Source: Oidiodendron maius Zn (lineage: Eukaryota; Ascomycota; Leotiomycetes; Myxotrichaceae). Taken from it: DNA of 64,000 bases. The DNA is taken from the NCBI GenBank assembly GCA_000827325.1, contig KN832909.1, forward strand, positions 1 through 64,000. Direction: 5' to 3'. The notes under the pieces were generated by a model, which was not told the origin of the DNA, made no database searches, and saw only the letters and a list, made by a program, of their open reading frames with translations. Positions 1-64,000 of the stretch are shown here, piece after piece. Positions within the stretch are counted from its first letter, which is position 1. Every line of letters begins with the position of its first letter. Both the position numbers and the translations under genes were made by a program.

Positions 1-1000
1 AGTTCTAATATACTTAATATATTAGAGATAAAAAAGCTAATATATAGATATAATAAATAATATAACTATTATATATATAGTTAATACTAGCTATTAAAAC
101 AAAGAAAAAGAATAAAAATATACTAATTCTAAAGATATAGTAAAGTATTATAAAACTCTATAGAAAGAAGAGGACTTAATAGTCTTAAAGATAGATTAGA
201 GTTAAAGATTCTAAAAGAAGATAAAGTAAACTTACTAAGATTAAAAGCCTTAATAGTAAGAAGATAAAGAGAAGCTAAAGATATAAAATCTTAGAAATCT
301 TAAGCTTAGTTAGACTACTAATTAGATAAAGAGATAAAGGAATAAAAGAATACTTATTAGAAATAAAGTAAAATAGTTTAATAAGAAAAAAAGAAGAATT
401 AAAAAGATAGAAGAAATAGCTCTTCTTATAGAAGTAAGAAGACTATACTAGTCTAGTAATCTAGCTATAAAATAATAGTATTAAACTATTTTAAGTAAAA
501 TTCTAAGATTATTTATACTATACTTTATATAAAGGATATTTTAAAAGTAACTAAATATCTAAAAAGAGAAAGATCTTCTAGTAACTAAAGGTAATTAAGG
601 TTACTATTATAATCTAGATAAAGGGAATATATATAGTAATAAGTTCTAGATATATTAAATTACTTAAAGGAAGCTTCTAGATTTACTTTATATCTTGTTT
701 TAGAATATAGTTAAATAGTTATAAAGGATAAGGAGAGAAGCTATCTCTAGACTAGATAATAATTTATATCCTTATTACTAGATATATAAATCAATAGTAT
801 CTAAAGGTTAGATTAAATAGATAGAGGTTTATAATTATATAACTAGCTAGATTGAATTAAATAGAGATAAAGTAAGGGGATAATATTCAGTTAAATATAT
901 AGCTTAAATAAGGCTAGGCTCTATAGGTATATAGACTATTAGTATTAAGGTACCTCCTTTATATAGGTATAGATATAGCGCTATACTATATACCCTAGTA
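1..1000. repeat. AT-rich, RIP-like degenerate repeat
   Basis: This stretch is dominated by TpA-rich sequence with stops in every frame, and I see no gene. The composition matches the AT-rich interiors of the transposons further right, so it is probably an old RIP-mutated repeat running in from the left edge. It could be the inner part of the LTR element suggested at 1,108-1,387, but no domain can be recognised. Confidence 0.6.
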
Positions 1001-1107
1001 CTTGAACCCTATAGTAGGTATCATCAATTGACGATATAGGGCAATGAGATATTGTCCCTGTGATATGCTTGCGACTCTCGGGGCAAGAGTCCTAAGAGAG
1101 GGGGCAA

Positions 1108-1387
1108 TATTACGGACGAATGGTCGTTACATAGCCAGGGCGAGATATAGAGCGCAGCTGAGATGCTGGTGCGATGCACTAGCTGCGACGACTCCTAGAT
1201 CTTAGGAGTGGGACTCTGATAAAAGGAGAGTGATCCTCTCTAAGGGTTCTGTAAGAAATAGTCTGTCTTTTGAATTGATTTCTGCTTCAGGACACGGGAG
1301 TTGTCCTGGGAGCTTATACGATATCATTGCACGTGTTGCGCCTGTGATTCCCTGCCTTTACGCCAGCCTCTGGGAGGCACCCTTACA
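1108..1387 (+). mobile_element. Possible solo or 3' LTR (fossil)
   Basis: A purine-rich tract (gagagggggcaa) just before 1,108 resembles a polypurine tract. After it comes about 280 bp of normal-GC sequence starting TATTACGG and ending near CTTACA, with AT-rich sequence on both sides. This is the layout of a retrotransposon 3' end. No second LTR copy is seen in the window, so the call is tentative. Any internal part is a broken fossil. Confidence 0.3.
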
Positions 1388-1559
1388 ATTAAAGTAGATA
1401 CTAGTATTTAAGTAGTTTTTAATATACTGATAGTACTAAGCATTTAAGGTATATACAATCATACAGAAAAAAGGACTGTAGTGTAGGTATTTTAGGTGTG
1501 CTGAGTTATTTGTTCTAATGCAGAAAGGTGGCAGCGATATAGCTAACACTGGCGGCGAT

Positions 1560-2160
1560 TTAGTTGAGCCCCTTATTAAATGGGTTATCTTCTTCTAGCT
1601 CACTTAACTCATCATGTAACTCAACCTCTATTACATCTTCTATTCTACCTTCTGTTCCACTAGAATTATCACTACCTTCATCTTCTTTACTAGCTATAAT
1701 ATCAACCCTCTCAGCAAGCCAATTACGTGCTCTTCCTTTGCGCCCCCTTGGAACTGGTTGCCTACGACATGTCTGTCTAGAATGACCCCAATCTAAGTAA
1801 TTGCCACATTGTTTCTGCTTCCTTGACCGCTGCCCTTTGCGATGTCGTTTTGTGTGTGGTCGCCCAGGTTGTTTGCGTATAAGTGGAGGAATAATTGAAG
1901 AGTCTGACTGTAAATCATTGATTGATACAGGAATAACTGGGTGTGAATATGTATGCCGAAAGCACTGAGTAGTATAGCGATGACAAAAGAGAGCTAATGG
2001 ATCATCACCCTGATGTCGACATGCAGCAATAGCATGTGTACAGGGACCTTGATATTCATAAAAGTCATTGCAGGTACATGACTCTTTAGTCACATTAACA
2101 ATGTACTTAAAACTAGTATCAGGAATCTCAACCTGATATATTCCATTCCCAGAAGAGATT
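1560..2160 (-). mobile_element. MuDR/MULE transposase C-terminal fragment
   Basis: The minus-strand reading frame contains a SWIM-type zinc motif (C-x-C ... C-x-H in CTCNDF...PCTH). A proline/arginine stretch follows (IIPPLIRKQPGRP), then a CCHC-like knuckle (C-x2-6 ... GHSRQTC) and an acidic tail. That order is typical of the C-terminal end of Mutator-like DNA transposases. The catalytic DDE domain that should lie upstream (above about 2,160) is absent, so this is a truncated copy. It is a different subfamily from the two MULEs at 45,905-60,390, which lack the CCHC knuckle and carry a long Pro/Glu/Ala repeat instead. Confidence 0.75.
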
Positions 2161-2265
2161 TTTCAAGCCTGCTGAGGTGTTTAGACCAGGGCACATTTGC
2201 AAGGTGATGTGATTTACTACGCTCCAGACCTGCGCCTCTGTTAGCAACAGGTAAGGATGTCAAAG

Positions 2266-2300
2266 TATCCAATGCAGTACATAATATGCTGCATTGGATA
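2266..2300. repeat. 12-bp-arm palindrome
   Basis: TATCCAATGCAG at 2,266-2,277 is the reverse complement of CTGCATTGGATA at 2,289-2,300, with an 11-bp loop. Downstream to about 2,400 there are further short repeats (variants of GTATTGTATTGCC) and an inverted GGCAATATGGG / CCCCATAT pair. It is probably the remains of a small MITE-like element. Confidence 0.5.
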
Positions 2301-2422
2301 TAAACAATACGTATATTGGCAATATGGGCCTCTCGAAATATTATTGTATTGTCAAGTGGTGCGTATTGTATTGCCCCATATGACATTAAGCGATATTGTA
2401 TTGTATTGCCAAGAACCCAATA

Positions 2423-2606
2423 TATTGACTAGGGCATCAAGCTCAGAATTCAGGATCCTGGATTCAGAGGGTTCAAGTGAGTCGATAAGAGGCCTAAAAG
2501 GTCTATATAAAGGGCCTTACTCCGGTGTATCTATACTTGACAGTTGTCTCTGCATCACTCAATACTCAGTATAACTCTGAGCTTCATCTTGATATCCGAT
2601 AACGCC
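2423..2606 (+). mobile_element. LTR-like dispersed repeat, copy 1 (truncated fossil)
   Basis: One of five copies in the window. Shared landmarks are a start near TATTGACT, a TATA-like tctatataaaggg at about 2,499, and a conserved tail beginning TCTCTGCATCACTCAAT and ending ...CCGATnACG. The other copies lie at 17,948, 23,395 (minus), 62,170 (minus) and 62,547. Homology stops abruptly at about 2,606, where the coding end of the neighbouring minus-strand gene begins. No internal retroelement sequence is attached. The family assignment (LTR) rests on the TATA box and the solo occurrence. Confidence 0.5.
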
Positions 2607-4097
2607 AATTGCCCGCCCCTGCACACGTTCCGTGGTACAATGGAATCTTGAAAGAAGTGCCACTGATGAGACACTCTCTGCATCGCCATCGCTCTGGACG
2701 GTATTAAGAGGCATCCCATTTCTCCGAGCCGCCATGCGCTGCATGAAAGCAGTGCCACTAGACGTAGACTTCTGGGGAGCTTTGAGAGCCTCTAGCTGGG
2801 GCAAAGGCGTAGCAGGCAGATTCTGCGCGGGTCTGCTCATGCGGTTTCGTCGAAGTTTGCCTCCAACAGCCGCGAGGGCGCTATAGCACAGTTCTGCGGT
2901 ACTCGTGCTACTAGCACAAATCTCAGGCCGCCCGGCTTCCCGCGTCAGTGATACAGATCTTGCCCTTGTATGCAATCTGCCCTGGTACAAGGGTGCTACA
3001 GATCTGTTCACCGTGCCGTCATTATATGTAAAGTACGGTGACAGCCCCTCACGCAAGGCGACCCATATCCCGGTCACTTGGACGAGACTCTTTACACTCT
3101 CCTCTACTGAATTGGTGGTACTCTCTGGGGTAATTTCGTCAATAGAGTTATAGTTACCATAGAGTGGCTGAATCTGAGAAGTCAGAGGGGGCTTCTTGGA
3201 TGATGCGGAGACCGAGGTGTAGAAATCCGGAATGTCCATTGTACTTTGGATGAGAGTGCCTATGATGGGGTGACGGCGTGAATTTGGGTCTATGATACTG
3301 AATATGTACTTGAAATGAACCGATCCAAGAGCGGAAGAAAAGTCGGCGCTGCTGCGTCTGGTGCTTCTCTTCACCCATCGAGCTATCGTCCTGTTCCCAT
3401 TCTCATCAACTGTGACGAATTCGTAGAGGCCGTTCGGAAGAGGCATGGCCACCCATACAGAACCATCTCTCAGCACGATCTCAGTCTTGCCCTGCGGACT
3501 GCCCGCATCTTTTGGCATCTGACAAATCACCGCCAGTATCTCTCGGTTACTTAAGCTTTCCTCACCCGAATCTGCAGATCCCATAGTTGCATTGTCTGGC
3601 CTGTCATACTCCTCGCTACGCACAAGAAGAACGTCGTTCATTCCTAGCACCGCCTTGCCTCTGAGCATGCGCGGGAGCTTCCGGACCAGTCGTGGGAAGG
3701 CGACCGCAGAGGGAAGGACGTCAATTGTAGGCTCTGGCCGCGAACCCGGCGAGAGGCGTTGTAATTGAAGAAGAAGCCGCGGACGGATGTGGATCAATCG
3801 TTGCTTCTGGGTCAGGGTCGGTGCTGGGTGCGCCAGCTGGAAAGTCGTACTGGTCCGCAGACCCCTGCGTGGCTCCACCCTGGCAGAGGAAACCTCATTG
3901 GCGGCTGAGCTGGCCACCGAAATGTCATTTTCAATCATAGTCTCCGAGTATTGCTTCTGAGATCGAATTACAGGCTCTGTAGTCCTCAGAGGTAGGTCAG
4001 ACACTGGTCTGGGTCTCACCGCAGGCCGATGGAGGATAGGTGAGGGCTTCTCGTACGTTGAGGCCGGTCGTGGCAACGGAGGCAATGAGGTTGTCAT
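2559..4097 (-). CDS. Conserved-looking fungal protein of unknown function (512 aa)
   Basis: A single long open frame. I chose ATG at 4,097 (MTTSLPPLPRP) because the frame upstream has no ATG. The N-terminal 130 residues are Pro/Arg/Ser-rich and look disordered. The middle (about residues 185-330) looks folded and conserved: a TEIVLRDGSVWVAMPL stretch, then ENGNRTIARWVKR, then a segment centred on DPNSRRHPIIG. That last segment resembles, from memory, a family of uncharacterised ascomycete proteins; I cannot name the domain. No signal peptide or membrane segment is visible. The final roughly 15 codons and the stop lie inside the LTR-like repeat at 2,423-2,606, so the original C-terminus was probably replaced. 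It stands alone, with no operon-like partners. Confidence 0.6.
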   Translation of the reverse strand: MTTSLPPLPRPASTYEKPSPILHRPAVRPRPVSDLPLRTTEPVIRSQKQYSETMIENDISVASSAANEVSSARVEPRRGLRTSTTFQLAHPAPTLTQKQRLIHIRPRLLLQLQRLSPGSRPEPTIDVLPSAVAFPRLVRKLPRMLRGKAVLGMNDVLLVRSEEYDRPDNATMGSADSGEESLSNREILAVICQMPKDAGSPQGKTEIVLRDGSVWVAMPLPNGLYEFVTVDENGNRTIARWVKRSTRRSSADFSSALGSVHFKYIFSIIDPNSRRHPIIGTLIQSTMDIPDFYTSVSASSKKPPLTSQIQPLYGNYNSIDEITPESTTNSVEESVKSLVQVTGIWVALREGLSPYFTYNDGTVNRSVAPLYQGRLHTRARSVSLTREAGRPEICASSTSTAELCYSALAAVGGKLRRNRMSRPAQNLPATPLPQLEALKAPQKSTSSGTAFMQRMAARRNGMPLNTVQSDGDAESVSSVALLSRFHCTTERVQGRAIGVIGYQDEAQSYTEY

Positions 4098-4856
4098 TGG
4101 CACGGCGCAGGATCTTGGGTTAAGGGGAGTAGAGAATTCATGTCTGTCCAGAGCGGCTCCTCCGAGTGCAAGAACAAGCAGCTGTTTTTGTACGCCCGGA
4201 AGGACGCCCAACGAGCTGGGGTGCCTCTCCAGAACGGTCGCAAAGCGGAAGCCGCTTGCAAACAGAAGGCCGGCGGACCCGACACTTCCCGGGAGGCTGA
4301 GGAAGGCGAAGAAGAGTGGTCGAGGGGTGTGGCACTAATGCGGAAGCTTCGGACAAAATATACGATAGAAGATGGCTTCTGACCACCCCACCCCCGACCG
4401 TGCAATACATATCCCAATAGTCGCTGATCAACACGCCAACTCTTGTTTTGTGGTATTTTGTGCGGGATTTTCTGTACGGCCTTGGCAGGTTGAGTTACAG
4501 TTCGTAAGGCTCTGTGTGATGATGATATGTTTTGGACATAGCCCTTAAAATAAGCTCTCTCCTCGATCGTTGTTCTTCAATATATCTTGCTTCACTTCGC
4601 ACCGAAGGATCTGAGAAACCCTGCAAGCTCATTGTATAAACGTGAGGATACGTATTATTTCCCGCTAATATCTTACTATACAAGCTCCCATGCATCGGCG
4701 AATGAAGCAACCCCTTACAAGCTACCAGAAACACTACACCATGCCTTCCCATCCCCAAGACGAAGTCCAACACCATTCCTCTCGACAACTCTGGGGTCAA
4801 TAGAGTCAGTTTTATTGTATACTCTAGGTTGGCTAGCCACATAACATATCGGCCGG
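4098..4856. other. Intergenic, upstream of the 512-aa gene
   Basis: Presumably the promoter side of the minus-strand gene ending at 2,559. Overlapping short frames on both strands show no domain signal or intron-linked continuation. A minus-strand frame at 4,495-4,926 (143 aa) has no recognisable motif and I do not call it. Confidence 0.4.
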
Positions 4857-5475
4857 CCTCCTGATAGTGTGGTCGCATAGTGATTAGTCTACCTAGGGAT
4901 GCCGTCCTGCAATAGTGACGAGGCAAGAGGTCTGGGGGTTTGCGGCTAAGGACTGCACTAGGGGACGCGAAATCTCGGATTGGGATATCATTGGCTCAAA
5001 CCTGTTTCATAGCCACGGAATGCGATGGTTAGAGATGATACGACAAAGAGAAATCTTGATGCCCAGGAGAGAGCCTTTCCTTACTGGTCAGGATAGGCCT
5101 GGATTTGCATCCTCTCGAGCTAGAGAGAGTTGGGGCCCAATATTTTAGTGTGATTTGCCGAAGCAGGTACTGGTTCATGGATTTAGAAACCGTTCGCTGC
5201 ATTTTTACTGGTAGACCCACTTAAAGGCACCAACAGCATCGCGATCTGTAGCAAAGCTCGGCATATCCCGACCAGTAAGGAAACAAGAGTTCTCGGCTAT
5301 CTCATCCCGCGACTTGTGGAGAGCGGTTGACCAATGATCTCTCGATCCGATATTCTCGTATCTCCTGGTGTTCGCGTACCCTCGTACCATATTCCTGCAA
5401 CCCTGTTGCAGGACGTTTAAAATGGTCCTAGATGACTGATCATAAAAACAGCGTATGAATGATAGTACGGTAAAA
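4857..5475. repeat. Long-inverted-repeat (MITE-like) element
   Basis: The reverse complement of the left arm (4,857-5,000) reads gagccaatgatatcccaatccgag, then cgcgtccc, TTGCAGGAC and TAGACTAATCAC. The right arm (5,331-5,475) reads ccaatgatctctcgatccgat, then cgcgtacc, TTGCAGGAC and TGACTGATCA, in the same order. Inner pairs such as TTTCCTTACTGGTC (near 5,085) and GACCAGTAAGGAAA (near 5,270) also match inverted. The element is therefore an imperfect inverted repeat of about 620 bp with no coding capacity. Single arms recur at 8,214, 15,156, 28,905, 29,125 and 63,774. Confidence 0.6.
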
Positions 5476-5734
5476 AATTAGGGTATGAGTGATATTGGCT
5501 GATAGATAATTTGTACTGTACCCCAGTTTTAAGTGGCAGTATATTCAAGACATCTAGGAGCTAGCATGGCTACCAAACGCCGAGGTGAATACAGTCTTTT
5601 GTAAGACGGTCACATTAAACACAGAGCTAACTTCTGCAGAGGCTAGTTAGACAGTTATGGGAGTCGAAATATAAGCCAGTTAATACTCTAGCTCGCACAG
5701 AATTTTCAGACAGAACGACATCTTCACTAGCTGA

Positions 5735-6306
5735 CCAAGTCGCGTCAAAGCCCGCCTCCAAACCCGTCTACCAATATGCAGCGTACCTCCGGAAATTCAA
5801 GGCCAAGGCATTAGCTCAAGCTGAAAATACTGCGAGCCGTGACGATGAATACAGTCGATACATCAAGGAGAGGGTTGAGTGGGTGGAAGACCCAATTGCC
5901 TGGTGGCTCAAAAACACAGATATCCCAACTTAAGCCAGATGGCTCTTGATATACTCTCAATCCCATGCATGTCGGCTGATGTTGAGCGGTTATTTTCTAA
6001 TTGCTGACTTACCCTTGAAGATTGTCGAAATAATATTGGTTCTGAGTTATTGGAGGCACTGGAATGTCTAAAGTCGTGGCAAAAGATCAAGGAATTCAAT
6101 ATATTAGAGTCACTGGTGGGGAGTGACAGCAAGGCGTAGCGTCAGTGAGGTGTTTTGCAGTGTTAGACAGGGAGTATACATTTACACATCTAGTTTGCAC
6201 ACTGTGGGTATGATAGGTCTATGGTCTTTCCTGGTACGGTACGGTATGAAGCTGAAATCGCACGCTGTGCATATTCCAGTTTGGTTACACATGGAGTATT
6301 TACACT
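5735..6306 (+). mobile_element. hAT transposon remnant, copy 1 (3' end)
   Basis: Encodes the C-terminal dimerisation region of a hAT transposase. The reading runs from an EDPIAWWL-like segment to MSADVERLFS-like and LEALECLKSW segments. It is broken: the frame fails around the DPIAWWL block, so the domain is spread over more than one frame. The non-coding tail to 6,306 ends in ...GTATTTACACT, matching the inverted end CAGTGTAAATACC of copy 2 at 41,978. Homology between the copies begins at the same internal point (gc-tcaaagcc, about 5,735 here and 44,464 there), so both may descend from a 5'-deleted derivative. Confidence 0.75.
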
Positions 6307-6313
6307 TTTTATA

Positions 6314-7485
6314 CTACTGCCAATACTGGTAGTTGCAATTGGCGAATTGGTTAATATGTACTAATATATATTTTATAGCACTAGTAAACTTGTACAGTTC
6401 CATCATGCTCTCTACCGTCTTAGAAATGTAATCATTCAGGGAGCGATTTTCAGTTTGTTGCCACCATTGATGATGCAGCGATCGTAGATGCAGTGCCCGC
6501 AGTTCAGGCACAGTAAACTGGTTTAGTGCAGTCATTCCATTCCAATATGGCTCAAGGGACCTCCACGGCATCCTTCCAGCTGTTCTGTGGACGTAATTGA
6601 GTAGGTTCTGTTCCGGGTACGTTAAATCAATCTTGTCTGGTATGTCTAATAGGGCAAGATAGTATTCAAACATCGCCTTTGACGGCGACATAACGAAGAA
6701 TCCCGCATTCATATAGTTGTTAACAGCATAAAAGCCCCCTTCTCTTGGTTTCGGTGGTATGTTTTGCTCAATCCAGCGATCGTGCAGTCCCGCTATCATG
6801 TATGTTTCGGGCAACGGCGGCAGACCGATATTGTCTGGTGTGTGAGAAATTGGAGGGCTTGTGTGCCGAAGAGCTGTGGCTGGCTCTAAGAAGATTCCAT
6901 CCAGGCTGTCGAGAAGGACTGTATCAGCATCCAGGAAGAGAATCTTCTCGTAGCCTCCAATCTTCCACAGGTTTAACTTCGCCATGACATCATTCCAGCG
7001 ATTCCATTTCGGCTGAACCCACTCTCGAATTATCGAATCGACAACTAATGCTACCGCTCCTTCATGTCGTAGAATGTTTCTTGGCTTTCGCGGTACATCT
7101 TTCGTAACCAAAACGATAAATTGGATAGTGTTTTGTGATTGCGTGCGAGGGTCGTGAACGAGCTGATAGTTTAAGATGCGCACTGCATTAAAGTACTTAT
7201 CAGAATCTGGTCCATTATAGCTGCTCAGGAGGGTCGCATACGCGTACTTGGAGGTGGAGAAAAGCATTCGGAAATTGGATTTGAGGTTTCTGCAATGGTG
7301 CATTCGGCGGCGCTATTGTGCAGCGGAAAACCGGTCGTCAATATCAGAGCGCCAGCAGTTCGCAGACGACCAGATATAGTAATGTATACGGAAAGCAGCG
7401 CGATTGTACCTAGTATGGTGAATTTCGACTTCGATTTCCACCGTGCGGTCATATCGATGTTGGGTCGCGGAAGGCGAAGTCGCAT
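6314..7485 (-). CDS. GT8 family glycosyltransferase, anchor and catalytic domain in different frames
   Basis: Frame one starts at ATG 7,485 with basic residues followed by a hydrophobic segment (FTILGTIALLSVYITI). That is a type II membrane anchor, expected for a Golgi-lumenal enzyme. The catalytic part (ATG 7,303 to 6,314) is in another frame. It has the GT8 hallmarks: YAYATLLSS start, RWNDVMAKLNLW, the nucleotide-sugar/metal-binding FLDADTVLLDSLD, and NYMNAGFFVMSPS. It resembles glycogenin-like fungal GT8 proteins. I find no GT-AG intron joining the frames within the overlap (7,225-7,303), so a 1-bp frameshift (real or a sequence error) is likely. The last residues reach the hAT remnant boundary at 6,306. 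Acceptor and product are unknown. Confidence 0.7.
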
Positions 7486-8213
7486 GTCTTCAAGGGCTAG
7501 TTACCATAATCTTTTCAGCGCTGGCGCCGTTCAGTTAATTGCCCCGAATTCAAGCGTGATTTATTTGTTTCGACTGGAAATCAAGATCGTCTCTGTTGGC
7601 GCATAGCACTCTGCCACGTGTGTGATTTTATGCTTTCCATTAAGTCGAGTCATTTCTAAGTGCGAGTAACAAGATAGATGTCGGAAGATGATCATGAAAC
7701 TCCATGGAGCTCCTCGTATTTGCCACACAAATAAACGCTATGCCTTAATAGGGGCGCTGTGGACTTTGACCCTTAGCGGGTTCTTATCCGATATACTTAG
7801 TAGATTGAGCCACGCCACGCTCGGGATCCTAAATTACGCTAGTAAGTGCAGGATATAGCCGGAAATAGGAGTGGAGGCGTCGGAAGCCGCTCCCGAACCT
7901 GTTGGAGATGCTTGTGACGTCGTTTCACCCACAACAAAGATGACGAACGAGGAGAGGGAATTCAAGAGTGTTTTCAAGAATTGAATTGTCTCAGGGTGAA
8001 GGAATGCCATGCTCTCTCCATTACATTGCTCACATCCGTCTGCCTTGCACTTCATGCCCACTGTCTCAACTCTACGAGTATTAATCCAATCACAAACAAG
8101 GCTTTCCTCTTTTTTAATGCGTGCCGTAATTGGTTCTAATCATTTGCTAAGCATTACTGTAACTGCCAGTCCATCGCGTTCCATCTTATCCTGCGGTTGA
8201 TTGTGAGGCAGTT
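7486..8213. other. Intergenic
   Basis: Promoter side of the GT8 gene on the left. A minus-strand 75-aa frame at 7,834-8,061 (rich in Ser/Gly/Ala near its end) has no homology that I can recognise. No other feature is seen. Confidence 0.35.
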
Positions 8214-8330
8214 GAGCCAATGATCTCTCGATCCGAAATTCGCGCATTCCTGAAGTCTCAGCCTGGTGCCGTTGTACGCTCGGATCCTTTGTAATACGAG
8301 GGGAAAGACAAAAGCAATTGCATTTTAGAA
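8214..8330 (+). repeat. Single arm of the long-inverted-repeat family
   Basis: gagccaatgatctctcgatcc at 8,214-8,234, then gaaattcgcgc, matches the arm of the element at 4,857-5,475. Similarity fades after about 8,280. No opposing arm is seen nearby. Confidence 0.5.
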
Positions 8331-8945
8331 TCTTGCTAATACTGTTCGGAGAGGCTAGAGAATATATTCTGCTAACAGGCTTTCGGTGAGAGGTGTGTAT
8401 TTTCTGACGCCATTCTACGAAGAGATCAAATTTGCGCCGGCTTTGCAGACGCCGTAAAAATGCGTTCTCTAAACTTTAAGCTGGCACCTGCGTTGGCATT
8501 CATCTTGGGACCACTTCTCTGATATCCTGCTGCAGCAAATGCCCACCGCAGATTGCTCTGGAAGCGGCACGTTCGGGCCTGGTCGGATTCTCGTCCTACG
8601 CCTCCTATGCATGCGCTCCTCCTATGCATGCGCTAAATCGCGGAATTATTCTTCATGTCGACAACGGGAGATACTATCGGCAGATGTGACAGAAATAGCG
8701 TGTGGACAGCATCGGAATTCAATAGGTTCCTCGCCGACAAGTGATATGACCAACAAACTTTTATATAGAGATACCTGCAATTTACTCGTTGCCGAATAGA
8801 ACCAGCGTATGCAAGCCGATGATTATCGTTCACGGGTAGAACGGAAATGACGTCCCATGATGATTAGATCATAGATGCTGTTAAATACTTTAAAATATCC
8901 TCACGACAACACTTCTTGTAAATATATTCTCATATTAGTTTCTCC
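8331..8945. other. Upstream region of the FAD monooxygenase, with a 17-bp tandem duplication
   Basis: No gene is supported. At about 8,600-8,636 the unit cctcctatgcatgcgct occurs twice in tandem. This interval should hold the promoter of the gene starting at 8,946. I cannot point to a defined operator. Confidence 0.4.
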
Positions 8946-10330
8946 ATGCCAAGTTCATTTAGTGTCGATGTGGTTATTGTCGGCGCAGGCTTGGGAGGCC
9001 TGGCGGCTGCAATTGCGATTACTCGAGCGGGCCATCGAGTCACGATCGTCGAGCGAGCTCCTGAATTAGGTGAAGTCAGTACATCTGTAGAAACAGTATA
9101 TCGCCATGAATGCTAATCTCTCTAAGGTTGGCGCCGGAATACAAGTTCCCCCAAACTCAGCACGCATCTTGGATCGATGGGGAATCCTGTCAAAGCTAAG
9201 GATTACTGCTATGCAACCTGAGCACATTGCTATACGCTCTTACCGCGATGGCTCTATGCTCTCTTTGCAAAAGCTTAGACCTCTCATGGATGAGATCTAT
9301 GGTAGTCCCTACCTCCACGTTCATCGAGCGACCTTCCACAAGATATTGTGTGACGAGGCGAGAAGGCTTGGGGTGGAATTCCAGCTGGGGTTGACCGTGA
9401 CAGGCGTAGACTTCGACAAACCAGCTGTCAAAGTTCATGGCCACAAAGATATAACCGCACACTTCATTCTCGGTGCAGATGGGTTGAAATCGGCTTGTCG
9501 CGAAGCTCTCCTTGGCCGCCCTGATCCCCCTCATAGTTCAGGTGACATGGCATATCGAATTGTGATCTCCACTGATGCCATGAAGGAGCATAAATGGCTG
9601 GTACACCTTGCGACGACACCCGCTTTCAATTATTGGGCAGGGCCTGGTGGTCATGCCGTAGGATACTTGATAGATGGCGGGGCTCGTTTCAACATGGTGA
9701 TTGCCGTTGTCGATGATCTCCCAGATGATGTCTATTCTGCCAAGGGGGATCTTGACGAGATGCATGAGAGATTCAAGAATTGGGACCCGGAATTCAGGAA
9801 TATGCTCCGAATGGTCGAAGAGACGAGTGTTTGGAGGTTGCAAAACAGCATTGAGATGGAATCATGGATCCACCCGAGCGGCAAATTTGCACTCCTCGGG
9901 GATGCCTGCCATGCTACACTCCCCTATCTGTGAGTAAATCGAAGGATCTTACCATTCACATATCTAATATGATCTCAGGGCCCAAGGGGCAGCTCAGGCA
10001 GTGGAGGATGGAGCAATGCTGGGTGCTCTCTTCGAGAAAGCCGAGAACATGTCCGAGATCGCCGACGCTCTAGGGATCTATGAGCGGCTGCGAAAGCCTC
10101 GGACTACTCGAGTCGTGCACGAAAGCACCGAGTATAGAGCTATTATGCATATGCACGATGGTGAAGAACAAAGGGAAAGAGACCGCCTGATGACCGACTT
10201 GGAACCATTCGAAGGATATCCCAACAGGTGGGCAGATCCCGTTTTTCAGAAGTATCTCTTCGGATATGACGGTGATATTGTAGCGGCAGAGGCTTGGAAC
10301 CAGTACAAGGCGGGGAAGGAGCAGATCTGA
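8946..10330 (+). CDS. FAD-dependent aromatic-type monooxygenase (salicylate 1-hydroxylase-like)
   Basis: Spliced model: exons 8,946-9,074, 9,127-9,929 and 9,979-10,330 give 427 aa. The introns (52 and 49 bp) have GT-AG ends and the exons stay in frame. All three flavin monooxygenase motifs are present. The Rossmann GxGxxG is in VIVGAGLGGLAAA near the N-terminus, the DG motif is in FILGADGLKSA, and the GD motif is in LLGDACHATLPYL, followed by AQGAAQAVEDG. Enzymes of this family use NAD(P)H and O2 to hydroxylate aromatic or polyketide substrates; the actual substrate is unknown. The gene looks intact. A broken 3'-half paralogue lies at 28,091-28,728. The Baeyer-Villiger relic and SnoaL-like gene just downstream suggest a tailoring role in a metabolite pathway (inference). 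Confidence 0.9.
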
Positions 10331-10672
10331 GGGACTTTGGTAATAGGGGGGATAGAGAGAGTGTAGAAAGAGCGTGTTGTCACTATGCCAGACGTCCCTA
10401 ATTATAGTACTGTTGAGTCTGAAGCCGGTGACAACACGGCCTCAGCGGGAATTGTTTTGTCCCGAACTTGAACATAGCGTCTCAGCTGCGATAATGCTCA
10501 TCCAGACAATCCACTTTTCATAATAGAGCTCACTTGTAGAACCTTAAAAGTTCTTTTCAAGTTCGATCGTCCGCAAAATTCCCAGCCGATAATACGATAC
10601 TTCCCTAGATATTGAACACGCTGCTCTTCCCTCACATCTACTCTGCCCAGTCATCGAATAATAGGATTCAAG
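10331..10672. other. Short intergenic gap
   Basis: Terminator side of the FAD monooxygenase and promoter side of the Baeyer-Villiger relic. No distinct element is seen. Confidence 0.4.
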
Positions 10673-11510
10673 ATGACGGCTTCAAACACAAACGGAACCT
10701 CTACATGTGAAAACTCGCATGATGATATACTTCTTGATCACCAATACATTGATGATCTCGACGCGATCATCATTGGTTCTGGTTTCGCTGGTATATAGCT
10801 TCTGTACCGACTTCGGAAGGAGGGGTTTAATGTGAAAATTTGTGATGCCGGAGGGGATGTTCTGGCTCACGGGTCCATTCACATGTCCCTTACTCTCAAT
10901 TTTCACTCGAGCTCTGGAAAGAATGGAATTGGACCGAAAGGCTACTCTGGTCATTGAATTCCGACAAGTATATTAAAGAGGTTAAGGCACAGACATATAA
11001 TGGCCCGGGTAATGAAAAAGGGAGAGCAAATCTAGTATCCGTTGCGTGCGAATTGTGGATGCAAACTGGGAGGGTATGGCTGAGTTTTCAAGCCCACTTT
11101 TGGGCCTGGGTGGGACATTACAGCAGACCCAACCGTACTGCGTCAGTATAGAGATACTGTTTAGTCGGAGAATAAGTAGCATATTACCATTCCGGAACTG
11201 TCTAGGGTGCTTTCGGACGAGACTTTGTGGATGTTGCTGCCTTTCGCTGCCTTTCCTAGATCTTTTGATATTCTAGTTACTAGTAACAATACGCCCTTGT
11301 AAAACTTTACGGTTCCCGACAATAATTGCCGTCCAAGATACGTCCGGCTATCGCTCAAAATGGCGTCGCCGGAATCAGGTGCACGCATCAAGATGTCCGA
11401 GTCGCTGGTTTCAGTGGTTCTCCGGAAGCCGTGGATGCTAAGGAAAGCCCCTAGCCTCTACTACCAGAATTAGTTGCTGAAATTGATTTTCCGGGGCGTA
11501 TTGGCTTGTG
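10673..11510 (+). pseudogene. Baeyer-Villiger monooxygenase relic
   Basis: It opens with ATG at 10,673 and an N-terminus ending DDLDAIIIGSGFAGI, the FAD-binding GxGxxG of Baeyer-Villiger enzymes. An in-frame TAG then interrupts the sequence. RLRKEGFNVKICDAGGDV follows, as expected after the first dinucleotide fold. Further along, ELWKEWNWTER-like sequence fits the stretch that follows the GG-W-Y-N-YPG region in this family, but that glycine/tryptophan block itself is missing. Beyond about 11,150 only scattered resemblance remains (for example EIDFPG-like near 11,480). Several stops and frame changes make it a clear pseudogene. Intact relatives are about 550-700 aa and oxidise ketones to esters or lactones in fungal pathways. 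Confidence 0.6.
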
Positions 11511-12231
11511 GTAAGTCCTCTCCAGTTTTCCCTTTTCGAAATAGATGTAGTTCTATCTTGCCGGGCAGAGAGAGCTCCGTGCTATGTGATGTCTTTTTAG
11601 AAAATGAATCTTAGAGTGCTTTTTACCGGACAGTCTTTAGATTCTTGTCCTCTCTCGCAGCGGCCACAGACTGAGGAGCGCTACATTGGGTACCGATGTA
11701 ACCGTAATGATAGCACCGGAAGCATTGCTTCACGCGGCGTTTAATCGGCAAGGTAGAATCGCCCTTGTATCTTGCATCAGGCCCTGTTCAGTAGACTGGC
11801 GACGGCGTCTTGGTGGGATTGAATCATAGCTCATCAGAGACCCTTTCTAATTCACCGACGGCTCTAGCAAGAGAGCTAATGAAGTTCTAGGCTAGGTCGA
11901 CCTAGATTTTAGGTATGGATTGGAAGGATTATCTTGGTTGAATTTATCGCAAAGGCGCTAGTCTTCATCGGAACTTGTCCAAGGCCACAAATAATTTGGG
12001 CTCACTAATTAAGCTGAAAAGAGATCACTAAGGAATCAATCAAAGCCTCGTTTCTGAAACAAGCTTTGGATATGTTTAATTAATACTGTTAGACAGAGAG
12101 AGCACGTTTGATCGCCGCACTTCCGTAGCAGTCGCCTGCACCATTTCCACTATCCGCTCCTAGAAGGTTAACCCACTGCACACGAAACGTGACAGACGAC
12201 AGCACCTAAAGGATGAACATCTCTGTCTACT
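11511..12231. other. Unassigned, no gene seen
   Basis: Probably includes decayed 3' sequence of the Baeyer-Villiger relic. No frame, intron-linked reading or repeat family from elsewhere in the window is recognisable. Confidence 0.4.
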
Positions 12232-12772
12232 CTAATCTGTCCAAGCGAAGTCTCCCCGACGATGATATTCACTGACAGGTTTGACGTCCCAGAAATTTGA
12301 GCAATACCACTCGGCCGCCTCTTCGATAAGCCCGTCATCTCGAACCACCATCTCCACCCTTACGGGAAAGTTGACCTTGGTTCCCGATGCCTTTATAGTC
12401 GGAAGATCGTTAAGGAAAGTTCCCGTCCAACGGGTTCGCATTATTACTCTCCATTTCCCATCCGGAAGCCTTTCTCCCGGCCAAGAACCCTCCAAGACCG
12501 CCTTACAGTCGGGTAGCGAATTTGTCCAGATCTTGAAGTGGTCCTGAAGGTTTGGAAAGCCTTGTCGATTTATTTGCAAAGCATGGTCGAGGAACGTTGC
12601 TTTTTGGGCGTACATAGCAACCCAAGGTTCGGCATCATCTCCTGACCAGAGTGAGCACCACTTAGTGCCTAATGTCTTTACAGACTCGAGAGATCCTGAG
12701 AGGTTTAGCTATTTGCACATTCATGAGAACATCTAGGTGCCATTTTCTAAATTAATACAACATACCGTCCAT
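12232..12772 (-). CDS. SnoaL/NTF2-like fold protein (156 aa)
   Basis: A two-exon model gives MDG-SLESVKTLGTKWCS... in one frame to the stop. Exon 1 is 12,772-12,766 (ATGGACG only) and exon 2 is 12,695-12,232, separated by a 70-bp GT-AG intron. Features fitting a SnoaL-like protein are the WCSLWSGDDAEPWVAMYA opening helix, ATFLDHALQI, a mid-protein strand pair (WRVIMRTRWTGTF) and a final strand (GLIEEAAEWYCSNFWD). Such proteins act as polyketide cyclases, isomerases or hydrolases, or lack catalysis; catalytic residues cannot be assigned by eye. The very small first exon explains why a simple open frame misses the true start. Its place beside the oxygenases supports a metabolite-pathway role (inference). 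Confidence 0.65.
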
Positions 12773-13514
12773 GGTTTTCTCAGGCTTTTCAATAGAACAA
12801 ATTTTACAAAGATACGATGCTTTTCTATCTGCTAAGGACCAAACTTCACTGGCGAGATGAGTTGGTATGTCCCACCTCCTCGTTATAGATTCGGAATACG
12901 TCTAAGGTTGGTTCGGAATGATTGCCGTTTTCCGAAGGAAGTTTGGGCACATCTATACGTAAAAAGAATTCATTCGGGCTTCGGAGGCTAGCCTGGTAAT
13001 CGTTCCGACGTTCGAGGCCGTCGTAAGTAAGCCAACGATTAATGCTTTGTGATGTTGCTAAGTTAGTAAAGGACGTGAATGTATCATTAGCCCGAAAAAT
13101 GGCCGACGGACTACGCACTCCAATCTTCGAAGCTCCTTCTCTCTTTAGCTAACGCTGAAAGTTCGAAGGCACATTGGAGGAAATGATTAGTAAGATTCAC
13201 ACCAGAAGCGTTGTTTTGATTACATCTGGTTCCCAACACCGTGACATGCGGGTTCCGCACGCTTCATACTGACTCACATGTAAGCTGGTCTCCCCTAAAG
13301 TGGTCATTTATGTTTGGAAAAGAATGGAAGTGGATCTCCCGACGCGATCGGTTCATTCCGACAAGTGGCTCACGGAGTGCAAAATTACACAAATTAAATC
13401 TGTCAGCTCAAGCTTCTCCATATTCTTCCCCAGCGGTTATAATTTCTTTCCGAACGCAATTCCTTATTATTTCCTTCCAAGACAACTCTTATAACACACC
13501 AAGAGTGAGAGACA
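12773..13514. other. Intergenic between SnoaL-like gene and second GT8
   Basis: A divergent promoter region for the two flanking genes. A 90-aa minus-strand frame (12,846-13,118) has reasonable composition but no motif or splice partner that I can defend. Confidence 0.35.
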
Positions 13515-14738
13515 ATGAACTCGGCCTCCCCTAAGTCTCAAGGCAAAGCATGGGTGACTCTGCTCACAAGGGTATGGTGTTTGACAACATCTATCATCTT
13601 GATAAATTCACCAAATCCCACTAATCAATCACAGAAATCTTATCTCCCTGGTTGTCTAGTCCTTCTCTCCTCGCTCCGCCGTCACAGTAGCAACTACCCT
13701 CTCGTCGTCCTTGTCAACCCTCTTTCCGAGGATACGGAACAGCTAGATCAACTCCCAGCTGGGGTGCGAGAAATTCTCAAGACTCAAGGGCTTAAACTTC
13801 GTGAAGTTGAGTGGCTAGAGCCTCTGAATGGGAGATATCATGCCACAGATAGCCGCTTTGCAGACACGTGGACAAAATTGAGGTTTGCGGACTTGATTGA
13901 GTATGAGGTAAATTGCACATCCCTTTCAAAATTATTCCCTATACTAAGTTCTTTTTCCGTGTAGCGCGTAGTGTTACTCGACTCTGACATGCTAGTCAGA
14001 AAGAACATGGACGAGTTGATGGAGATGTCTCTCGGGGCCAACGAAATCGCAGCTGTTCATGCCTGCACTTGTAACCCAAGAAAGCTCCCACACTATCCAT
14101 CCGACTGGTGCTTCTACTCTCCTAGGGCCTTCTATATTTCATCACTAATTTACCTTCACAGGAGTCCCCAAAACTGCGGCCACACATACAGTATGCTGCC
14201 TCAGAAGGCTCCTTTAATATCTCCATTCCTCTACAGCCGTCACTATTAGACCATCACACTTTACACACTTTAAACTCCGGTCTTATCGTGGCCAATCCAT
14301 CCACAGAGATGTACGAAGGAATTCTCCACACTCTCAATACCGATCATGGCGTAGCCAATATGATATTCCCAGACCAGGATTTGCTATCTTTGCATTTTAA
14401 GGGCAAAATTAGGTTTTTAGGTTACGAGTACAACGCACTGAAGACGCTGCGAGAATGTCACCCGAAGATTTGGAGAGACGACAAGGTGAGGAATGTCCAT
14501 TACATCCTGGACAAGTAGGTCTCCTTCTCCCGGCATTTGTCGGACCTAAGCATGCTAATCTGAGATTGGCGGTAGGCCATGGAGCACCAGGCGAATGGTA
14601 ACAGTAGATGACTTTACTGAAGTAGAGAAATGGTGGTGGGATGAATTTGAACAGTTAGAGAAGAGCTGGGCGGGCACATTGGAGGCATGGAAAGTGGTCC
14701 TGAGCACTCTGGCTGCTAAACGGTCTGATTTAATTTAG
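13515..14738 (+). CDS. GT8 family (glycogenin-like) glycosyltransferase, 309 aa
   Basis: Six exons splice cleanly: 13,515-13,571; 13,635-13,907; 13,965-14,107; 14,162-14,190; 14,250-14,514; 14,576-14,738. All junctions are GT-AG and the frame is kept throughout. Family marks in order are KAWVTLLTRKSYLPG near the N-terminus, then YERVVLLDSDMLVRKNMDEL with the metal-binding D-x-D. After it come AAVHACTCNPRKLPHYPSDW, LNSGLIVANPS, FPDQDLLSLHF and HYILDKPW near the C-terminus. This is a cytosolic-type GT8 without an anchor, unlike the one at 6,314. It transfers a hexose from a nucleotide sugar; the acceptor is unknown. The 29-bp fourth exon is unusual but is needed to join PSDW to the following conserved block. 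Confidence 0.85.
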
Positions 14739-15959
14739 CCAACGCTTCACAGTAATGTTTACCGTAATCTTGCTTGGGCTTTCTCTTCTACCATTCAAGC
14801 ATTTCTTAATCCCGATTATTTTGTTTTCCATGAGACAGATAGATATGCAGGTCTTGCAGTTATTACACTGCTTTCATGACCTCACTTGTCGATGGCACAG
14901 CTTCATCTTCATCTTTATACAATATCCAAATAGTACTCAGCATGTGTAATAGCAATACATGATATCTAGACCAATGCCTATTTCAACACATCCGTCGATA
15001 ACATTAGCATAATCAAGGGTAATTTTGTAATCCTTCTGTCTGGCCAGTTCGGGCCAGCGCCTTATCAACCGAAGTCGTTTAAAAGCCATGCACTCCTCTC
15101 CCACGATGCAACAAGGGTAGCCATCCAAGGTTTTGAGACGGGAGTCCGCAGTTAAGCCAATCATATCTCATTCCGAGATACTCGCATCACATATGATGCT
15201 CCGGAGTAGGGCGTCTTGGGTAACAGGCTGTGCAGGTCAGCCCAAAAGCAGAATGCGAAGAAGATCGGAACAAGAAACTGTTGGCTGCATTTATAGCAGT
15301 GTAGACCCACCATAAAGGGCAACAACAGCGGGACAAAGGTCCGTAAATAAGTCTATTTTACTAGTAAGATATTTGCTACCTCTACTGAAAATCTGATCTT
15401 TCTGACCAAGATATTCGCCAGTGGAAATGACGGCTGGTGAATGTATATATTCATTGACAGGCCGATACATTCGTGAATGGACAAGACTATTCCAAATTCG
15501 GGTAATTCGTGGGTGACCCGGAACATTATGGAGAGAGAGGAAAGGTGCGCGTGCACACCATCGGACTTAGAACATCACGGCCTTCGGTACATGGGTATTA
15601 ACTTCACTCCTACCTCCGTCCCTCTGCTCTTCTATCCAAATTTCCAGAACCCAAGACTCCTGCTTGCGTATGTAGTACCGCGTTGCCGGTTTGCCGTATT
15701 GCATAAAGCCCACATGCGCGCTGCATCATCTTCTTGTCCGTGAGCCATTACCTCCGGTTGTCACGCGAACAGCTGAACCGACATATCTAACGCTCCTGGT
15801 CTCGATCTACCCTTGTTGCCTCCCCTTATCAGCTCTAAGCCTAGGTTGGTATCTGGCGATTCTCTTGATATGCTGCCGACGCCCTCGTCACACCTCATAT
15901 ATCATGATGCCTGCGTTATAATTATCTGGTTCTGATTTTCTCTGTCCCTTCACTTCACC
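14739..15959. other. Intergenic with one long-inverted-repeat arm
   Basis: No gene is supported. At 15,156-15,186 gccaatcatatctcattccg then agatactcgca matches the repeat arm of the 4,857-5,475 family. A minus-strand frame at 14,937-15,164 was considered and not called. The last few hundred bases should carry the promoter of regulator A. Confidence 0.45.
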
Positions 15960-17253
15960 ATGTCCGGCTTGCTTACCGCTGTAGTGGAGGACAAGCACAG
16001 GTCTGATCTAATAAGAAAGACCTTCAAACAGACAAATCCCATCAATCGAACTTCCAAGAGCTTGGGTTACGTGCCAGAGCACGCCGTTGTCGTAGTAGGC
16101 GTCCGAAATAAGAAAGGTAGAAAAGCGTGTGAGCGATGTCGCATAAAGAAGATCAAGGTACGGCGAGCTAGACCTGAGTGTGCTGATATCCAATTACCAA
16201 TCTGACGTCCTGGAAGTGCGGTGGTGAGCCGCCGTGTAAGCGATGTAAGGATGACGGGCAGGTGTGTTCCTCGGGTAGAAGAAAGAAGACCGAGGTCAAG
16301 CAATTGCCTAGAGGGTGAGAGAACTGTTCCTACAGGTTGTTGTCTCCCATAATACTAATGGGGGGTTCTTTAGATACGCTGACGTCCTCGAAAATACCCA
16401 GTATGCCCCGATCACTACTGTCCAGAAGCTCTATAATATGATCCGGAATAATAAGTCTTGGGACCTGTGGGAGCCTGATTTGGATGAGAGGGGGCGGCCC
16501 GACATCCACGATATTGCATCTCTCCTTGGCTGCATCCGTCCCTCTGAGGACCCTCCTGTCACCTTTCCAGAAGGCGTAGAAGACTTTGCCGAGTTGAAAG
16601 CCCAGCTACGGGTAGCTCACGTGAATGATACAAGGAGTAGGAATCAATATGCGTCTTCGCCGCCGTCACCGTCTCATGCAAATACGGGTAGAGATAGTGT
16701 TACTGAGAAGGATCAGTCCATTCTGTCTACGGACTATAACCAGACATGGGCACAGCAGCAACAGCAGGTGCGTGGTGAGATTCATTGGCCCGCGTTCACC
16801 ACCTGGTCCACCAGCGACAACTTCTTCGGGCCGCCTCACGCGCTCAACGTTACCGCGCAGTTTAAGCTAGCCCAACCGTTCCCCAATATCTCTGAGCCAA
16901 TTTTGGAGGGGCTGCCGGTACGGCGGATGGGCCTGGTAGAACACAACTTACTCAACGCCATGCAGATCCAGGACGGACTGAACTTCGCGGATGGGACCAT
17001 CAGTCCCCATATGTTGAATTGCAACGGATACGATCCGAGCAGTCAGATGGATACGACCACTTTCGGGAGGGGATATGAGAGCTGGCTTCAAGCACAACTG
17101 CCTAGTTCTAGGAAACAAAAGTTATCCATTCCACGAGACGAGAATGAACGGCTACAACAAGAGGCGCCGTCGATACCAACATACGTCATTGAAGAAGTAC
17201 AGCGTTTAAAGGAATTTTATTGCGCGACAGACAGTGGATGGGGAGGAGGATGA
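15960..17253 (+). CDS. Zn(II)2Cys6 transcription factor A (391 aa)
   Basis: Exons 15,960-16,157, 16,217-16,314 and 16,374-17,253. The first intron splits the zinc cluster after its second cysteine pair and rejoins to give C-x2-C-x6-C-x5-C-x2-C-x6-C (CERC...KC...CKRC...VC). Linker-like RRKKTEV and PRGYADVLE follow, where fungal regulators often have a short coiled coil, then WDLWEPDLDERGRPDIHDIASLLG. The C-terminal half is Pro/Gln/Ser-rich with a short QQQQQ run and looks like an activation region. No full fungal-specific middle homology domain is obvious. It is a nuclear DNA-binding protein, and its position next to accessory genes suggests a local pathway regulator (inference). Confidence 0.85.
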
Positions 17254-17947
17254 GGTGGAATCTGCGAGCAGAAATCCCACCTGGCTCTGTCCTATCAGGA
17301 AGAGTGCATTACGAGTGTGAATTTGAGCCCTGAGATATTCACACAGTATGTCATCAAATTGTATTTAGATTTATGCTTAACCTTGCGTCCTTTTTCCTTG
17401 TTCTTTCCATCTTCTCCTGCCACCCAGTAAGGTGAAGAATATTGAAAGTTAGGGCTCATTCGGAAAGTTCATTCTCGCACAACTACCTAGCCACATTCAA
17501 TACTATCCCTTGGATGGTGACTATCTCTACTCCAAATCAAAGATCTTGGTTGGAATTTCTCAATCCTGGTACAAACAGACCGTAATGCAACAATTTTATG
17601 GCCCAGCCCCCGTACATCTCACACGCGGCATGTCGGCATATTATTCCTGTATTGCTTCTACCTATCGTCAATCAACAAGTAGTCCGGTGAAATGAACATA
17701 AATTCTATCTTCCTCTGCCTCGGTCTCTGAAACTGGGGGGTGATGGGTTGTGGACGGGGTAACGGGTGGAATTGCAAACGCTGATAACATACCAATATGT
17801 AACTATTATACGTTGACGTGGTCCTAAGGAATTAGAATTTGTTAGATGTCTATTAATTCTCTTATGTACGCAATATAAGAAAGAATCTCCCGAACAGGAA
17901 ACGTGTGTGAGGAGTATTCGAGATTTTAATAGTTTATCACTGGTTAT
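17254..17947. other. Intergenic, 3' of regulator A
   Basis: No gene or recognised repeat. A short plus-strand frame at 17,510-17,695 has no supporting signal. Confidence 0.4.
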
Positions 17948-18215
17948 TGACTAGGTCCTAGGGCTTCAAGTACATATGACTCATGTGATATGAGTGCCTA
18001 CTAGGCTGCCTACTGGTGCCTATAGGGTAGCCAGGTGGGAGCCTATTTGGTGACTCAATTGAGTATATGGTATTAAGTATAAAGGCTCCGGCTCTCCTGT
18101 ATAACCTCTTCTTACTTTAGTTGAGTCTGCACACTCAGTAGTCAATATAACTTTGAGTTTCACCTTGATGTCCGATTACGACCTGCGTACCAGTGACCTC
18201 TCCCTTCAAGACTGG
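17948..18215 (+). mobile_element. LTR-like dispersed repeat, copy 2 (fossil)
   Basis: Begins TTGACTAGG and includes gcctactggtgcctatagggt and ggtgactcaattgagta, both shared almost exactly with the copy at 62,547. It ends with the common tail (gagtttcaccttgatgtccga). A TATA-like aagtataaaggc lies near 18,075. No internal element is attached. Confidence 0.55.
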
Positions 18216-18576
18216 TGCGTAGTGAAATAGGGAAAACGTATCGTCGTATACATACTGTTTATGCTATTGCTAAAAGTGGTAGCGGTGGAGGTTAGAACTC
18301 ATCTCCGCAGCAGTGGCTCGGATTTCGGCCCGATCGGCGTCATCCTGCACTTAAAGGGACCAGCTATATCGCCGCCACCTTTAAATTGTACAAGACAATA
18401 CCGTCCCATATCATAATTAGTACGTTATAGCAGAGAACTGTCTTTTATTCCAATTAATTCGGTAGCAAGTCCCTGAATCTTCTCTTGTGGCTCAATCTAC
18501 AGCCTGGAGAATAAGATGTCGGTTTCAACACTTTCGCGGATATGACCATTTCAACCAGCTAGCTACGAGGCTTAAT
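18216..18576. other. Intergenic
   Basis: Holds the downstream flank of the ABC transporter relic. No gene is seen. A short stretch around 18,370-18,390 (cgccgccacct) recalls sequence near 1,535-1,560, but too little to call a repeat. Confidence 0.35.
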
Positions 18577-21500
18577 TCAATCCATCTCTTCCAGCGATTG
18601 CATGTTCACAAGATCGAAGTATCGAGCTTTATTGGCAAGGAGCTGTTGGTGAGTGCCACTCTCAACTATAAAGCCTTGATGAAAAACGTATATTATATCT
18701 GCCTAAATTGATGTCAGCATGGAGAACTGGAAAATGGTATGGGCCATGCGCGCTTTGAAGAACTAACTTTCTGGATAGTTGACAATCTATGCGCCACGGA
18801 AATTGTTGTTCTGCCTTTTGCGGCTGCATCTAAAGCCGCTTGCACCACTTTCTCAGACTCACTATCAAGTGCCGAGGTCGCTTCGTCGAGCAGCAAGACT
18901 CTTGGATCACGAAGAAGTGCCTTGGCGATAGCGATGCGCTGCTTTTGACCGCCAGATAAAAAGCCTCCTTTACTGCCAACCATGGTCCTAAATCCATCTG
19001 GCAGCGATATGATGAAGTCGTAGATGTTAGCTCGTTTGCAGGCCTCCTCGATGCTCGCGTCCGGGATGTCATCACGATTGACACCCAGAAGGATATTCTT
19101 GCGGATGGTTCCCTGATATAAGGAAGGTTCTTGAGATACCAAGGCTATAAATACCCCCTCCTGCAATAACTGAACAAAAGAGGCCAGAGATCATCACTCT
19201 AGTTTCGTTTTTATTGAGGCTCCCAATCAACTTCAACAATTTCCAGAGACTATGATGGACGACGGGCTCTGGGGGTTGTTTTTGCAAGGCCATTAATGAA
19301 TGTGACTTCCCTGTCTGGGTATGGTTGGGCCTGTCGGAAACATTTATATCGTCAGGGTACGTTTTGTACCCATCCGTCTTACCATTCACATTATAATTGA
19401 TTGAATTACCACTATCGGACTCTACCGCTGTCTTCTCTTCATTGGTCGCAGCAATACGTTGTGCTTCGACCAAAGAGTAGTACACCAACTTCCTAGATAG
19501 GAACTGATTGTGAGTACCTTGTTCGACAATGTGACCCTGGGACATCACAACTATATTGTCGGCCGCTTTTATAGTTGACAACCTGTGGGCGATGATAATG
19601 GTCGTACGTCCTTGGGCAGCTACATCTAGAGCGGCTTGTACGGCGCCTTTGGACTTGGTGTCCAAAGCAGATGTTGCTTCGTCAAGTAGCAGGATCTTGG
19701 GGTCGCCAATCAAGGCTCTTGCAATTGCAATGCGTTGCTTCTGGCCGCCCGAAAGTAAAACTCCGCGATCTCCAACATTTGTCTCGTAGCCCTCGGGGAG
19801 ACTTGTGATGAATCCATGTGCGATGGCCATTTTAGCGGCTCTCTCAACAAGCCTCTTGCTCTCTTGGCTTTTGTTTTCGTGCTTTGTGCCAAGAAGACCC
19901 TTTTGAATGTTATCAAATATCGTGGTAGCAAAGAGAGTAGGTTCTTGTGACACTAGCGATATCTGCTGCCTGAGCCATTTCAAGTTCAGGGTCTGAATAT
20001 TGCCACCGTCAAGCAGGATCTAGAAGTCTTTAAAGTCACATTTGCCACACGAAAGGAGTGTAGGTCTCTCACCTCTCCGGAAACTGGATCGTAAAAGCGT
20101 TCAACAAGCCCGATAATTGTGCTCTTCCCACTCCCTGACGCACCTACAATAGCAGTTGTCATCCCAACAGGGATTATGAGGTTCACATCGTGTATAACAA
20201 TGACCTCCGGTCTGGAAGGATAGTTGTGCTTCACGTGGCGAAGCTCCACAGCGCCTTGAACATGTTCAGGTCTTTCTCCAACATCGGAGGTGGGATCCAA
20301 TGCGGATACTCTATCGATGGTCTAAAATATCTTACTCGCTGCAGCAACAGCATTGGTGAACACTTGGACATTCGGGCCAACGTATCCCAGAGAAACTGCA
20401 CCCATCATGATTGCCACTATTGATACTTATGTCAGTATCATCACTAGAGCCTCTAGATGTACCTCTCTCACTTAAAATAGTCAAGACATCCGATAACGTC
20501 ATATCTCCGGCTACTAGATATTGAGAACCCACCCAGAACGAAAGCCCCTAGGTCACATACTAAGCAAATGATATAGATAGAATATAGATAGCTGAGCAAG
20601 TTATACTCACGTAGTTCATGTAAACAACACAAATCATACCTCCAACTAGAACGCCCATAAGAGACTTACGCTTCAGACCCCACTTCTCGGCTTCTGTCAA
20701 GTGAGTGTCATATTGTCGGGCGATCTACATGGGCTTAGAAAGTGCAGAAAGCACATGAAATATTCATGGGACAAACCTTCTCTTGGGTGCTGAAGGCAAC
20801 AGCATTGCGTATAGAAACAATAGCTTCCTCTGCGACACTACCACCAGCTGCATAAGCCTGGATGGATGCATTTCCATACCTATTTAAAGTTGAGCAATGT
20901 CAGCGCGGGACAGGACATGAGCTAGATGCCGACTTAGAAATGATCACCAATACATAACTGACTAGCGTAATGACCCATAATGAAGGTGAAGCAAGAAATG
21001 TATTGCAATTAATATCGGGATAAGGAACGAAAAGGGACAGACTGAAGGGTTCGGGAGCATTTAAATAGAAGTACCTAACGAGGAAAGCGGAACCTCCTCC
21101 CATTATAGCACACGTTATAAAGATGGTGGAGGTCAAGATTAGAGTCAGTCGCCAATACTTAACGAAGCCAATCACGAAAGCCGTGATGAAGGTTGCTATC
21201 GCCGTCAAGGTCAGGCTTATTTTCTCACTGATTCCCTCTTGGACGAGGTTCGTATCTGCTGTAATCCTTGTTGTAATCTCCCCAGCGCCAAGCTTATCGA
21301 AGAAAGCTATATTTTGTCGCAAGACTGCGGCTAGATACTGCTCACGGATCTTTTGTGTACTGTCATTGTTAGATTTACACATCGAAAGGCGTACTATAAA
21401 GCCTACATGTGCTCTCCTGTGTAGATGAAGCCAACGGTCGCACTTTTCTCGTTAGCTGTATCTATGTAGGTAGACCACTGGAGATACTTGCATGTAGATT

Positions 21501-22115
21501 GTCACAAACTCGGCTATAGCAAGATAGATGAAGTAGAGCGTCGTGTGATTAAGTTTGGAGTTAAATTCTGGACGGGTGATCATGCCGTTAAAGTACCCTT
21601 GAAAGACACCAGCAAGGTGGCCAAAATTACGGACTACAGCATCTTAATATTGGGTGTTGATCTAGCTCACAGATGAAGAGTGGCAAACAAACATACCATT
21701 AGAGGTAAGACGGCACCACCGACGATGGCGCAGACCGCCGACAAAGATATTATCAACTTGTCATTAAAGGTAGCATACCTGTACAACTTTTAAATGGTCA
21801 AAGTTGCGAGCTTCAGCAATTCTACCTAGGACATACCGTCACAAATGTAACCTGGGTAGGCTGAATATCCAATTGCTTGTCAAGTATTTTCCTATCATCT
21901 TCCGGCGAAGACATTAATAGGATATCATCCCTTGTCTGGACAGTTCTCCAGTCAAGCTCGTGCGACGGAGCCACATCATTGGCTGTCACAAGGACTTCAC
22001 TCATTCCCCGGCTCTCAGGGCCCGTTGTCGTCGAGTGCGAATAACCGGAAGGTTCTGATTCAGCCGGTTCGCCCATTGGCGCTTTGTCTACTTTGAAGAC
22101 GAGCATGTCGGCCAT
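18577..22115 (-). pseudogene. MDR-type (ABCB) ABC transporter with TMD2 deleted
   Basis: Multi-exon minus-strand gene. It starts near ATG 22,115 and ends with exon 18,702-18,577 (...DIIYVF..., stop at 18,577). Visible order: N-terminal tail, TMD1 pieces (YATFNDKLIISLSAVCAIVGG near 21,790; more to 20,400), then NBD1 with Walker A GASGSGKST (about 20,140), LSGGQ and [11 protein letters not shown]. The linker and the first TMD2 residues ([15 protein letters not shown]) follow. Within about 10 bp the reading changes to [15 protein letters not shown] of NBD2, followed by LSGGQ and a second [11 protein letters not shown]. All other TMD2 helices and the NBD2 Walker A are missing, about 1.1-1.2 kb compared with the family. 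The normal protein is an efflux pump of about 1,300 aa. The product cannot be a standard full transporter. Confidence 0.85.
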
Positions 22116-23394
22116 CGGTATAGGCTGGGATCCCCCAAATATATTTGAGAAATTGAAGTATATGTAAAGTGTTAAGAATTTGATTTTGGAGTGGATCAGA
22201 TCAGCGTAACTCGCTAACTGCATATGCGACTGATGGATAATGCTTTGTGCTGAGGCGGGCAATGATGGAATAGGTCTGATCGTCTGTGGGCTTGACAACT
22301 TTCCATAAAGAGATTAGATACTCTCCTTTAAGCATATTCGTCTTTCATATGGAGTATACTAAACAGGTGGTGTCGCAGAGGAGAAAAGGGGACACAGTAA
22401 TGGCGCACCGCTTGACGAATAGAAAAATTTGCTGATTCTTTAAGACAGAGATTGCTAATAGGAACCTGCCGACTTGCTCAGCCGAAGTTCTTGAAACTGC
22501 ATGCGATTTTGGTGGCATAATACTGGTTTGATAAGTTAAAGTTCAAAGAAAGAGATGCGGTCGCCTTACGTGATCGTGTCGCTTGTGAAATGTTACCTAG
22601 CCCTTCGTTAATTGCAAGTTCTACTTTTTGAATCCATATTCAGATAGATCGTACTATGCTCGCCAGGTCATCAAAGAAATGCGAATGATTCGGAACCACA
22701 AACCATTGGCCGGATTTGCGACCTTAGGTCCACATTATTGTGGTATGTCTTGGCCCTTTTACCACTAGTGATGCCGCAAAAATTCCGAAGTGGGTGGAAC
22801 TAGAGCCGAACCTAAATGCGAGAACCTCGGATTGAGATACTACACGCCCTACGTCGTCTGAGCCTGTCTTCCGGTTGACAAAGCCTACTCAATTAGATTC
22901 AAGTCTGAGAGCATTATAATCGTGATTCATTAATGTGAACAATCCAATGGATACTCGGGAACTGGTTCCTTGACTTCCGTGCTACATTCACACTTCCTAC
23001 ATTCACAGTTCCCCGCCACAGTGCCGTAATAAGTTAGTATTATGTTGAGGTATTTTTTTCACGGAGAAACTTCAATTCATTGCGCCGACTCTTCGCAGGA
23101 GAATCTCGTAAGAGAGGCTAACTAACTGGTAGAAAAATTCAAAATCCAAACTGTTTCGGACGAAACGAGCATTGCAACCCAAGGCTTGGGTTCGTATGCC
23201 CTGCCTGCTGGAGGGCAGCCTAGGCACTGCTTGTGAAGCACAGAAAAGTAAGTATTGATCAAGGTAGCCATTTATTGATAAGCTGCTGAATTAAAAGCAC
23301 GTAAATCAGTATAGCGTCTTTCCTGGACTTCTTTTATCGGCAAATTACTCAAATACAGTACTTTCATGAGAATTGTAGTATATCAGATCTTGAG
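22116..23394. other. Long intergenic region, no gene seen
   Basis: Upstream of the ABC gene and presumably its promoter near 22,120-22,500. No frame with domain signal, no RNA gene and no repeat from this window was recognised. Confidence 0.4.
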
Positions 23395-23635
23395 CAGAGG
23401 TCAGGTAATGCACAGGTTGTAGTCGAATATCAAGGTGAAACTCAGAGTTATATTGACTATTGAGTGATGCAGAGACACAATTAAGCACAGCTATGCTGGG
23501 GTAAGGACCCCTTTATATAGACCTATTCGGCCTCTTATTGACTCAAATGAATCCTCTAGATCCTGGATCCTAAAGGATATCCCAGATCCTAAGGGATGTA
23601 TAATGCGTGCTTGAGGCCCTGATCAATATCAGACA
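23395..23635 (-). mobile_element. LTR-like dispersed repeat, copy 3 (fossil)
   Basis: Reverse-oriented copy with the TATA-like tctatataaaggggtcc and the common tail (tctctgcatcactcaatag then tcaatataactctgagtttc). Its start lies near TGTCTGATATTG (about 23,635). It is closest in sequence to copy 1. No internal part is attached. Confidence 0.55.
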
Positions 23636-25152
23636 TAATATTATTTCTACTTTTGATCACACTACTGCAAGTGAAAGCCATCGTGCCATTTTTTTGGACG
23701 TTGGCATTGTGCCGACAGTTGTGTTCGTCGCTTTTCCAAAGTTCATTGGTTCTTGGACTATGGCTTTTTGGGGATAGATCGTTCAAAATGATGGAGTGGT
23801 TGTTTGGCGAGACTGGGAATGTGCTTTGGTATATTGGAGAAGGGACCTGGATCCTAATGGCCTTTGTGCGGAGGAAGTTGCGGATGATGTTGTGGAGTTT
23901 GGGAAGGTCAATTGCAAAAGTGGGATATGAGGTGGCTCAGGTGAGGATTTGGATGGATCCAAAGGCGAGGTGAAGTGTAAGACGGACGATTAGGATAGGG
24001 ATATATTCAGTCACCTGCCCCTCAATACTAATGCCTGCCTCTCAATACTAATGTCTGTGGCCCTTCCATGGCTCCTACACTTCTTGAGGCCCTCACGAGT
24101 TGTCTACGGCATCACAAGGCTAGAATGACCAACATGATGATGGCAACACTCAACGCACATCAGGCTCGCGAGGACTAGCTCCAGTATTGTACATCTATCA
24201 AGGTTTTGGTCATCGCAGTAGAATTGGGGCCTATTTACTGTTAGCAAAGCACATCGGCATTTAACAGGCAGGCCAAACCGGTTTTCTGTATTTGTCTCGA
24301 TAGTGGTATACAATCCTGGAGCATGGCTCCAAGTATCAATTGCGTTGCCGTCCTGGAAAACCTGTACGGGCTGGCTGTACCCCTGCCACATGCTTGACTG
24401 TACCTGATAGCTGATATACCCTGCCTGGGGCGGATCGCATGGACAGCATTGAAACTGGCCCAAGAGATTGATACCTGGTTCAGGTCGGAACGCAATAAGC
24501 TCGGGTTATGAATCTCCAAACAAGTAGTACAGGTAGCTTAACATAGTAAGTATTACTAGAGTTATTAGTTAATAGACCTAAAAGGGTATAACTTTAGGAC
24601 ACAACCAAAAATAAGTATAAGTCGGCTTAACGAAGCAATAAACCTGGTGCTAGTCTGAAGTGCAGTGTTGGGTTGGTTGATAAGGTAGGGTCGCGGTAGG
24701 GTCGCGGTAGCATCAAATGAGGCAAACGGCCATGTGACCTTGTCAGTGGTCCCTTTCGGCTTAGATTCTATCCCCCGACAACTCCGCAACTCCGCAGCTC
24801 TTATCCTCAAGTTCAATGGCATCCTACAAATATTAACGAATATCAACGAATATCACTGTAGAGGGATATGGATATCCTAACCCTTCTCTCCGATCGGTCG
24901 ACGACCATGCGTGCCTACGACATTGCCCACGGCTCAAAGAGCCGGGACACCTTGTATGCAGCAGAAGGTAGTATATCATTCCTGTATGCTCATGCCTGTA
25001 AGTAGCTTCGTACATTATAACCCGCGCCAGTAAATACAAAACTTCCATAACCCCCCTCAGTAATTGGTCGTATACATTATCTAAACATGCGGCTCGTAAA
25101 TCCGAGAACTATGCGGCAAATATGGAGTAACTATCAGCCAAAATACAGACCA
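23636..25152. other. Intergenic, with an unconfirmed coding-like stretch
   Basis: A minus-strand frame near 24,500-24,104 (containing GQFQCCPCDPPQAGYI and SMWQGYSQPVQVF) has a plausible protein composition, but no start, splice sites or known family can be given. Two small tandem duplications are seen: ctcaatactaatg at about 24,025-24,055 and gggtcgcggta at about 24,685-24,710. Nothing else is recognised. Confidence 0.35.
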
Positions 25153-27788
25153 CTAATAAATATCACCTGCGGTATACAGCTCTCCCGGGTCGAACATATC
25201 CATGGTGTCGCAGTCAAAATCAGGAAACATCTGCGTCAAGGATGGTGATGTAATATCAAACGTCGAGGAACTTGTGGCTGCCAACGCTGGGTCTAGCTGG
25301 AGGCTCTGAGGATGGCCTTGTAAACTTGTGGTACATATATCGGGGGATGGAAAGCGAGATGAAGATTCCAATACACAGTCGACAGGTCCATATGAGTAGT
25401 GGTCATAATTTTGGAGGACTTTGAGCTGCGAGGGGGTGGGAAAGAGCCTACTGAACAGGCGCCACGGGCGGCTAGCAGATGTGCCAAGAGACCGGAGAAT
25501 ACCTAGACCACGAAAGAATCCGCTACAAGCTTTGTCAAGAGCATGAGGTGGCAGTCGGTCCCTGGTAGATGAAGATAGGGATTCTTGTTCAGTGTCTCGT
25601 GTGATTAGGACGTAAAGGAGGCCGAGAGCAGATACAAGAAAGTGGTTGAAAAGAGCCTGTTGCCGACGATAAATATTGCTCCGAGCATGTAAATCCGCGA
25701 TAGTTTGAATAGTGTCTCTCGCGATCTCCATAGCAGTGGTACAATTCCCGAGCTGAGTAGTGGAGCTGGTATTTAAGTATATAAAATGTCGGATCATGAA
25801 GATTCGCATCTGATTGGAGCGAAGGTGAAGCACAGTGCGCAGAAATGTGATACGTATATCAGTAAAATCAGCGCGGCTGAATTGCAATTCCTCTGGAATA
25901 CTTCTTTGCCACTGGTCCAGTTGATATTGGCGGAATTCAAGGGATTCGTGCGGGGTATGGAATTCACGGGACGTACGAGAACCGCCCAACGTGTCACTCA
26001 CGCTGCTTATGAGTGACTCCCAGGCCTGTTCTCCAATGCGAGAATAGCGGATCATTAATCTTAAGAACGGTGCATTATCCTACGCATCGAGGAACAGTCA
26101 GTCTGCTGGGTCTTTGGCCGGAGGATTATTTAAAGCTCATGGAGTGATGAGGATTGTAAGTGCACTGACTGACCGGTTCCGGGAGATCTGGATCAATGTC
26201 TGCGTTCTGAAGACTTCTAGGTAGCCCAACAGCAAAGCTCCAGTGTCCGTCCAAAACGTAAATTGTCCAAAAGGCTTCGACAGCCCTCACCAGATTCTGG
26301 CCGTCGATAATCGGGCGTGAAAAGGTGCCGCGCCGATGTAGTCCTAGCTCAAGAGCTTGGCGGACCATAATGCTGCTTAAACGACAAGCCATCTGGAGTT
26401 TATTGGCGTAGAAATAATAAAATCCCTTTCCCAGGTGACCATTAGCTCCCGCCACGTCAGCATGAGACTGATGATACACACCACAAGTATCATGAGCACC
26501 AAGTCTTTCAGATTCGTGATTCCTCCCCACGCCTTACCTTGCACAGTATCTTGCAAGCTCTTGAATAATTCGCGTCCCAATGCTCTACGAGTGGTGCCTT
26601 CAGATACTAAAATAATTGCAAGTACCATCTTCAAGATATGAATACTGTTGATATCCATGCTGATCGCCGGAGAATTGGTCGATCCACGGCCTGCGCTGGA
26701 CGGATTTTCCAGTAGCAGATAGAGTTCCTTCGCTTGCTGTATAAGAAGTTCAGTCTCTATGAATGGGAATCGTGCACCTATTAAATCATCGTACTGGCCG
26801 ATCAGACAAATTACTTCCTCTGAGTCCAGTTCCTGAAGAGGGTTAAGCGACAGCTTCCTTCCACTGTCTGCCACGAAAGAATATTCGCGACGAACAGCAT
26901 GGAGGGCTTCCATATCTGCCTCTCGGCCCTCTTCGTCCATCTCATCTTCCTCGTCGACCACACCGTCCAGCAAGGAGAGGATCTCATATTTCGCTACATC
27001 AGGTTCTATGTGAGCGTGGTCTACACTCTTGACACCATGTTCCAGCCATAGGTGCGCAACACCAATCAAGAAGGTCGAGCTTGCCAGGCCGTGGAAAGGG
27101 GGCAGTGGTAGAGGTTCGGGACGAAGCCTTTCAGTTGGAATTAGAGACACCCTTATTCCGGCATCTTGGCTAGAGCCCTTGCACTCGACCGCGGGTGCGG
27201 GATTCGAGGTTGAGAGATTGGGCTGGTCAATTGTCGTCTGTGTATCAAACAACCGTGTTCGCTCGATGAGCAAGTCTAACTTCCCAGCTTGCGCGTCTAT
27301 GATCTCTAGGAGGTTCGGCGGCAGCGGAATACTTCTACACACGGAGAACGGCGGAGACATGTCAGAACACTGGCATAGCAGAGAGCTCCAGGAAGATGGG
27401 AAAACAGAGCAACGAAGGAAGGAATGCTCGGAGCTGGCGATACCACTCACGATGGATTGGATGAAGAGTGCCTCTCTGGCACATGTGCACCCTTCCCGTT
27501 CTCCTCAGCAGACACTCCACTGCCCTTGCTGCTGTCACAGCCCGAACAATTATAAACGAGCTGACGTCCTTGATAACAACACTCTCTTGGCCGCAGTCTC
27601 TCGCAGCGGTTGCACGGTTTTCGACCATTACAGCGGACCTTCTGGCGTTTGCACGGGTCGCAGGCCTGAGCCACGTAGCGTAGACGTTGGCGAGGTGGGC
27701 CACCGCTCTCTGGCTGCCGACGCTTGATGACACTGCTCGAGTCGACAGGAGGGTTACGGGTAGCCTTCTGGTCTGTTCTCTCAGCCAT
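25153..27788 (-). CDS. Zn(II)2Cys6 transcription factor B (789 aa)
   Basis: Exons 27,788-27,451, 27,334-26,482, 26,425-26,174 and 26,079-25,153 join in frame through GT-AG introns of 116, 56 and 94 bp. The N-terminus carries C-x2-C-x6-C-x5-C-x2-C-x7-C (CDPCKRQKVRC, then CNRC, then ECC). An acidic segment follows (DEEDEMDEEGRE), then the fungal-specific regulatory (middle homology) domain. This includes the family block around RLSSIMVRQALELGLHR, the AFWTIYVLDGHWSFAVGLPRS segment and DPDLPEP. The C-terminal tail is acidic and aromatic (FPDFDCDTMDMFDPGEL), a likely activation end. It looks intact. Targets are unknown. Its start faces the FAD-monooxygenase pseudogene at 28,091, so it may once have belonged to the same locus. 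Confidence 0.9.
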
Positions 27789-28090
27789 GACAGAAACTGT
27801 GAAACTAGAACAAGAGGCACGGGAATATCGCTGATGGTGACAATTCCTTTTGTCAGAGGATACGTACCGTATAGCTGTTCATATTCTATGGTTCTGATAC
27901 AGATGCGGGGGCTGCGGGGTAGAGGCAAGGGCTGGTGACTGCGGGTTGGAGGGCATCCGGTCTCTCCGACGAGCTAGGGGCTTTAGTGCCAGGTAGAACA
28001 CGGTGGGTCACGACAGCACCATGACGACTACGGGCGTTCAGGGATATAGAAAGACGTGGAACAGAAATTCCTTCCATTCCCCCAACTCCG
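27789..28090. other. Short gap upstream of regulator B
   Basis: About 300 bp lies between the start of regulator B and the end of the monooxygenase pseudogene. It should contain the regulator B promoter. No defined site is visible. Confidence 0.4.
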
Positions 28091-28728
28091 TCAGATCCGC
28101 TCTTTCCCTGCCTTGTACTTGCCCCAAGCCTCTACCGCCACAGTATCGGCATCGTATCCGAAGAGATACTTCTGAAAGACAAGATCCGCCCACATGTTAA
28201 AATACCCTTCGAATAGTTCGCAGTCGGTCGTCAGGAGTCAGGTGATCTCTTTCCTGTTGTTCTTGGCTATCGTGTATATGCATAATAGCTCTATAACCGG
28301 TACTTTCCTGCACCACTCCAGTGGTCCGAGGCTGACGCAGCTGATCATAGATCCCTAGAGCATCGGTGATCTCAGCCTCATTCTCGGCTTTCTCGAAGAG
28401 CGCGTCTATCACTGCGCCATCCTCCACTGCCTGAGCTGCCCCTTGGGCCCTGGGAGCACAGCATGGCAGGCATCTCCAAGGAGTTCGAATTTGCCGCTCG
28501 AGTGTGCCCACGATTCCATCTCGATATGTTCTGCAGCGTCCATATGCTCGTCTCTTTGATCATTCGAAGTAGACTCCTAAGTGTCGGGTTCCAGTCCCGG
28601 AATCTCCTGTACATCTCATCAACGTTCCCCTTAGCAGAATGGACGTCATCTGGAAGATCATCGATGACGGCAATCACCATGTTGAAACGAGCCCCGCCAT
28701 CTATCTAGTATCCAACGGCGTGACAAAG
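28091..28728 (-). pseudogene. 3'-half pseudogene of the FAD monooxygenase paralogue
   Basis: Closely matches the last half of the gene at 8,946-10,330, from the GYLIDGGARFNMVIAV region to the AGKE-I stop (28,091). Homology begins abruptly near 28,728, so the flavin-binding N-terminal half is absent. Lesions visible are a TAG replacing the Leu codon in VGYLIDGG, a frame change after the SIWTLQN block, and another near the end (DHLT). At the intron-2 position a short deletion removed the last exon codons and nearly all of the intron, leaving ctcccagggcccaagg. It is a non-functional duplicate, either a product of segmental duplication or a remnant of a second cluster. Confidence 0.85.
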
Positions 28729-28904
28729 ATAACGCTCTCATAGCCTGAGGCATCAACAATATCGTAGGATACGCCACGGCTGGTAAAGGAGTTTATGCCG
28801 GGGGAGTTGAGGACAGAATGATGCAGATGGCTGTAGAAGGTAATGGAAGAAGGGTGACTCACGCCTCTCTTAACAAGCGATATGCTGACGACAGAGGGTG
28901 GTGG

Positions 28905-28990
28905 GAGTAACTGGGGTACGAGGGTACAATCGGCATCGGAACGAGACCAGGAGATGCGGAAATCTCGGATCGAGAGGTCATTGGCTCAAT
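28905..28990 (-). repeat. Long-inverted-repeat family arm
   Basis: aatctcggatcgagaggtca then ttggctcaa (28,971-28,989), preceded outward by a ccaggagat / gtacgagggtac context shared with the arm at 5,331-5,390. Confidence 0.5.
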
Positions 28991-29124
28991 TGTTCCGCGA
29001 CTATGCCGCAATGATTACGCTCAGCTATTTGTCATTCCATTTCCAGAGGTAATCGCCTCCTGTAGCTGTTTTCTTGGCGGATCTCTAACGTGGTAACCTC
29101 CAGCCGCACCAAATGATTTAGTGG

Positions 29125-29178
29125 CTCGGCAGACAGGGGTGCGAGAGCGACTTTCGGATCCGGCAATCATTGGCTCAG
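29125..29178 (-). repeat. Second arm in the same orientation, 170 bp away
   Basis: gcgagagcgactttcggatc then cggcaatcattggctca. It is a more diverged match to the arm at 28,905-28,990 and a direct, not inverted, neighbour of it. Confidence 0.4.
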
Positions 29179-30235
29179 TCGCTTTTCCCATCATGCCACG
29201 CGAGCTTGGCATTGAGAATCCAATTAGCGGTTCGCTTATGACAACCTACGTCGCATTCATTTGTACTAGTCCAATTTGGCGCCCTGAGCTAATAAGAGGC
29301 AGGAAACTGGCACACGGCTAGCGCCAGCGGGGAAGTAAACCCTTTCACTTCGTTTCAGGGCATTGCCGTCCCGCTTTCTCGTTTTGATTGGTGTACTTTA
29401 TAGGAGGCTGTTTCATCTTTAATTGCCACCCTTGGAACCCTTCTTCGTTCAAAGACCAAGGTGAACATCTCCCAATTGAGTTCATGCCATTTACTCTTAA
29501 TCATAGCCCTGAATGTCGACTTGATATGTCAGTGCAATACCATATTCGGCGATACGCTGCTGCTCAGCAGTGCAGTCCCCTTCAACTCTATGGTTCTTCA
29601 GAGCAGGCCTCCGGTGACTATCTCTAACTGCAAGTAAGCAGCGCGTCGTGAACTTAGCCAAATCATGATACAGGAGACACAGGAATTAATATACGCCAAA
29701 AACTACAGATGCAACACAAGCGGCAGGAGGCAATCGTCGAAGAAAAGGAAGACAGTGGGTGCTTAATCGCTTGGTATTCTCACTGCAAAATACAGTTTTA
29801 CTTGCAGCATATTACTAGCTCTAAAATTTTATAGTTTTACCACGCTCTGCTACTGCTGGCTTTGTGGTCAGGCGCTTCTAAACTAGGGCAGAAGATTGAA
29901 AATGCTGAGGTGTAAGAGGAATTCATAAAGGAAGATATCTTGCCGCTCTAGAGAGACCTATGGTCGTGGAAAGACCTTCATCATATCCGGTCACGTTTCG
30001 CGCCACTCCAAAACCCGTGCTGCCAAGTACGATGTTGCCTGTCAACAAATGATATATTGGGAATATGGAAGGCCGGCAATATAACTTTAGGATGGCTTTG
30101 TTAATATTATCAGCCAATATCATTGGTAGCCCTATTTTGAATTGTATTTTCATTCATTGCCCTCTTTTCAATTTCCGTGCGCCTGAGGCTTCGAGAGGTT
30201 TTGTGGAATCTCTGCATAACGACGGGTTACTACTA
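29179..30235. other. Intergenic, no gene seen
   Basis: Both strands carry only short frames without motifs. No repeat shared with other parts of the window was recognised. Confidence 0.4.
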
Positions 30236-30414
30236 CAGTAGAACCTCGATATAAGAATACGATCGGGACCTAAAATTGATAAGAATATACCGAGGTACTT
30301 AATAGAGTATTCTTATATCGAGAAAATTTTACTACCAAGTACCATTTCGAGACCTTAGAATCACGTAAGAATATAGAGGTTTTTTATAGGTATTCTTATA
30401 TCGAGGTTCTACTG
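30236..30414. mobile_element. Tc1/mariner- or pogo-type MITE (179 bp)
   Basis: The left end CAGTAGAACCTCGATATAAG is the inverse of the right end ending GAGGTTCTACTG. Terminal inverted repeats are at least 25 bp, with further internal copies of TATTCTTATATCGAG. A TA dinucleotide flanks each side (30,234-30,235 and 30,415-30,416), the duplication expected of Tc1/mariner/pogo elements. It has no coding capacity, and its ends differ from the pogo-like element at 42,184. The arms are well preserved, which argues for a fairly recent or RIP-escaped insertion. Confidence 0.9.
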
Positions 30415-30788
30415 TAGCACTATTCCTACGATTGCTGCCGCTGCCTATTTAAATTGCTTAGTAGGCAAAATTGAATATGTATTGTTTATATCCTTCGTCT
30501 GTCTACTAACACGTGCTACATTCGTCCTCTTACTTCTTGGGCTAGGACACGCAGCAAACTATAGTTCATCGTCCTTCTTGTGTGTATGGACACGTGTTCC
30601 GCAGCGTCTTTAGCTGCCTCTACTGACAGGGAATCTATCTTATAGCCTCTGGGCGTAAGTATTGGCAAATTTGTCACTTAACAAGCAAATAATAGGGCGC
30701 GTGAGCTGATATGAAGAGAAATAGTCTGTGAGTTTTGAAAATCCATCCCCAAGTAGCTCAAAATGGATTAACCAATAAAGAAACACAG
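30415..30788. other. Intergenic
   Basis: No gene is seen. This is the flank between the MITE and the LINE fragment. Confidence 0.4.
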
Positions 30789-31112
30789 CTAGAGGAGAAC
30801 TGGCAGGCTTACAAGAAAGCCCGAAATTCTAAGGGAAGTCTTGTCAGCAAACACCTCCGACGAGCTCATCGAGACCGAGTAACAGACGCAGCATCGTCCC
30901 CCAAAAGACTGTAGAAGATTACCAAGTGAGCTGCTCACCAACAGGAGATTCCGACAGCAACCGTTACTCCAATCCTCACCAAGCCCGACAAGCCTTTAGA
31001 GACTATACCCGAAGGCAAGGCAGAGTTGTTCAAAAACACTTTCTTTCCGCCACCAGTCGCCGCCGACCTGTTAGATATAAGGGGATATGACTATCCAGTA
31101 CCCTACCGCTAA
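30789..31112 (+). mobile_element. Tad-like LINE fragment (between endonuclease and reverse transcriptase)
   Basis: The upstream part reads ENWQAYKKARNSKGSLVS and later SPKRL-stop-KITKW, where a TAG replaces the usual Trp of the WK-TKW block. The downstream part, in another frame, reads KAELFKNTFFPPPVAADL. These segments are typical of the stretch between the endonuclease and RT domains of fungal Tad1-clade LINEs. Neither domain itself is present. The fragment ends where the NmrA-like tail begins, at about 31,110. Confidence 0.7.
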
Positions 31113-31530
31113 AGCCTTGCACCAATCGTCACCATTAATGTGCAAGAACGCAGCCCTCTTTCCTGTAGCCTCGGTGCAGTAATCCAACACCTCATCATAC
31201 GTAGGCGTATCCGTGACCACTGCAGCGTATTTTTCGAGCGTCTTCTCTGGCTGTTCAAGGATGGCTTTTGTGAATACACCGACGTTAATGCTAGTATCAC
31301 CGGCGGAGGGAATCACGGTCCTGTGCGATACGAGTGCCATCCAGACATAAGTGCCGAAGGTGGCAGCACTGCTGAAGAGTTTGGCAGCGGGAACATTGGC
31401 GAGGTTGTTGGTATAGTAGCCGACATAGAGGAAGGTGGTTTTGGCAGCAAGGTTGGGGTATTCTTTCCTGATCTTCAGGTCGACGCTGGCTTTGAAGTCG
31501 AAGTGTTGGACCACAGTGCGTTTTGCTTGC
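31107..31530 (-). pseudogene. NmrA-like NAD(P)-binding protein, internal/C-terminal fragment
   Basis: The open frame reads HFDFKASVDLKIRKEYPNL, then AKTTFLYVGYYTNNLA, AGDTSINVGVFTKAILEQPEKTL, and EATGKRAAFLHINGDDW. These match the second half of NmrA-like family proteins (atypical SDRs that sense or use NAD(P)). There is no ATG; the frame closes upstream at a stop near 31,540. The N-terminal Rossmann GxxGxxG is not found. The C-terminus runs into the LINE fragment, giving a foreign tail (about 31,110 down to 31,071). Both ends are therefore lost. Family members in metabolite clusters act as reductases or isomerases; this one is unlikely to work. Confidence 0.7.
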
Positions 31531-31719
31531 TGGGACGCGAGTTAGATATTGTTTATGCGGTAGTAATGAAAGTTAGAAAAACCTGGAATCGAGGCTACGG
31601 AACCCGAAACTTCGTGTTTCTATTTATAGGGTAGTGGCGGACTCTACATACACCCTCGACGTTGCCAGGAAGCACCTATGGACCTCAAGCACCCGCAGCT
31701 TTCAGCAACTTACCTGAAC

Positions 31720-32985
31720 GCTTCTAATAGCCCTGAATCCAATGATTATAATGACTACCTAGCTACCTACTAACTAAGCAAACCTATATCTCTTACGTCT
31801 AGCCCTAATATCCTTCTCAATCCGCATATTAAGACCTCGAACACCACGCTCTGCACTAAGCCCTCCGCTTGCATTGAACTCGACCTGCACCTGCATTTCA
31901 ACCTCGATAGTCTCTTGCGTACCCCAATCTAGCCAAGCCTCAACCTCTTCATTAGTCCACTTAGGAGGGTGATTGATATAATCTAAGAGGGTTAACGTCT
32001 CTAGGTCTAGTCTCTGGATCCCTAGATACTTGCGATCCTCATTTAACCACCCCTTTGAGTACTGTACTAGCCCTCGTGCTTTACGATAATGAGCCGGCCA
32101 AACGTCCGGATGAGCTGTAAGCCAGGCCACTTTCTCAGCTACATATCGTTTGTGAATAAGCTCAAGTCGGCCTGGCCAAATTGGACGAGTATCAGATTCA
32201 GGGACAGGTTGAGTGGCTAGCTCAGGGTCAAGCTGCGCAGCTGATTCAGGGTTAAGTCGACCGACTGGCTCAAGGTTAGGTCGACTGGCTGGTTCAGGGT
32301 TAGCTTGAGTAGTTAACTCAAGGATTGACTGGATAGTCGACTTAGGGATCAATTGATCACCTGAATCAAGAACTGATTGAAGCGCTGATTTCAGGCTAGA
32401 CCGGCTAGTTGAGTCGAGGATAGCCTGGACAGTTGCTCTAGGAATAAATTGACTAGCTGAATCAGAGGTTATTTGAGTGGCTGATTCGGCTCTAAGCTGT
32501 TCCTTTGTATAGCGTATATTAACTGGGCATCTAAGACTAGCCCTAGTGTGGCCAATCTATGGCATAGGCCACACCTGCATTGCTGAGGCTCTGATCTCTC
32601 CCATCCTGAGGGAATCCTTCTAGTGCTATAAGCCCGACTAGAAGCAGATGGCAGGTGATTGACACTACACAAAGGCTCAAGAATCAGCTCAGGCAAGCCA
32701 GAATATCGATCCCAGTACCAGTGTGGATGAAAATCACTAGGTAATAGAGATATTCGCTCCTCTCGAATATAGTCAACTCGATGCGCACAGAGTAGGCCAG
32801 TAGTAGCTATAAATACGCCTGTACAGGGCTCTAAGGGCCTCTTAGCACTAGTATAATTCGAGTGAACTAGCCGTAGTGCGGTTTGTTGTAATATATCCAA
32901 GCATGCAGTGTTAAGCTATGTAGAGGGGGCTAGCCGTAAATGGATGCACTAGTTATATTCACACCCTAATATCCGGAAAGAGTAA
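31720..32985 (-). mobile_element. Internally deleted MULE (derivative of the MULE A/B family)
   Basis: Two minus-strand frames (32,900-32,469 and 32,352-31,774) match the C-terminal third of the MULE B transposase. They include the zinc/SWIM-type region (EPCTGVF...LCAHRVDYIREE), FHPHWYWDRYSGLPE, a shortened Pro-Glu-Ala repeat, WPGRPELIHK-like sequence and the end GVRGLNM. Directly upstream, at about 32,930-32,985, comes terminal-repeat-like sequence (gccgtaaatggatgcactag then ttatattcacacc) instead of the catalytic domain. That gives an element reduced to one end plus the transposase tail. The opposite terminal repeat is not seen, only the subterminal taatagccctgaatc near 31,725. It is non-autonomous and broken. 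Confidence 0.75.
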
Positions 32986-33156
32986 CAGATCGGCGTGGTG
33001 CGCATATAAGCCGCTAAAGTGTGTTCTGTGCATTGATCTAGCAGAAATCGGAAAAGGTGAACTTATTATAAGTATTTCGTCGTGCCTCGCTCAGCATGAC
33101 ACCAGCTTGTAAATTCTGATTGCCTTCCCATCAATCTCCTCTTACCCACCCTGATA

Positions 33157-34217
33157 ATGCCTATCCGGTTCTTCCATCGTGGGACTACGTTTGATCCCGA
33201 CACCGACATCCCATCGCTTAATGGACATGTCGTGCTTATTACTGGAGGTATACCTCTCTGCTAACTCACAGCCCCCAGTCCCCAGTCTATGAAGTCGTTA
33301 ACCTCTACAGTAGGTAATGTCGGCTTGGGCAAAGAGTCCATCCTGCGGCTAGTCAAACACAACCCCGCCCGCATATACTTGGCAGCTAGAAATAAAGCTT
33401 CTTCAATCAATGCCATCTCGGATATAGAGACAGAAGTCCCAGGTGCCGCCTCCTTAATCCTGTTCATACACTGCGACCTCGCCAGCTTGGCCTCAGTACA
33501 TTCTGCAGCCTGTACATTCCTCGTGCTCGAGAAGAAGAGACTCGGGGGGGGGGCGGTGAACCGCGCCTGGATCTTCTCATCCTCAATGCGGGAATTATGG
33601 TCACGCCTGCAGCGGTGACCATTAATGGCTACGAGTCTCAGTTTGGCACAAACCACATGGGCCATTTTCTTCTCAGCAAGCTCCTCCTATCAACTTTAAT
33701 CACGACTACAAAGCTTCCCGGTGCCGATGTGCGAGTTGTGACTCTAAGCAGCTTGGCACACACTTTTGCTCCCGGGAAGGGGATCATTTTCGATGAGCTC
33801 CGCACACCTATGGCCAACACATTTTCCGTCACGCGCTATGGCCAAAGTAAACTGGCAAACATATTGTTTGTGAAGGAGATGCAGCGGCGATATGGCGCCC
33901 AGGGGATCACCGCTGTGGCGATCCATCCTGGGTCTGTAAATACCGATCTCTACCAGTCCGTCATATCGAACTGGAAGGTGGTTGGAAGCCTTGTGAACAT
34001 TACAAAGAAAGTCTTCTACTCATCAGTCAAAGATGGTGCTAAGGGGCAGTTGTGGGCAGCCACAGCTGCTCTGGGAGATGATCCGTACCAGGTGAAGGGT
34101 GGCGAGTACTATGAGCCTCTTGGTCTCGCTGGGCGGGGAAGTGCGCTATCGAGCAATGCTGAGCTCGCATCAAAGCTATGGGAGTGGAGCTCAAATGAGG
34201 TTAAGGGATATGAGTGA
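33157..34217 (+). CDS. Short-chain dehydrogenase/reductase, frame broken at a G10 run
   Basis: Exon 1 is 33,157-33,247 and exon 2 starts at 33,314 (acceptor cagtag), giving ITGGNVGLGKES, the TGxxxGxG cofactor motif. It continues KHNPARIYLAARN and HCDLASLASV. At 33,550 a run of ten G shifts the frame. The downstream frame has PRLDLLILNAGIMVTP (NAG motif), FGTNHMGHFLL, TLSSLAHT and the catalytic YGQSKLANILF (YxxxK). It continues IHPGSVNTDL and a C-terminus ending SNEVKGYE. Total length is about 330 aa, normal for retinol-dehydrogenase-like SDRs. The only lesion is in the homopolymer, so it may be a sequencing or slippage artefact and the gene could be functional. The substrate is unknown. Confidence 0.8.
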
Positions 34218-34471
34218 TGCGTTGCATATGCCAAGATGCGTGGTAGCATCATATGTCTTGGGAATATCACGGTTCTCCTCGTTTGCGCTGCTCTACCTCT
34301 ACTCTGCCAATAATTAGAGAGCCCACTCTACCACGTCGGTAGTCAACAAACTCTTTTGTCTATGCCAGTAGTATCATTCAACTATACTATATGTGCAATA
34401 ACCGCAAGTGGTATTTTTCGTCTGTGATTATGTATGTCCTGTATACGCATCATAGAATCGCCATAGATAAG
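34218..34471. other. Short gap
   Basis: A convergent 3' gap between the SDR and the FAD-monooxygenase pseudogene. No feature is seen. Confidence 0.4.
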
Positions 34472-35590
34472 TTAACAGAAGAGGACCAGGATATTATTGA
34501 AAAGATAAGTCGATAATGGAAACATGGCAGTCTCGAACTGTTCCACGGAGGCGTTGAGAGCACTGTGATTGGCAAACCTTGCCCCCTTAGACCAGTGGTT
34601 GAACCTTCCTTGGATCAAGATAACCTCACCAAGCTCATACCCATCTCCCATGCGAGATTACCACCTGCTCCACCCCAAGGCGTCATAAAATATGCAGCAT
34701 CTCCAATAAGAGTGACGCCTGCTCGATGATCCCATTTGTGCCCCACGGGTAGCATATACAAAGCCCGGGGAGTCGGATCCGTGTCTGAATGACCAATTGT
34801 TGCTCTTAATTCTTTACTCTAGCCTGACCAATATTGTGCCAAGAATAAGTTTGGCAGTTCAGATATCCCGTGAGATCAAAACGTGGGTCAAAGACCCACG
34901 TTTCTGGAATGTTGTACGCGAATGTATATATCTAAATACTCCTGTTGCCATCACGTCGAGTAGCAAGAGAAGTACCGGTGTCCAAGAAGTAATAGCTCAC
35001 CCGCTTTAGGAGGTCTAGGACGACTGGAGCAGCATTGGCGATCTTTTGGATCTCAATCTCTAGATAACATTGGCCTGTATAGTACGGTTTGACCTGTGAA
35101 ACAAGTGGTCGAACTTTAGATCAGGTTCCATCTGCGCTAACTATCTAGTCAAATCCCTTTTCAGATGAGCCGTCCGCAAATGTGAGATCAAGTGGGTTAT
35201 CTGATCGGGATAGAACGTTCTGAAATTTGCAATTCCAGAGCACGGGTCCTGCAGGAATTGAACTAGTAGCAAGCGCCGAGTCTCAATTCTGTCTATTAGG
35301 GGAGCATCTGCGCTAGCGTAGAATTTTCCCTCATCGTCAAAACTGTGATGGAGGAACTGTTCGGCAATATACATTGACTTCTCGTAGATGTCGAAAAGTC
35401 TAAGAGCTCAGAGGACTTTCTCGCCACGATCATAGTGCACGTTGACTGGACCACCTTGTTTGCGAGAAACAAGCGATAATTCAGCTTTGTAAACAGTGTA
35501 AGGGATGCCTCCTCTGTGGAGAACACATGCTAAAGTAAGGCTACCGATGCCAGAACCAATAATGGCTATCTTTGGAGGGCCGAAAGACAT
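34472..35590 (-). pseudogene. TetX-like FAD-dependent monooxygenase pseudogene
   Basis: The start is at ATG 35,590: MSFGPPKIAIIGSGIGSLTLA, the FAD-binding GxGxxG. GGPVNVHYDRGE follows, then a stop. A second frame (35,374-35,141) continues with DEGKFYASADAPLIDRIETRRLL, the usual R-x-x-L(R) region. After a disturbed stretch (about 35,140-34,800, including an 11-bp-arm hairpin at 34,879-34,903) the GD motif reappears as HRAGVTLIGDAAYFMTPWGG, followed by NLAWEMGM. The tail reads ASVEQFETAMFP and stops at 34,472. At least three breaks are present. Intact relatives (about 400-450 aa) hydroxylate small aromatic or polyketide compounds. Confidence 0.7.
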
Positions 35591-36093
35591 ATATGAAGCT
35601 TGTATTGCGTCTTAATGAGATGTTGTATTCTTGTTGGGAGTTCTGACAATTAAACTTTTAAGCAATATCTAGATATATGTTCCGTACCACCCACGAATAT
35701 ACTCCATTCGCGAATCCCAATATCGATCCTTCGGACACTAGTCGGGCCGATGAACTTGGGCTAAGGATGTATATTGGAGCTTGAGTAGGGCCCTCCTGGG
35801 TAACTCTAATGGTGAGATCTTTGCGTCTGTGGCTATTTGGCCGGTCGATGCATGATGTACGCTCTCGGAATAGTAATTCGGCAGGAGACACCCGATCGTA
35901 GAGTGCCGTTGGGCGTTCATAGCTAAGGTAACCTTCAACATCCCATCAGCCCACTCAGTTGATCCATTATCCATTTCCAGGCTCTCTCTTAGTTTCGTCT
36001 CTACTACCCCGTCAGCCTGCTCAATTAGCCCTAGGTTTGTGGTGATCTTAGCGCTCCATTGACGATTTGAATCCCAAACCTGCGTAGCAGAAT
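35591..36093. other. Intergenic flank of the hAT element
   Basis: A minus-strand frame at 36,109-35,738 (about 120 aa) crosses the transposon boundary and shows no motif. No gene is called. Confidence 0.4.
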
Positions 36094-38408
36094 CAAGGCT
36101 CCAAATCACTCAACATTGTTCAACATGCTGAATGGATTGAGTATCAACGTCAATCCAACTCAATCAATATCAAGCTTAAATATCTAATAGCTCAATCCAT
36201 TCTGGTGTCCAGTTGAGTTGAATGGATTGAAGTCGGCTAACCCCTGCGTCCACTCTAAGTCCAGTTCATCCTCCCTGGGCAAAGGCCTGTCTCGCGACGG
36301 CGTTCCTGCTGTGTCGTGGCATCAGAATAGCCATGGGCTCAATTTCCAAAACTACACCTTCCACGAAAGATGAAACCGAGACGCTCTCCTCACCGGCGAC
36401 AACCGCGACCCTCCCAACAACGCCGACTCCGGGTTTCAGATCAGAGACGCCAGATCAAGAAGCACAACAGCAGCAATACCTCTAGCGCTGTTTTTCGGGT
36501 TATGTGTGGTCATAGCGCGCTTGAAGTATATCATCTTGGGTATAGGACTTTGGCTACGACATCCAAAAATCCGATGGCAGCCGTCGATGGGTTTGTAAGC
36601 GCCGTATCCAAAACAAAAAGCCCTACAACTAGAAGCTCTGCAGAGAAAGGCACTCAGAACGCGAATGCCCATTTATTTAGGGATCATGGAATATTTGCTC
36701 AGCCGAAAAGACAAAATCAAGCCGGCAGAGAAGTTGAAGGCCAAAGATCAGAGATCCATTGCTGATGAGATGAAGCTCGATACAAAGGTCCCTCTAGAGC
36801 AAGCTATGGAGAATGACATTATCCAGGGTTTCGACCGCAAGCGCTTTAAGCGTCTTCTACTCGAATGGATCGTCGAATAGAACCACTCCTTTACTGTCTG
36901 TAAGCAGGGGAGACTACGTAGAATATTCGAATACCTCGACCCGCTTGTTAAAATTACCGATGCCAATATCATTATTACAACTGTTCGCCACAAGGTCATC
37001 TCAGCCTACGAAAAACACACGGATGAGGTCATAGGGGTCCTGAAGAAGTCGTGCGGCTTAATACACATCTCCTTTGATGGATGGAAGCTAGGAAATAGGC
37101 ACTGCTTCTATGGTGTGTCTTGTTTCTTACATATGATCCGGCACGCTCTTAGACTTCGTCCACTCCTCGGACAGCCCATTTTGAAGCACGGTCAACAATG
37201 GGAACAAGAAGTCGGTCGATGAAGACTGGATATCCGAGGAGATCAGCCAAAGATCCCCAGATTTGCATAGAGGAGAACCGGATCACGTCCAGAGACTAGG
37301 AAGTTCTCGAACACCTCGCTAGGCTTCTAGGGTTCTATGAGGATGCCCTCAAAATTCTTGAAGGCGATGGCCAATATCGCAAGCGGAAAAGAGGGTGGGT
37401 TGGTTTCTATGGCAATATATGGGAGGTTATTCAAGGGTTCGAATTCCTCTTGGAGGTCCTTGAAGACTATAAGCGGCTAGCTGCTGATATGCCTGATCCG
37501 GAGCACTTCAGAATCAGCACCAATTTAGGTTAGGAGAAGCACAATAAATGCTACAGCCGTTTGGATGAGACCCCGATTTACTATACGGCGCTGGCGGTGC
37601 ATCCGACTTTCCGATGGGGATGTTTCGAGAACGAGTGGAAAGAGAACATGGAATGGGTCACCAAGGCGAAGCAAATGGTCAAGAAGTATGAGAGACATAA
37701 TATCGTCTCCTTCAGATTATACGAAATCCCGTGGCCGACGAACCAGTTGCGAAGCGACAGAGGAAATACTACAATCCATTCCCAGCATACTGCGAGCGCA
37801 CTCGAACTGTCTCCAGTTTCAGTATGGTGAAAGGTGAAGCCTCTTCGCCCGACCATATTGATCAGGACATTGACGAACTCGAACTATGGCAGTCTTCTTT
37901 GGAGGGCGGGGATAATGAAGTTAGAGACCCTATATCGTACTGGCACGAGCGCAAACGACGATATCCTCATCTTTCTCGGATGGCGCTTGATTTCCAGACA
38001 ATCCAGCCTATGTCAGCAGAGTGCGAGAGATTATTTGCAGCGGCAGGGCGCATGGTGACGCCTCTGCGCAGTCGGCTTGATGCCAAGATCATAGGGATGT
38101 GTCAAGTTTTGCGCTCATGGTTACGGGCTGGAGTAGTCGACGATCTGGATGTATTGCTTCTTCCTGTTCAGGACAAGATAAGTGGTGACGAGGAGACGGA
38201 CGATATACCATGGATAACCACACGGTCTGAAGGAATTGCGGCGGAAGAGCAAGGGTTGAAATAGCTCCACTTGGAGTTCAACGTACTTCAATTACGCCAA
38301 CTCAATTCGACTTGACTCGCAATTGATCAACTGGTGACCATCGTTGACCAAGTCAATTCCACTCAATCAAGGCATTCAGGTGAGTGGTTTGAGTGGTTTG
38401 GAACCTTG
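36094..38408 (+). mobile_element. hAT transposon, about 2.3 kb, with both ends
   Basis: Inverted ends: CAAGGCTCCAAATCACTCAA at 36,094 and the reverse complement of the right end, CAAGGTTCCAAACCACTCAA, ending at 38,408. Many TTGAGT/ACTCAA-like subterminal repeats occur at both ends, as is usual for hAT elements. The plus-strand transposase is spread over several frames. It shows FKRLLLEWIVE, LIHISFDGWKLGNRHCFYGV (catalytic-domain start) and, in a 177-aa C-terminal frame (37,731-38,264), PISYWHERKRRYPHLSRMAL plus MSAECERLFAAAGR (hAT dimerisation domain). Several stops and frame changes inactivate it. A perfect 8-bp target duplication could not be found. It is a different subfamily from the hAT copies at 5,735 and 41,978. 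Confidence 0.85.
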
Positions 38409-38715
38409 GTGAGCAAATACCTCATTCGACAACATCGGATGCTGATTTCAAAGCTATTTGGACATATCATCTAGGAGCAAGGATCGTTTTGGCATGGCTA
38501 AATATTACAAACTTTTGAGGCTTATGTTCCTGGGGAATAATTGCGTTTTGTAGGCAACACCTTCTTATCATGTGACATTGCGTTGCGAGCGTCATAGAAC
38601 GTGGCAAAGAGATTCTAGCCTTCCGTTTCCCTCTGTAAACTTGTCCATGAAGAACATTGTACAACCCTGAAAACTTTGAAGACCAAGATCATACTGAGTA
38701 CCAACATTATAATCC
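38409..38715. other. Intergenic
   Basis: Flank between the hAT element and the 3' end of regulator C. Nothing is recognised. Confidence 0.4.
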
Positions 38716-40690
38716 TTATTGTAAAGCTACACTTCCATTCTGCGGCATCCACATCCAGTCGTCAAATATAAAGTCTATGGAGCCAAAATCCACATTGGCG
38801 TAGGAACCGTCGGTTCTACGCATCGCGCCAGGCTCTGCTTCTGACGTTGTCTCAATTCTCAAATCTGGCGCGTCTCCATTGACAACCCGGATCCCCTTCT
38901 TCCGCAAACCAAGTAGATTGCTCCTCTCTAACCCCCCCCCCCCCCCCCCCCCCCCAGCTCGATGCCAGCATTTTGAACCAGTTACCGTGACTTGCTTCAG
39001 AATAAATCTGTGAGCTTTGCTCGTTCAACCGCCGACAGAACAAATCGGTGTACGCTTCCAAGTGAATAATATTCCGTGCTGACTCGATACTCCAAGAAGG
39101 TGAAGCAACACCCATGGTTAACTCTATTGCAAGATTAATTGCGTAATGAATCCTGGCCCAGTTAAAACCCATCATGTTCTGGAAATCTTGATCCGAAAAT
39201 ACTGTGAGCATGTCGAGAATCTCTTTCACAGTGATGAGGCAGTCGATTAGTACTGCCATTCTAGATAGTGAAAGGCTCATTTGGGAGACATTGTACAATC
39301 CTACTTCAAGTGTGTAAGCTTGAACAAGTATGTGTGATGCATGTAACATTCCTTGGTAAGTGTTAGAACTCTCAAAAGAAAGTTGCGATCAGAAGAGAGA
39401 CTTACTATTGTCGGCAAGTTCTGGTTGTATGCTCGATCTCAGCTCTTTTCATTGGGCCTCAAAATACTTGACATAGAGTTGTAGTCTTTCGTCCGTGATT
39501 TTCTAGGCTATCTCGGCGTTGCCATACCCAAATGTCTCATCAATCTCCGCAGAGTGATATGCTAAGCGTAGATAGTGAATGATGGTCAAGTCTGACGGAC
39601 TTGGTTCTCAGCGGCAAGTGACAACGCGCATTCCTCGAGATATTTTGAAAATTTCAAAGCCCCAGTTTTTCTCAGAGAGAGTGAATACCTGTATCTGAAT
39701 TAGCAGAAATATAAGGACACTGGAGAAGTCATGATATACGATGTTGAGATAACATAACAGCCAACATAAGCTCGCTTAGCTTCGGCGCCCGGACGTTCTG
39801 GTGAATTCGAAATTGACCCCTAGCTTTCTGGTTTCGGTCGGTCTCATGTCAAGTCCAAGACTGATTACCAAAGAGACGGCTGAAGCAGTGAGTCGATAGG
39901 CTGACTTCAAATGAAAATGGCGCCTTCGCAAACGTCACTATCATATCCAAAATTCCATATAAGAACAACAAACCAGGCAAGGTGAATTAGTAAGCTTTGA
40001 AGCATATCTAAACTTTGCTCCCCTCTCATAATCATGCGCTCCCCTCTCTCCTTTAAGTATTGTCGTTCCAGAGCAACCTGCAGTGGCCTGTTGCGCTAAG
40101 AAGAGGTAGCGAGGATGGAGAGTAGGAGTAGAGGTCGCTCTCGTTGAAACCGGGAAACCAAGATTTCTGGAACCAAGACATACGGAAAATCCTGTGCCAT
40201 TAGTTTGAAGACTTCAACAAGACCTTCTGCATAACCCTCGGTTAGAATACCGTGATCAAATACATTACCCTCGCCGAAGAATGTTGAAGAATTGTGGGCG
40301 GCGACCTCTGAACGGGTACCGAAATAACGCTCAACTCCCGGAAGAGGTATTGATTCACCACTGTCAACAGACAACGAGCGCTTTGCGACTAATTCAGCTG
40401 TAACCGTGGTAAGTCCTTGCTCCAACCGCTCGACACTTAGCACCTCAGCATACGGGGAAAATCTGGGACAAAACATGCTTACGCCTCTTTCTCCGTTTGC
40501 GTGCTTTGAGCTGTGGAAGTTCACAGTCTTGGCCAGAGTGATAACATCTGGAAGATATTAAGCACAAAATTTCACTGAGATATTGAGTAGATGAGCACTA
40601 ACTTTTGGCACGCGGAAACCCCTGGAATCTCGGAGGGGAGACACCTCACTTTCTTGGTCTTGCATAATATACATACCTCTTTTTCGCCAT
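38716..40690 (-). pseudogene. Zn(II)2Cys6 transcription factor C, pseudogene
   Basis: Read leftward from about 40,680: [13 protein letters not shown], then a ten-residue spacer and C-x2-C-x6-C. The last cysteines come after a 49-bp GT-AG intron, so the zinc cluster is complete. A basic run (KARKRRKRRKH) follows. The frame then breaks. The next frame gives PYAEVLSVERLEQGL and QDFPYVLVPEILVSRFQRERPLLLLSILATSS, which is typical of fungal regulators. An in-frame TAG follows at about 40,096, before QVALERQYLKE. Later pieces include VSLVISLGLDMRP and FNWARIHYAINLAIEL. A 24-G run interrupts the C-terminal part before FGSIDFIFDDWMWMP and the stop at 38,716. No residues are found N-terminal to the zinc cluster. 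Confidence 0.8.
38932..38955. repeat. C24 homopolymer inside regulator C
   Basis: Twenty-four consecutive C on the plus strand, read as poly-Gly from the minus strand within the C-terminal part of regulator C. The length in the genome may differ from that in the assembly. Confidence 0.95.
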
Positions 40691-41865
40691 AGTTTTCCTA
40701 ATTCCTTGCGCCATTGCGAAAAACATTCAAACCCTTCTCGTTTGTCGCGCTATTGATGGCATCGCTTTCTCAGCGCCGATGACGGTAGTTGGAGGAACAC
40801 TGGCTGATATTTGGCGGGCCGAGGAAAGGGGAATGGCTATGGCAACCTTTTCTGCTGCTCCCTTTTTGGGCCCGGTCATAGGGTAAGACAATAGCCACGC
40901 ATAAGGAATCCTCCCTAAGTAATATTTCTGTTAGACCAGTCGTGGGAGGATTTCTGAGTGACGCTAAGGGATGGAAATGGCTGTACTGGCTTCAGCTGAT
41001 ACTTGCCGGCGTGGTGTGGATTGCAATAACCTTCACCTACCCCGCTCGCATCCTAGCACAAAAGGCTGCCGGGTTAAGGAAAGACACTGGTGACCAACCA
41101 TACACGTCAATAATCGACGTTCGAACAGAATCCTTCGCGTCATATCTTGGCGCCTATTTGATTCGGCCATTCAGATTACTCTTCACAGAACTCATTGTAT
41201 CTCTTGTGTCCCTCTACATGTCTGTCTTGTACGGCGTCTTATACATGTTTTTTGTGTCATTTCCTGTCATCTTCCAGGAAGGCAAGGGCTATACTGCCGG
41301 AATCACCGGCCTAATGTTCCTTCCCGTGGCCATCGGTTGTGGCATTGGCCTCCTCTTCGCGCCACTTATCAACCAGGACTATCTGACGCAACGTGCCAAG
41401 TACCGAGGCATGCCTCCAGCAGAAATCCGACTTCGCTCCATGATGATTGGGTGTTGGAGTCTACCTATTGGTTTATTTATTACAGCTTGGACCAGCTACC
41501 CACATCTCAGCTGGGTTGGACTGGCACTAGGTGGCCTTCCGATGGGTTTCGGCTTCGTCCTTCTATACAACTCAGCCAACAACTATATTGTTGATTCCTA
41601 CCAACACCTAGCCGCGTCTGCACTTGCAGCAAAGACCCTGGTGCGGTCTTTGTATGGTGCGGGAACAGTTCTTTTCACCGTCCAGATGTATCATAAGTTG
41701 GGCAGCCAATGGGCTGGGTCCCTCGTTGCTTTTATTTCGTTGGGCTGCTGTGGAATTCCGTTCTTGTTCTACAATTATGGAGCAGCTATTAGAAAACACT
41801 CAAAGTATGCCTATAGTGGCGAAGATGAGGAGCAGGGGGATATCTCCGATGTTGCTGAGAAGTAA
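40674..41865 (+). pseudogene. MFS multidrug-type transporter (DHA1), N-terminus missing
   Basis: Exons 40,674-40,882 and 40,935-41,865 (intron 52 bp, GT-AG). The first recognisable residues are [19 protein letters not shown], helix 3 of a drug:H+ antiporter. [19 protein letters not shown] follows, then [15 protein letters not shown] (motif C of the antiporter group). The remaining helices run to an acidic C-terminal tail (GEDEEQGDISDVAEK). Helices 1-2 and motif A are absent, and a stop lies three codons upstream of the YLFF segment. The frame is otherwise intact over about 380 aa (usual family length 450-550). The missing end abuts the missing N-terminus of regulator C. Without helices 1-2 it is unlikely to transport. 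Confidence 0.85.
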
Positions 41866-41977
41866 GCAAGTGTTGTGTCACCAGGTTTGAAAACCATGGT
41901 CCGGTACTTTTTTTACATGCTGTACGATGCTTGTGTCATGGAGAGAAAGTTGCATCGGAATCCTTTCCGGTCTGACA

Positions 41978-44464
41978 CAGTGTAAATACCACATGTATAA
42001 CCAAATTGGAATACACATAGCGTGCGATTTAGCTTCCTATCGTGCCGTACCAAGAAAGTCAATAGACCTATCATACGCACACTGTGCAAACTAGGGGTGT
42101 AAATGTATACTCCCCTGTGTAATACTGCAACACACCTCGCTAGCGCTACACCCTGCTGTCGCTCCCCACCACTAACTCCAATACAGGAATCTCTGGATAA
42201 TACAGAACACTAATATTTAAGGATTATTTCCGGTTAATAGAGAGTTCCGTATATTCAAGAGTATAACTAATCTAAATCCCCCCCCCCTCCCCCCCCCCCT
42301 TTTTTTACCCCTAACCTAGCCAACCAGTCAGATTCAACTGCTCCTTTAAGTTGGTCTTTTCAGCCTATAAGATCCATAACTCCTTCCGTAACTGGGCTAT
42401 TAGGTCCTGATTAGCCAGCTGATCCCTTTGCTCCTAGTATAATTTTAGAGTATTTAATGCTACAATTGCTTCAGATACTAAGACCTTAGCCACCTCCTTA
42501 ACACTAACCTCTTGATCGTTCTAGAGGGAGTAATATACTATAATCTGATCAGTTATATCCTCTTCTGAATCAACTATCCTTTCGTTCTCTAAGTAGATAA
42601 AGCTCCTTATATCCACTAGCTTAATCCTTTGATCAGAAGTAGCTAGAGAGCTAGCTATACCTTGTATTTCTTGGATTAATTCAAGAGATTCAGCCTAGCA
42701 GCTATTATTTTCAGGCCCTTCTTTAACCTCTTTAACCTCTCTAAACCCTTTTTGCTAGTATCTAGTTATTAGAGTTGAATCAATAGACTCCTAGGCTTGA
42801 ATACTCCATTTAATAGCCTATAAAACATAGTATATCTTAGTGTAATCTCTTCTAGTATTAAATTTAGTTATAAGAAACTATAAAAGTTGCCTCTTAATAT
42901 AATACTTCTAGTTCTGAATAATCCCTTAATCTAATAGTTAAAAAATAGACATTGTATTAGCTGGAAACCACTTAATTTAAGTCTATTTAAGTAGTTAATT
43001 ACTCTCCCTGATTAATCTAACTATAGCTTTATAAGTATTGAAGTTATCTATTAAAAGAAGTATAGGTTTTTAAGCCCTCTTATTAAACTACCTTAGCCAC
43101 TTAACTATAATTATATAGGTTATCTAAGCAGTTGAATTCGCCCTCTAAAAGAAGCCTTTATTCTTAGTGTTTATAATATAATTTTAAGTGAAATAATAAG
43201 GCCTTTAAGCCTTGCCAATAAACCAAAGAGAGAGCTTATTACTGCTATCCTTATTGTAGCAAAGGTTAGCTATAATTCAAGTTTTATTAACCCTCTTGCT
43301 AGTAGAGGTTATTGTAAGGCCTGTATTTGGAAGCCTTTTCTAAAGAAATCCAGTCTTATCTATATTATAGGTATTATTAGCTGAATATTCAGCCTTAATT
43401 ATCTGAATATACTTTATCTAAGTGATTATATCCTCAGTTATTTCAACTGAAGAGGCTTCGCCCACCTTCTTATAGCAGTAGAAGTTATATCTATTCTTAA
43501 ATCCACCTAGCCAACCCTCGCTCTAATCTAGGTGCTCTAATCCTTGATACTTAGGGAGCCTTTACCAGAATTCAGAAGCCTTTAGCCTTAAGAGGTTACC
43601 TGAAATAATACTATGAACCTGATCAAATTGTACTGCCTAATCACCTAGAGCCTTCTTAAGTATATCCCACTTTGTAGTCCTTAAGTTCTTTGCCTTTAGA
43701 TTGACTTAATTAGAATCAAGGTGACTATTCTTTATTAAAAGGATATCATATACAGTTGAAGAGCTTAAAGGATATCTATATTCAGTATACTACCAAGCAG
43801 ATATATCTATAAGAGTCTTCTTTAGGCCAGGTATATAATACCAGGTATATAAAGCCTTCTTTTGAGCGTTAGTAATACCAATTCAAGGCCGCTTAGCCAC
43901 TGGAACAGCTGGAAAAGATATAATTAATAAGAAAAAGGGTCTCGTTTTAATCCGGAAATACCAGAAAAAGTGCTCCGGTTACGGTAAAAAGAGAGTTTCC
44001 GGATATTTGCCCTGAAAAATCAAAATTTTCCGGGTATTTTCCGGGTAAACGAGAGTTCCGGACTAACCAGTTCCGGATTAAAAAGGGATTCCTGTATATT
44101 GAATTCCTTGATCTTTTACCATGACTTCAGACACTCCAATGCCTCCAATAACTCAGGACCAATACGATTATAACGACCTTCAATAGTAAGTCTGCAGCTG
44201 GAAAATAACCGCCTAACGTCAGCCGACATGCATGGGATTGAGAGTATATCAGGGGCCATCTGGCTCAAGTTGGGGTTTCTGTGCTTTTTAAGAAGCCACC
44301 AGGCAATTGGATCTTCCACCTACTCAACCCTCTCCTTGATATATCGACTGTATTTATCATCACGGCTCACAATATCGTCAACTTGAGCTAATGTCTTGAC
44401 CTTGAATTTCTGGAGGTACGCTGCATATTGGTTGACGGTTTGGAGACAGGCTTTGAAGCGACAA
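41978..44464 (-). mobile_element. hAT transposon remnant, copy 2, split by a pogo-like element
   Basis: The left end CAGTGTAAATACC (41,978) and the next 200 bp are the reverse complement of 6,110-6,306. Beyond the insert (42,184-44,094) the sequence resumes at tattgaattccttgatctttt, exactly as in copy 1. The minus-strand frame at 44,319-44,116 encodes the dimerisation domain (EDPIAWWLLKKH, MSADVRRLFSSC, LLEALECLKSW). The upstream catalytic part is missing. Homology to copy 1 ends at about 44,464. Confidence 0.85.
42184..44094 (-). mobile_element. Fot1/pogo-like DNA transposon, 1.9 kb, degenerate
   Basis: The ends CAGGAATCTCT (42,184) and GGGATTCCTG (44,094) are inverted repeats flanked by TA on both sides (42,182-42,183; 44,095-44,096). 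The flanking hAT sequence continues without other loss. On the minus strand, remnants read RPRIGITNAQKKALY near 43,880 (N-terminal helix-turn-helix) and YPLSSSTVYDILL near 43,760. The catalytic domain is unreadable through AT-rich, RIP-like mutation with many stops. The 1,911-bp length fits the Fot1 class. It carries a C7-9 interrupted tract near 42,278-42,299. Confidence 0.85.
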
Positions 44465-44579
44465 CAACGCAATTAAATAAAAGTAAAGCAAATATACCAT
44501 GCGATTAGCTTCTTGTCTTCTATATGGTACAACTCCGAAGAAATCTAGAGGTCATTTGGTGGATTTGACCGTTGTGAAA

Positions 44580-45350
44580 GAAGATGGCTTACAATGTAAA
44601 GCATTCTCAGGTAGGGTCCTTTTTTAATCTTAAAACTATCACAGCTATTAACTTAGGCAACAAAACGGCCTCCCCGATTGCTTACTCTTGATGTGTTTGC
44701 TGGTCAAAAAAAAAGGATGTGATGGATTGTTTCAAGTCTATTGGATGTACTACATCTTTTATTCCTGGTGGCACTACAGGCTTTATTCAAGTCTATGATA
44801 TAACGATTAATAAGTCCCTGAAGAGCTAGCAGATCAACATATCGATGAGCATGAAGTTAAATTGGTTGAGGGCAAATATTCAGTTAGTGATCGACGAGTG
44901 CTTTTGACAAAATGGGTAGGAAAAGCTTGGGAGGATATGCATGCTGAAGATGGGGGAATGATCCGTCAAGCATTTAGGTGTGCTGGACTAGGATTGCCTA
45001 TTGATGGTAGCCAAGATCATGATATCAAGATCAAGGACTTTCCAGACGTTCAATTTGGGAAATGGAAAGACTGGAAACCTACAAAAAAGCGTGATATTGA
45101 AGAGCTGTATAGCAATTTGACATCAGAGGAGGTTGGCATCTTAGATCCTTGAACATGAAGAAGATCCCTTAATTAGTCTGGAGGATACAATTGTAGTTGA
45201 AATTTAACGGATTAAAGTGTGAATTGCTTTATTTTAATCAAAGTATTATATATGAGGGGGGACGTATATGCCAAGTGATACTCCGGTCTAGAATCCGTCA
45301 TTTAGGAGGGTCTTATATGCCGAGGGGGTCTTATATGCCAAATTATACGG
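44580..45350 (+). mobile_element. pogo/Tigger-type DDE transposase 3' remnant
   Basis: About 44,680-44,860 encodes RPPRLLTLDVFAGQ and IGCTTSFIPGGTTGFIQVYD, hallmark segments of the DDE superfamily endonuclease around its second catalytic Asp. A frameshift and a stop follow. A 96-aa open frame (44,862-45,152) then gives the C-terminal part (VLLTKWVGKAWEDMH, FRCAGLGLPIDGS). The 5' half is missing. The tail contains repeats of gggggtcttatatgccaaa, described separately. It is a different family from the pogo-like element inserted in the adjacent hAT copy. Confidence 0.75.
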
Positions 45351-45830
45351 TAGTCATCTCTCACACGAGGAGTCGATAGTCTTCGAAGTCGTCGATTATA
45401 GTGCGATAAGGCCCGGCAAAGCCTTAGGTATCCTTCATCGTCGCCGTTGTCCATTAGGAGGACAGCGGACGCGTCTCGCCGTGCGCACCCAAAAGCAGAT
45501 CTTGGCTTCCTCGAACAACAGTCAGGCAAGCCTGCTCTTCGAATAGTATTCCCCAGCACCACGAAGAGGTGTCTGCCCATCGCTGGGGTGTGGTCATTAA
45601 CTCCATATCACTATCGCCATCGTGATCACCAACAACGTTATGGTCCATTACCACCCACTCGTAACTACAGTTATTACTATCAACCACTGCTGTGACAGCG
45701 CAAGGCCATCCTTACCTGATCACCAACGTGTCGCAACTCGTGTGGGTGGTCGAGTGTGACGATACGAAGAAAGTAAAAGTAACCTTAGTAAATTGCCGCA
45801 TATTAAATGGGGGTCTTACTGCCAAACTCT
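45255..45830 (+). repeat. About 20-bp terminal repeat units, four copies
   Basis: Variants of GGGGGTCTTATATGCCAAA occur at about 45,257, 45,306, 45,328 and 45,808. The first three follow the DDE transposase remnant and look like its terminal sequence. The fourth lies after a 450-bp block of higher GC that does not resemble its surroundings (45,360-45,800), which may be an insert. No protein is recognised in that block. Confidence 0.5.
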
Positions 45831-48800
45831 ATGGTATGCGAGATTATTACCGGAATAGGATATGATTAGCCTGTGGATGTGTCTACTCGTATGCTCTAAC
45901 TTACGGCCGCCCTTACATTCGCACCCCAAAGGATGACTAAGATTCGCACCCCCGCATATCAATTACCCTTTTCAGCTACATGTAGTTGAATATTACTAAG
46001 ATTACCTCTTTTGGACGCTGTGGTGCGAATATAACTAGCGTACCCCTTTACAGTTAGCCCCCTTTATATGTTATTATGGAACCTTAGGCTCTTAATAGCC
46101 CTGAATCAAATACAGCCCTCTTGAAGCTCAAATACAGCCCTGAAAATGAATCAATTCAGCCAATTTGACGTTTCTGACCCCTTCTCTCAACCACCACCAG
46201 CGCAGCCCCTGACCAGCGCGTCTGACGTGTTATCCCTGCCACCTCTAGCTACCTACCCCTCTAGGGAGGCCCTTTTTGAGGCTATTCAGAGCTGGGCTAA
46301 GCTACAGGGGTATGCCTTTACTGTAGGCAAAAGCAAACGTGTCCGTAATGGGCGTCAAAAGGTATATTACACATACGATCGCTGCCCTCAACCTAGGCCT
46401 GAACCTCGAATTGAGCGCGTTCGGGATACTCAATCACGCAGTACAGGGTACTAATTCCAGGTAGTTGCAGCAGAGACCCTTACCTCTGAATGGGAGCTTA
46501 AATATCGCACTGGAACTGAGTTTAATACTCATAACCACCCTCCTAGCCCTAGCCCAGCTGCCCACCCTTTGTATCACAGGCTTCCAGTTGAAGCTTAAAA
46601 TACAGCCTGTAACCTCTTCTCAGCTGGTAAGTCTAGGGTTATAATTAGGGTTATAATTAAGGTAATAAACTAAGGGTTATTAGGTATCCAGCCACAGCAA
46701 ACCCTGACTTTTCTCCGTGGCTTAGAGCCTGAAATACCACTTCTGCCACAGGATATTTATAACCAGGCCTCTCAAATTCATCGAGATATATACAAGGGCT
46801 ACTCTACAACTAAGGCACTAGCTAATAACCTTGAGGCCAAGGGGATTAAGTATCATATCCTAAAGGAAGATAGTACTGATCAATTAAAGGACCTCTTCTG
46901 GGCCTATCCTGAATCAATCAAATACCTTTAGTCTTACCATAATATCGTTCTAATCGACAATATATATAGTACTAATCGATTTAGTATACCCCTTATAGAT
47001 ATCATTAGTTAGTTCTTAACCCTCTCTTACTAGCTCCCTAGCTTACTAGTATAATAGGGGTTGATTATAATAATAAGAGCTTCTTTATTGCCTTTACCTT
47101 CCTCCCTAATTAAACAGAGGGCTTGTATCGCTAGGCCTTAGCTTAAATCAAGACCCTTTATAGTCTTATTCACCCTATAATTAGCGTTATTCCAGATGCA
47201 ATTAGTACTAATTATAATCAAGCCTTAAGAAATACTATTTCTGAAATATTCCCGGATTCTAGTATACTACTCTGTCTCTAGTATACTAATAAAAATGTCC
47301 AGTAGTACTATAAAGCTAAGTTTACTAGTATTAAGGACTATAATGATTTCTTTTTAGTATAGCTAGGCATTATTCGGTTACCTAGTATCCCTAAGTATTA
47401 TACTTGACTGCTCTAGTTTAAAACTTAGTATTCTAAGACTCCTAAATATCTAGTATATATTAAATATATTAAAACAATATAGTTAAAGCCAGGCTAAGTT
47501 AAGTCACTAGTTTAGGCCTAGACTAATCAATATACTCACTTTAGTATTATAGTTATATTAAGGTAAGTAAGGATACTAGCTTAATTTAATTATATTAATA
47601 ATATTAGGGTTAAAGCAGTATATTCATATATTAAGCACTATATTCTTAGCTTCTAGAGTAATCTCTTAATAACCTAGCTATTGATTGAACAGGCTATAGC
47701 TAGTCAGTTTCAGAATATTAAGGCTATTATAGTAAGGGATCAAATCAGGACACTATTAGACCTTGATCAGGCTTACTATAGTATATACTTTAATTATATT
47801 ATAACTTCTATATTATATAAGGTTTATTTAAATTATACTGGTATTAAGAGGCCCTTATAGCCCTATACTGGTGTATTTACAGCTACTACTAGACTACTAT
47901 ATATACACCAGGTTGACTATATTAGAGAGGAGGGATTATCCTTACTCCCTGATGATTTTTATCTATACTGGTACTAGGATCGATACTCAGGCTTACCTGA
48001 GCCTCTTCTTAAGCCTCTATATATTATCACCTATATACTATCTGCTTCTAGTAGGACTTATAGCACTAGAAGGATTCCCTTTAGATAGGAGGTATCACAG
48101 CCTTAGCTATATAGGTGTAGCTTATACTGTAAGATTGGCTATACTAGGGTTAGTCTTAGGTGCCCAGTTAATATATACTATATAAGGGAAGAGCTTAGAG
48201 CCGAATCAGCCACTCAAATAACCCCTGATTCAGCTAGTCAATTCATTCCTAGAGCAACTGTTTAGGATATCCTCAACTTAGCTAGCTAGTCTAGCCTCAA
48301 ATCAGCGCTTCAATCAGTTCTTGATTCAGGTAATCAATTGATCCCTAAGTTGACTATCCAGTCAATCCTTAAGTCAATTACTCAACCTAACCCTAAGCCA
48401 GCTAGTCAACTTAACCCTGAATTAGCTACACAGCTTAAACCTAAGCTAGCCACTCAACCTGTCCCGGAGCTAGCCACTCAACCTGATCCTAGACCACTAA
48501 TACAGTTTAGTATAAGTCCTGGCCCTAGATCACTACCACCGCTACTGCCTAGCCTAAGTCCTGACCTAGAGCCTGCCACTCAACCGGTCTCTAAATCAGC
48601 TAATACTCGTCCAATTTGGCCAGACTAGCCTGAGCTTATTCATAAACAATATATAGCTGAGAAAGTAGCCTGGCTTGCAGCTTATCCAGACGTTCAGCCA
48701 GCTTAGTCTCGTAAAGCACAAGGGCTAGAACACTATCCAAAGAGGTGGTTAAATAAGAATTGCAAGTATCTAGAGTATTAGAGACTAGACCTAGAGACAG

Positions 48801-48916
48801 AGACTCTTTTAGACTATATAGATCACCCTCCTGAATAGACTAACAAAGAGGTTGAAGCCTAGCTAGACTGGGATACAGAGGAGACTATTAAGGTTGAAAG
48901 GCAGGTACAGGCTAAG

Positions 48917-49191
48917 TGTCAGGTGACTAGAAGGAGGGTCACATGAAGGCAACGGAATCGCACATGGCTCGAATCAAGCGCTATATTACCAGGTTGTTTT
49001 GTATATAAAGGGGGCAGGCCCTCTTTTTTAGGAGGGTAGCGTTTAGTCTTCTTTTGATTTTCCGGGTGAAATATACTTTGTTACTTCGAGCTTCCAGCAA
49101 CCCACTAGCGAGGCTCCTTCAACCCACTGATATCCTGCTGTATACCCACTAGCTAGTCGTCCGACTCACTCTGTACGAAAGGATCCTGACA
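48917..49191 (+). repeat. 5' LTR of the Gypsy element
   Basis: 275 bp, TGTCAGGTGACTAG... to ...GGATCCTGACA. A TATA-like tgtatataaaggg lies near 49,005. It is preceded by the target duplication CTAAG. Confidence 0.95.
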
Positions 49192-52100
49192 TACTAAACG
49201 CTCTACCCTCTAGGAGTACAGACCGTTTCAGCGATTACGATGGCTCCTCGCAGCAGAGCTCCAGAACCAAACCCTCCTCAGGGAGAATCCTCTCACACCC
49301 TCCTATCATCTACAGACTCGCAGGAGGCTCAAAGGATAAACGATCCTGTCCAAACCCCTTCAGATATCGAAGAGCTAGATATAGAACAGCTAAATGAACG
49401 TATTCGTCTCGCTCAGGAGAGAGCAAGTTTCCAGAGAAAACGCAGTTACCTTACTGCTATCAAACAAGGGGAGCAGCTGACTACAGATCCTTTTGAATTC
49501 AATAAACCCTTGGCTCCTGCACTAGCAGCTTCCACAGAGAGACCTTACCAGCAACCTCGCCATAAGGCCGCAAGGATTCAGATCACACCCTTGAAGTATA
49601 CAGGAAACAGTTATACCAATCTATAGAACTTCCTCTTCAAGTTAAAGACCCGCTTCATCAACTATACCAATAACTTCCAGCTAGATTCTAAGCATATAAT
49701 CTATACAATAAGTTCCCTACCAAAGACTACCAAGACCCGCTAGCACACCTATATTCAGTCTACCTACTAGAGTAATATCGAAATTATACCCTGGCTAGAG
49801 ATAACGAAATAGCTGGAACAGGATATTACAGACAGTCCTACTTGTGCCTTCAATACAGTCAAACAGCTAGGTCGTATACACCAACAGGAAGGACAAACCT
49901 TCAATAACTTTCTGGATACTTATAAAGCAGTCAAAAATAAGTTGTTATATAAACTTCCAGCAATCTATCAGATATATTGCTTGCTTAACGCCCTTCAGCT
50001 AGAGCTACAACGCCAGATTATCAGCTCAGGCATTCCAGTCGACTACCAAGCCTTAGTATCTATAGCTAGAAGAGCTGAATACTTGGTTCCAGGAAGATAT
50101 CCTAATACAGCTTCCAATCCAGCTCCTATAAACTCGCAGCAGCCTACAGTCGCCAGTTCCCCAGGCCCAGCCGTATCACCTACTACTATCAACCCACCAC
50201 CTTAGCTGTAGAGGAATAACCACCCTGCAGCTCAGCTGCCCCTTCCAGCAAACCAGCAGCAAGGTTCCTGCTACAAGTGTAGTAAACTAGGGCATTACTC
50301 CAATACATGTCCTCAGGTAATTTGCAGGAGGTATAGAAGACATAGGCATATCAAATCCCGCTACTCTAAACCCCTCTCAGCTGCAAATTCAATACCAATA
50401 GCTCGTTATCTTGCTCCCGATCCCTAGCAGAAAGGTAGGCCTTCTATAAGTATTTGGGCTAATATATATATAGGGGGGTATTAGATCGCTTCTCCTACAC
50501 TGCTCGATTCAGGCACAGAAGTTTGTATAATCCACCCAAGACTCCTGAACCTATAGGAGCTTCAAGGGCTAGACGACTATATTACTGTCTCTACCTTATT
50601 TAATACTATAGTCCAACCTTTAGGTTCCTATAACCTTATTATAAAAGTGACTGATATATTAGGAGTAGAAAGATATCAGCTAGTATACTTTATTATTACT
50701 GATATTAGTAAGCTTGATATAATACTAGGATTCCTATAGCTTAAGAGTATAGATCCTATTATTTCTTAGTCTTAGTAAAGCTTTATCTTCCCTATAAACC
50801 AGTTTAGTATTTCTTTATATATGATAAAGAAGGAGATTAATAGAGCTATAAGGGAATACTATATAGCTATAGCTATAGTAGTTCTCCCTACTATTAACAA
50901 TCCAGAGAGTGACTATAACCCTATAATAGTAACCCTACTATTAAAGTATTCTATATATACTTATATATTCTTGGAAAAAGAGTCTAGGACTCTTGCCCCT
51001 TTTAATAAATATATATATATAATCAACCTTAATAGGGATATAGTCCTGCTATATAGTCCTATTTACCCCCTTACTAAACCTAAACTTAAGGTCCTAAAAG
51101 AGTATCTGAATAATACAATTAAGAGAGGTTAGATATAGCCTAGCTATAACCCTACTAGTACTCTAATTCTGTTTATCCTAAAGAAAGGTAGGCAGTTAAG
51201 GCTCTATATTAATTATCAAGCCCTAAATTACTTAATCTGGAAAAATCAGGCCTCCCTTCCTTTAATTAAAGAGATCCTTGACTGACTAGGAAGGGTAAAG
51301 AGGTATATAAAGCTTAATCTAAAGGATACCTATTATCGAATTTATATTAAAGTAAGAGATAAATAGAAGACTATTTTCTGCTATTATTACAGTTACTTTA
51401 AATATTATATTATACTATTTAGTCTTACTAATATACTAGTAACCTTCCAGATATTTATTAATAAAGTCCTTAGAGATTTAATCAATAATATTTATATTAT
51501 ATATCTTAATAATATTCTTATTTACTCTAATAATAAGGAGGAGTATATATAGTATATTCACTATATCCTTAAATGTTTATAGTAGTATAGTCTGTTTACT
51601 AACTTAAAGAAATATATATTTAATACTTCTAAAGTAGGTTTTCTAGATTATATAGTCAGCCCTAAAGGTATCTATATAGAGTCTAGCTATATAGCTACTA
51701 TTAGAGACTAGCTAGTACCCTATTCAGTAAAGGAGATTTAGGTTTTTCTTAAGTTTACTAGATTTTATAGATGTTTTATTAAAGAGTATTCAAAAATCAC
51801 TATACTACTTATAGAGTTACTAAAAGACAAGGATCTAGAGTAGCTCTAGCTTAATATATATAAGCTAAAAGCAGTTATAAAGCTTAAGGTTATATTTACT
51901 TAAGCTTCTTTTCTTTGCTATTATAACTCTACTCTTCTAATATAGATTAAAACTAATGCTTTAGCTTTTATAATTAGTGCTATTCTATTACAGCTATAGA
52001 AGGGTCACTAGTACCTGATTGCATTCCTATTACAAAAGCTATAGGGGACTAAGCTATATTATAATACCTCTAATACTAAACTTATAGTAATTATAGAGAT

Positions 52101-54479
52101 ATTTTGAAGCTAGAGGCTCTATCTAGTATATATATCAAGTATAATAGAGGTTTTAATAGACTATCTAAACTACTATTACCTTACTATAAAAGTAAAGTTA
52201 TTCTAAAGACAAATAAGATAGATATAAGAATTAGCTATATTTGATTTCTATATTAAATACTACAAAGATAAGAAGAACCCTATAGATAGATTATCCTATT
52301 ATCTAGACTATAAAGATAGCAGTAAGGTAGCAGAGGCTAAGAGGGCCCTACTAGCTAGTTTTCTTAATAAGTTTGTTTCCAGGAAATCTAGAGAGTAGAG
52401 TATTAGAATAGTAGAGACTACTAGAGTCCTATATATAAGCTTCTAGTAGTAGTTTCTTATACTACTAAAGGAGAGAAAAGCAGTATCAGCTAGTAAGCTA
52501 ATATACTACTTAAGACTTGCTAAGGTAGTAAGACTTATATAGGCTATTATATAAGATAGTTTAGTAGCTTATTATCTTTTAAAAGAACTAGTATATTAGT
52601 TTAAACAGACAAAGCCTTATTATAGTATATCCTAGTAAGGACTACTAGTACTAAGAAGGGAGGTTTAAGGCAATTAGACTACTAGTTTCAGGTAGTCTAC
52701 TACTATCGCTAGGAATATAGATTATAAACTATATCACTCTTAGTCTAGAGTTCTTAAAACTAGCAAAGCAGTATACTATAATAAAGGATAAGTAGTATTT
52801 AGTAAAGTTGCTTAGGCTAGTAGTAAGGATAAAGGGTTGATAATAGTATAGTTAGAACTACTACCCTCTCTTATTAATACTCTTTAAGAGGCCTAATATA
52901 AGGATCCTTTTATAAAGAAGAAACAGTAAACAAAGTAGTATAGTAGTAGTAATATAGCTAGATCTATTTAGACAAATATAGATAGCCTTTTAAGGTTCTA
53001 GGATAGATTATATATTCTAGATAAATCTAGTCTAAAAGAAGAGATTTTAAGGCTCCTTTATAATATATCTATAGTAGAGTACTAGAGAGTAACTAAGACT
53101 AGGAAGCAGCTAGCTAAGTTATATTTCTAGTAATTATATCCTAAGGATATTTATTGTTATATCTTAACCTATACTATATACTAAAGGATAAAGGCTAGGA
53201 TATATTAACCTTATAATAAGTTAGCTTTACTTTCTATCCTTAAAGAACTATAGAGAGAGATATCACTTGATTTTGTTATATAGCTACTACCATTAACTAA
53301 TATAATAAAGAAAAGCTATAATTTAATTCTTATTATTATTAACTAGCTGATAAAGTATACCCTTTATATTCTAACTATTAATTGTCTTACTAGTAATAGT
53401 CTAGTAAGTCTATTATTCCAAAATATCTTCTAACCTTTTAGCCTTTCTAATAGTATTATCTCTAATCAGGGAACCCTTTTTACTAGTAAGTTCTAGAGTA
53501 CTTTTTATTAGTATCTTATAACCAAATAGTAATTTAATACAGCCTTCTATCTCTAGACTAATAGTTAAACTAAAAGACAAAACTAATCTCTTAAATATTA
53601 CCTTTAGGTTTACTATAATTTTAAGTAGAACAACTAGGCTATATATCTATTCTTAGCTGAATTCATATATAATACCTTCTTTTACTCTATAACTAGTATT
53701 ATACTAGCAAGAGTATTATATAGCTTTAATCTCTAAAGCTCTAGAAGTATTCCTTTATCAAAATATACTCTATAGGATATTCCTGGTATAAAGAAACAGA
53801 CAAAACAGCTTTAAGCTAGCTATAAACAGCTTATAACTCTCTTATAATATACTTAAACTCACTACTAGAAGTAGTATAATAAAACCTAGAAACTCTTTTC
53901 ATTCAAGAAAGACAAATAGGTTATACTTTCTACTAAGAATCTCTACTAATAGCAACCCTCCTATAAGCTTATAAACAAATATAAAGGACCCTTCCAGATA
54001 ATAAAGGTTATTGGAAGTTATAGTCTAGTATACTAGTTATAGTTATCAAGTTTACTAAGGATATATTTAATCTTTCCTATATCAAGCCTTAAACTATATT
54101 AAGTACCTTATAGTAAGAGACCTTTAAGCTCTATTACTACTATACTTTAAGTCTAACCTATATATAAAGTTAAAGCAATACTTAACTATAAAGGAAAAGG
54201 ATATTCTAGATAATACCTTATTAAATAGAAGGACTATAATACTTCTGAAAATTTATAGGAGCCTTACTGGAACCTTAATAATAGCCCTCTAATTAAGGAA
54301 TATCTAAAATCTATTAGTAAGATATCTTAACACCTCCTCTAGAACGTTTACTATTATTATTTTAAGTAGATTACATTTATATTATAGTAAAGAAGAAGGG
54401 ATTTTACTCTCTAAAACCCAGAGCAGGAAGATAATCAAATTAATAAACTAAAAAATAAAGCTAGCACCTAATATAGCAG

Positions 54480-56080
54480 GAAAAACCCGGAAAACACAAG
54501 GGCTAGCAAAGAACCAGCAACCTACCGACTAATTATCAGTCTCTATTTCATCATCAGCTATATCAGTAGCTTGCTTATTCAGTATATTACTATACTTTTA
54601 TAAATCAGCCATAAATTAAACATTCTTTTCAGGGAACTTACTACTATCTTATATTAGTCATAGAGGCCTTCCAGGCTAGCAGCAATACAAAGACTGAAGC
54701 CTACAAGGGCTATATTTATATCCGCCAAGCACTAAGCGGAGTCTACCAGGCAGCACGTCTTAGCAACCAGCACCTTAACAGCGACTACCTAGCGCTCCAA
54801 GAGCTCTATAGCGTCAGCCTTATCTGCAGCAGCAATCTTCTCTACAGATATATTCTTACAGTTTTTAACCGCTTACAGGCCCTTCTTCACTACAGTTTAT
54901 ATAGCAGTAACCACAACCTATCAATCTATTAGCAAGGCTCCAGTAATCCAGGGGTTTCACTTACCATATCAATTAGCTAGGTAGAAACAGCTACAGCAAG
55001 ACAAACACTACAGGCTTTCAAAATACTAAAAGGCTATACCAACATTATTAAATTACTAAATAGTTATAGAAGTAACTATAGAAGGGGAGATAAACTTATA
55101 TTAGTATATTCCTTACCAAGGTCCTTATAATATACACATTTTATACTTGTAGCTACACTTATTATTAGTACTTTCAGGGCAAACAGTAAGGTAGTAGATA
55201 CTTACAAAGTTCTTCCCGACAAGCAGGAGTAGCGCCAGTTCTATCCTAGCAGGCCATAGTATACAGGCAGCGATAGCAGGGGATAGCTTATAGGGGAGTA
55301 GCAGGAGCAGTAGCAGGGGCAGCAGCAGCAGCAGGGGCAACAGGAGCAGACATAATAGCGGGAGGGCAGGTAAGGCACCAGCAAGGCAGAGGCTATAGTG
55401 GCAGCAGTAGTAGTAGTAAAAGTAAAAGAGAGAGAAAGAGAGAAAATAAGCTAAAGAGAGAAGAAGGAGAAGGGGAAAGCCTACAGAGAGCCTCCTGGGA
55501 GGTTATATATATCCTCCAAACACTAACAATAGTTATAGTTTGAACACAAACAGACAATAGAGGGCAGTAGCTCCATTGTCTTAAAGGGATACAACCACTA
55601 TTCACCTTTAGGACAAACCTACTAGAAGGTTAATATAACTTAAAAGGAGGTTCAAAGGAGGTTTGCAGATGCTTTATAGTGGCTGTCTGCAACTACCATT
55701 AACTCAGGACAAAGGATATAAATCACTGCCACTCCTATAATTCAGCGCCTAGCAGGTTAATACAGGTGCTTCACCTTTAAGCTGGAAGTTAACTGCTTCA
55801 TTACCAAGGCCCTTGATCGGAGCCATCAATATAGAAAGCTATTATACTGATGTTGTTCCTATTATCGGTAGGTGAATTATACCCCCAATATCGAGTTTCA
55901 TGTCAAGGCACCAGTAACCTACCTTCAAGTCAGAAGTCACTAGTGATTGGCTAGCACACTACTATTATCAATTGGCTAGGAGTCTTTCACCTAAAACCCA
56001 GTTATCCCTTAGAGGTAATTTAGGAGTTGCAGGGCTATACCAGCCTCGCTGGTAGATCGCTACCCTTATACCCTAGGCAA
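54480..56080 (+). other. Unassigned segment between pol and the 3' LTR of the Gypsy element
   Basis: After the chromodomain-like end the composition returns to normal GC at about 54,660. Glutamine/serine-type trinucleotide stretches (agcagcagcagcagg near 55,325) and a purine-rich gaagagagaa-type tract (about 55,420-55,480) follow. No retroviral or host domain is recognisable. It could be a long 3' untranslated region, an additional element-specific gene remnant, or a separate insertion. Confidence 0.4.
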
Positions 56081-56269
56081 CCTTGACTCCTGAAAAGCCA
56101 AGACAGATTTCTGCCACCATTAAGTTAAGGATAGACGGCGTCTATTCATTGCTTGCTGCAGCGAGGCTCCATCTCGACTGCAGTTATGATAGGGGGATTG
56201 CTGTTAATTTGAATCCGCCTATATTCTATAGAAGGCTCCTGGGACAGGAGCCCAGAAGGGGGGAAATTA

Positions 56270-56544
56270 TGTCAGGTGACTAGAAGGAGGGTCACATGAA
56301 GGCAACGGAATCGCACGTGGCTCGAATCAAGCGCTATATTACCAGGTTGTTTTATATATAAAGGGGGCAGGCCCTCTTTTTTAGGAGGGTAGCGTTTAGT
56401 CTTCTTTTGATTTTCCGGGTGAAATATACTTTGTTACTTCGAGCTTCCAGCAACCCACTAGCGAGGCTCCTTCAACCCACTGATGTCCTGCTGTATACCC
56501 ACTAGCTAGTCGTCCGACTCACTCTGTACGAAAGGATCCTGACA
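56270..56544 (+). repeat. 3' LTR of the Gypsy element
   Basis: 275 bp, nearly identical to the 5' LTR. It is preceded by a purine tract (cagaaggggggaaatta) and followed by CTAAG, after which MULE A resumes with the codons that end its transposase. Confidence 0.95.
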
Positions 56545-57052
56545 CTAAGTTTGATATAAATAGAGGGCTTAATGCAGAGCGTAGTGTTCAGGGGCTTAAG
56601 AGGCAGATTAGGAGGGATATTAAGGCTTGATATAAGAGATACAGGTATGCTTAGTTAGTAGATAGGTAGGTAGGTAAGCGTTATAATGATTAGATTCAAG
56701 GTATTAGGTTATACTAACTGTAAAGGGATACACTAGTTATATTTGCACTATAGTATCCAAAAGAGGTAATCTTAGTAATATTCAACTATATATAGCTGAA
56801 AAGGGGCGGGCGTTATACTCGCACCACCTTGGCTGACTAAAACTTGTACCACTGTATATCAATTACCCTTTACAGCTGTATATAGGTCCTATATTACTAA
56901 GATTACCCTTTCTAGCCAGTGTAGTGCGAGTATAACTAGCGTGTCCCTTTACAGCTAGTATAAACGCCCTTTACCTGATATCTTATTCCTGAATACAGGC
57001 TCTTAATAGCCCTGAATCAAATGATTATAACGCCTGCCTACCTACCTACTAA

Positions 57053-60023
57053 CTAAGCATACCGGTATCTCTTACGTCTAGCCCTAATATCCTTCTCAAT
57101 CTGCATATTAAGACCTCGAACACCACACTCTGCACTAAGCCCACCGCATGCATCGAACTCAGCCTGCACCTGCATTTCAACCTCAATAGTCTCTTGTGCA
57201 TCCCAATCTAGCCAAGCCTCAACCTCCTTGTCAGTCCAGTTAGGAGGGTGCTCTCTATAGTCTAAAAGAGTCTCTGTCTCCAGGTCTAGTCTCTGAATCC
57301 CTAGATACTTGCGATTCTCATTTAACCACCTCTTTGGATAGTGTTCTAGCCCTCGTGCTTTACGATATTGAGCTGGCCGAACATCCGGATGAGCTTTAAG
57401 CCAGGCCACTTTCTCAGCTACATATCGTTTATGAATAAGCTCAGGTCGGCCTGGCCAAATTGGACGAGTATCAGGTTCAGGGACAGGTTGAGCAGCCGGC
57501 TCAGGGTCAGGACTTAGGCTAGGCAGTGGCGGTGGTGGTGATCTAGGGCCAGGACTTATGCTAAACCGTATTAGTGGTCTAGGATCAGGTTGAGTGGCTG
57601 GCTCAGGTTCAAGCTGCGCAGCTGATTCAGGGTTGATTCGACTGGCTGGCTCAGGGCTGATTCGACTGGCTGGCTCAGGGCTAATTCGACTGGCTGGCTC
57701 AGGGTTAGGGCAACTGGCTGGCTCAGGGTTAGGGCAACTGGCTGGCTCAGGGTTATGTTGAGTGGCTGGCTCAGGGTTAGGTTGAGTAATCGACTCAAGG
57801 ATTGACTGGATAGTCGACTTAGGGATCAATTGATCACCTGAATCAAGAACTGATTGAAGCGCTGATTTGAGGCTAGACTGGCCAGCTGAGTTAAGGATAT
57901 CCTGAACAGTTGCTCTAGGAATGAATTGACTAGCTGAATCAGGTGTGATTTGAGTGGCTGATTCAGCTCTAAGCTGTTCCCTTGCATAACGTATACTAAC
58001 TGGGCACCTAGGACTAGTCCTAGTATGGCCAATCTCATGGCATAAACCACATCTGCGTAGCTGAGGCTGTGATGCCTCCCATCCAGAGGGAATCCTTCTA
58101 GTGCTGTGAGTCCTACTAGAAGCAGATGGCAGGTAAGTGACAATACGCAGAGGCTCAAGAAGTGGCTCAGGTAAGCCTGAGTATCGATCCCAGTACCAGT
58201 GTGGATGAAAATCATCAGGGAGTAAGGATAACCCCTCCTCTCGAATATAGTCAACCCGATGCGCACATGGCAGGCCAGTAGTAGCTGTAAATACACCAGT
58301 ACAGGGCTGTAAGGGCCTCTTAGCACTGGTATAATTTGAATGAACCTGGCGTAATGCAGGAGTGGTAATATAATTAAAGCATGCACTATATTGAGCCCGA
58401 TCAAGGTTTAGAGGTGTCCTAATTCGATCCTTTGCTGCATCAGCCTTAATACGCTGGATTTGATTGGTTATAGCCTGTTCAATCGAGAGGAAAGTCGTTA
58501 ATAGATCAGCCTGGGAGTTATTCATATAATCCTTAATATATGAATGTGCTGCTTCAACCCTAATATTATTAATATAGCTGTAAATTAAGCCAGTATACTT
58601 ACTTACCTTGAAGTGACTCTAATACTGAAGTGAGTGCTTTGATTAGTCCAGGCCTGAACTAGTGACTCAGCTCGGCCTGGCTTTAGCCATGTTGATTTGA
58701 TGTATTCAACACACTCCAGGTGTTCAGGAGTCTCAGAATACCGGGTTTCAAACTGAAGCAGTCGAGACTGATATTCAGGGATGCTAGGTGATTGAACAAT
58801 GCCTAGCCATGCCTTAAAGAAATCATTGTAGTCCTCAGCACTAGTAAACTTAGCTTTGCAGTGCTGCTGGACATTCTTATTAGCATGCCAGAGGCATAGT
58901 ATTGTACTAGAATCCGGGAATGTCTTAGAAATAGCATTTCTTAAGGCTTGATCACAATCAGTACTAATTGCTTCTGGGATAAGGCCAATTGTAGGGTAAA
59001 TAAGCCTATAAAGGGTCTTAATATAAGCTAAGGCCCAGCTGTATGAGCCCTCTGTTTCGTCAGGGAGGAAGGCAAAGGCAATAAAGAAGCTCTTGTTATT
59101 ATGATCAATCCCTATAATACTAGTTAGCTAGGGAGTTATTAAGGGAGGGTCTAATACTAACCGATAATATCCATTAAAGGTAGTTCAAATCGATTTGTAC
59201 GGTATGTATTATCGATTAAGAGAACATCGTGGTGAGACTGAAGGTATTTGATTGATTCAGGGTAGGCCCAAAAGAGGCCCTTCAGTCGATCAGTCCCCTT
59301 CTCCTTTAGGATATCACACTTAATTCCCTTAGTCTCAAGGTGCTTAGCTAGTGCCTCAGTTGCAGAGTAGCCCTGGCGTAGATCTCGACGAACTAGGGAG
59401 TTGTGATTATATATATCCCGTAGTAGAAGTGGTATTGTAGGGACTAAACCTTGGAGAAAAGTCAGGGTTTGCCGTGGCTGTATACCTATATAGGGTTAAT
59501 TATATCACTAGTTATATCCCTAGTTCTTACCTGCTAAAAAGAGATTTCGGGCTGTATTTTGTGCTTCAATTGGAAGCCTGCGGTGCGAAGGGTGGGCAGC
59601 AGGGCTTTGGCTAGGAGGGTGGTTATAAGTATTGAACTCAGCTCCAGGGCGATATTTAAGCTCCCATTCAGAGCTAGGGGTTTCCACTGCAACCACTTGA
59701 AATTGGCACCCTGTACCGCGTGATTGAGTATCCCGAACACGCTCAATTTGAGGTTCAAGCCTAGGTAAATAGCTGCGATCGCATGCATAATATACCTTTT
59801 GACGGCGATTGTGTATCCTCTTACTCTTGCCTACAGTAAAGGCGTATCCTTGTAGCTTAGACCAGCTCTGAATAGCCTCAAAAAGGGCTTCTCTAGAGGG
59901 GTAGGTAGCTAGAGGTGGCAGGGATAACGCGTCAGACGCGCTGGTCAGGGGTTGTGATGGTGGTGGTGGTGGTGGTGGTAGAGAAAAGGGGTCAGAAACG
60001 TCGAATTGGCTGAGTTGATCCAT
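57053..60023 (-). pseudogene. MULE B transposase gene, nearly intact
   Basis: Exon 1 from ATG 60,023 (MDQLSQFDVSDPF, poly-Pro, then the FAR1-like REALFEAIQSW...VYYACDRS domain) ends at a GT-AG intron near 59,531-59,475. The middle shows MULE-domain blocks in the region 59,470-58,600: LLIDNTYRTNRFE, IGIDHNNKSFFIAFAFLPDE, ISTDCDQALRNAIS and LCLWHANKNVQQHC. The last 490-aa frame (58,525-57,053) has the zinc/SWIM-like CTGVF...PCAHRVDYIREE, a C-x2-C knuckle (RRCGLCHEIGH), the 8-residue Pro-Glu-Ala repeats, WPGRPELIHKRYVAEK, and a basic end (DIRARRKRYRYA). A few stops and frame changes lie between 58,600 and 59,200. Otherwise it is complete. Confidence 0.8.
57590..57800 (-). repeat. 24-bp coding minisatellite in the MULE B transposase
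   Basis: About eight tandem units of a 24-bp repeat encode 8-residue variants such as SPEPASRI, NPEPASCP and NPEPATQ. The MULE A copy (48,360-48,600) and the deleted MULE at 32,210-32,340 have fewer and more diverged units, so the array has expanded or contracted between copies. Confidence 0.8.
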
Positions 60024-60390
60024 TTTCAGGGCTGTATTTGAGCTTCAAGAGGGCTGTAATCAAGCTTCAAGAGGGTTGTAATCAAGCTTCAAGAGGGTTG
60101 TATTTGATTCAGGGCTATTAAGAGCCTGTATTCAGGAATAAGATATCAGGTAAAGGGCGTTCATACTAGCCGTAAAGGGACACGCTAGTTATACTCGCAC
60201 CACCCTGGCCAGAAAGGGTAATCTTAGTAATATAGGACCCACATACAGCTGTAAAGGGTAATTGATATGCGGTGGTGCGAGTTTTAGTCAGCCAAGGTGG
60301 TGCGAGTGTAACGCCCGCCCTGAAAAGGGTAATTGATATGCGGGGGTGCGAATCTTAGTCATCCTTTGGGGTGCGAATGTAAGGGCCGCC

Positions 60391-60423
60391 GAATGTAAGG
60401 GCGGCCCCCTTACATTCGCACCC
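60391..60423. repeat. Extra MULE-A-type terminal fragment
   Basis: gaatgtaagggcggcc and cccttacattcgcaccc lie back to back directly outside MULE A's right end. They look like the end of another copy of the same family, or a terminal rearrangement. Confidence 0.5.
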
Positions 60424-60568
60424 GAATGATGTAAGCTTACCGCATACCTGTTCCTATCTCAACAGATCTCATTTCTCTGTCCGGTCGGATCGTGATCTGG
60501 CTCACCATCCTTGTCGGAGCGAAACTGCGTTTGAAAAGCCTACGGTGGTTAGAAGACAGGGCATAAAG

Positions 60569-61789
60569 ATGACCGCCAGCAGGCGCCATCTGAAATCGCG
60601 AAATGGCTGTATACAGTGTAAGAAGAGAAAGGTTAAGGTAGTTCTGCAGTTTCTGCCAGAAGCACAGCTCTCGTTGACATTCCACAAATAGTGCGACGAG
60701 TCAGAAAATTCATGCAGTTCGTGTATCAAGCGTGGTGCATGGTGCTCCCTCAAACCCGGAACACCTCCACTTTCGCTCAAGTCACAAGTCGCCAGCCCTC
60801 TCCCGGTATCCATCCTTTTAGACCTTGAACTGCTACATAACTTCTCTTCCAGAACATGTCTATCCATGACAAACCGTGTTCCTCTACAGGAGTTTTATAA
60901 AACAACTTTCATTACGGAAGCTTTGAAATCAGAGCATCTTCTCCGGCTGGTTCTTTCCGTCTCGGCTCTCCATTTGACGGAGCAGCATCGAGAAACCCTT
61001 ATAACTACAGACGGACATGAAAAGGCTGCTGTTGTGTCAAAGGTCAAAGAATATCTCACAGCCGCCGATGTTCATCACAGTGTGGCTCTTGGCTCTTTTA
61101 GGAAACGTCTCGCAAATATTACGGCAGAGGATTCCCATGCGATCTTTGGTTGCGCGGTTCTTATAGCGATGGCATCTGTCGCTCGGTCTTGCGGGAGCTC
61201 ATGGTCATTCCATTTGGCTGAAAGGCAGAAAGCTGACGAGAACATCCTAGAATACCTGGTCCTCCTCCGCGGTATCAAGTCAGTTCTTACAGAAACACAG
61301 GAATGGGTACAGGCAGGACCCATGTCACCAATTATTTGGCAACCCGGCAATACAGGGAAGGACAACAAATGTATCACTGCTTATCTGGACAAGCTTTCTG
61401 CCGCCTTTGTGGAATCCGCTGAGCCAAAAGTGGCTGCAATATGCATTGATGCTATCAAGCTGCTTCGACAGTCTTTCGCAAGAATGGAATCTGGCTGTGA
61501 GCCATCGATTGTGTCTTTCTGGCCGGTGCTGGTGCACGAGGATTATATGGAATTGTTAAGGTCAAGCCAGCCTGAAGCACTAATAGTATTGGGATCTTAT
61601 TGCGTATTTCTACAATCGCAGAAGTGGTGTTGGTGGGTCAAGGGGTGGCCGGCAAAAACACTCAAGACGATTGACGGGATGGTTGGTGACGAATTGAGAC
61701 CCTGGCTTCGGTGGTGTGTGGAGCTTTTACACCCCAGAGATTCAAAACAGGAGACAGGGCGTGTCTCATTTATATCAAGGGGGCCATAA
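60569..61789 (+). CDS. Zn(II)2Cys6 transcription factor D (388 aa), UPC2-like architecture
   Basis: Exon 1 (60,569-60,637) begins MTASRRHLKSRNGCIQCKKRKVK. A 54-bp GT-AG intron interrupts the zinc cluster, and exon 2 (60,692-61,789) continues CDESENSCSSCIKRGAWC. Together they give C-x2-C-x6-C-x6-C-x2-C-x6-C. Then LLDLELLHNFSS, EHLLRLVLSVSALHL and SWSFHLAERQKADENI follow the layout of the C-terminal ligand-type domain of sterol-uptake-control-like regulators. WCWWVKGWPAKTLKTID and a final DELRPWLRWCVELL lie near the end. No stops or frame changes are seen. It sits only 150 bp from the transposon stack. An N-terminal nuclear DNA-binding role is clear; the target pathway is unknown. Confidence 0.88.
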
Positions 61790-62169
61790 TGCTAGTAGAC
61801 TAGGAGTCCTTTAAGAGGTTGCACCTCAAAAGGAGCTTGCACGTACGGACATGCGAGCCAGCGGATCATATTGGGGCCTGTACCTGCTATTAAAATCTCT
61901 TTCTATACAATAGCCTCCTCTTCTCTCTTTGTAATACAAACCAGTTGTTGCTTTGCCTCATTGCATTCAACCCGTGGCCTTTATTTAGATACTCTAGAGC
62001 CTGTTTATATGCCTTCATTATCGTTATTATTACGACAAATATCTCATATACCGTTGGGTTTACCCCTGTAATATAATCAGCGCCAATGGAGGCATACATA
62101 TAAATCGCACACACAGTTCATTCCTTTAATTATTAAGTTAACTTATTTTATTTATCGGCAAATATTTTT
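61790..62169. other. Intergenic
   Basis: Downstream of regulator D. Short AT-rich frames only, nothing recognised. Confidence 0.4.
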
Positions 62170-62421
62170 TCTTGATCAGAGGTCAAGTAATGCACAGGTC
62201 GTCGTAATCGGAATCAAGGTGAAACTCAGTTATATTGACTATTGAGTGATGCAGAGACAACTGAGGGGATTAGACTACAGAACACAACACTTATTATATA
62301 CCTGCTTAGGTGGCAACATGTGTAAGCCCTTACGACTATACAGTCGTTTGCCATTGCGTATGTTGCCACTAACCTTGAGACATCGTGATATGTGTGCTTG
62401 AAGCCCTGACAGCAGTCAACA
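62170..62421 (-). mobile_element. LTR-like dispersed repeat, copy 4 (fossil)
   Basis: Minus-oriented: starts TGTTGACTGCTGTCAGGGC at 62,421 and ends with the common tail (tctctgcatcactcaatag, then gagtttcaccttgat and acgacctgtgcatta). Its middle part (cttaggtggcaacatgtgta) differs from the other copies, so it is a distinct subtype. Confidence 0.5.
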
Positions 62422-62546
62422 TTTTTTATATAACTTGGTGGACAAGAGTATTTGTGCATGCCCCACCTTTACCCTAATTTATCACCCCACCACTTTTTAT
62501 ACCTATAATTTCTTAGTAATATAACTTAATGACCATTATAAAATAT

Positions 62547-62800
62547 TGACTGAGTCCTAAGGCTTCAAGCATACTTACACCTGCGATACAGCTGCCTACT
62601 AGGCTGCCCACTGGTGCCTATAGGGTGACTAAGTGGGAGCCTATTTGGTGACTCAATTGAGTGTATAGTGTTGAGCATAAAAGGCTCTAGTTCTCCTGAA
62701 TCTCTTCTTACTTTAGTTGTCTCTGCATCACTTAATATAACACTGAGTTTCACCTTGATTCCTGACTACGACCTGTGCACTATGTAACCTCAGTTCAAGA
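62547..62800 (+). mobile_element. LTR-like dispersed repeat, copy 5 (fossil)
   Basis: Near twin of copy 2 (17,948): TTGACTGAGTCCTAAGGCTT, gcccactggtgcctatagggt, ggtgactcaattgagtg, then the common tail. It lies in opposite orientation to copy 4, 125 bp away. Confidence 0.55.
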
Positions 62801-63119
62801 TTTTATATATATTCTATATGAGTCAAAACTAGTCTTGAATAATAGTTGTATCCTTGTATTTCGTGTGCTGGTAGTTATATTTCTGGTTATATCGCGATTT
62901 TAAGGCTCTATATCGTTGTATAAAGTTGTATACCTATCACTAGCCAACTATATCAGGATTGCCTAATTTCTGATATCGCTTTTAAAGGAAGAGATTTGCT
63001 ATTTGTTGTATAGTATTAGAACTAGCTGGTAGACTACGCTTATCTATAGATAATACCTATTAGACTAGAGTTAATTCCTCTGTTTCTATAAGTTTGTAGT
63101 TAGTAGGCCGAGAGTCGTA
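62801..63119. other. AT-rich spacer, no gene seen
   Basis: Likely degraded transposon sequence continuous with the pogo-type remnant to the right. Confidence 0.4.
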
Positions 63120-63350
63120 TTATATAGGGTGTTTATCTAGACGATATTGGAGGGTTGAATATACTATATCAAATGACTTTACAGCAGCTCTAACACTTGT
63201 ACAATGGCGTTGATTTAATGCCTCTATTACAAGAGCAATTCGATCTTCCTGGTGAACCAAGTAGGTATTATTTGGTGGAGACGCATTGACTAAATTATAC
63301 AGGAGACGTGTTTGTTTAGGTAAAATTAGTGGGAAGTGGCAAACTCGCAT
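63120..63350 (-). mobile_element. pogo/Fot1 transposase N-terminal fragment
   Basis: The frame contains EDRIALVIEALNQRHC and SVRAAVKSFDIVYSTLQYRL, the Psq-type helix-turn-helix that opens pogo/Fot1 transposases. A stop follows, and the rest (63,119 leftwards) is AT-rich and unreadable. It is truncated and inactive. Confidence 0.7.
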
Positions 63351-63773
63351 GTATAGCCAACTCGCTTATCAAATACGTTACACGCCATAACTTAAAAGGA
63401 GGTCACCATTCAATCGTTCAGTTGTATTAACCTCAATTTCTCTCGCCATCCCACCCTATACCTTTGTTTCTACTATATCTCGCACCTATCTCCTTGTGTA
63501 GGACTTCTTCTGCACAGCTAGTTTAGTCAATAGAACGGGCACACCCACTAAGGAGCATACCGTTGAGCGCAGGCAGGCCCCAAGCTCTTCTGCGCCAATT
63601 ACTTCCTGGGCTCATCCGTTGCAGCAAATCCCCCGATACTGCACCCGAGCTACCTAGAGAGTTTTGAGGCCTGAGCCCACCAAACCAAATCAATAAAAAT
63701 TACTTCCAAAGCTGCTCTCAATCCCGGAATAGACTCAACTCAGAGTGTCGCATCGCGTGACTCTGGAGTGACT
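63351..63773. other. Intergenic, no gene seen
   Basis: Normal-GC sequence without a supported frame. Confidence 0.35.
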
Positions 63774-63945
63774 AAGCCAATAATCTCTCAATCCGAGATT
63801 CTCGCGTCCCTTGCAGCCTTAGCCTTGCGGCTAAGGCTGTGACCTTGTACCCCTTTACCTGTTGCAGGACAACGTTTACAGGTAGACTAATCACGATACG
63901 GCCATACTATCAGGAGGCCAGTCACTATGCGGCCAGCCAAGGTAG
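63774..63945 (+). repeat. Long-inverted-repeat family arm at the window edge
   Basis: Matches the arm at 4,857-5,000 (inverted) over its length: agccaataatctctcaatcc, then gcgtccc, ttgcaggac, gtagactaatcac and actatcaggagg. The partner arm, if any, lies beyond the right edge. A small palindrome (gccttagccttgcggctaaggc) sits inside it. Confidence 0.6.
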
Positions 63946-64000
63946 AGCATACAATAACGCCAACTCCATCGACCCCAAAATTGTCACGAGGGAATGCCAT

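Follow-up and report, generated by a model that had tools for sequence, protein, structure and literature searches.

The window, meaning the whole stretch of DNA that was analysed, comprised 64,000 bases (1-64,000) of contig C40 (89,241 bp) in an assembly of 45.9 Mb and 58 contigs. Genes with introns and abundant Zn2Cys6 candidates suggest a filamentous ascomycete as the source; a 5.8S rRNA search gave no match. Two genes lie head to head at about 40,668-40,690: a Zn2Cys6 regulator on the minus strand and an MFS transporter on the plus strand, both lacking their 5' ends (Table 1). The hAT remnant on the 3' side of the regulator was identified with Pfam Dimer_Tnp_hAT (E = 1.2e-16, 37,701-38,264), and the AT-rich element on the 3' side of the transporter has imperfect terminal inverted repeats of 28 nt, while its dinucleotides show a RIP-like bias.

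Table 1. Coordinates of the features around the junction of the two truncated genes.
Feature	Coordinates	Strand	Evidence
Regulator C, Zn2Cys6 pseudogene, first zinc-cluster cysteine to probable C-terminus	38716..40673	-	C9 alignment, cysteine spacing, Pfam
Regulator lesion stretch (3 in-frame stops, 2 frameshifts)	39449..40098	-	C9 alignment
Regulator introns	~40,546-40,604; 40,428-40,474 (uncertain); 39,922-39,975; 39,687-39,741; 39,349-39,406	-	
24-C run (plus-strand letters) inside the C-terminal part of the regulator	38932..38955	-	Frame likely differs on either side
Seam of the two truncated genes, head to head	40668..40690	.	Alignments, Pfam, paralogue columns, uniqueness, no repeat
MFS transporter lacking N-terminus and helices 1-2; one intron	40668..41868	+	Pfam MFS_1, paralogue alignments
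hAT transposase remnant, 3' side of regulator	36331..38264	+	Pfam Dimer_Tnp_hAT; upstream limit from open frames only
AT-rich element, 3' side of transporter	42181..44097	.	Terminal inverted repeats, dinucleotide bias

Elsewhere in the window, the minus-strand open frames at 31774-32915 and 57053-58618 share long protein stretches (by eye), each with a 24-nt tandem repeat, and are probably copies of one transposable element. A separate regulator with a Fungal_trans_2 domain lies at 60692-61789 and shows no apparent connection with the seam. Besides the 24-C run, a second C-rich run is present at 42278-42299; these may be unstable tracts or assembly slips. RIP was considered as the cause of the damage and rejected: taken over its full length, neither the regulator nor the transporter gave a RIP signal in the dinucleotide indices. 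Within the region scanned (34-47 kb), the RIP index was clearly positive at 42,001-44,000 and 46,001-47,000, and a single 500-base segment of the regulator, 40,001-40,500, was borderline, with a composite index of 0.00.

The cysteines of Zn2Cys6 clusters are spaced CxxCx6Cx(5-12)CxxCx6-8C. The regulator fits this spacing across one intron, with the pattern C-x2-C-x6-C-x10-C-x2-C-x6-C on the minus strand and a GT..AG intron splitting the second x2 segment, between the fourth and fifth cysteines; the Pfam Zn_clus score (E = 0.0032, 18 bits) was below the 21-bit cut-off. The first cysteine codon occupies 40,671-40,673 and homology to the closest paralogue, on contig C9, starts there, so the regulator does begin with the first cysteine of its zinc cluster, as the initial annotation had stated. 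Upstream of this cysteine, eight codons devoid of ATG are followed by an in-frame TAG. In four regulator paralogues the start methionine precedes the first cysteine by 14-27 residues, counted by eye from start positions that were judged (one paralogue could begin five residues earlier).

The C9 gene model, with five introns, was aligned to the window by a procedure that permits frameshifts, stops and introns. As to the middle homology region of fungal transcription factors, two regulator fragments gave no Pfam match, and the C9 alignment spans residues 12-519 with a score of 533.5 (51-57 for five shuffled C9 proteins). Four of the five regulator introns fit those of C9 (same phase, no more than one codon apart); the second, which is doubtful, lies some codons away and in a different phase. 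The alignment stops near 38,948 and the remaining C-terminal part, to 38,716, was placed by eye. The lesions counted are three in-frame stops (40,096-40,098, 39,503-39,505 and 39,449-39,451) plus a frameshift near 39,811 and another near 39,609, and no in-frame start, hence no intact open reading frame with a start codon, is present: the regulator is a decayed pseudogene. The count leaves out the doubtful second intron, the poly-C run and two mutually compensating frameshifts (40,329/40,295) within a weak linker. Across the genome, the C-terminal half of the regulator matches a single paralogue, the one on C9 (29% identity, E = 1.4e-11), and the N-terminal half matches C10 and C9 about equally. 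Among five paralogues with a readable zinc cluster (C9, C10, two on C1 and one on C4), the cluster is interrupted by an intron in C9 only, where its position and phase equal those in the window.

The transporter frame begins past a TAA at 40,665-40,667 and runs for 381 codons to a stop at 41,866-41,868, with one intron (40,883-40,934). Pfam MFS_1 matched with E = 4.9e-31 and 108.3 bits (cut-off 33.4) over profile positions 70-343 of 347. Because the match begins at profile position 70, at residue 4 of the frame (codon 40,677), helices 1-2 are missing, and the start in helix 3 read in the initial annotation was confirmed. The gene therefore has neither the full helix set (12 or more) nor a start codon, its first in-frame ATG being residue 38; by comparison with loci L008 and L003, roughly 130-200 codons are gone from its front. 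The transporter presumably belongs to the DHA1 (drug/H+ antiporter) subfamily, and its best paralogue match has 45% identity (E = 3.9e-88). In a tree of 12 rows, made up of the window's transporter and the 14 paralogue loci L003-L016 minus L013, L015 and L016, it is sister to L003 on contig C1 (97/98 support). Its missing front aside, the transporter is undamaged: against three paralogues no stop was found from the seam to its own stop codon, and there was no excess loss of invariant sites: the transporter differs at 3 of 40, and 11 paralogue rows at 0 to 5. One scan each of viral contigs and of prokaryote genomes confirmed no relatives of the transporter.

Places where regulators and MFS genes are neighbours were compared in the same genome. 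The closest regulator paralogue lies beside an MFS gene of the window's group at about C9:815.8-820.1 kb, tail to tail, so the head-to-head order does not recur at the closest paralogous pair. By our own arithmetic, an MFS gene from among the 6 nearest relatives would fall within 5 kb of the C9 regulator by chance about 0.1% of the time, and any of 83 MFS genes about 2%. This stretch (C9:813000-822999) holds adjacent aldehyde dehydrogenase-like, Zn2Cys6, MFS and reductase-like frames (enzyme names by eye), possibly a small metabolic cluster. The other neighbours on C9 had no match in the window, and the outer flanks gave only short matches to the C9 stretch (best 14 bases, E = 0.031). A recent duplicate that would display the breakpoints was sought and rejected, the best paralogues being 45% (transporter) and 33-37% (regulator) identical. 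Near L003 on C1, no regulator was seen within 7.5 kb (open frames, by eye).

For the neighbour count, 150 of 614 Zn_clus candidates were scored and set against 83 MFS places, hand-picked from 124 paralogue-match rows at roughly one per gene, the window's two rows excluded; the places are transporter-match coordinates, Pfam scoring having covered 9 of 810 MFS candidates. At least four regulator/MFS pairs within 5 kb were found (one divergent, three tandem) vs about three expected, so that such neighbours occur at about chance level among the places compared. The C9 pair is missing from this count because its zinc cluster lies outside the scored list. The earlier proposal that the two genes had been a regulator-transporter pair gains a precedent in the divergent Zn_clus/MFS pair on C4 (1,083 bp between both matches); the chance-level frequency is neutral towards it.

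The seam is real and was located to an interval. Frameshift-aware transporter alignments begin at 40,689 (L003), 40,671 (L005) and, through a frameshift, 40,636 (L004); the last extension, which contains the single transporter frameshift (in one of the three paralogue alignments), was judged spurious, since it enters the zinc cluster. Paralogue columns are clearly positive for the transporter only from about 40,689-40,695. The two homologies stop no more than about 20 bp apart, with an overlap of a few bases or a gap of up to about 15, and the joint at 40,673/40,674 first proposed is just one point between about 40,668 and 40,690. No space for a promoter is left between the genes and neither has an in-frame start, in agreement with the initial annotation. 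A 601-base stretch centred on the joint has one match in the assembly, no repeat was found at the seam, and the window contains no N letters.

The seam is a real yet ordinary gene relic, most likely a scar left by an ordinary deletion where the DNA is littered with transposons. We regard it as probable that one deletion took the 5' ends of two neighbouring divergent genes together with the intervening DNA. Two adjacent, divergently oriented genes would have undergone a single illegitimate deletion, which, by the lengths of the paralogues, may have removed roughly 14-27 regulator codons, the intergenic region and roughly 130-200 transporter codons. In a published survey (PMC2871058), the mean divergent spacing in fungi is given as 1,343 nt, and a deletion of ~1-2 kb would therefore suffice. 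The regulator would have gained its stops and frameshifts after the deletion, or already before it; the transporter frame, still open, may have been broken later or spared by luck. Presumably neither gene yields a working protein.

The fate of the missing transporter N-terminus was examined with that of L003 as query, which gave 56 matches in the assembly (E <= 0.001) and none on C40. A downstream MFS match within 1.5 kb accompanied 50 of the 56, among them every one of the 22 with E <= 2e-8, and the remaining six (rows 42, 44, 46, 47, 48 and 51) were weak (E 6.9e-5 or worse). Among these matches there is thus no strong orphan N-terminus elsewhere in the assembly, and loss therefore fits better than a reciprocal rearrangement: judged from the sequence matches, the N-terminus was probably lost, not moved.

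The damage is unevenly shared, with five counted lesions in the 1,465 coding bases of the regulator vs none in the 1,143 of the transporter. Under an even spread along coding bases, all five would fall in the regulator with p = 0.056; if less certain lesions are added, p falls to 0.031 for six lesions and to 0.010 for eight. This lopsided decay hints that the two genes may not have died together. The single deletion of the initial annotation is favoured by the loss of both 5' ends at one seam, the lack of a strong orphan N-terminus, the single assembly match and missing repeat at the seam, and the divergent pair on C4; the lopsided damage, the tail-to-tail order on C9 and the six weak N-terminal matches count against it. 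The shared divergent promoter did not fare as well, given the tail-to-tail C9 pair and the absence of a visible regulator within 7.5 kb of L003; such a promoter and an old partnership might be supposed from the deletion, and the orientation of the C9 pair gives neither any backing.

A clearly less likely reading, though one to be taken seriously, is that the seam joins fragments that were not divergent neighbours, through inversion, translocation or transposon-associated end joining. Transposon remnants flank both sides, the sister L003 has no regulator in view within 7.5 kb, regulator/MFS neighbours are about as frequent as chance predicts (4 pairs vs about 3), and the unequal decay suggests that the deaths of the two genes may have been separate in time. 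The seam has no repeat, however, and a strong orphan transporter N-terminus is lacking, although such a piece could have disappeared afterwards.

An assembly error is improbable: C-rich runs do lie within 2 kb on either side (38,932-38,955 and 42,278-42,299), but the window is free of N, the seam carries no repeat and its surrounding 601 bases match once, and the other regulator lesions represent decay away from the seam. It is very unlikely that the transporter was cut inside an intron instead of in coding sequence, with 40,674-40,692 as the 3' end of that intron. A pyrimidine tract followed by ATAG does end at 40,692, and the paralogue columns back homology only from about 40,689; however, the DNA farther upstream is regulator, 12 paralogue rows cross the site uninterrupted, the Pfam match runs from codon 40,677, and the upstream frames score poorly against the paralogues, with means of -19 to -24 across 20 columns. 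Equally far-fetched is the closure of a circle, or a tandem-duplication joint, from a pair once tail to tail as on C9, in which breakpoints in both 5' ends would join the heads and the order now seen would follow from reopening the circle past the 3' ends; the seam would then be the fossil of a circular intermediate and not of a deletion.

Under the preferred deletion between neighbours, the seam adds one regulator/transporter loss in a transposon-rich contig and carries little weight beyond the local history of gene loss. If related species had an intact pair, the loss could be dated; if their pair were tail to tail, a circular intermediate would be indicated. Among the titles listed in literature searches, none concerned such a seam.

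Elsewhere in the genome, the regulator/MFS pair on C9 resembles the window in that the closest regulator paralogue adjoins an MFS gene of the same group; unlike the pair in the window, it is arranged tail to tail with apparently undamaged open frames, and its MFS gene is not the sister of the window's. With Zn2Cys6 (GAL4-type) fungal transcription factors, the regulator shares the six ordered cysteines and a basic linker, but it has no start and carries several stops and frameshifts. With MFS_1 transporters, the transporter has in common helix 3 onward, the GPVIGP motif and a frame open to the C-terminus, and differs from them in the missing helices 1-2 and start. Deletion scars can fuse two neighbouring pseudogenes; no distinctive difference from them was found at the seam, where, as in such scars, two truncated genes abut with little or no filler.
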